DNA of 33,205 nucleotides from Bacteroidota bacterium. GTDB taxonomy: Bacteria > Bacteroidota > Bacteroidia > Bacteroidales > JADFUO01. Below are positions 1 to 33,205 of this stretch, in pieces. A program made the position numbers and the translations under genes. The stretch covers positions 1 to 33,205 of the forward strand of contig JAUXFX010000013.1 in the NCBI GenBank assembly GCA_030622635.1, written 5' to 3'. The notes under the pieces were generated by a model that ran no database searches, was not told the origin of the DNA, and saw only the letters and a program-made list of their open reading frames with translations. The first letter of the stretch is position 1; each line of letters starts with the position of its first letter.

Positions 1-113
1 ACAATATCCACATCGTATTTTTTACCGTCAACAGCAATTTTAACTTTATTTCCTTTCCTGTTCAGTAACTCAACATTTGCTGTTCTATCGTTTAAATTAA
101 CTTCAAATGACAT
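1..113 (-). CDS. Biotin carboxyl carrier protein, N-terminal part (cut by window edge)
   Basis: Only the first 37 codons are in the window. The translation starts MSFEVNLNDRTANVEL and continues through a basic stretch to KIAVDGKKYDVDIV. This resembles the N-terminal lead of Bacteroidota biotin/lipoyl-attachment subunits of acyl-CoA carboxylases; the biotinylated Met-Lys-Met motif would lie beyond the left edge and cannot be seen. It follows a biotin carboxylase gene on the same strand, the usual order for a multisubunit propionyl-CoA/methylmalonyl-CoA or pyruvate carboxylase. The 183-nt gap to that gene is unusually long for such an operon and is filled with 7-bp repeats. The call rests mainly on gene context. 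Confidence 0.6.
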   Translation of the reverse strand, partial: MSFEVNLNDRTANVELLNRKGNKVKIAVDGKKYDVDI

Positions 114-126
114 GTGTTCTTTTTTT

Positions 127-258
127 AGTTCAAAGTTTAAAGTTTGACTATGCCTGAATAACGTTGACCGTTTTTAAGTTATAAGTTATAATTTTAGATT
201 TGTTATTAACTTATTAATCTCCATTGCATTAAATCTCAAATCTAAATTCTCAAATCTA
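127..258. repeat. Three 7-bp-period arrays forming an inverted repeat
   Basis: Positions 127-147 hold three heptads (AGTTCAA, AGTTTAA, AGTTTGA). Positions 176-203 continue the pattern (AAGTTAT twice, then AATTTTA and GATTTGT). Positions 231-258 hold four heptads of the opposite sense (AAATCTC, AAATCTA, AATTCTC, AAATCTA). The 12-mer at 191-202 is the exact reverse complement of 251-262, so transcripts could fold into a hairpin. The block fills the gap between the biotin carboxylase and carrier-protein genes. Confidence 0.65.
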
Positions 259-296
259 AAATATTATCCAAGAGGTACTTTATAGACAATCACTAA

Positions 297-1805
297 TTAT
301 AGTCTAAGCACGCCTTTTTTCCTTCCAAAATCCTTCCAGTTATTGCAGAGTTTATGCGATGGTTTTTCGGGCTGAAGTTTTTCAATTTTTGTGATATAAT
401 CAATAAAAGCTGTAATAATTGCAATGTCCTGAAATTTACCGACACTTTTTTTCTTTGACATCAGGAATTTCCTGTTTTCTTCAATAAAATGGGTATTATA
501 TTTACCCGATGCAAAATCAGGACAATCCATGATTTTCTCAAGAAATTTTATAGTTGTTTTAACACCTGTAATTTTATAATTATATAAAGCTCTTTTTAAT
601 CTTGCAATTGCTTCTTCTCTTGTTTTAGCCCAGACTATCAATTTTGAAATCATGGGGTCGTAATACATCGGGATTTCATATCCTTCGTAAACATATCCGT
701 CAATACGTACTCCAAGTCCGAATGGCTCAGTTATATGTTTGATTTTTCCCGGATTCGGCATAAAATCTTTATCAGGATCTTCGGCATAAATACGGCATTC
801 TATGGAATGCCCGTTCTGTTTTAAATCATTTTGTTTGTATTTCAGTTTTTCTCCGTTAGCTATGTTAATTTGTTCTTTTACAAGGTCAATACCAACAACA
901 CGCTCGGTTATAGGATGTTCAACCTGAAGGCGAGTGTTCATTTCAAGGAAATAATAATTCAGGTCATCATCAACAATAAATTCAATAGTTCCTGCCCCCT
1001 CGTAATTAACTGCTTTTGCAGCGGCGACTGCATGATTACCCATTTCATTCCTGATTTTTTCATTCATCAGGGGAGAAGGTGTTTCTTCAATTACTTTCTG
1101 ATGGCGTCGTTGAACGGAACATTCACGCTCAAAAAGATGTATGACATTTCCATGTCTGTCGGCTAAAATCTGAAATTCAATATGGTGTGGCGAATCAATA
1201 TATTTTTCAATGTAAACCGTGTCATCACCGAATGAAACCTTAGCTTCGGATTTTGCAGCTCTGATTGCGCTTGAAACATCGGAAATTTTTTTAACCAACC
1301 TCATACCTTTGCCTCCGCCACCTGCAGAAGCTTTGATCATAACAGGTAATCCAATATCAGTTATTATTTTTTCGGCTGATTTAATATCTTTTATTTTTTC
1401 GGTTGTACCCGGAATAACAGGTATATCTGCCTTGATCATTGTTTTGCGGGCGGTAATTTTATCGCCCATTGTATTTATGGCAAATGCCGAAGGACCGATA
1501 AAAATAATTCCTTCATTATCACACCTGTCGGAAAATTCGGCATTTTCTGATAAAAAACCATAACCCGGATGAATTGCATCAGCTTTGGATTTTTTTGCTA
1601 TCTGTATAATTTTGTCGATAACTAAGTAGCTTTCGTTGGAAGGTGAAGGACCAATACAATATGCTTCATCAGCATATCTGACATGCATAGAAGTACGATC
1701 AGCTTCAGAAAAAACAGCAACGGTTTTAATGCCGAGTTCCCTGCATGATCTCATTACTCTTACTGCTATCTCACCCCTGTTGGCTATAAGAACTTTTTTA
1801 ATCAT
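297..1805 (-). CDS. Biotin carboxylase subunit of acyl-CoA (or pyruvate) carboxylase
   Basis: A 502-residue biotin carboxylase that carboxylates the biotin of a carrier protein using ATP and bicarbonate. It opens with the family signature MIKKVLIANRGEIAVRV. It has the ATP-grasp glycine-rich loop KASAGGGGKGMR (about residues 158-169) and the catalytic EMNTRLQVEHPIT segment (about 288-300), followed by the biotin carboxylase C-terminal domain with CRIYAEDP. It is about 50 residues longer than E. coli AccC, as in Bacteroidota propionyl-CoA/methylmalonyl-CoA or pyruvate carboxylase A subunits. The next gene on the same strand begins like a biotin carrier protein, which supports a multisubunit carboxylase. 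Acetyl-CoA carboxylase AccC is the alternative, so no symbol is given. Confidence 0.93.
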   Translation of the reverse strand: MIKKVLIANRGEIAVRVMRSCRELGIKTVAVFSEADRTSMHVRYADEAYCIGPSPSNESYLVIDKIIQIAKKSKADAIHPGYGFLSENAEFSDRCDNEGIIFIGPSAFAINTMGDKITARKTMIKADIPVIPGTTEKIKDIKSAEKIITDIGLPVMIKASAGGGGKGMRLVKKISDVSSAIRAAKSEAKVSFGDDTVYIEKYIDSPHHIEFQILADRHGNVIHLFERECSVQRRHQKVIEETPSPLMNEKIRNEMGNHAVAAAKAVNYEGAGTIEFIVDDDLNYYFLEMNTRLQVEHPITERVVGIDLVKEQINIANGEKLKYKQNDLKQNGHSIECRIYAEDPDKDFMPNPGKIKHITEPFGLGVRIDGYVYEGYEIPMYYDPMISKLIVWAKTREEAIARLKRALYNYKITGVKTTIKFLEKIMDCPDFASGKYNTHFIEENRKFLMSKKKSVGKFQDIAIITAFIDYITKIEKLQPEKPSHKLCNNWKDFGRKKGVLRL

Positions 1806-1979
1806 TCTATAATTTTATCATACTTTTGCCTAATCATTAAATGATAATATATTTCCTTGTAAAATAAGGAAATTATCTTAATTCAGACAATTTTTTTGAA
1901 CTGTAAATGTAATATATTTTTCAAACTACAAGGAATTTCTGAAATTAAAAAAATGCTTAGTTTATAGACAGACACTTAG

Positions 1980-2053
1980 CGACCCCGGAAGGACTCGAAC
2001 CCTCAACCCTCTGATCCGAAGTCAGATGCTCTGTCCAGTTGAGCTACGGGGCC
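1980..2053 (-). tRNA. tRNA-Arg(TCG)
   Basis: Read on the minus strand, the gene starts GGCCCCGTAGCTC. A 7-bp acceptor stem pairs GGCCCCG with CGGGGTC (one G-U pair). The anticodon arm is TCTGA, loop CTTCGGA, TCAGA, giving anticodon TCG, and the T-loop GTTCGAGTC is present. The discriminator is G and the 3' CCA is not encoded. It is a 74-nt cloverleaf in the intergenic gap upstream of the aldolase gene, on the opposite strand. Confidence 0.95.
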
Positions 2054-2078
2054 GTTTTTGAATGTAATATTTTATTTG

Positions 2079-2086
2079 CAAATGTA
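2079..2086 (-). promoter_or_regulatory. Putative -7 box for tRNA-Arg
   Basis: On the minus strand this is TACATTTG, a full match to the Bacteroidota -7 consensus TAnnTTTG, about 25 nt upstream of the mature tRNA end. No TTTG is seen at the ideal -33 distance, so support is moderate. Confidence 0.4.
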
Positions 2087-2171
2087 ATAATTCATTTATG
2101 AACAATGATATTGATAAAAAATAATTAATTTTGAAAAATATTATTATTATTAATTTTTAAAATAAAATATT

Positions 2172-3251
2172 ATGTCAGAAAAAGTATTAAATAAAGTTGC
2201 TCCCGGAGTTGTTACAGGGAATGGTGTTCAGGAAATTTTTAGAATAGCAAAGGAAAACAAATTTGCATTACCTGCTGTAAATGTAGTTGGAACAGACTCA
2301 ATTAATGCTGTTTTAGAGGCAGCAAAAGTTGTAAATTCACCTGTGATAATTCAGTTTTCAAGTGGTGGTGCTGTTTTTTATGCAGGAAAATCTTTATCAA
2401 ACGATAAACAAAAAGCAGCTATTGCCGGTGCTGTATCGGGTGCTCAGCATATTCACGAGATTGCGGGATTATATGGTGTTCCGGTAATGATCCATACTGA
2501 CCATGCAGCAAAAAAATTATTACCGTGGATTGATGGTTTACTAAATATTGGCGAAAAACATTTTAAAAAATTCGGTAAACCTCTTTACAGTTCTCACATG
2601 CTGGATTTATCCGAAGAACCCATAGAAGAGAATGTTGAAATCTGCAAAAAGTATCTTGAGCGAATGAGCAAAATTGATATGACCCTTGAAATAGAATTGG
2701 GTATTACAGGTGGTGAAGAAGATGGTGTTGATCATACAGATATTGACAGTTCAAGATTATACACTCAACCCGAAGAAGTTGCTTATGCTTATGAACAATT
2801 AAGCAACATCAGTAATAAGTTTACTATTGCTGCTGCTTTTGGGAATGTCCATGGTGTTTATAAACCGGGTAATGTAAAATTAGAACCCGTTATTCTTCGT
2901 AATTCACAAAAATATATACAGGAAAAATTCAATACCGGTCCGAATCCGGTAAATTTTGTTTTTCATGGTGGTTCAGGTTCTTCGCAGGAAAAAATCAGGG
3001 AAGCAATTTCTTATGGTGTAATAAAAATGAATATTGATACTGATACCCAGTGGGCTTTCTGGGAAGGTGTTAAAAAATATTATTCAGAATATAAAGATTA
3101 TCTGCAGGGGCAAATCGGTAATCCGGAAGGCGAAGATAAACCGAATAAAAAATATTATGACCCAAGGAAATGGTTACGTGAAGGAGAAATTTCTATTGTT
3201 GAAAGATTAATAATTGCTTTTGAAGATTTGAATGCCATGAATAGGAATTAA
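2172..3251 (+). CDS. fbaA: Class II fructose-bisphosphate aldolase
   Basis: A 359-residue zinc-dependent aldolase that interconverts fructose-1,6-bisphosphate with dihydroxyacetone phosphate and glyceraldehyde-3-phosphate in glycolysis and gluconeogenesis. The HTDHAAKKLLPW segment (about residues 108-119) carries the catalytic Asp110 and the zinc ligand His111. GNVHGVYKPGNV and the phosphate-binding FHGGSGSS, followed by KMNIDTDTQWAFW, complete the active site. Length and the long form match the E. coli FbaA (class IIa) type. Monocistronic on the plus strand, with a 120-nt leader region that contains TAATTTTG at 2126-2133 as a possible -7 element. Convergent with the next gene, with only 37 nt between the stops and no clear terminator hairpin. 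Confidence 0.96.
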   Translation: MSEKVLNKVAPGVVTGNGVQEIFRIAKENKFALPAVNVVGTDSINAVLEAAKVVNSPVIIQFSSGGAVFYAGKSLSNDKQKAAIAGAVSGAQHIHEIAGLYGVPVMIHTDHAAKKLLPWIDGLLNIGEKHFKKFGKPLYSSHMLDLSEEPIEENVEICKKYLERMSKIDMTLEIELGITGGEEDGVDHTDIDSSRLYTQPEEVAYAYEQLSNISNKFTIAAAFGNVHGVYKPGNVKLEPVILRNSQKYIQEKFNTGPNPVNFVFHGGSGSSQEKIREAISYGVIKMNIDTDTQWAFWEGVKKYYSEYKDYLQGQIGNPEGEDKPNKKYYDPRKWLREGEISIVERLIIAFEDLNAMNRN

Positions 3252-3288
3252 AGACGGAACAAAAAATAAAACCCTCAATATTTCTGAT

Positions 3289-4137
3289 TTATCGTGCTAA
3301 AGAAATAGACATTTGCTTTGAATGAATGCTTAATACAGGAATTGGTGAATGATTGACCATTTGCGCAGCATAAGGACCTAACCAAAGATTAGCAGTGGTT
3401 TTTTCCTGTTCTGTCATTATCGAAATTAAGTTTGCATCAATTTTTTCGGCATATTGTATTGTGGCATTTGTAAGATTATCGGTACGAATACTATCCAAAT
3501 GATATTTAATACCCTCTTCTTCAAGGTGTTCAATAATTTGATTAGCATAGCGATCCACTCTGCTTTGCACGGCTTTTATATTAGTTGTATAAACAGCAAG
3601 TATGTAGATTTCGGCATTAAATAATTTTGCAAGTATGGAAGTAAATGATACTTTTTGGCGGGTTTCCAGAGTGCTGTCAATAGGCATGACAATTTTACTG
3701 AGTTTACGGTCGATATCTATGCCTCCCCTGATTGTAATAATCGGTACTTTAGATGCTGAAACGATTTTGTTGGCATTGCTCCCTGCCCAAAATTCCTCAA
3801 AACCCGAAGCTCCGTGTGTTCCTGCAGCTATCATAAAAGCACCGCTTTCTTCTGCTTCTTTAACGATTTCTTTATAAATTTTCCCTTTTCTGATTTTGTA
3901 TTCCAGTTTTCCATTCTTAAATCCAATCTTATACTTCTTAATTAATTCCTCAAACCGTTTTTTAACTTCTTCTAACAAATTTTCAGGCTCAATTAAAAGA
4001 ATGTCTTTTGTATTGTCGGGTTTTTTAGCCCAAACCATTAAGATGTCAGCTTTTGCTTTATCAGCAATTGTAATGGCATGTTCCAATGCATTGATTGAAC
4101 AATCAGAAAAATCAATTGCAACGATAATTTTTTTCAT
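3289..4137 (-). CDS. Tandem-domain universal stress protein (copy 1)
   Basis: A 282-residue cytoplasmic protein with two UspA-like domains (about 1-140 and 145-282). The first domain begins MKKIIVAIDFS and carries the G-2x-G-9x-G-S nucleotide-binding motif at about residues 106-120 (GTHGASGFEEFWAGS). The second domain ends in a degenerate version with SPIPVLSI and no intact motif, so only one ATP site is predicted. It is a clear paralogue of the protein at 4614-5459, with the same domain layout and closely matching motif regions. It lies 27 nt downstream of the SPOR-domain gene and is probably co-transcribed with it; a TAACTTTG box (4160-4167) at the end of that gene could give it a second promoter. 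Its specific role is unknown. Confidence 0.9.
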   Translation of the reverse strand: MKKIIVAIDFSDCSINALEHAITIADKAKADILMVWAKKPDNTKDILLIEPENLLEEVKKRFEELIKKYKIGFKNGKLEYKIRKGKIYKEIVKEAEESGAFMIAAGTHGASGFEEFWAGSNANKIVSASKVPIITIRGGIDIDRKLSKIVMPIDSTLETRQKVSFTSILAKLFNAEIYILAVYTTNIKAVQSRVDRYANQIIEHLEEEGIKYHLDSIRTDNLTNATIQYAEKIDANLISIMTEQEKTTANLWLGPYAAQMVNHSPIPVLSIHSKQMSISLAR

Positions 4138-4164
4138 AGCTTAGAAGTTTAATTTTTTACAAAG

Positions 4165-4599
4165 TTAATATAATTTTGGGAAATTAATATCGTCTTTAAT
4201 GATCCACGCATTAGGATACCTGAAAATTATTTTTTTCAGAAATCCTTCGGCTTCTAATTTAGTTCTGAAATCGCCTACTCTCACTCTATAATATGGTTCT
4301 CTAAACGAAATATAAGTTTCAATATTGTGATATCTTTTGGAAAAAGCTTCTATGATCTCAGTTGCATTATTTTTAGAATTATTGCCGGAGTCAAAAAATA
4401 TCTGAATACGATAACCATTAATTCCATTATGATTTTCTTTTGTAATAAGGTATTCATTAATTGAGATATGCTTTTGAATTAAAGTATCTATTCTTACGTC
4501 CTGAATTATTTCTATGTTTCCGGCAACATTATTTTGTGCCATGGAAAAAAATATAATATTCGTAAAAAAAATTATGAATAAAATATTTATTGGTTTCAT
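4165..4599 (-). CDS. Secreted SPOR-domain protein
   Basis: A 144-residue protein. Residues 1-21 form a typical signal peptide (hydrophobic stretch ending FFSMAQ). Residues about 62-136 fit the SPOR fold: GYRIQIFFDSG, then YYRVRVGDFRTKLEAEGFLK, with the aromatic and glycine positions expected in the repeat. SPOR domains bind denuded peptidoglycan glycan strands, so the product is probably periplasmic or envelope-associated. It is sandwiched between two paralogous universal stress protein genes on the same strand, with gaps of 14 and 27 nt. A cell-wall-binding protein in a stress-protein operon is odd and may mean envelope stress is the shared theme; that is inference. Confidence 0.85.
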   Translation of the reverse strand: MKPINILFIIFFTNIIFFSMAQNNVAGNIEIIQDVRIDTLIQKHISINEYLITKENHNGINGYRIQIFFDSGNNSKNNATEIIEAFSKRYHNIETYISFREPYYRVRVGDFRTKLEAEGFLKKIIFRYPNAWIIKDDINFPKLY

Positions 4600-4613
4600 C
4601 TTGTAATATCTTT

Positions 4614-5459
4614 TTAATTACTTATAATTTTTTGAGTACGAAGGCTTAGAATCGGAATTGGTGAATGACTGACCATTTTTTCTGCGAAAGGACCAAGAAA
4701 AATATTTGCAGTGGTTGATTCCTGTTCTGTCATTATTGCTATTAAATCAATATTTTGTTTTTCAGCATAATCTAATGCTGTTTTAGTAATATTATCTGTT
4801 TTTATTCTTTCCAGAACATATTTTATTTTTTTGTCTTCAAAATTCTTAATAGCCTGGATTGCAGAATTATCGATTTTACGTTGAACTGATTTTAATGATG
4901 TTGAATAAAGAAGTAAAACATGTATTTCAGCATTAAAGTAACTTGCTAAGTCAACAGTAAAAGGAAATTTTTGTTTTGATTCAAGTGTGTTATCAATAGG
5001 GAATAAAATTTTTTTAATTGAATTATGAAATTTAAATTCGTTTCGTAAAGTAATTACCGGACACGGAGAGTAGGTGACAATTCTATAAGCATTACTTCCT
5101 ATCCAGTATTTTTCAAATCCCGAAACACCATGTGTGCCTGCTATAATCAAATAAGCATTATCTTGTTTTACCTGATTGGCAATTTCGTGATAAACTTTGC
5201 CTTTTCTGAGTTTATATTTTAATTTTCCGGGCACTAATTTTTTCTTATATTTTTTTAAAAGATTTTCAAAGTGTTTTTTAACTTCAATACGGTTTTGGTT
5301 TCCAATAGGTGCAGGTGAAAAAACGGTTTCCGGTGTAATAAAATTGTTTACCCAAACCATGCTGATATTTGCATTGATCTTTTTTGCAATGTTTACAGCA
5401 TATTCAAGGGCATGTATAGAACCTTTTGAAAAATCAATAGCAACAACTATTTCTTTCAT
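4614..5459 (-). CDS. Tandem-domain universal stress protein (copy 2)
   Basis: A 281-residue paralogue of the downstream universal stress protein, first gene of a three-gene operon (USP, SPOR protein, USP). It starts MKEIVVAIDFSKGSIHALEY. It carries the G-2x-G-9x-G-S ATP-binding motif in domain 1 (about residues 108-122, GTHGVSGFEKYWIGS), while domain 2 has a degenerate motif around QESTTANIFLGPFA. Family members bind ATP and accumulate under starvation or stress. The upstream region 5460-5608 is shared with the divergent ruvB gene; a near-consensus TACTTTAG lies there on this strand. Duplication followed by separation by a SPOR gene is the simplest history. Confidence 0.9.
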   Translation of the reverse strand: MKEIVVAIDFSKGSIHALEYAVNIAKKINANISMVWVNNFITPETVFSPAPIGNQNRIEVKKHFENLLKKYKKKLVPGKLKYKLRKGKVYHEIANQVKQDNAYLIIAGTHGVSGFEKYWIGSNAYRIVTYSPCPVITLRNEFKFHNSIKKILFPIDNTLESKQKFPFTVDLASYFNAEIHVLLLYSTSLKSVQRKIDNSAIQAIKNFEDKKIKYVLERIKTDNITKTALDYAEKQNIDLIAIMTEQESTTANIFLGPFAEKMVSHSPIPILSLRTQKIISN

Positions 5460-5546
5460 TTTTAATGAGTTTTATTAAGCACTTTTGACATAGCTAAAGT
5501 AATAAAAAAAAATAGAAACAAAATAAATATTTTTTATAATTAATAA

Positions 5547-5579
5547 TTTTATCAGTTACTTTGTATTTTACTACCTTTG
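5547..5579 (+). promoter_or_regulatory. Putative ruvB promoter
   Basis: TACCTTTG at 5572-5579 matches the Bacteroidota -7 box TAnnTTTG. A TTTT at 5547-5550, 21 nt upstream, stands in the -33 position (consensus TTTG). The predicted start site is about 25 nt before the ruvB ATG. Confidence 0.45.
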
Positions 5580-5608
5580 TTTAGAAGATTTTAATAAAAA
5601 AATAAAAA

Positions 5609-6634
5609 ATGAACGAAAATATTGATCCAAGCGGCAAACATTTAAGTCAGGTAGAAAAAGAAATTGAAAAGGTTTTACGACCATCCGACTTTAGTGGCTT
5701 TTTCGGTCAGCTAAAAGTTGTTGAAAACCTGAAAATATTTGTAGAAGCTACAAAACAGAGAGGCGAAGCGCTGGATCATATATTATTGCATGGACCTCCT
5801 GGATTGGGTAAAACAACTCTTTCATACATAATTGCTAATGAGCTGGAAGTTAATATCAGGGTATCTTCAGGTCCGGTGCTTGATAAACCGGGCGACCTTG
5901 CGGGCTTGCTTACAAATCTTGAAGATAATGATGTTCTTTTTATTGATGAGATTCACAGGTTAAGCCCTGTTGTTGAAGAATATTTATATTCTGCCATGGA
6001 AGACTATAAGATTGATATTATGATTGAAACCGGTCCGAATGCCAGAAGTGTACAAATAAATTTAAGCCCGTTTACTCTTATAGGTGCTACTACACGTTCC
6101 GGATTACTAACTGCTCCTCTCAGGTCGCGTTTCGGAATAAACTTACGTTTATCATATTACGAAGCTGATATTCTGAAAAAAATTATCCATCGTTCTGCAA
6201 AAATATTAAGAGTTCCTATCAGCGATGATGCTGCTGATGAAATTGCCAGACGTAGCAGGGGAACACCAAGAATTGCCAATTTACTTTTAAGGAGAGTAAG
6301 AGATTTTGCCCAAATAAAAGGAGATGGTAATATTGATATTGATATTTCCCAAATTGCCCTTTCAGCTCTTAATGTTGATAAAAACGGTCTTGATGAAATG
6401 GATAACAAGATTCTTTCAACCATTATTGATAAATTTAAGGGCGGACCTGTTGGAATTACAACTATTGCAACTGCCGTAGCAGAAGAGGCAGGTACTATTG
6501 AAGAAGTATATGAACCATTTTTGATCCAGGAAGGATATTTGATGAGAACTCCAAGAGGAAGAGAAGCTACAGAAATGGCTTATAAACATCTTGGGAAGAT
6601 AAAACATTCAGAACAGAGGAAATTGTTTGATTAA
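5609..6634 (+). CDS. ruvB: Holliday junction branch migration helicase RuvB
   Basis: A 341-residue AAA+ motor of the RuvAB complex, which drives branch migration of Holliday junctions during recombinational repair. Walker A is GPPGLGKT (about residues 62-69), Walker B is FIDEIHRL (about 111-118), sensor 1 is GATTRSGLL, and the arginine-finger and lid segments are present (APLRSRFG). The C-terminal winged helix ends with [15 protein letters not shown]. Length matches the family. It has its own promoter-like sequence and is followed 25 nt later by queG on the same strand. Confidence 0.97.
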
Positions 6635-6659
6635 TGAATAAAACTTCAATTAAGTTTTT

Positions 6660-7592
6660 GTGAACTTATCTAAAAATAAAGACGAGATAACCCTGCTTAT
6701 CAAATCAAGTGCTTATGAGCTTGATTTTTCGTTTTGTGGTGTGTCGAAGGCTGATTATCTTAAAGATGAAGCTGTAAAGCTGAAAAATTGGCTTGATAAT
6801 AAAAAACACGGGCAAATGACTTACATGCAAAATAATTTTGAAAAACGACTTGATCCAGGTTTGTTAGTTGAAAATGCTAAATCAATTATTTCAGTTCTGT
6901 TAAACTATTACCCTAAAAAAAAACTTACGACTGAAAATAATTACAAAATTGCAAAATACGCTTATGGAAAAGATTATCATTTTGTATTAAAGAATAAATT
7001 ACATAAACTTATATCAATAATTGAAAATAATACCGGTAAAAGAAATTACCGTGTATTTGTTGATTCGGCGCCGGTTATGGAAAAAGCATGGGCACAAAAA
7101 AGCGGACTGGGCTGGATTGGGAAAAATACCTGTTTGATAAATAAAAATATTGGTTCTTTCTTTTTTATCGGGCAAATTATTATTGACCTTGAGTTAAATT
7201 ATGATAAACACGGGAAAAATTATTGTGGTGATTGTACAAAATGTATTGATGCCTGCCCGACCGGTGCAATAACCAAGCCCTTTGAAATTGATGCAAACAA
7301 GTGTATTTCTTATCTTACAATTGAATATAAAAATGAACTTCCTAAAGAATTGAAAAGTAAATTCAATAACTGGATTTTCGGTTGTGATATTTGTCAGGAT
7401 GTTTGCCCGTGGAACAGATTTGCAAAACCTCACAATGAGCCTGCATTTTATCCAAATGAAGGTTTACAAAAAATGAAAAAAAATGACTGGGAAAATTTAA
7501 ATGAAGAAAAATTCAAAAAAATTTTCAGTGATTCTGCAGTGAAACGAATAAAATTTGAAGGGTTGAAACGAAATATTGAGTTTTTATTATAG
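6660..7592 (+). CDS. queG: Epoxyqueuosine reductase QueG
   Basis: A 310-residue enzyme for the last step of queuosine synthesis, reducing epoxyqueuosine to queuosine in tRNA with cobalamin and two [4Fe-4S] clusters. Ligand sets are visible: C189-x2-C192-x2-C195-x3-C199-P, then C242-x2-C245-x3-C249-P. The [12 protein letters not shown] segment holds the conserved Asp135, and [12 protein letters not shown] follows. It lacks the long C-terminal HEAT region of E. coli QueG (379 residues), as is usual in Bacteroidota. The start is a GTG at 6660, chosen because it gives the standard N-terminus and no ATG precedes it in frame nearby. Probably co-transcribed with ruvB. Confidence 0.94.
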
Positions 7593-7639
7593 AAATACAA
7601 ATGTTTACATGGAAACAGGTTTTAGTTTCTGCATAACTC

Positions 7640-7796
7640 CAATTTATTATTTCATTAAATTTTTCATCTTCAAGAACTAAATTAGCTCCCTGGCCTGTTT
7701 TTTCTGCCGGCTGAAATAATAAAACAATTTTTCCTTTGAATGGAGGATTTTTTGCAATTCTTTTCTGAATTCTATAAGTTTGTTATCAATTAACAT
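7640..7796 (-). pseudogene. Remnant of an M20-family amidohydrolase/peptidase
   Basis: An ATG at 7796 opens MLIDNKLIEFRKELQK, which looks like the N-terminus of M20 amidohydrolases (IEFRKELHxNPE). A different frame then reads NPPFKGKIVLLFQPAEKTGQ, followed by GANLVLEDEKFNEI. This corresponds to the conserved mid-protein segment around LLFQPAEE of the same family. The join lies at a short A-run followed by TCC (about 7747-7753), consistent with deletion between two similar KNP-coding sites that removed roughly 70 residues. The C-terminal two thirds are also missing. It begins 20 nt after the GNAT gene on the same strand, so the ancestral gene probably ended that operon. Family assignment is from memory of the motif. 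Confidence 0.6.
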
Positions 7797-7816
7797 AATA
7801 TTACAAATATGGTTAA

Positions 7817-8257
7817 TTATTTTTTATAGTATCTCAACTCAAGATATGGGTTAATAAATCCAACTTTTTTGTATAAAAAAATTGCCGGATTATCAGGTTC
7901 TACATGTAATGCTATGTTTCCTTTTGATGTTTGAATAGCTTTTTTCATGAGTTCTTTTCCAATCCCATTTCCTCTATAATCCTTATGTACTGCAATATAT
8001 ACTAAAACGTTCTCCGGTATATAACCTTTCATTTTTGTTTGGTTCATTACTATTACGCCGTTAATTTTCCCATCAACTCGATTTATTAAAATGAATCCGC
8101 CAAATGCAGGATTTGAACTAAGGGCATATTCAACCGACCTTTCAATATTTTCCCACATGTCTCCATATTCATCTAAATGTCCATACAAAAAATTGATAAT
8201 TTCATTTTTTTCTAATGTACTTACTGAATCAATTGAGTTTAAAATTTCTATTTTCAT
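7817..8257 (-). CDS. GNAT-family N-acetyltransferase
   Basis: A 146-residue GCN5-related acetyltransferase. The acetyl-CoA pyrophosphate-binding motif A is clear: VHKDYRGNGIGKELMKKAI (R-x-x-G-x-G). Motif B follows as HVEPDNPAIFLYKKVGFI. The substrate cannot be told from sequence; the family covers amino acids, peptides, amines and antibiotics. It sits 61 nt downstream of the symporter gene and 20 nt upstream of a decayed M20 deacylase on the same strand. An acetylase and a deacylase next to an amino-acid-racemase-like gene suggest N-acyl amino-acid chemistry, but that is inference. Confidence 0.88.
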   Translation of the reverse strand: MKIEILNSIDSVSTLEKNEIINFLYGHLDEYGDMWENIERSVEYALSSNPAFGGFILINRVDGKINGVIVMNQTKMKGYIPENVLVYIAVHKDYRGNGIGKELMKKAIQTSKGNIALHVEPDNPAIFLYKKVGFINPYLELRYYKK

Positions 8258-8318
8258 AATTTATAATTATTTTTAATTTAATTGTTTAAGTTTTAATATT
8301 TATTTCTAACAGCTTAAA

Positions 8319-9724
8319 TTACTCTATAATCAGTTTTTTCCCAATTACTATCTTTCCAATAAAGAAAACTATGATTGAAAATACGACACCAAAAACACTT
8401 GGCTGCATTGCATATTTATAATCAGTATTCATAAATATTATAGTAGCTATTGCGGAAAAAATCATTACAATAAAAATTAAATTATTAAATGATTTTGAGG
8501 TTCTCTTTGTAAAAATCCCAACAATAACAGGTAAAATAATACTTGGAGCCCACAATGAATAAGTTAAAAGTAATAAATCAATAATATTAGGAAGGATAAG
8601 TGCTAACAATATGCCGGAAGCACCTAAAGTAAACGAACTTATTCTTGAAATCTTAAGACTATTCTTGAAATTATTTTTCGCTTTTACAATATATTCTTCA
8701 TAAAAGTCTTTTACAAAAATTGCGGTTGATGAATTTAAAATTGAATCGGCAGATGACATTATTGCACTTAATAAAGCTGCAATGATTAAACAACCAATAT
8801 ATGGATTATTTAATTTTAAAATTGTCTGAGGTAATGCTTGTTCAGGATCAATATCAGGAAACGATAAACTAGCATAAAGAGCTAGAAAAAATAAAATAAC
8901 AGGAAAAGTAAAAAATAAAAAAATCCCTGAACCTATAATTCCTTTTTTTTTTCTTTAATATTCTTTCCTATACAGTAACGTGTTGCATAGCCTGGAGCAA
9001 AGGTTTCTCCTAATAAGAAAGCAATAAAAGTTGAAAATAGAAACACCCATCCCTTACCTCCTTCCAATTGAAAGAATTCATTTTGTATTACTGTTTGAAT
9101 ATTAGCTCGTTGTGTAAGTAGTTCAGGTATGCAAAAAGCTAGTGTGATTAGAAAGCCTAATATTAATATAATAAATTGGTAAACATCTGTATGAATAACT
9201 GCTAATAAGCCACCAGCTGTACTATATAAAATTACAATACCTCCACTTATAATAATAGCCCCAATATATGGTAATTGAGGTATTATTGACGTAACAATTT
9301 TGCCAAAAGCAACCATTTGAGCGACTAAAACACCTATAGAAAATAAAAGTGATAAAACAAATGCTGAAAAACGACATTTAGCATTAAAACGATGACCGAA
9401 AAAACCGGCAACCGTATAAAGTTTGGCTTTGCGAAAATATGGAGCAACAAACCAACCTGAAAAAATAAAATGAACATACAAACCACTTGAAACAACCAGC
9501 ATTAAAATTCCCCATTCATAGGTTTTTCCAAGTGCACCAATTGATGATCCGCCGCCGATAACTGTAGCACTCATAGTACAAAGTAGAAAAAGCCAACCAA
9601 CATTCCGTCCGGCAACTAAAAAGTCATCATCATTATGAATATTTTTAGCATGACGAATTCCTTTAATGAGAATAAAAGCGAAATATATCGCAATAATACT
9701 ATATTGTATAATAGGGTATTTCAT
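8319..9724 (-). pseudogene. Sodium:solute symporter (SSS family), split by a frameshift at a poly-A run
   Basis: Two overlapping-frame parts make one transporter of about 470 residues. The first part (9724 down to 8933, 263 residues) holds about seven membrane segments with the SSS signatures GGGSSIGALGKTYEWG and AGGLLAVIHTDVYQF. It ends just after a run of ten A (coding strand) with KKKEL then TAG. From 8942 the -1 frame continues unbroken (GIIGSGIFLFFTFPVILFF, then LALYASL) through MSSADSILNSS to the stop at 8319, supplying the remaining helices. The run contains A AAA AAG in the zero frame, the dnaX-type -1 slippery heptamer, so recoding could restore the full protein. A homopolymer sequencing error or real inactivation are alternatives. 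The start ATG overlaps the methyltransferase stop by one base, indicating translational coupling. The substrate is unknown. Confidence 0.8.
8943..8953 (-). other. A10 run with A AAA AAG slippery heptamer
   Basis: On the coding strand the codons are GAA AAA AAA AAG GAA TTA TAG. A -1 slip gives GGA ATT ATA GGT and enters the long open frame encoding the rest of the symporter. Eight or eleven A residues would also restore the frame, so transcriptional slippage or a sequencing indel are equally compatible. Confidence 0.7.
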
Positions 9725-10689
9725 TAATTAGATAAGGTCTCAAAGAAATTTTGCAAATTATTACCATAATCTAAAATCGCCAATTGTCCTTGCTCTGCAT
9801 TTTGGGGGTCTAATTCTTTTGTTTGAACATGATATGATTTGCTTTCCCAAAATATTTTAATTAAATTATCAATCATTTGAAAATTGTACCAATGCGATTT
9901 GTAGTTGGAAAATGTATGGATAACTCCCGATTCAATGGTTTGTTTCACTAAGACTGGGTCTCTTTTCAAAACATGATTTTTCTTTATCAGACTCCCTTGT
10001 ATATCATAAACATCAACCTTTAAAAATGGGTCGTTTGAATATGATTTTTTGTATTGAGTTGATAGTTGTTTATATTTATTAGTAGAATAGGTATCCGGTT
10101 TGAGCCATATAGGTTGTCCACAAATATATAAGGAGGATTCGTATTGCGGAAGAGCATAAGTTTCAATATATTTTTTCATATAACAGGAAATAATTGCTAT
10201 ACCTTTTGTATTTTCCACAAATCTGTTTAACGTTTGAAACAATTTCACTGCTCCTTTTTGTCCTTGCATCGTACCAATAGTATTATTTAAATTTACTGCA
10301 ACTTGAATAGAATTAATTGGTTCAGCTTCAAAATCAAATGCAGAACCTTGTTTAAATGACAATGCAGGGGTAGCAATTTTATTAATACCGGCTTTTTTGA
10401 TTTTTTCTATTGCCAAATCCAACATCTTTTTAGAAATATCTATTCCAAAAACATTTCGAAGTTCAGGGATATGAATCCGCTGTCCATATCGCAAGTGTAA
10501 TCTTCCTGTACCGCAACCAATATCAATCAAACTAATAGGACGATTTTGCTCTTTTGTCAAATGAAGTAATATTTTATCTAATAAATTTTCTTCAAAACCC
10601 TTAAAAGCCACGATATCCGGGTGTTCAGTAACATTATGACATTCATAAAGGTGAGCACAACTATCCCATATCTTTATTTTCTGTTTCAT
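9724..10689 (-). CDS. SAM-dependent methyltransferase (class I, substrate unknown)
   Basis: A 321-residue Rossmann-fold methyltransferase. Motif I is LIDIGCGTGRLHLRYG (about residues 54-69). The acidic residue that binds the SAM ribose lies in VFGIDISKKMLDLA (about 79-92), and a later NLNNTIGTMQG segment matches the usual motif-IV region. The C-terminal half (about 170-321) has no family I recognise; it is rich in Tyr and Lys and could bind the substrate. It follows the GIY-YIG gene by 38 nt and its stop overlaps the symporter start by one base, so methyltransferase and transporter are tightly coupled. In context it may methylate a transported amino-acid-like compound; this is inference. Confidence 0.85.
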   Translation of the reverse strand: MKQKIKIWDSCAHLYECHNVTEHPDIVAFKGFEENLLDKILLHLTKEQNRPISLIDIGCGTGRLHLRYGQRIHIPELRNVFGIDISKKMLDLAIEKIKKAGINKIATPALSFKQGSAFDFEAEPINSIQVAVNLNNTIGTMQGQKGAVKLFQTLNRFVENTKGIAIISCYMKKYIETYALPQYESSLYICGQPIWLKPDTYSTNKYKQLSTQYKKSYSNDPFLKVDVYDIQGSLIKKNHVLKRDPVLVKQTIESGVIHTFSNYKSHWYNFQMIDNLIKIFWESKSYHVQTKELDPQNAEQGQLAILDYGNNLQNFFETLSN

Positions 10690-10727
10690 ATCTTGTCTTT
10701 AAATTTTCTTTTGTCATTTGTATAAGA

Positions 10728-11054
10728 TTATTTATTACCACAAGGGAAATTGTAGTATTCTCTTATATCTTGTTCTACCTTAACTCTTGAAGTTTTCCCC
10801 CCATGTTCAATATAATAAGGAGCATAGAACAAATCATTTATTGGGCAATGTTTTTTCCAGCAATCCTTTCTATCATGATTTTCAATTCTGGTTTTAACTT
10901 CCTTTGCTTCACCTATATCAATAGGATAGTATTTATCATTCTTTTTAACGATAATTAAATATACTCCGGCCATATCCTTTAATGGACTTGTATCAGAGTA
11001 AATTCCTTCAAATGAGTAGTTTTTTCCGCTACTACCTGTAACTGTTAATATCAT
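10728..11054 (-). CDS. Small GIY-YIG-like domain protein
   Basis: A 108-residue protein with a compact GIY-YIG-like core: GVYLII (about 30-35), YPIDIGEA (about 43-50, in the YIG position), Arg56 in KTRIENH, and Glu94 in KVEQDIREYY, which would be the metal-binding glutamate. GIY-YIG domains are nucleases, but stand-alone small members also occur with no assigned role. A nuclease-like protein between a racemase and a methyltransferase gene is unexpected. It may be a passenger gene or a diverged non-nuclease version. The start ATG lies 34 nt after the second stop codon that follows the racemase gene. Function is not known. Confidence 0.7.
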   Translation of the reverse strand: MILTVTGSSGKNYSFEGIYSDTSPLKDMAGVYLIIVKKNDKYYPIDIGEAKEVKTRIENHDRKDCWKKHCPINDLFYAPYYIEHGGKTSRVKVEQDIREYYNFPCGNK

Positions 11055-11148
11055 AGCATATATGTTTTAGTGATTTATTTTATTTTTTTTAAAAGAATTT
11101 CTCGTTTTTTAATTCTTTTATTACATCTTCAATGGTTATATCTTTTTG

Positions 11149-12219
11149 CTAAACAATCTTTTTTTCAATATAATTTGAATTTAAAATATTTAAAGTTCCC
11201 ATGTAATCTAATTTAAATTCAATTAAATCACCTACTTTGTAATTTTGTTCGTTTTTGCCTAAATCAACCACAATCATATCGGAACTTGCACCAGCAAACT
11301 TTATTTTATTATCAATAGGATGAATATGTTTTTCGTCAACATCAAGCAAACCTAAATCTAAAATTGCCCGACAAGAGGTTTTTCCATAATCATTTTTATC
11401 AAATTCTATTGTTTTGCCTTCAACGTTATTTCCCATTTCTCCGTTTGGTACAACAGGTTTAACCGATAGTTCTATTATTTCGGTAAACAACTTGAAAACA
11501 TCATTTTTCATTTCTTTGATCATAGTATTATTATATAAGTCGTTTCCTAAAAATAATGTTTCCCCGATACGGAAATGATTTATTCCTGTTGGCAATAATT
11601 GATTAAAAATTAATGGAATAGAAATTGAAGACCCACCTGAAACGTATGGGATATTTTTATTAAATTTTGCCTCAATTAATTGTTCGTACAGACTTAATTG
11701 TATCAATTTATCTTGATTAGGTAAAACTCCATATAGGCAATTCAAATTAGTTCCAATACCAACGACATTAATATTTACCAATTCAAATACTTTTGCATAA
11801 AAATCAATAAAATCATCTCGTAACACGCCTTCACGCAAATCACCCATTTCAATCATTATAATAATATTGTGGGTTTTATTTTGTCTTTGTGCTTCTTTAG
11901 AAAGCAATCTAATTGTTTCATATTCAGTGTTAAAACTTATATCTGCATATTTCACTATGCTTTTAATACTTCTTTTTGCAGGTGGTTTTATATATATTGT
12001 TTCAATATCATTTTTTATACTTTTAATTGTTTTAAGGTTCGACACACGTGAATCGCATATTTGAGTTATACCTAAATTCAGCACTTCTTTTAAATATTGT
12101 ATATTTCCACACAAAAGTTTAGTTACAACCGCCCATTGTATTTTATTTTTATTAAATAAATTATCTAAATAATTATAATTATGTTTTAATTTATCTTTAT
12201 GTAATTCTATAAAAGCCAT
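11149..12219 (-). CDS. Ornithine/alanine racemase-like PLP enzyme
   Basis: A 356-residue fold-type III PLP enzyme of the alanine racemase N-terminal superfamily, closest in pattern to clostridial ornithine racemase (Orr). The PLP lysine is Lys34 in VVTKLLCGN. ICDSRVSNL, MGDLREGVL, VGIGTNLNC, SGGSSISIP and HFRIGETLFLGN are all in the order expected for that family, and GASSDMIVVDLG near the C-terminus is also typical. The reaction is probably racemisation of an amino acid, ornithine being one candidate. It is the first gene of an operon with a well-placed promoter 70-100 nt upstream and a MarR gene behind it. The amber stop is followed in frame by 19 more sense codons before a TAA, hinting at a recent stop mutation or readthrough. 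Confidence 0.87.
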   Translation of the reverse strand: MAFIELHKDKLKHNYNYLDNLFNKNKIQWAVVTKLLCGNIQYLKEVLNLGITQICDSRVSNLKTIKSIKNDIETIYIKPPAKRSIKSIVKYADISFNTEYETIRLLSKEAQRQNKTHNIIIMIEMGDLREGVLRDDFIDFYAKVFELVNINVVGIGTNLNCLYGVLPNQDKLIQLSLYEQLIEAKFNKNIPYVSGGSSISIPLIFNQLLPTGINHFRIGETLFLGNDLYNNTMIKEMKNDVFKLFTEIIELSVKPVVPNGEMGNNVEGKTIEFDKNDYGKTSCRAILDLGLLDVDEKHIHPIDNKIKFAGASSDMIVVDLGKNEQNYKVGDLIEFKLDYMGTLNILNSNYIEKKIV

Positions 12220-12291
12220 GAATAATGATTAAATTCTTTAATTTTAATTTCCGTTTATAGTATAAAAACAACTTAAATTGGTTCTATGCGA

Positions 12292-12322
12292 CAAAAATAT
12301 AAAAAATAATATAAACTACAAA
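12292..12322 (-). promoter_or_regulatory. Promoter of the racemase operon
   Basis: On the minus strand TTTG (12322-12319), exactly 19 nt, then TATTTTTG (12299-12292). Both boxes match the Bacteroidota consensus TTTG-N19-21-TAnnTTTG perfectly. The predicted transcript starts near 12288, about 70 nt before the racemase ATG. The rest of the gap 12220-12515 is AT-rich, with the direct repeat ATATAAAC (about 12309 and 12347) but no clear inverted-repeat operator. Confidence 0.62.
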
Positions 12323-12515
12323 ATATAAATTAAATAAAATATAAACGGTGGCTTTACAATAAGGTATTATCTGTATGAAAATCAGGAATAAAAATGTCTG
12401 GAAAATTATTTTTGTATAAAGATTATAATAAAGAATTAATTATACAGATTAAAAACAAAATAAATTATGTTCCGTAAAACATATTTTAAGACAATTTCAA
12501 AAAATTATAATAATT

Positions 12516-12998
12516 TTACTCTTTAGGCATTATGTTGGCTTCAACTGTAATTAATGGTGAGGCTTCAACTTCTTCAATTTCTAACAAATTGATTAATAAA
12601 TCAAGAGAGTTTTGAATTTCATTTACTTGATTATCAGGTAAGTTTGTCAATTTTTTTGATAATTGCTCATGTAAAAGTGGCGGAATTTGATTAATTAGCT
12701 TTTCACCTGTTAGTGTCAATGCAATCTTTGTTATTCTTTTGTCTCCGGATTTTGGTAAACGTGCTAAAAATCCTTTTTTTTCCAGCCTGTTAATTATTCC
12801 TGTAACTGTACTTGAATTAAGAGTAAGAATATTTTTTATATCGTTGTGAGTTGATATATAATCTTTGCAACTTAGCAAATAGTTAAGACAAAGAATTTGA
12901 GGAATACTTATACCGTATTCCTTTTGCATTTTCTTTGACTCTATGTTTATAGAGCGTATAATTCTTCTAATTTTTATCAATATTTCTGTGTAATCCAA
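12516..12998 (-). CDS. MarR-family transcriptional regulator
   Basis: A 160-residue winged-helix regulator. The DNA-binding core is visible: a helix-turn-helix around LNSSTVTGIINRLEKKGFL (about residues 79-97), then the wing with RLPKSGDKRITKIALT, flanked by dimerisation helices. The last 20 residues (EEVEASPLITVEANIMPKE) form an unusual acidic tail. MarR proteins are usually ligand-responsive repressors of nearby genes. It is encoded on the same strand as, and upstream of, the racemase operon, with a 296-nt gap holding that operon's promoter, so regulation of that operon is the likely role. A TATTTTTG box at 13041-13034 is a probable promoter for this gene. Confidence 0.88.
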   Translation of the reverse strand: MDYTEILIKIRRIIRSINIESKKMQKEYGISIPQILCLNYLLSCKDYISTHNDIKNILTLNSSTVTGIINRLEKKGFLARLPKSGDKRITKIALTLTGEKLINQIPPLLHEQLSKKLTNLPDNQVNEIQNSLDLLINLLEIEEVEASPLITVEANIMPKE

Positions 12999-13033
12999 GA
13001 TTGATAAATTTTTAATAAGTCAAATATCCTAGG

Positions 13034-13041
13034 CAAAAATA
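13034..13041 (-). promoter_or_regulatory. Putative -7 box for the MarR gene
   Basis: TATTTTTGCC on the minus strand matches TAnnTTTG, 36 nt upstream of the ATG. No good -33 box is seen. Confidence 0.35.
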
Positions 13042-13140
13042 AATAATAATTTGCAATAAAGCTAATTTTTTATGGTTTACTTGACCGTATTACAAACTAA
13101 AGGATAGCGGTATATAGGATTTTACTTTTGTAGGTGATTG

Positions 13141-13188
13141 TTTTTTCTTTATAAGTTACCTAAAGTTTTATATAACATAAAGAAAAAA
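13141..13188. terminator. 12-bp inverted repeat, possible terminator after the barrel gene
   Basis: TTTTTTCTTTAT (13141-13152) is the exact reverse complement of ATAAAGAAAAAA (13177-13188), with a 24-nt loop. It lies 40-90 nt past the stop of the minus-strand barrel gene and before the MarR gene. Each strand carries a run of six T. The stem is AT-rich (one G-C pair), so it would be a weak terminator or a mere structure. Confidence 0.35.
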
Positions 13189-13227
13189 ATATTCATAATG
13201 ATGATTTTTTACTTGCAAAACGTTAAG

Positions 13228-13839
13228 TTATTTTGATCTTAAAAACTGGTAAACAAAAGAAAAAATCAGTACATCATTATACTGCCCTCTGTTAAAAAAC
13301 CGTGTTGCACCCGAAGTATGCTCTCTTATAGGAACCACCGAATTTGATGAACGCAGGTTAAACATAAAGTTATCAGTAATATAATAATACATTCCGACAA
13401 TAACACTCAGATTATGTGTATTAAATGGTTTACCAGCAAGTTCATTGCTAAAGTTTGCTTCCTCATAACTTTTAATAAAAACCCCGTAAACAGGTCCTAT
13501 CTCTACAGTAAATCTTTCGGATATAATATATTTGTAAAGAACAGGTACATCAATATATTGCAAATTTAATTTATATGATTGGTAATCATTTTCTTCCTTA
13601 GGAACCAGCCTGCTACCTTTCTGAATATAATCAATTTCCAACTGGAAAACCGATTTTTTTGAAACTTTGAGGTTTGCATAAACTCCGGCATACAATCCTG
13701 CTTTATCATAACCCGAGCAAACATCACCGGCAACCTGAGTTGCTGTCATCCCTAAAGTTATTCCACCATAAAACTCCTGGGCATTCAGCAGAAAACCACT
13801 TAACAAAAATATTATCAGAAAATTTACTTTCATACTCAT
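13228..13839 (-). CDS. Outer-membrane beta-barrel protein (PorT-like)
   Basis: A 203-residue secreted protein. A signal peptide covers about residues 1-20 (NFLIIFLLSGFLLNAQ). The rest alternates as amphipathic strands: GGITLGMTATQV, AGLYAGVYANLKV, SVFQLEIDYIQKGS, YIDVPVLYKYII, FTVEIGPVYGVFI, LSVIVGMYYYI and a final FSFVYQFL. The phrase YIDVPVLYKY is characteristic of the PorT/OMP_b-brl_2 families common in Bacteroidota. It probably forms an eight-stranded barrel; no ligand or partner can be named. It follows the polyprenyl synthase gene on the same strand, 37 nt after its stop. Confidence 0.82.
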   Translation of the reverse strand: MSMKVNFLIIFLLSGFLLNAQEFYGGITLGMTATQVAGDVCSGYDKAGLYAGVYANLKVSKKSVFQLEIDYIQKGSRLVPKEENDYQSYKLNLQYIDVPVLYKYIISERFTVEIGPVYGVFIKSYEEANFSNELAGKPFNTHNLSVIVGMYYYITDNFMFNLRSSNSVVPIREHTSGATRFFNRGQYNDVLIFSFVYQFLRSK

Positions 13840-13876
13840 ATTATTTAATTTTATCAGAGTTTTATTATAACAATAC

Positions 13877-14851
13877 TCATTTATTTCTTTCTGTTGTATA
13901 AATAATTAATTGTTCAAGTGATTTACGTGAAGAACTTTCGGGAAATTCTGCTAAAAGATCCAGTGCCTTGTTACGAAATTCCATCATTTTTTCTTTTGCA
14001 TAATTTATGCCGCCGCTATTATTTACTTTTTTAATTACTTCCGAAACTTTTGCGGGGTTATTATTGTGATTTTTAATTATGTTTATAATTTTTCGTTTTT
14101 CAGGATATGATGAATTACTAAGCATTGATATCAAAGGGAGTGTCATTTTTTGTTCTTTTATGTCAATGCCATTGGGTTTGCCGGTTTCCCTGCCTTTATC
14201 GTAATCAAAAAGATCATCTTTTATTTGAAAAGCAATACCAATATTTTCGCCAATCAGATGCATTTTATTAATTGCATTATCATCAGCACCTGATGATGCA
14301 GCGCCTGAAGCACAACAGGAAGCAATCAGCGAAGCCGTTTTTTTACGGATAATCTCAAAATAAATATTTTCTTTAATATCAAGTTTTCTTGCTTTTTCAA
14401 TTTGCAGTAATTCGCCTTCGCTCATTTCTTTAACAGCATCAGTTACAATTCTTAATAATTTAAAATCATCATTATTAAGCGAAAGCAATAACCCTTTTGA
14501 GAGTAAGTAATCGCCGACAAGCACAGCAATTTTATTTTTCCATAAAGCATTTATTGAGAAAAAACTTCTGCGTTCGTGCGAATCATCTACAACGTCATCA
14601 TGAACTAAAGTGGCAGTATGTAATAATTCAATTAATGAGGCTGCCCGGTAAGTTGTTTCATTAATATCGCCGCATATATCTGCTGCAAAGAAAACGAACA
14701 TAGGCCGCATTTGTTTACCTTTTCGCTTGATAATATAACGTGTGATATTATCAAGCAGCGGTACGGAACTTTTGATTGAAGATCTGAAATTTTTTTCAAA
14801 TTCAACAATATGGTCCTGAATGGGAGCCTTTATGTCTTTTAATGAAATCAT
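13877..14851 (-). CDS. Polyprenyl diphosphate synthase (trans, long-chain)
   Basis: A 324-residue all-helical prenyltransferase that condenses isopentenyl diphosphate onto an allylic primer to make the long chain for menaquinone. The first aspartate-rich motif is DDVVDD (about residues 85-90 from the chosen start), preceded by GKQMRP. The second is KDDLFDYD, and GKPNGIDIKEQKMTLPLI follows. The start is placed at the ATG at 14851 (MISLKDIKAPIQD). A TTG five codons upstream would overlap a TACTTTTG promoter box and is rejected. The transcript leader would then be under 15 nt. Chain length (octa- or hepta-) cannot be fixed from sequence. Confidence 0.92.
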   Translation of the reverse strand: MISLKDIKAPIQDHIVEFEKNFRSSIKSSVPLLDNITRYIIKRKGKQMRPMFVFFAADICGDINETTYRAASLIELLHTATLVHDDVVDDSHERRSFFSINALWKNKIAVLVGDYLLSKGLLLSLNNDDFKLLRIVTDAVKEMSEGELLQIEKARKLDIKENIYFEIIRKKTASLIASCCASGAASSGADDNAINKMHLIGENIGIAFQIKDDLFDYDKGRETGKPNGIDIKEQKMTLPLISMLSNSSYPEKRKIINIIKNHNNNPAKVSEVIKKVNNSGGINYAKEKMMEFRNKALDLLAEFPESSSRKSLEQLIIYTTERNK

Positions 14852-14863
14852 ATAAAAGTTTGT

Positions 14864-14871
14864 CAAAAGTA
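14864..14871 (-). promoter_or_regulatory. Putative -7 box of polyprenyl synthase gene
   Basis: TACTTTTG on the minus strand fits TAnnTTTG and ends 12 nt before the chosen ATG, which implies a very short leader. No convincing -33 box. Confidence 0.42.
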
Positions 14872-14964
14872 ATATAATTCTTAAAATTAATAACTATAAT
14901 TTATAATTTCCAGTATAATTGATTTTGAGTGAAAAAATTGTGTTAATTTTACAAAAAGATTTGT

Positions 14965-15363
14965 ATGCTAAAATATCCTACTAAAATATTAATTGCTTTC
15001 GGGGAGGCTATTACAGGGAATGAAAAAATATTTAACTGGCTTTTAAATAACGATTATCCCGAGCTTGCAGCATTATCAAAAGCAATTCGCGGAAGCGATG
15101 AAGCATTTGTTTGGTTGATGAAAAGTAAATTTCCTCAACTTGCCGCATTGGATTCGGCTATTGATAATGATAAGAAGGCATATTTGTGGCTGAAAAAATA
15201 CAAATTTGATTTTTTAGTAATATTTGCAGATGCTTGCAATCGAAAACCTCAGGCTATAGCGTGGTTGAATAAGAAAAATTTAAGGATATTTTTATTTCTG
15301 GCAAAAAAAATTTATGATTTAAGGAATAGCCAAACATATGATTATCACAAGATTCACTTTTAA
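14965..15363 (+). CDS. Small protein of four 25-residue helical repeats
   Basis: A 132-residue protein of unknown function. After eight residues it consists of exact-length 25-residue units at about 9-33, 34-58, 59-83 and 84-108, with a partial fifth from 109. The consensus is L-a-a-L-x-x-A-I-x-x-x-x-x-A-f-x-W-L-x-k-x-x-f-p-x. Ala7 (of the unit) and the Trp17-Leu18 pair occur in all four full units. Each unit should form a helical hairpin, so the whole is likely a short alpha-solenoid for protein binding. There is no signal peptide and no membrane segment, so it is probably cytoplasmic. It is divergent from the polyprenyl synthase gene and convergent with the ribonucleotide reductase gene, three bases apart. 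I do not recognise a named family. Confidence 0.72.
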   Translation: MLKYPTKILIAFGEAITGNEKIFNWLLNNDYPELAALSKAIRGSDEAFVWLMKSKFPQLAALDSAIDNDKKAYLWLKKYKFDFLVIFADACNRKPQAIAWLNKKNLRIFLFLAKKIYDLRNSQTYDYHKIHF

Positions 15364-15366
15364 TAT

Positions 15367-18078
15367 TTACTCGCATTTTGAGTATCCGCAAGCTTTACAG
15401 ATTAAACATCCATCCTGATAAACCAATCCTTTTTGATCGCCACATTCAGGGCAGGTATTACCGGGTAATGATGTTCCGTCAGGAATATATTTTTTCAAGG
15501 CTCTTACTACTCCGTTTTTCCATGTATTGATTGATTCATTGTCGAATGTTAAGTTTGATATAAGGTTAACAACAAAAGGCAGGGGCATACCATGTCTTAA
15601 AATTCCTGAAATAAGCTTGGCATAATTCCAGAATTCTTTGTTAAATGATCTTGATAATCCTTCTATTGTTGTTTTATATCCCTCTTTGTCTTCAAATTGG
15701 AAATCGTATCTTGTACTTTGATCTTCGAGTTTATGACGAATTACCCAACCTTTTGTAACCCAAATTGGCAAGTAAAATCCTTCTGCTTTACCTGTGAAAA
15801 TTTCATACGGTTTATTTTCATATTTACCAATAACAGATATCCATTTTTCATAATCGTTTTGAAAACGGACAATATCGGCTTCCATGATTTTTGGCCTTTG
15901 CGGAGCTTTGGTTTCTTTAAATTCATCATCATTTTCGGCTTTCTTTTCTTCATTTGAAATCAACACACCTGTTCTTGAATTTTCGCGGTAAATTGTCATT
16001 CCTTTACAGCCGCTTTTCCATGCTGTTTTGTAAATTTCACTTACCAGTTCTTCGGTAACTTCGCTTGGAATATTAACTGTAACGCTTATGGAATGATCCA
16101 CCCATTTTTGAATAGCTCCCTGCATTTTTACCTTGCTCAGCCAGTCTATATTGTCTGAAGTAGCTTTGTAATAAGGTGATTTTTCAATTATTGGAGCTAA
16201 TTGTTCTTCAGAATAATTTTTTACTTCATCTGCATTATATCCATTAATTTTCAACCATGTTAAAAATTTTGGATGTAAAACATCATATTTTTCCCATGAA
16301 TCGCCCATTTCATCGGTGAAAGATATAACGACGTCTTTATCATTAGGATTAACTTTTCTTCTTCTTTGATAAGAAATTTTAAAAACGGGTTCAATGCCTG
16401 ATGAAGTTTGAGCACAAATACTCACACTCCCTGTTGGTGCAATAGTAAGCAGGGCGATATTTCGTCGTCCGTATTTTACCATATTTTCATAAACTTTTGG
16501 GGCTGCTTCTTTGATGCGGTTGATAAACGGATTATTTTTTTCTCTTTCTACATTAAAAATCGGGAAACAGCCTCTTTGTTTAGCTAATTCCACTGATGAA
16601 CGGTATGATTCAATTGCAAGCAACTTATGGACTTCAGTGGAAAAATTTGTTGCAACTTCCGTCCCATACCTGCATCCCAGTGCTGCAAGCATATCGCCTT
16701 CGGCAGTAATTCCGATGCCTGTTCTGCGACCTTCAACACTTTTTTTTCTGATATTTTTCCAAAGATTATATTCAGTTCTTTTTATTTCAAAATCTTCAGG
16801 GTCGGAATCGATTTTTGCAATTATTTTATCAATTTTTTCAACCTCCAAATCAATTATATCATCCATTATTCTTTGGGCATAATGAACATGTTTTGAAAAC
16901 AGATCACCGTCAAAGCTTGCATTTTTTGTAAACGGGTTGTCAACATAGCTGTATAGATTGATGGCAAGTAACCGGCAGCTATCATAAGGGCATAAAGGAA
17001 TTTCACCGCAGGGGTTTGTTGATAATGTTTTGAACCCTAAATCGGCATACGAGTCAGGGACTGATTCTCTTATTATTGTGTCCCAGAAAAGAACACCTGG
17101 TTCGGCTGATTGCCAAGCATTGTGAATAATTTTATCCCATAATTGCCTTGCATCAATTTCTTTGGCTACTGTTGGATTATCTGAGTTGATAGGGTATTGT
17201 TGAGTATATTTATTATTTTCAGCAACTGCCTTCATGAATTCATCGTCAATTCTTACAGAGATGTTGGCGGATGTAACTTTTCCGAGTTCCTTTTTAGCAT
17301 CAATAAAGTTTTCCGCATCGGGGTGTTTAACAGAGATGCTAAGCATAAGGGCTCCTCTTCTGCCGTCCTGGGCAACTTCACGGGTAGAGTTTGAGTATCT
17401 TTCCATGAAGGGAACTATTCCTGTTGATGTAAGTGCAGTATTTTGTACTGAGCTCTTTTCGGGACGAATATGTGAAAGATCGTGTCCTACACCTCCTCTC
17501 CGTTTCATTAATTGAACCTGCTCCTGATCAATTTTTAAAATTCCTCCATAGGAATCATAATTTTTATCACTGCCTATTACAAAACAGTTTGATAATGAGG
17601 AAATCTGAAAATCATTTCCAATGCCTGCCATCGGACTTCCCTGTGGAATAATATATTTAAAGTTTTTGAGTAAATTATATATTTCTTCTTCGTTAAGTGG
17701 TTCGGGATATTTTTTTTCAATTCTTGCAATTTCTTTTGCCAGCCTTCTATGCATATTGTCAGGGGTAAGCTCGAAAAAATCGCCGTTGCTGTTTTTAAGA
17801 GCGTATTTTTTCATCCAAACATCAGCAGCTAAAGTATCTCCTTTAAAATATTCGGTTGTTTTTTCCAGAACTTCTTTATCAGGATATTTTGTATATACTT
17901 CTTTTTTGCTTTGCGGATGTATTTCTGTGACATTTTGCTCAGACATATCTTTTTCTATTTCCAAATCTTCTTTTGGAATATCAGGTCTGATTCTTTTTTC
18001 CAAAACCCCATCATAAAAATCAGGTTTTTTTATCTTTTCCAACTCCTTATCAGTACTGGCAAAAAGGGTATTATCCAT
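15367..18078 (-). CDS. nrdJ: Adenosylcobalamin-dependent (class II) ribonucleotide reductase
   Basis: A 903-residue single-chain reductase that makes deoxyribonucleotides using adenosylcobalamin to generate the thiyl radical. SNCFV (Cys165) supplies the first redox cysteine. NPCGEIPL (about 355-362) holds the radical Cys357 and Glu359. RRGGVGHDLSHIRP and the nucleotide-binding APTGSVSICAQTSSGIEP are typical. The C-terminus is a zinc-ribbon-like CPECG...CLICKACGYSKCE carrying the reducing cysteines. The N-terminal 70 residues precede the ATP-cone-like region and are less conserved. No cobalamin riboswitch is apparent in 18079-18282; a promoter-like pair is seen at 18186-18217. Oxygen-independent, so useful to an anaerobe. 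Confidence 0.94.
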   Translation of the reverse strand: MDNTLFASTDKELEKIKKPDFYDGVLEKRIRPDIPKEDLEIEKDMSEQNVTEIHPQSKKEVYTKYPDKEVLEKTTEYFKGDTLAADVWMKKYALKNSNGDFFELTPDNMHRRLAKEIARIEKKYPEPLNEEEIYNLLKNFKYIIPQGSPMAGIGNDFQISSLSNCFVIGSDKNYDSYGGILKIDQEQVQLMKRRGGVGHDLSHIRPEKSSVQNTALTSTGIVPFMERYSNSTREVAQDGRRGALMLSISVKHPDAENFIDAKKELGKVTSANISVRIDDEFMKAVAENNKYTQQYPINSDNPTVAKEIDARQLWDKIIHNAWQSAEPGVLFWDTIIRESVPDSYADLGFKTLSTNPCGEIPLCPYDSCRLLAINLYSYVDNPFTKNASFDGDLFSKHVHYAQRIMDDIIDLEVEKIDKIIAKIDSDPEDFEIKRTEYNLWKNIRKKSVEGRRTGIGITAEGDMLAALGCRYGTEVATNFSTEVHKLLAIESYRSSVELAKQRGCFPIFNVEREKNNPFINRIKEAAPKVYENMVKYGRRNIALLTIAPTGSVSICAQTSSGIEPVFKISYQRRRKVNPNDKDVVISFTDEMGDSWEKYDVLHPKFLTWLKINGYNADEVKNYSEEQLAPIIEKSPYYKATSDNIDWLSKVKMQGAIQKWVDHSISVTVNIPSEVTEELVSEIYKTAWKSGCKGMTIYRENSRTGVLISNEEKKAENDDEFKETKAPQRPKIMEADIVRFQNDYEKWISVIGKYENKPYEIFTGKAEGFYLPIWVTKGWVIRHKLEDQSTRYDFQFEDKEGYKTTIEGLSRSFNKEFWNYAKLISGILRHGMPLPFVVNLISNLTFDNESINTWKNGVVRALKKYIPDGTSLPGNTCPECGDQKGLVYQDGCLICKACGYSKCE

Positions 18079-18185
18079 GCTGTTTTAATAAACTTTAAAA
18101 TATTAATTTATTACTCTCAAAATGTTGTTTTACAGTTAGATACAAAACAATGGAAGTAAATATTTTCGGTATGCAATATACAACA

Positions 18186-18217
18186 CAAAAATAGCTTTTA
18201 GGAAAAAATTTATCAAC
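18186..18217 (-). promoter_or_regulatory. Putative nrdJ promoter
   Basis: On the minus strand GTTG (18217-18214), 20 nt, then TATTTTTG (18193-18186); one mismatch in the -33 box. The leader would be about 100 nt. Nothing else is evident in 18079-18282. Confidence 0.45.
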
Positions 18218-18282
18218 AATCAATAGTTAATAAAATATAAAATACTGAATTTAAAAAAACTAAAACAAAAAAAAATGTTGAT

Positions 18283-21200
18283 TTAAAAATCCAGGCTTAA
18301 TGAGAGATAAAAAATCGAAGGTTTAATAATTCCATCTTCAACACCCCATGCCCAATCGGCTCTAATAAAATATCCAAGCAGCCTGCTTCTTACACCAAAG
18401 CCGAATCCGCCGACAATCGGGTCTTTTTGAAGTTCAATAGTAATTTTTAGTGGTCCGTTCTGTATTATTCTTGTATATAAAGAATTTTCAATTGAATATG
18501 GGTTAAGACCTGTCCAGGCAGTTCCTATATCACCGAATCCAATGATCTGGAAATTATTAAGGAAATCAGATTTGATAGGACGGTTAAAGAAATATCTGAA
18601 AACCGGAAATCGGAGTTCGCTATTGATCACAATAAAATTGTTACCGTTACGGATGTTTTGATTAAAACCCCTCATATTGGTTGCAAGGGTTTGGTATGCA
18701 TAATTCTGTGAGAAATCTATTGGCGTTAGCTGATCAAATTTCGGGAAAAGCCAGTTATCAACTCCTCCCATGTAATATATCAACTTGTTTTTTCCAAAGG
18801 AAGTACTTGCTGCAAAACGGTTTGCCCAAATAAAAGTACGGTGAATTTTTTGGTAATGCCTGAAATCCAAACCCAAAACTACCAGATTGCTTGATTCTTC
18901 ATTTAATAATTGGAAGTATTCACCGAAAATTTTGTAACGAGTACCATAATAAAGATTTAATCCGAATTTTCGGGTGTCATCATAAATAAATTCTCCTTTA
19001 AGTCCTATCCAGTTTTTAATATTATTGGGTACCCTCAGATTATACTGGTCGGTTGAAAGATAAACTGACAGATCATTTCTGAAGGAAGCTGTACCTTTAA
19101 TACACATTGCCTGATTAAACGGCCATTTCAGAATATAATAAATTTCGTGTGAATGTACCCTGATTATTGAATAATATCCGACATATTCTTCTGTTCTGCG
19201 ATGAAAAATAATTTCTTTATCAAGGCGCCTTTTAAGATTGTTGTAACTTAAGAGGTATTCATTATTAATAAAGTTTATATTTAATCTTACACCCCCTGTA
19301 ATTCTGTAATCTTCCATTAAATCTGTAATGCCTATCTTAAAAAGTGCATTAAGCCCGGGATTTAAATATATGGGGTAAACACCTCCGGTAAATGCCTGAT
19401 AGGTTGTATTTAAAAAAGTAAAATCAATTTGTGTTACAAGTTCATTAATTGAATATTCAACATTGTAATTGCGTCTTTTTGGGATAATGAATTTTTCATA
19501 AGTTTCATCATCAAAAGTATAATTTGTATCGCTTGTTTTTAAGATTTCTTTTCCTTCAATCTTAAAAAATGATTGTTTTTCAAATTCGTAATTGTTAATG
19601 TTAATATTATTTTCACCGGTTTTTTCAGTTTCACCTTCACGAACGGTTGAAAATCTTTTGCGGCGTTTTCTTTTTTGTTTTTCAGGTTCTTTTATTTTTT
19701 TAATTTCTTTTTTATAGATTTGAACCAGTTGGCTCATGTATGCAGTATTTTGCAATTCAGCAGCTTGCAAATGTTTGGCTAAAAGTAAATCTTTAACATA
19801 TAATTTATAAACTTCATCAGAATAAATTATTTGTGAATATTTTTTTGCATTAGGATTTATGTTTTGTTCAATAATGTTTCGCGAATAATTAGTAACAGGA
19901 AACGATTGAGTGAAATACCTGTGATGCACGATTGTGTCAACATAACTGATTGTGCTGTCGAACCGGGCAATATACTGATTATAAATTCCATTTTCGTCAC
20001 TTAGATAACTGATATAATTTTCCTGATACTCCATAGCTTGTATTTCATTGGCAAGTGGAGTATTTGTGATTCGTCGTAAAACATTGTTTCGTGTAGCATA
20101 ATTATAAAGGAAAAGGTCGTGATTTTTTGGTAAGTTAATAGGAATTTTATTTTTTTCAAACCTTATTGTATCGTTTATCCTGTTTGAACTGAATATTATT
20201 TTTTTTGAATTATTTATAAAACGCGGTTGAAGGTCATCATAAATATCATTGGTTATTTGCTCATGCGAGCCGGCTGCAATATTGAAAACATAAATATCCG
20301 ACTGACCTTTTTGAACTGCTGACAGCACAAAATATTTCCCATTGTTTGAATAAGAAAAATCAAGTATTTTTTCAAAATTTACCAAAACCCGTTTATCAAA
20401 TTTACGATTTTCCAGAGTGTAGAAATACAGAAATATGTGTCCCTTTCTTTCAACAATAAAAGCTAATAGTTGACCCGTTGGATGCCAGGCAAGCAGAGGA
20501 TATGAATAATCGGTTTTTTCATCTAATTTAAATCCTGATTTAAAAATACGTTTTGATTTTTGAGTTTCAAAGTTGTATATCCATATTTTATATTGTCCCA
20601 ATTGATTAGTAGTGTAAGTTGCATATTTTCTATCAGGACTGGTTTTTAACTGACTGTAAACTGTATTTTTTTTGCTTTTCTTTAAAAGGGGATTCTCAGG
20701 AAGATATCTGTTGTTGGGTGAACTGTATATTTCGCGGTAATAAGTCAGCCATTCGGTAATTAAATTTTTAAAAGATACACCGATAACATACAAAAAACCA
20801 TTTTCAATGCTATTACTGATATTTGTCATGTGGATGATATCAGGCACAGATGATTTTCCATATTTATCCGAAATATATTTCCATAATGAATGACCTGCAT
20901 AAATGGCATCCGTTCCTGTAAGATGATTGAATTTTTTATAGTCTCCCGAAAGTATTCCATCTTTAACACGATTATCAATATCAGTATTCCATTCTTCAGA
21001 AAAAAAAGAAATCAAACCATTGATGTACCAATCGGGTAAAACGAACAATGAGGTATTTTTTATTTGCGAACCGATAGTTCCGCCATACATCATCTGCTTG
21101 ATAATAACATGGGCTATTCCTGCCCTGATTTGTTTTTCAAAATTAGAATGATCACCATCAAAATATAAAAAAACTTTATTTCCAATAATATGTGTGACAC

Positions 21201-21579
21201 CCCCTGTATTATAATGTTCATCGCTGATTAATCCAATATTGCTTTGCTTTAAATCGGATAAATTATTATATATGATAAACTGAATTTTATCTTCAAGATT
21301 GGATTCGAGCTTTTGTTCAAGTTCAGGAATATACGACTGTGCATATTTGGATGTAAAAATGGCAAGTTCTTTCCCGTTACGGTAAAAATAAGTGTCAAAA
21401 TCATCAAACATATAAAATGTCCAGAAAAAATTGGTGTATTGAACCCTGTTTTGTCCAAAACTTAATTGCGAACCATTATAAAATTGAGAATAAGTTTTAG
21501 CAGGAAAAATAATGATTAACAATACAAAAATATGTATTAACAAGATGAGAAATAATTTTTGTTTTGTTAATCTGCTCAT
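18283..21579 (-). CDS. PD40/TolB-propeller protein with C-terminal outer-membrane barrel
   Basis: A 1098-residue envelope protein. A signal anchor or signal peptide covers about residues 1-31. Residues about 60-280 resemble the peptidase-MA-like region of Bacteroidota PD40 proteins (FEKQIRAGIAHVIIKQMMYGG) but lack an HExxH motif. Residues about 300-580 contain WD40/TolB-type blades (PDRKYATYTTNQLGQYKIWI, HPTGQLLAFIVERKGHIFLY, QPRFINNSKKIIFSSNRIND). A charged Lys/Arg/Glu linker follows (about 640-690). The remainder reads as beta-strands like the BamA/surface-antigen barrel and ends YLSLSLDF with a terminal Phe. It is probably anchored in the outer membrane with the propeller in the periplasm. 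The catalytic site appears lost, so a scaffold role is likely. Confidence 0.8.
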   Translation of the reverse strand: MSRLTKQKLFLILLIHIFVLLIIIFPAKTYSQFYNGSQLSFGQNRVQYTNFFWTFYMFDDFDTYFYRNGKELAIFTSKYAQSYIPELEQKLESNLEDKIQFIIYNNLSDLKQSNIGLISDEHYNTGGVTHIIGNKVFLYFDGDHSNFEKQIRAGIAHVIIKQMMYGGTIGSQIKNTSLFVLPDWYINGLISFFSEEWNTDIDNRVKDGILSGDYKKFNHLTGTDAIYAGHSLWKYISDKYGKSSVPDIIHMTNISNSIENGFLYVIGVSFKNLITEWLTYYREIYSSPNNRYLPENPLLKKSKKNTVYSQLKTSPDRKYATYTTNQLGQYKIWIYNFETQKSKRIFKSGFKLDEKTDYSYPLLAWHPTGQLLAFIVERKGHIFLYFYTLENRKFDKRVLVNFEKILDFSYSNNGKYFVLSAVQKGQSDIYVFNIAAGSHEQITNDIYDDLQPRFINNSKKIIFSSNRINDTIRFEKNKIPINLPKNHDLFLYNYATRNNVLRRITNTPLANEIQAMEYQENYISYLSDENGIYNQYIARFDSTISYVDTIVHHRYFTQSFPVTNYSRNIIEQNINPNAKKYSQIIYSDEVYKLYVKDLLLAKHLQAAELQNTAYMSQLVQIYKKEIKKIKEPEKQKRKRRKRFSTVREGETEKTGENNININNYEFEKQSFFKIEGKEILKTSDTNYTFDDETYEKFIIPKRRNYNVEYSINELVTQIDFTFLNTTYQAFTGGVYPIYLNPGLNALFKIGITDLMEDYRITGGVRLNINFINNEYLLSYNNLKRRLDKEIIFHRRTEEYVGYYSIIRVHSHEIYYILKWPFNQAMCIKGTASFRNDLSVYLSTDQYNLRVPNNIKNWIGLKGEFIYDDTRKFGLNLYYGTRYKIFGEYFQLLNEESSNLVVLGLDFRHYQKIHRTFIWANRFAASTSFGKNKLIYYMGGVDNWLFPKFDQLTPIDFSQNYAYQTLATNMRGFNQNIRNGNNFIVINSELRFPVFRYFFNRPIKSDFLNNFQIIGFGDIGTAWTGLNPYSIENSLYTRIIQNGPLKITIELQKDPIVGGFGFGVRSRLLGYFIRADWAWGVEDGIIKPSIFYLSLSLDF

Positions 21580-21641
21580 TAGCTAAAAGTAAAAAATTAA
21601 TGTGCTAAATTAAGATTATTTTTTAATGTAGGAGTACTAAA

Positions 21642-21672
21642 ATTGTTCTGAAACATTAAATTTATAACTTTG
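21642..21672 (+). promoter_or_regulatory. Promoter for the MBL-fold hydrolase gene
   Basis: ATTG (21642-21645), 19 nt, then TAACTTTGC (21665-21673), a good Bacteroidota promoter match. Transcription would begin near 21677, placing the inverted repeat at 21689-21859 in a 235-nt leader. Confidence 0.55.
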
Positions 21673-21688
21673 CAAACTTTATAATATT

Positions 21689-21859
21689 GTAAGTGGTCAC
21701 AGAACGCTGAAATTGGAAATTAGAAATTAGAGAAAAATGAAAAGAGTTTACGAATTAATTGAAAAACTTAGTCCAAAGTTGAATGCGTTTATCAACAACA
21801 CAAAAATATGATAACATAAATTTCCAATTTCAAATTTCAAACTATGAACGGTTACTTAC
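21689..21859. repeat. Inverted-repeat element with heptad arms
   Basis: The left arm (21708-21729) is three GAAATTN heptads. The right arm (21818-21839) is their reverse complement, matching at 19 of 22 positions. The outer hexamers GTAAGT (21689-21694) and ACTTAC (21854-21859) are also inverted. The roughly 90-nt centre holds a 24-codon open frame from 21737 with no homology I recognise. This element occupies most of the 332-nt gap 21580-21911; the rest is AT-rich spacer and a promoter. Confidence 0.6.
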
Positions 21860-21911
21860 ATATTTTATCAGATATATATTTAAGGTGATTATTTCCAAAT
21901 ATTAATAATTT

Positions 21912-22553
21912 ATGATTACAATAAAAAAATTTGTTTTCAATTCCTTTCAGGTTAATACTTATGTTTTATTTGATGAAACAAAAGAGTGTGTAATTATTGA
22001 CGCTGCGTGCTATGAGGATTTTGAAAAAGAAGAATTGGTTGAATATATTGCAAAAGAAGGTTTAAAACCCGTAAGATTACTTGATACCCACTGTCATATA
22101 GATCATATTCTGGGTAATAATTTTGTAGCGGATAAATATAATTTAGGAATTGAAATTCACAGGGATGGACTGCCATTTCATAAGGGTGTTAAGAATCATG
22201 GGGTAGCTTTTGGTATTGATTTAGAACCACTTACAGAACCAAGTAACTTTTTAAAAGAGGGTGATAAAGTTAATTTTGGAAATTCAGAACTTGAAGTTTT
22301 ATATACACCCGGACATGCGGATGGCAGTGTTTGTTTTTTAAACCGTAAACAAAAGTTTGTGATTGTGGGCGATGTATTATTTAACCAGAGCATCGGGCGA
22401 ACCGACCTGCCAACAGGTGATTATGACCTTTTAATAAAAAGTATCAGGGAAAAGCTTTTTACATTACCTGATGATTTTACTGTCTATCCGGGACACGGCC
22501 CAGAAACGAGCATTGGGTTTGAGAAGGTGAATAATCCGTATTTGACAATGTAA
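21912..22553 (+). CDS. MBL-fold metallo-hydrolase (glyoxalase II-like)
   Basis: A 213-residue metallo-beta-lactamase-fold enzyme. The metal-binding motif HCHIDH is at residues 60-65. The third-histidine region reads YTPGHADGSVCF, the bridging aspartate lies in VGDVLFNQSIGRTDLPTGD, and the last histidine is in VYPGHGPETSIGFEK. This is the YcbL/GloB-like subgroup, which hydrolyses thioesters such as S-lactoylglutathione or uncharacterised substrates; the C-terminal glutathione-binding domain of GloB is missing. It is transcribed alone, with a long leader containing an inverted repeat element. The substrate is uncertain. Confidence 0.92.
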   Translation: MITIKKFVFNSFQVNTYVLFDETKECVIIDAACYEDFEKEELVEYIAKEGLKPVRLLDTHCHIDHILGNNFVADKYNLGIEIHRDGLPFHKGVKNHGVAFGIDLEPLTEPSNFLKEGDKVNFGNSELEVLYTPGHADGSVCFLNRKQKFVIVGDVLFNQSIGRTDLPTGDYDLLIKSIREKLFTLPDDFTVYPGHGPETSIGFEKVNNPYLTM

Positions 22554-22657
22554 TGGGATTGTTTCAAATTCTATGATGTTTCTCAATCTTCGTAAAACAT
22601 TTCTATAATTTTTGTTTTTTCATTACAAATAATTATATTATCCGGATTACATTTTTT

Positions 22658-22689
22658 ATTGCATATTACATATATTATACAGATATTTG
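22658..22689 (+). promoter_or_regulatory. Putative promoter of the toxin-antitoxin pair
   Basis: ATTG (22658-22661), 20 nt, then GATATTTGC (22682-22690), one mismatch from TAnnTTTG. Start site near 22693, about 87 nt before the antitoxin ATG. Confidence 0.4.
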
Positions 22690-22779
22690 CTGTTTAATAA
22701 TATGTTATGCTGAAATTGAGAACGAAACACTTAATTAAAAAATATTTAATACATCATCAAAACTTAAAGGGGAATAAGG

Positions 22780-23034
22780 ATGAATAAGAAACTATACGGT
22801 AGATACATCGTTTCTGATCCTGAGATTTGTCATGGCAAACCAACATTTCATGGTACACGTGTAATGGTGGCAGATGTTTTAGAACAAGTCGCAGATGGAT
22901 TAGATTGGGAAACGATTATTGAAGAATGGCATGGAAGTATTTGCAAAGAAGCAATAGCCGAAGCAATTAGTTTGTCAAGGCAGGCATTTCTTGAACATGT
23001 TGACGATTATACATTGGAGTCATCAGTTGTATGA
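22780..23034 (+). CDS. DUF433 antitoxin
   Basis: An 84-residue DUF433 protein, a small winged-helix-like domain usually paired with DUF5615 toxins. The hallmark SDPEICHGKPTFHGTRVMV lies at residues 12-30, followed by VLEQVADGLDWETIIEEWH. It is the first gene of a two-gene module and its stop overlaps the toxin start (ATGA). The leader holds AAAGGGGAATAAGG just before the ATG, a strong purine-rich Shine-Dalgarno-like sequence. This is unlike most starts here and perhaps a sign of transfer. The role as antitoxin is inferred from the pairing. Confidence 0.85.
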   Translation: MNKKLYGRYIVSDPEICHGKPTFHGTRVMVADVLEQVADGLDWETIIEEWHGSICKEAIAEAISLSRQAFLEHVDDYTLESSVV

Positions 23035-23420
23035 ACATTTTAGATGAAAACGTAATTGAAAATCAATGTCAGCTTTTACGAAGTTGGCGAATTAAATTTC
23101 GTCAGATAGGTTATGGCGTTGGACACCAAGGGTTGAAAGATAAGGAGGTAATCTCTCTTTTGCATAGTTTACATCGTCCAACTTTTTTTACTCGGGATGA
23201 TGATTTTTATAATCGTAATCTATGCCATGCAGGATATTGTTTAGTCTATTTAGCTGTTAAAAAGGATGAAGTTGCTGTTTTTGTACGTCGTTTATTTCAT
23301 CACAAAGAATTTGATACTATAGATAAAAGATTAGGGACAATTATTCGTGTAACTCATTCAGGGATTACATTTTGGCGTCTTCATGAAGAAAAACAATTTC
23401 GTTTTAGTTGGACAGATTAA
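23031..23420 (+). CDS. DUF5615 PIN-like toxin
   Basis: A 129-residue PIN-like protein. The N-terminus MNILDENVIENQC supplies the first acidic pair (Asp5, Glu6). FFTRDDDFY (about residues 52-60) supplies the second acidic cluster, as in DUF5615/Mut7-C-type nuclease domains. YCLVYLAVKKDEVAVFVRRL follows. It overlaps the antitoxin gene by 4 nt, so the two are translationally coupled. The C-terminal THSGITFWRL is more basic than usual and may contact RNA. Toxic RNase activity is predicted from the family, not shown. A short CCACT/AGTGG hairpin lies 11 nt after the stop, without a T-run. Confidence 0.82.
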   Translation: MNILDENVIENQCQLLRSWRIKFRQIGYGVGHQGLKDKEVISLLHSLHRPTFFTRDDDFYNRNLCHAGYCLVYLAVKKDEVAVFVRRLFHHKEFDTIDKRLGTIIRVTHSGITFWRLHEEKQFRFSWTD

Positions 23421-23454
23421 ATAAAATTTCCCACTCAAAGTGGTCGGATAGATA

Positions 23455-24057
23455 TTACAATTCCTTTATTTTAATATTCCTAAACCACACATCATCCCCA
23501 TGATCCTGGAGTCCGATATAGCCCTCTTCGGCTGTATTTACAAAATCCTTATAGTCTTTGAACTTGCTTTTTGCGACCATGTCATTCCAGTCCTGTGTCC
23601 AAAGGTGGTATTCCAGCACATATTCTCCGTTCATCCAGTGAACAACGGTTCCCTTGTAAACCATTATTTTTACTTTATTCCATTCACCGGCAGGTTTTAC
23701 AGCTTCAAATTTACCGGGAATCAGGTCGTATAATGACCCGGCAGCCCGGTTGCCGTCAACTCCAAGTTTTGCATCAGGATGTTTTGCATTGTCAAGTATC
23801 TGCATTTCAGGGGCGGATTTCCATATCGGCTGGTCAGGTTTTTCCTGTGCGAGGTAAAAGATGCCGCTGTTTCCGCCTTCCGAAACTTTCCATTCAAGCG
23901 ACAATTCAAAGTTTCCCTCCTTCTTTTCCGATTTTGTCAGTGAATTATGTATAGTAACGGATTGGTTGTCTTTAACAATTTCTTTATTAGATTTTGAATT
24001 ATAATTACATGAAATTAAAAGGGAAAAGCACAGAACTATAATTAATAATTTATTCAT
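23455..24057 (-). CDS. DUF1080 (3-keto-glycoside hydrolase family) lipoprotein with shortened N-terminus
   Basis: A 200-residue lipoprotein: the signal peptide ends in a lipobox (LLISC, Cys17). The core is the DUF1080 concanavalin-like fold: NFELSLEWKVSEGGNSGIFY, SAPEMQILDNAKHPDAK, AAGSLYDLIPGK, EWNKVKIMVYKGTVVHWMNG and the C-terminal GYIGLQDHGDDVWFRNIKI. Family members usually have another 50 or so residues between the start of the mature protein and NFEL, containing the GW(K/T)xLFDGK and DGxL segments. Here SLTKSEKKEG runs straight into NFELSLEW. This looks like an in-frame internal deletion around 23910-23918, which would remove the first strands of the sheet. Function may be lost or changed. 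Confidence 0.85.
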   Translation of the reverse strand: MNKLLIIVLCFSLLISCNYNSKSNKEIVKDNQSVTIHNSLTKSEKKEGNFELSLEWKVSEGGNSGIFYLAQEKPDQPIWKSAPEMQILDNAKHPDAKLGVDGNRAAGSLYDLIPGKFEAVKPAGEWNKVKIMVYKGTVVHWMNGEYVLEYHLWTQDWNDMVAKSKFKDYKDFVNTAEEGYIGLQDHGDDVWFRNIKIKEL

Positions 24058-24082
24058 ATTTTTTAAAGGATTTAGATTCTTA

Positions 24083-25606
24083 TTATCTCAAAACCATAAA
24101 CTTATGTTTTGCAATAATTTTTTTATTATTTTTTAATACTGCAACATACAATCCATTATGCCAATTTCTAACATCAACACTAAGCTGTTGTTGTCCGTTT
24201 GGTACTTTTATTTTTTTTACTTTCCTTCCAAAAATATCATAAAATTCAATTATGCATGGCTCAACATGAAATCTGGAACTTGTAACCTGAAACTTGTATC
24301 GTGCAGGATTGGGATAAATATATAAATCATCATCCATTTTTTTATATGCAATTTCCGGTATTGCAACCGTTGTATCACAGCCGGGTGTGTCGCAGCCAAC
24401 ACTATCAAGCTTTAATATCCACATATGCTGAACATACGGAGGTTCATTAAAAGGAACTATCTGACCACATGTAATAAATCCTTTATCATTTGTAGGATAT
24501 ACATCATAAAGGTCATTTTTACTGCTTTCTCCAAATATTATTCTATAATCTCTAAACCACAGGCTATCTCCATTTTCATTTATCTTAAACAACCAACCCC
24601 AATGAAATGAACCAACTCCAGGATCATAATATCCAACAATAATAATACTTCCATCAGATAATATTTTAATATTATTTACAGTATTGCAAAGCCAGCTATT
24701 TCCATATTTTTTATTCCAAAGTGTAACTCCGTTTTCATTAACTTTTATAATATTAATTCTTCTATATGATGCTTCAGGTGTATACATTGAATCAGCATAA
24801 GTAGTTCCAATTATATAATTACTATCATTAGCAATTCCAACTACAGCTTGGCTTTCCGGATATTGACTGCCATAATACTTATGCCATTGTTTATTTCCCA
24901 GGCTATCGGATTTTATTACAATTGGATCACCTGAATAATTCTGTCCGGGTATGTAGCTATAACCACCTATTAAATATCCACCGTCATGAGTCTGTAATAC
25001 ATTAAAACCATAATCAACACCTCCATACCCATAAGTTTTCTCCCATTCCTTATTTCCTAAACTGTCTGTCTTTATTAGTAATACATCTGCATTATATGCT
25101 CCAACTGTTCTGTCACCTACTAAAATGAAACCCTTATCTAAAGTTTCTCTACAATGACTTGCAATTTGGTAATATCCATTTGAATATTCAAACTTAGAAC
25201 TCCATAACGTATCTCCAAATTCGTTAAATTTTAATAGTAATGCGATGCTACCACTTGAATTTTCAATTGAACCTCCTAAGGAATATCCATTATCCACATT
25301 TTTATGAAATGAACTAGGCCGACCGGAATAATAATTATGACCTGCTTCTCCAAAGTTCTTCCAAAATACCAAATTCCCCAAAGAGTTAATTTTTAATATT
25401 ACAATATCCTTACCACCGGTTATGCTGTCTCCTGAAATCCCGCAACCTATATAACCGCTATCTGTTTCCAAAATACTAATGCATGACGACCAGGTATTAT
25501 TAGCATTATACAATTTACTAAAATAATGCTGGGAATATAATACTGATGATTTCATTAATACTAAAATAATAATTAAATATTTTAGAATCATTTTTTTATA
25601 ACACAT
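24083..25606 (-). CDS. Secreted protein with repeat propeller and T9SS C-terminal sorting domain
   Basis: A 507-residue exported protein. The signal peptide ends near residue 25 (SVLYSQ); a second in-frame ATG at codon 6 would give a more usual start. About residues 30-400 contain six or so repeats of the type IKTDSLGNKEWEKTYG followed by DGGYLIGG, the pattern of predicted beta-propeller proteins common in T9SS cargo. The C-terminal 79 residues (from 429) match the type A sorting domain: YIYPNPA, then FYDIFGRKVKKIKV, VDVRNWHNGLYVA, and a basic end KHKFMVLR. This sends the protein to the cell surface. Residues 438-449 (FQVTSSRFHVEP) are encoded by a 7-bp-period repeat and look inserted. Confidence 0.85.
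   Translation of the reverse strand: MCYKKMILKYLIIILVLMKSSVLYSQHYFSKLYNANNTWSSCISILETDSGYIGCGISGDSITGGKDIVILKINSLGNLVFWKNFGEAGHNYYSGRPSSFHKNVDNGYSLGGSIENSSGSIALLLKFNEFGDTLWSSKFEYSNGYYQIASHCRETLDKGFILVGDRTVGAYNADVLLIKTDSLGNKEWEKTYGYGGVDYGFNVLQTHDGGYLIGGYSYIPGQNYSGDPIVIKSDSLGNKQWHKYYGSQYPESQAVVGIANDSNYIIGTTYADSMYTPEASYRRINIIKVNENGVTLWNKKYGNSWLCNTVNNIKILSDGSIIIVGYYDPGVGSFHWGWLFKINENGDSLWFRDYRIIFGESSKNDLYDVYPTNDKGFITCGQIVPFNEPPYVQHMWILKLDSVGCDTPGCDTTVAIPEIAYKKMDDDLYIYPNPARYKFQVTSSRFHVEPCIIEFYDIFGRKVKKIKVPNGQQQLSVDVRNWHNGLYVAVLKNNKKIIAKHKFMVLR
24267..24301. repeat. Five 7-bp units inside a coding region
   Basis: On the plus strand TGAAATC, TGGAACT, TGTAACC, TGAAACT, TGTATCG run without a break. 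The period of 7 cannot be explained by codon periodicity. The units resemble the intergenic arrays at 127-258 and 21708-21839. Confidence 0.6.
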
Positions 25607-25621
25607 AAGAAATAATGTTAT

Positions 25622-26611
25622 TTATATTGATAGGTTTTGAGTTTCAATTATTTTTTCTTCAGTAATTTTTTGCATACAATCAAAATGACCTTTGGGGCAT
25701 TTTTTGTATCCTAATTTACTGCATGGTCGGCAACGAAGATTTTTTATTTCAACAATAACTGATTTATTTTTTTCTGTTTCGGGCAGGTAAGGATACATAC
25801 CAAAGGCAGGGACGGTATTTCCCCAAATTGATATTATCTGCTTTTTAAAAGCCGCTGCAATATGCATTAAACCTGTGTCGTTGGTAATTATTTTTTCTGC
25901 ATGCCAAACCAGCGAAGCCGACTGATTAATGGAATATTTTCCGCAGGCATTATAAATTTTATCTCCAACTGATTTTTTGATATACTCAGCTGTTTTAATG
26001 TCTTCATATCCGCCAAGCAAAACAACCGGCATATTGATTTTCTTACAAACGGAAATAATTTTTTCAACAGGAAACATTTTTGTATTATGCTTTCCGCCAA
26101 TTGCAAATCCGATAAATCCGTTTTGATGAGTAGAAGGCAATTCCGAAATATTTACTTTTTCATTTTCAGGGATAAAATAATCCAAACCTTTTCCGTCATT
26201 TTTTACACCTAAATTTTTAACGGCTTCAAAGTACCTGTCAACAATATGTATTTCGGGTAAAAGATTTATTTTAAAGTTTACTAATAACCATTTTTTAATA
26301 TTCAGCTTATTATAAGTTTTGGAAGGTTTCCTTAGTTTAAGTTTAACAAAAACCGAACGAAAATTTTTATGAAGGTCAACAATAAAATCAAAATTTTCGC
26401 TTTTTAATTGGGGTAAAATATGTTTTAAATCGTTTTTTATAAAATGAATTTTATCAATGTATGGATTGGCTTTAACTATTGGAACAAACTGTTCTTTCGT
26501 AAGAAAATGAATCTCGGAATCTTTCAACTGCTGCTTTAAACAACGGATTACAGGTGTTGTTAAAACAATATCACCGATTGAACTGAAGCGTATTATAAGG
26601 ATTTTTTTCAA
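25622..26611 (-). CDS. Glycosyltransferase family 9 (heptosyltransferase-like)
   Basis: A 329-residue GT-B enzyme of family 9, which transfers heptose or related sugars onto the lipopolysaccharide core. The N-terminal MKKILIIRFSSIGDIVLTTP and the C-terminal nucleotide-sugar site TNDTGLMHIAAAFKKQIISIWG are characteristic; GFAIGGKHNTKMFP lies between. The end has a CRPCSKLGYKKCPKGHFDCM cysteine-rich segment that many Bacteroidota members share. The acceptor is not known. The leader (26612-26720) contains a GATT-spaced repeat, and TATTTTTG at 26725-26718 is a possible promoter. It precedes the T9SS protein on the same strand. Confidence 0.92.
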   Translation of the reverse strand: MKKILIIRFSSIGDIVLTTPVIRCLKQQLKDSEIHFLTKEQFVPIVKANPYIDKIHFIKNDLKHILPQLKSENFDFIVDLHKNFRSVFVKLKLRKPSKTYNKLNIKKWLLVNFKINLLPEIHIVDRYFEAVKNLGVKNDGKGLDYFIPENEKVNISELPSTHQNGFIGFAIGGKHNTKMFPVEKIISVCKKINMPVVLLGGYEDIKTAEYIKKSVGDKIYNACGKYSINQSASLVWHAEKIITNDTGLMHIAAAFKKQIISIWGNTVPAFGMYPYLPETEKNKSVIVEIKNLRCRPCSKLGYKKCPKGHFDCMQKITEEKIIETQNLSI

Positions 26612-26654
26612 AAGAATATTTTGTTATTCCCTTAAAACCGTAAGTAAATTGCAA

Positions 26655-26694
26655 GACGCTGATTCACGCAGATTAATTATGATTAAAAAAATCA
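26655..26694 (+). repeat. 10-bp-period GATT repeat
   Basis: GATT occurs at 26662, 26672 and 26682, spaced exactly 10 bp, in GACGCTGATTCACGCAGATT and the following bases. Similar dispersed repeats are common between genes in Bacteroidota. It lies in the probable leader of the glycosyltransferase gene. Confidence 0.5.
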
Positions 26695-26801
26695 GTTATG
26701 GATTTAAGGTATTTCCACAAAAATAAGATATTTATTTTAACAAAAAAGATGAATTGTTAAAACAATTTACTGAGAAATAAGTAAATTTTAAAATAAGCAC
26801 A

Positions 26802-26809
26802 TAATTTTG
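26802..26809 (+). promoter_or_regulatory. -7 box immediately before tatD
   Basis: TAATTTTGC ends 4 nt before the tatD ATG, so a transcript started at the usual distance would be leaderless or nearly so. No -33 box is seen. A palindrome AATTGTT-AA-AACAATT lies at 26752-26767. Confidence 0.4.
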
Positions 26810-26813
26810 CAGC

Positions 26814-27584
26814 ATGATTTTAACAGATACACACGCTCATCTTTATTTAAAAGAATTTAACCAAAACAGGCAAAAGGTAATAACAACTGCGATTGAGAAA
26901 AATGTCAGGTATATGTTGTTGCCAAATATTGACAGTTCAACAGTTGGAGGCATGCTCAATTTATGTGATATGTTTCCTGAAAATTGCTTTCCGATGATTG
27001 GACTTCATCCGACTTCGGTTAAATCAAATTTCAAAGATGAATTAAAAATCGTTGAGCAATGGCTGAAAAAACGAAAATTTTATGCCATCGGCGAAATCGG
27101 GATTGATCTGTATTGGGATAAAACTTTTGCAAAAGAACAGGAAATTGCTTTCAGGCATCAAATAAATCTTGCTAAAAAAAACAATCTGCCTATAGTTATT
27201 CATTCCCGTAATTCGTTCATAGAAATTTACAAAATTGTTAAAGATTTGAATACTACTGAATTGACCGGTGTTTTTCATTGTTTTACCGGAAGTTTGGAAG
27301 AAGCAAATAAAATTATTGATTTAGGATTTATGCTTGGAATAGGCGGGGTTTTAACTTTTAAAAATTCCGGTCTTGATAAAGTTGTTGAGAAAATTGATCT
27401 TAAGCACATAATTCTTGAGACCGATTCACCTTATTTAACTCCTGTTCCTTTCAGGGGAAAAAGAAATGAGAGTGCATATATTAGTTATATTGCTGAAAAG
27501 TTAGCTGAAATTAAAAATATTTCAATAAAAGAAGTTGCTGAAATCACCACTAAGAATGCGATGGATTTGTTTAAAATCAGTTAA
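26814..27584 (+). CDS. tatD: TatD-family metal-dependent deoxyribonuclease
   Basis: A 256-residue TIM-barrel hydrolase of the TatD family (3'-5' exonuclease or quality-control nuclease). Metal ligands and signatures: DTHAHLYL (His7, His9), FYAIGEIGIDLYWD with the conserved Glu, VIHSRNS, FHCFTGS and LETDSPYLTP. Length is standard. The start codon follows a -7-like TAATTTTG by only 4 nt. E. coli TatD, YcfH and YjjV belong to this group; the sequence does not decide among them, so the symbol is a family label. Confidence 0.92.
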   Translation: MILTDTHAHLYLKEFNQNRQKVITTAIEKNVRYMLLPNIDSSTVGGMLNLCDMFPENCFPMIGLHPTSVKSNFKDELKIVEQWLKKRKFYAIGEIGIDLYWDKTFAKEQEIAFRHQINLAKKNNLPIVIHSRNSFIEIYKIVKDLNTTELTGVFHCFTGSLEEANKIIDLGFMLGIGGVLTFKNSGLDKVVEKIDLKHIILETDSPYLTPVPFRGKRNESAYISYIAEKLAEIKNISIKEVAEITTKNAMDLFKIS

Positions 27585-27636
27585 TAAAATAATTCAACTT
27601 CAAATTTTTATAGCATGTAGTATATACAAGTTTTAT

Positions 27637-27644
27637 TATTTTTG
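27637..27644 (+). promoter_or_regulatory. Putative -7 box for tRNA-Ser
   Basis: TATTTTTGC matches TAnnTTTG about 85 nt upstream of the tRNA. The leader between holds an imperfect 13-bp inverted repeat (27651-27663 against GCAAGCACTAATT just after). Confidence 0.4.
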
Positions 27645-27728
27645 CGTTTTAATTAGTTTTTGCACGAGCGTAACGAAGAAATTGACGTTTTCTGGCAAGC
27701 ACTAATTAAAAAAAATAAAAAAAAGCAG

Positions 27729-27817
27729 GGAGAGGTGGCCGAGCGGTTTAAGGCGCGCGCTTGGAAAGCGTGTGTCCCGCCACAGCGGGACCGGGGGTTC
27801 GAATCCCTTCCTCTCCG
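27729..27817 (+). tRNA. tRNA-Ser(GGA)
   Basis: An 89-nt class II tRNA. The acceptor stem GGAGAGG pairs with CCTCTCC; the D-arm reads TGGCCGAGCGG. The anticodon arm is CGCGC, loop TTGGAAA, GCGTG, giving anticodon GGA. The long variable arm contains CCCGCCACAGCGGG and the T-arm GGGTTCGAATCCC. The discriminator is G, and CCA is not encoded. Confidence 0.96.
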
Positions 27818-27860
27818 CACTCGTATTTATAAAATTTATTATAAAACTTTTTTTTAACAA

Positions 27861-27893
27861 TTTAGTTGATTTTAAAATAATTTTTTATATTTG
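27861..27893 (+). promoter_or_regulatory. Putative exbB operon promoter
   Basis: TTTA (27861-27864), 21 nt, then TATATTTGC (27886-27894). The -7 box is a full match and the -33 box has one mismatch. Start site near 27898, about 65 nt before the ATG. Confidence 0.48.
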
Positions 27894-27963
27894 CCAATCA
27901 GTAACTAAATTAAAAATCACAAATTAATTAAACAAAAAATTCATTATTACAAATCAATAAAAC

Positions 27964-28806
27964 ATGACTATGAAAAAATTAATTGCTTTTTTAACAATCG
28001 CAGGAATGCTAACTTTCGGTGCATCAAATGTTGCTTTAGCTCAAGATGAAAATGTTACTGTAACAGAAACCGAATTAACAACTGATACAACTGCAACTGA
28101 AGGAGATACAACAATGATTGAAGCTGTAGCAGCAGTTGTTGAAACACTCGAACCTGAACCTGAAGCAGAACAAGGTTTTCAGCAGGTATTAAAAGAACAA
28201 TTTATTGCAGGTGACTGGAGATTTATGGGTATAGTATTATTAACTCTGGTTTTCGGTTTGGCATTATGCATCGAACGAATTATTTATTTGAACCTGGCAA
28301 CTACCAACAATCAAAAATTATTAAACAAAGTTGAATCTGCTTTGGAAACCGGCGGTGTTGATTCTGCAAAAGAAATTTGCAGAGACACAAAAGGACCTGT
28401 TGCCAGTATTTTTTATCAGGGACTGGACAGATACAATGAAGGTATTGAAATTGTTGAGAAATCTATTGTTTCTTATGGCAGCGTCTTGATGGGCCGTCTT
28501 GAAAAAGGATTATCATGGATTTCATTGTTCATCTCAATTGCTCCTATGCTTGGATTCATGGGTACTGTAATCGGTATGATCGTTGCCTTCCAGGATATTG
28601 AAGCAGCCGGTGATATCTCTGCGAACATTGTTGCAGGAGGTATGAAAGTAGCACTTCTGACAACCGTATTTGGTTTGATAGTTGCTGTTATTCTTCAAAT
28701 ATTTTATAATTATATAATTTCAAAAGTTGACAGCTTAGTGAATGACATGGAGGATAGTACTATTTCTTTCATAGATATACTTACTAAATATAAATCAAAA
28801 AAATAA
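27964..28806 (+). CDS. exbB: ExbB/TolQ/MotA-type proton channel protein
   Basis: A 280-residue inner-membrane protein of the ExbB family, which with ExbD uses the proton gradient to energise TonB-dependent outer-membrane transport. An N-terminal signal-like helix (1-26, ending ALAQ) is followed by a Thr/Glu-rich acidic stretch (27-70). Three membrane segments follow at about 88-108, 185-209 and 227-249, with the conserved APMLGFMGTVIGMIVAF and ALLTTVFGLIVAV. ExbB of E. coli lacks the long acidic N-terminal extension. It heads an operon with a small membrane protein and two ExbD genes. A second ATG, two codons in, is also possible as the start. Confidence 0.9.
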   Translation: MTMKKLIAFLTIAGMLTFGASNVALAQDENVTVTETELTTDTTATEGDTTMIEAVAAVVETLEPEPEAEQGFQQVLKEQFIAGDWRFMGIVLLTLVFGLALCIERIIYLNLATTNNQKLLNKVESALETGGVDSAKEICRDTKGPVASIFYQGLDRYNEGIEIVEKSIVSYGSVLMGRLEKGLSWISLFISIAPMLGFMGTVIGMIVAFQDIEAAGDISANIVAGGMKVALLTTVFGLIVAVILQIFYNYIISKVDSLVNDMEDSTISFIDILTKYKSKK

Positions 28807-28812
28807 TTTATC

Positions 28813-29232
28813 ATGACAGATACATTTAATAAAATACTACAAATAAGCTTATATGTCATTTTAGCCATTTCAGTAGTTCTTTTTGCTTTATTTTATATAA
28901 ACGGAGAATCAATGACTAATACTGTAATATATTGGGCTTATATGTTGCTGGCAATAACAGTACTATTATTAATAGGTTTTCCTATAGCATTTTTTATCAA
29001 GAATCCCCGTAAAGGATTAACGGTTTTGTTTGTACTGATTGGTTTTATTATACTGTTTGGAATTTCCTATTTATTAGCTTCAGATGCTACAACTGCAGAT
29101 ATTTATGAAAAAATGCATATTACTGCAAATATTTCAAGATTTATTGGCGCCGGTTTGATTATGGTGTATATTCTTACAGGAATAGCTGTTTTGTCACTGA
29201 TATATACCGGAATAGTTAATGCATTTAAATAA
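28813..29232 (+). CDS. Small four-helix membrane protein in ExbB/ExbD operon
   Basis: A 139-residue protein of unknown function with four predicted membrane segments at about 8-28, 36-60, 70-89 and 110-134, and short polar loops. No catalytic motif is visible. It lies 6 nt after exbB and 18 nt before the first exbD, so it is certainly co-transcribed and probably part of, or an assembly factor for, the Bacteroidota ExbBD energy-transducing complex. A gene of this kind at this position is common in Bacteroidota but not in proteobacterial exb operons. No family name can be given. Confidence 0.75.
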   Translation: MTDTFNKILQISLYVILAISVVLFALFYINGESMTNTVIYWAYMLLAITVLLLIGFPIAFFIKNPRKGLTVLFVLIGFIILFGISYLLASDATTADIYEKMHITANISRFIGAGLIMVYILTGIAVLSLIYTGIVNAFK

Positions 29233-29250
29233 AATTAAATCTAAATAATT

Positions 29251-29823
29251 ATGGCAAGGAAAGTACCACAAATAAATGCCGGTTCAATGGCAGATATAGC
29301 CTTCTTGCTCCTTATCTTCTTCCTTGTAACTACTACAATGGATGTTGATACGGGAATCATGAGGCAACTGCCCCCGCCACCTGACCCTAACCAGGATATT
29401 CCTGATATTAGAGAAAGAAATATTATGAATATTCTTGTAAGCAAAAGCGATCGTTTGCTTGTAAATAAAAAGATAGGAAATATTAAAACGTTAAAAAATG
29501 ATGTTATAGATTTTATGTCAATTCATCATGATGACCTGGCATATCCTGAAGTTACTCTGAAAAGCATAGATTATATCGGTGATGTTTATACAACCAAAGG
29601 AATAATCTCTTTAAAAAACGACAGAGGAACTTCATATAATATGTATATACAAGTTCAAAACGAGTTAGCTGCTGCTTTTAAAGAATTACGGGATAGGCTG
29701 TCAATGGAAAAATTTGGCAGAAAATATGATAAACTGATTAATGAGGATTATATTGATGCAATCAATAAAGCTGTCCCGGTACGTGTTTCTGAAGCTGAAC
29801 CTGAAGATGTAGGAGGAAATTAA
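29251..29823 (+). CDS. exbD: ExbD/TolR family protein (first copy)
   Basis: A 190-residue bitopic inner-membrane protein. A short cytoplasmic lead is followed by one transmembrane helix (about 12-34) carrying the essential acidic residue Asp15 in GSMADIAFLLLIFFLVTTTMD. The periplasmic domain follows the proline-rich LPPPPDPNQDIPDI. It pairs with ExbB to convert proton flow into work on TonB. It is longer than E. coli ExbD (141) and has an extra stretch after the periplasmic fold. The second ExbD starts 1 nt after this stop, so the two are likely made in equal amounts and may form a heteromer. Confidence 0.9.
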   Translation: MARKVPQINAGSMADIAFLLLIFFLVTTTMDVDTGIMRQLPPPPDPNQDIPDIRERNIMNILVSKSDRLLVNKKIGNIKTLKNDVIDFMSIHHDDLAYPEVTLKSIDYIGDVYTTKGIISLKNDRGTSYNMYIQVQNELAAAFKELRDRLSMEKFGRKYDKLINEDYIDAINKAVPVRVSEAEPEDVGGN

Positions 29824-29824
29824 A

Positions 29825-30295
29825 ATGTCAAGATTTAAAAAACAAGGATCAAAAGAAGTTCCTGCAATAAGCACTTCTTCATTGCCTGATATTATTTTTA
29901 TGCTTTTGTTCTTCTTTATGGTAACTACCGTAATGAGGGAAACTACATTAATAGTTAGAACAAAACTTCCGGAAGCTACCGAAGTACAAAAACTTGAAAA
30001 GAAATCAATCGTAAGCTATATCTATATCGGTCCACCAACACAGTCAAAAATCTATGGTACCGAATCCCGTATTCAACTTAATGACCATTTTGCTGTTGTT
30101 GATGATATTCAGGAGTTTGTTGTTCTTGAAAGAGAAGCCCGCGAAGAAGCAGACAGGAAATTTTTAACAACTTCATTAAAAGTTAACAGTGATACTAAAA
30201 TGGGTATAGTTACTGATGTTAAACAGGAACTAAGAAAAGCCAGCGCTTTTAAAATTAACTACTCAACACTTAGAAAAGTTGTTAAAAAAGAATAA
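29825..30295 (+). CDS. exbD: ExbD/TolR family protein (second copy)
   Basis: A 156-residue paralogue of the preceding ExbD. The transmembrane helix (about 19-39) has the proton-carrying Asp22 in SLPDIIFMLLFFFMVTT. It is followed by RETTLIVRTKLPEATEVQ and a periplasmic domain with DTKMGIVTDVKQELRKA, typical of ExbD. Two ExbD proteins with different periplasmic parts are a regular Bacteroidota arrangement. It is last in the exb operon; a strong hairpin terminator begins 27 nt after the stop. Confidence 0.9.
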   Translation: MSRFKKQGSKEVPAISTSSLPDIIFMLLFFFMVTTVMRETTLIVRTKLPEATEVQKLEKKSIVSYIYIGPPTQSKIYGTESRIQLNDHFAVVDDIQEFVVLEREAREEADRKFLTTSLKVNSDTKMGIVTDVKQELRKASAFKINYSTLRKVVKKE

Positions 30296-30316
30296 TTTTT
30301 CATAATGTTTTTTATG

Positions 30317-31255
30317 TTAATAAGAGGAAATATCATTTTGTATATTTCCTCTTTTTTTATAAATAACGGTTAATAAAACTGCAACAATTAAAAAACTTCC
30401 GATTATAAGCCATAAGTTATTAGTTGCACCAAACGATTCAAGATTTGTTTCAAGTTTGTTTTTATTCACTATGTAAACAAATAGTACTGCTGCTGCATTG
30501 TTAATAAAATGAATAAATATCGGCACCCATATCGTACCTGTCCAGACAAACATATAACCAAGTAAAATTCCTAACATTAATCTGGGAAGAAAACCATAAA
30601 ACTGTAAATGAAATGCGCTGAATAAAACCGCAGAAATAAATACAGCCCAATGAATATTTTTTGTCCATTCTTTAAATAACCTAAGCAATACTCCCCTGAA
30701 TAATAATTCTTCGCCTATTCCCGGGATTATTGCTACCATTAAAATATTAAAAAGAAAACCATTAAAAGTATTAACATTTAAAAATATTTCAGTGAGTTTT
30801 GCAGCCTGTTCTTCCGACTCAATCATCCAGTTTTCAAGCCATGAAAGAAATTCAGGGAATTTTATCATTTCATTAATATTACTTAACCAATGAAGAAATG
30901 GCATTGCTGTAAAAATTATTAAGGTTCCAATTATTATTGAAAGTAATTTAGGTTTTTGATTTAATTTCAAATATCCGGGGATATTCCGGTTAACCAAAAA
31001 AGCAAAAATAACAGGTGGTAAAATAAATAAGCCAAGCTGATTTATAATCTGCATATATTTCAATAAACTTATTGTTTCAGGATTAGAATAATCAATACTT
31101 GTAATATTTTCAAGTACTCCCGTGCCAAAAAAAGGAATAGCAGTTAAAATTCCTATTAGTAAAGTGAAAAGCAAACAGATCAAAATGAGGATTCCTAAAC
31201 TCAATAACTTTAAATATGGTGGGAAATATTTTAATAAAGGTTCACTCTTTATCAT
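30317..31255 (-). CDS. CPBP-family intramembrane metalloprotease
   Basis: A 312-residue membrane protein with about eight hydrophobic segments and an Abi/CPBP (Rce1-like) active site: GEELLFRG (Glu182, Glu183, Arg187), then FSAFHLQFYG (His216) and FIHFINNAA as the third motif. Family members cleave prenylated or other membrane-embedded substrates; some act in bacteriocin self-immunity. Nothing nearby suggests a bacteriocin. The last codons (KRGNIQNDISSY) overlap the terminator hairpin of the convergent exb operon, so that structure is also coding sequence. Confidence 0.9.
   Translation of the reverse strand: MIKSEPLLKYFPPYLKLLSLGILILICLLFTLLIGILTAIPFFGTGVLENITSIDYSNPETISLLKYMQIINQLGLFILPPVIFAFLVNRNIPGYLKLNQKPKLLSIIIGTLIIFTAMPFLHWLSNINEMIKFPEFLSWLENWMIESEEQAAKLTEIFLNVNTFNGFLFNILMVAIIPGIGEELLFRGVLLRLFKEWTKNIHWAVFISAVLFSAFHLQFYGFLPRLMLGILLGYMFVWTGTIWVPIFIHFINNAAAVLFVYIVNKNKLETNLESFGATNNLWLIIGSFLIVAVLLTVIYKKRGNIQNDISSY
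30322..30358 (+). terminator. Rho-independent terminator of the exb operon
   Basis: A 12-bp perfect stem (30322-30333 with 30342-30353), an 8-nt loop CATTTTGT, and a run of seven T from 30352. It is 27 nt after the last exbD stop. It sits entirely in the 3' end of the opposing protease gene. Confidence 0.8.
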
Positions 31256-31287
31256 CGGGAGTAATTATTTTTGAAGCGTAAAATTAG

Positions 31288-31295
31288 TAATTTTG
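31288..31295 (+). promoter_or_regulatory. Putative -7 box for dusB
   Basis: TAATTTTG matches the consensus, and a second box TATTTTTG lies at 31266-31273. No -33 box at the ideal distance. Starts would be 80-100 nt before the dusB ATG. Confidence 0.3.
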
Positions 31296-31379
31296 TGAAA
31301 GAAAGTTGAATAATATTTTTAAAGTAATAAAAGTTTGAAGTTATAAAAATATTACAATTTGTTGTAACTTGCAATAATC

Positions 31380-32360
31380 ATGGTAAAAATTGGAAATCTT
31401 AAAATAAGTGAATTCCCGATTTTGCTGGCACCGATGGAGGATGTCAGCGACCCGCCATTCCGTTATTTATGCAAAATTTTCGGTGCTGACATTACTTACA
31501 CTGAGTTTATATCTTCAGAAGGATTGATAAGAGATGCTATTAAAAGCCTCAAAAAACTTGAATTTTCCGAGTCGGAGCGTCCTATTGGTATTCAGATTTT
31601 CGGTCATAATGCTGAATCAATGGTTAAAGCTGCTGAGTATGCCGAACGAGTCAAGCCTGATATTATTGACATTAACTGGGGCTGCCCTGTGAAAAAAGTA
31701 ATTGCAAAAGGTGCAGGAGCGGGCATGCTCAGAGACATTCCAAAAATGCTTGCAATTACATCCGAAGTAGTGAAATCCACAAAATTGCCGGTTACAGTTA
31801 AAACACGTCTCGGCTGGGATGAAAACAGTAAAAATATTGTTGAAGTGGCTGAAAAGCTTCAGGATGTTGGAATTAAAGCTATAAGTATCCATGCACGAAC
31901 CAAAGTGCAGGGTTACAAAGGTAAAGCAGACTGGACATTGATAGGAGAGGTTAAGAAAAATCCCCGTATGAAAATTCCGGTTTTTGGTAATGGCGATATC
32001 CTTAGTCCTGAAATTGCCAAACATTTTAAAGAAACTTATAATGTTGATGGTTTAATGATTGGTCGTGGAAGCTATGGTAATCCATGGATATTTAAACAAA
32101 TAAAACATTATTTGAATACTGGCGAAATACTTCCTCAACCCGACATAAACGAAAGAGTTAATATCTGTAAAAAACATTTGGAAAAATCAATTGAATGGAA
32201 AGGAGACAGAAGAGGCATTTTTGAAATGCGAAAACATTACAGAAGTTATTTTAAAAATTATCCGAATTTTAAACAATTCAGGATTAAATTGGTAACTATT
32301 GAAGATAAGGATGAACTTTATTTGGTTTTTGATGAGATATTAAAATGGGTAAATGGTTAG
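31380..32360 (+). CDS. dusB: tRNA-dihydrouridine synthase
   Basis: A 326-residue flavoenzyme that reduces uridine to dihydrouridine in tRNA D-loops. It shows the Dus signatures: LAPMEDVSDPPFRYLC, TEFISSEGLI, INWGCPVKKVIAKGAG with catalytic Cys102, VKTRLGWD, ISIHARTKVQGYKG, and the FMN-phosphate site GNGDI followed by GLMIGRGSYGNPWIF. The DusB branch is suggested by the NWGCPVKKV pattern and length. Its 3' end overlaps the convergent HAD gene by 21 nt. Confidence 0.93.
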   Translation: MVKIGNLKISEFPILLAPMEDVSDPPFRYLCKIFGADITYTEFISSEGLIRDAIKSLKKLEFSESERPIGIQIFGHNAESMVKAAEYAERVKPDIIDINWGCPVKKVIAKGAGAGMLRDIPKMLAITSEVVKSTKLPVTVKTRLGWDENSKNIVEVAEKLQDVGIKAISIHARTKVQGYKGKADWTLIGEVKKNPRMKIPVFGNGDILSPEIAKHFKETYNVDGLMIGRGSYGNPWIFKQIKHYLNTGEILPQPDINERVNICKKHLEKSIEWKGDRRGIFEMRKHYRSYFKNYPNFKQFRIKLVTIEDKDELYLVFDEILKWVNG

Positions 32361-32981
32361 TTTATTATTTTCAAACAATTCAATTATTTCTTCTCCCGGT
32401 TTCAGATAATAAGTTTTGATTCCCAACTCTTGGGCAGGAGGTATATTTTGAAAAGAATCATCAATAAATAAAGTTTCTTCAGGTTTTAAATCATGTTTTT
32501 TTAAAACAAAGTTGTAAAACTCCAAATCCGGTTTTCGCATCCCGATTTGAAATGAAAAATATGCTTTTTCAAAAATATCGTTAAATGAGTTATATCCGTA
32601 TTTTTCCTGAAAATCTTTAAGATAAACCTCATAATGAATTATATTGGAATTGCTTAATAAAAATGTTCTGTAATTGGGTTTAATATCTTCCAGCAGCTTA
32701 ACTCTTTCTTCCGGAATATTTAGTATAATTGAATTCCATGTATTTTCAATTATTGAATCGGGAATATTTTTATTTAATATTTTACGTATTTTATCACGAA
32801 AAACAGATGGTGAAATCACGTTGGTTTCAAGGGCTTCAAATAAATGATTTTGTATAGCATGTGAAAACATTTTTTCAAAATCCTTTATTCCAAGCTCTTT
32901 GAATTTCCTTTCTACTTTATGATGGTCAATATTACAAATTACGCCGCCAAAGTCGAAAATAATGTTTTTAATTTCTTGCAT
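32340..32981 (-). CDS. HAD-IA family phosphatase (YihX-like)
   Basis: A 213-residue haloacid-dehalogenase-like hydrolase. Motif I is IIFDFGGVICNID with nucleophile Asp10; the usual second Asp is replaced by Gly, as in the YihX/epoxide-hydrolase-like branch. Motif II is LLSNSN, motif III is RKPDLEFY with the catalytic Lys, and motif IV is LFIDDSFQNI. YihX is an alpha-glucose-1-phosphatase, but substrate ranges in this branch are broad. It is convergent with dusB and overlaps it by 21 nt. Confidence 0.9.
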   Translation of the reverse strand: MQEIKNIIFDFGGVICNIDHHKVERKFKELGIKDFEKMFSHAIQNHLFEALETNVISPSVFRDKIRKILNKNIPDSIIENTWNSIILNIPEERVKLLEDIKPNYRTFLLSNSNIIHYEVYLKDFQEKYGYNSFNDIFEKAYFSFQIGMRKPDLEFYNFVLKKHDLKPEETLFIDDSFQNIPPAQELGIKTYYLKPGEEIIELFENNKLTIYPF

Positions 32982-33036
32982 TCCTATGTTGATTAAAAAA
33001 TATTTTAAATAATTTTAAATATTTGTCAAAATTATG

Positions 33037-33044
33037 TAATTTTG
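33037..33044 (+). promoter_or_regulatory. Putative -7 box for tRNA-Met/Ile2
   Basis: TAATTTTGC matches TAnnTTTG 43 nt before the tRNA; a TTTT about 20 nt upstream could serve as -33. Confidence 0.4.
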
Positions 33045-33086
33045 CATTCCCATTTTAATGGCAATAAAAATTTTTTAATTTTTATT

Positions 33087-33160
33087 GGGCCTATAGCTCA
33101 GCTGGTTAGAGTAGTTGACTCATAATCAATTGGTCCCTGGTTCGAATCCAGGTGGGCCCA
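33087..33160 (+). tRNA. tRNA-Met(CAT), elongator (or tRNA-Ile2)
   Basis: A 74-nt cloverleaf: acceptor GGGCCTA with TGGGCCC, D-arm AGCTCAGCTGGTTAGAGT, anticodon arm GTTGA, loop CTCATAA, TCAAT, and T-arm CCTGGTTCGAATCCAGG. The anticodon is CAT. The paired first base and the A/T-rich anticodon stem exclude the initiator. Whether C34 is changed to lysidine (Ile2) cannot be told by eye. CCA is not encoded. Confidence 0.93.
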
Positions 33161-33168
33161 CAAAACTA

Positions 33169-33193
33169 AAAAAGCCGGTTTATCCGGCTTTTT
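33169..33193 (+). terminator. Rho-independent terminator after tRNA-Met/Ile2
   Basis: AAAAAGCCGG (33169-33178), loop TTTAT, CCGGCTTTTT (33184-33193): a 10-bp perfect stem with a G+C core and a T-run, 8 nt past the tRNA. It is symmetric enough to work in both directions. Confidence 0.85.
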
Positions 33194-33205
33194 ATATATG
33201 TATTA

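Follow-up and report, generated by a model that had tools for sequence, protein, structure and literature searches.

A gene for a sodium:solute symporter in the window (the whole 33,205-nt stretch of DNA analysed here) changes reading frame at a run of ten adenines, raising the question of whether the complete transporter is produced by recoding or whether the gene is broken. An earlier note on this DNA, made from the letters alone, had left four options: programmed -1 ribosomal frameshifting of the dnaX type, slippage of the transcript, a phase-variable switch, or a homopolymer error in the assembly. The evidence presented below leads us to favour, with a probability of about 0.6, an ordinary one-base frameshift caused by replication slippage at a hypermutable run of ten A, within an acquired and dispensable cluster.

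The symporter gene is interrupted by a single-base frame break

The gene occupies positions 9724 to 8319 on the minus strand and is split at the A10 run into the parts listed here, together with two motifs relevant to recoding.

8933-9724, minus strand: N-terminal part of the sodium:solute symporter in frame 0, 263 aa, with TAG at 8933-8935
8963-8969, minus strand: AGGAAAG, a weak SD-like match, 10 nt from the A-run and 14 nt from the heptamer
8943-8952, minus strand: A10 run, exactly ten A, at which the frame is lost
8942-8948, minus strand: heptamer A AAA AAG, in phase
8319-8942, minus strand: C-terminal half of the symporter in the -1 frame, 207 codons, with its first usable ATG at 8759

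The minus-strand bases across the break read ATA GGA AAG AAT ATT AAA GAA AAA AAA AAG GAA TTA TAG. The sequence bears out the earlier description of a gene split at ten A with TAG three codons further on: frame 0 (9724 to 8933) ends in KEKKKEL*, while the -1 frame continues as KKKGIIGSG... through 207 open codons to a stop at 8319. The accompanying claim that this second frame supplies the missing part of the transporter also holds, since the C half matches PF00474. When each half is searched alone, the N half aligns to profile positions 1-229 (E 9e-24) and the C half to positions 275-396 (E 6e-16), the two independently covering successive parts of the SSF profile (PF00474, TIGR00813). Taken as one chain, the joined protein aligns through the break with solved choline transporters and with a SiaT-type symporter; its closest solved relatives are of these two types and vSGLT. 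The gene thus resembles members of the SSF family in both halves and differs from them in being split by a frameshift. The length of the open -1 frame, at a coding G+C of 33%, combined with the family match, rules out an accidental ORF, and the C half carries no second disablement. Re-initiation was considered as a source of the missing part and rejected because no ATG, GTG or TTG start was found in the -1 frame between the A10 run and the ATG at 8759, which itself lies within the AIMSSADS segment. By resemblance to the vSGLT/SiaT fold, we take this segment to be TM8.

The direction and size of the break are defined by comparison with homologues. In an alignment with about 30 of these, the joined -1 product shows no gap around the break, and the residues at this point (RYCIGKNIKEKKKG in the window symporter versus RLFLAKDKKHTRRG in the closest homologue) are equally spaced. 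Because the -1 product has the exact residue spacing of the family, the run is off by one A and not by two; a two-base error was rejected, as it would leave the loop one residue shorter than that of every homologue. A single indel at a long homopolymer, spacing displaced by one base and an otherwise intact gene are therefore all found together in the symporter. The earlier note had suggested that the A-run be compared in related genomes, and the outcome speaks against a conserved site: the locus is absent from the sister genomes described below, and the closest homologue (in genome G055, about 31% identity) has an intact frame and loop DNA (AAAGATAAAAAACATACTCGCAGGGGA) that is devoid of a long A-run. 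Conservation of the run is judged on this single homologue at about 31% identity, no closer symporter orthologue being found in 393 genomes of the order and 295 of the class. When GTDB contigs were scanned for proteins close to the read-through product, only two distant Pelagibacteraceae symporters came up.

The symporter lies on a species-specific segment inserted in queG

The symporter is located within a segment that interrupts the 3' end of queG, with the following features.

7587-13221, no strand: insertion of 5.6 kb in the 3' end of queG, lacking in three sister genomes
7587-7796, minus strand: what is left of an M20-type amidohydrolase gene that is internally deleted, changed in frame and truncated
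7817-8257, minus strand: GNAT acetyltransferase; at other loci of the phylum its relatives are immediate neighbours of Orr
9724-10689, minus strand: SAM methyltransferase, its stop codon overlapping the symporter ATG (TAATG)
10728-11054, minus strand: 108-aa protein with a weak GIY-YIG match, below the Pfam cut-off
11149-12219, minus strand: ornithine-racemase-like PLP enzyme (Orr), NF040742, E 3e-99, below the curated cut-off
12516-12998, minus strand: MarR-type regulator

In three sister genomes of the same genus (about 95% nucleotide identity over the flanks), 7587-13221 is wholly missing and queG runs straight into 13222. The sisters' queG continues for about 13 codons beyond NIEFV (to ...LSYFDLKNW* in two of them), whereas in the window the last codons of queG, which encodes epoxyqueuosine reductase, are changed and the protein ends in NIEFLL*; the old queG tail (GTTAAGTTATTTTGATCTTAAAAACTGGTAA) is found on the far side of the segment, at about 13219-13249. 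Since the sisters show the ancestral state, 7587-13221 is an insertion. Its G+C content is 27.8% versus 32%.

Similar gene content recurs in the phylum at 19 loci (L224-L242), in a neighbourhood composed of a sodium:solute symporter, a GNAT acetyltransferase, an ornithine-racemase-like enzyme and an M20-type amidohydrolase. The acetyltransferase is directly beside Orr at 18 of the 19 loci, a symporter of the same superfamily adjoins at 12, and amidohydrolase-like sequence comes next at about six. The symporter-acetyltransferase-Orr cluster is intact elsewhere in the phylum, unlike in the window, where the methyltransferase, Orr and acetyltransferase flanking the symporter are intact and the amidohydrolase is a remnant. 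This remnant has a weak Pfam match (E 0.003), but it resembles, with E-values down to 2e-10, the sequence that several relatives carry downstream of Orr. No strong match to the methyltransferase of the segment was found in 295 genomes of the order or 395 of the phylum. Comparison of gene content with the Orr loci of the phylum identifies the window segment as a rearranged, partly decayed version of an amino-acid-related cluster, which was most likely gained horizontally, is specific to this species and is already minus one gene.

Long A-runs are avoided in genes and frame breaks concentrate at them

To place the symporter in its genomic context, we counted A-runs in 1.29 Mb of the same genome that had not been picked for A-runs (849 genes, 33% coding G+C), the total sampled being 1.42 Mb of the 3.13-Mb assembly, and obtained expected counts from synonymous-codon shuffles. 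Runs of A8 in genes are as frequent as expected (259 observed, 263 expected), A9 runs are depleted (32 versus 81), a single A10 remains of an expected 26, and runs of A11 or longer are absent (0 versus 27); for runs of at least A10 overall, this amounts to 1 seen versus about 52 expected. Long A-runs are thus progressively lost from genes as their length grows, with those of at least A10 being avoided genome-wide, in agreement with the length of nine reported for A-run avoidance in many bacteria (PMC1088944). The symporter tract is one of 27 runs of at least A10 in the 3.13-Mb assembly, and the very rarity of such runs in genes is what makes the coincidence of A10 and break meaningful.

Split genes were counted with an ORF-based test that excluded breaks that simply begin the next gene; it replaced a strict coding-model test for frame switches, which had too little power at long runs. 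No convincing break was observed at A8, where 154 genes are intact and the sole candidate was set aside because an ATG lies 5 nt past the run. One of 18 genes is broken at A9 (an IS transposase) and, in a small sample, two of seven at A10, the symporter included. Five candidates at A5-A7, judged by eye, each looked like a pair of different neighbouring proteins and not like a clear split gene, and an apparent third A10 split (L053) was rejected, as it consists of two full-length paralogues lying side by side, which by eye resemble chain-length determinants. The second A10 break (L042; G000:C100, A10 at 6431-6440) splits a secreted beta-helix-like protein with a C-terminal sorting domain in the +1 direction, opposite to that of the symporter, as random slippage predicts. 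The A9 case (L177; G000:C157, about 7718-9360) is an IS-like element with inverted ends AAAAAAGTTCCCCCC / GGGGGGAACTTTTTT, in which a transposase-like gene, with no match in NCBIfam, is joined by a -1 transition at A9 to a small upstream coiled-coil-like ORF. In a 37%-identical relative from another family (L213) the arrangement is the same, and the overlap again contains A9 runs.

Recoding, phase variation and assembly error as alternatives

A dnaX-like programme, in which ribosomes would shift to -1 on A AAA AAG with help from an SD-like sequence and RNA structure, was suggested by the heptamer and the upstream AGGAAAG, features that the symporter shares with E. coli dnaX. The heptamer is indeed in the correct phase but is not distinctive: it occurs in phase 140 times in the 849 genes, 18 of these with an upstream SD-like motif, so that its presence alone means little. 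AGGAAAG, which had been placed about 10 nt upstream, is at that distance from the A-run, but its spacing from the heptamer is 14 nt and not 10, and in this genome only 4-6% of start codons have an SD-like motif in front of them. The downstream fold does not stand out (z -0.4 to -1.9, mostly weak U-rich pairing, with pseudoknots outside the scope of the test), the site is unconserved in the nearest homologue (about 31%), and the genome encodes tRNA-Lys(CUU) besides UUU. To our knowledge E. coli, in which A AAA AAG is so slippery, has no tRNA-Lys CUU species. In addition, the shift in dnaX shortens the product, whereas in the symporter it would lengthen it. With spacing, structure, heptamer frequency and conservation all departing from the dnaX model, we regard programmed frameshifting as extremely improbable here. 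Slippage by RNA polymerase accords with the locus in length and direction. The frequency with which transcription inserts a single nucleotide at an A/T run rises exponentially with run length (PMC5574713), the symporter needs the equivalent of one extra A, and its ten A are of the length (at least nine) expected for such slippage; no further lesion interrupts the C half, and the A9 transition of the L177 element, with its similarly arranged 37%-identical relative, offers a parallel. The complete symporter might normally be made by such slippage, under selection, as happens with Thermus dnaX or Citrobacter tssM. In Citrobacter rodentium tssM1 an A11 run likewise lies just ahead of a premature stop with the remainder open in another frame, although there slippage has been demonstrated by experiment and recurs in a relative (PMC4256274). 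Several points speak against selection: the one homologue that can be compared (about 31%) lacks the run, the L042 break goes the opposite way, the adjoining amidohydrolase gene has decayed, and the short 263-aa product is implausible as a functional protein. The earlier suggestion of transcript slippage thus survives in its direction, and plausibly as incidental leakage, but shows no sign of selection, and we judge the selected form very unlikely. A broader variant, in which A9-A10 tracts form a tolerated slippage layer, with the IS transposase and a few acquired genes, the symporter among them, expressed at a low level via polymerase slippage only, appears slightly less likely again.

If the break were an assembly or sequencing error, the real run would be in frame and the symporter ordinary and intact. 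One wrong base would account for everything, the assembly is fragmented (279 contigs, 92.6% complete), and PCR or read stutter is worst at A10, the run length at which both broken non-IS genes break. However, there is no excess of breaks at A5-A8, which makes a homopolymer error of the long-read or 454 style unlikely, and A5-A9 lengths differ from those of sister genomes in only one of 341 comparisons, with A9 runs agreeing in five of five, which argues against a generally homopolymer-prone assembly for runs up to A9. We therefore consider an error unlikely, while giving it real weight. A phase-variable switch, in which A10 flips by one base within the population and turns the transporter on or off, would be compatible with a tract long enough for slipped-strand mispairing, and transporters are among the known phase-variable classes (PMC3711429), which counts in its favour. 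Yet runs of at least A10 are strongly selected against in the genes of this organism rather than maintained, the nearest homologue has no such run and the symporter is no obvious surface antigen, making a switch distinctly unlikely.

Proposed origin of the break and its consequences

The placement of the symporter on a species-specific inserted segment, next to a decayed gene, favours an ordinary slippage mutation. A single-base slip at the A10 run, which we infer to have been replicative, would have put the symporter out of frame, probably recently, and the break would be tolerated since the cluster is already minus a gene. Such a slip would account for all the observations, the opposite-direction L042 break among them. 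As a counterpoint to this mutational reading, the symporter shows no visible decay apart from the single base, and the methyltransferase, Orr and acetyltransferase around it are intact. No close orthologue with which to date or polarise the change was found among the 393 genomes of the order and 295 of the class. In the assembled sequence, the main product would be the 263-aa stub without the AIMSSADS region, which would be unable to form the whole LeuT-type fold. Some transcripts probably receive an extra A from RNA polymerase, and some full-length symporter may perhaps still be made as leakage through transcriptional slippage; some leakage is expected because transcriptional insertion at such runs is known and rescue has been documented (PMC4256274, PMC3017870).

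The closest parallel is provided by the poly(A)-tract frameshifts of Buchnera and Blochmannia (PMC3017870 and work cited therein), which also involve a single indel in an A tract of 9-12 nt, in a gene that is otherwise intact, in an AT-rich genome and with possible rescue by transcriptional slippage. Unlike those cases, the symporter is not a core gene of an obligate endosymbiont, is not conserved between species and sits in an insertion beside a gene that has decayed.

The genome-wide picture, in which runs of at least A10 are nearly purged from genes and breaks are concentrated where they persist, provides a usable baseline for judging recoding calls, and cautions that where a genome is AT-rich, finding A AAA AAG in phase next to a frame break carries little weight as evidence for recoding. 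Should the complete transporter prove to be made by slippage, rescue of the endosymbiont type would be extended to an acquired gene in a different kind of bacterium.
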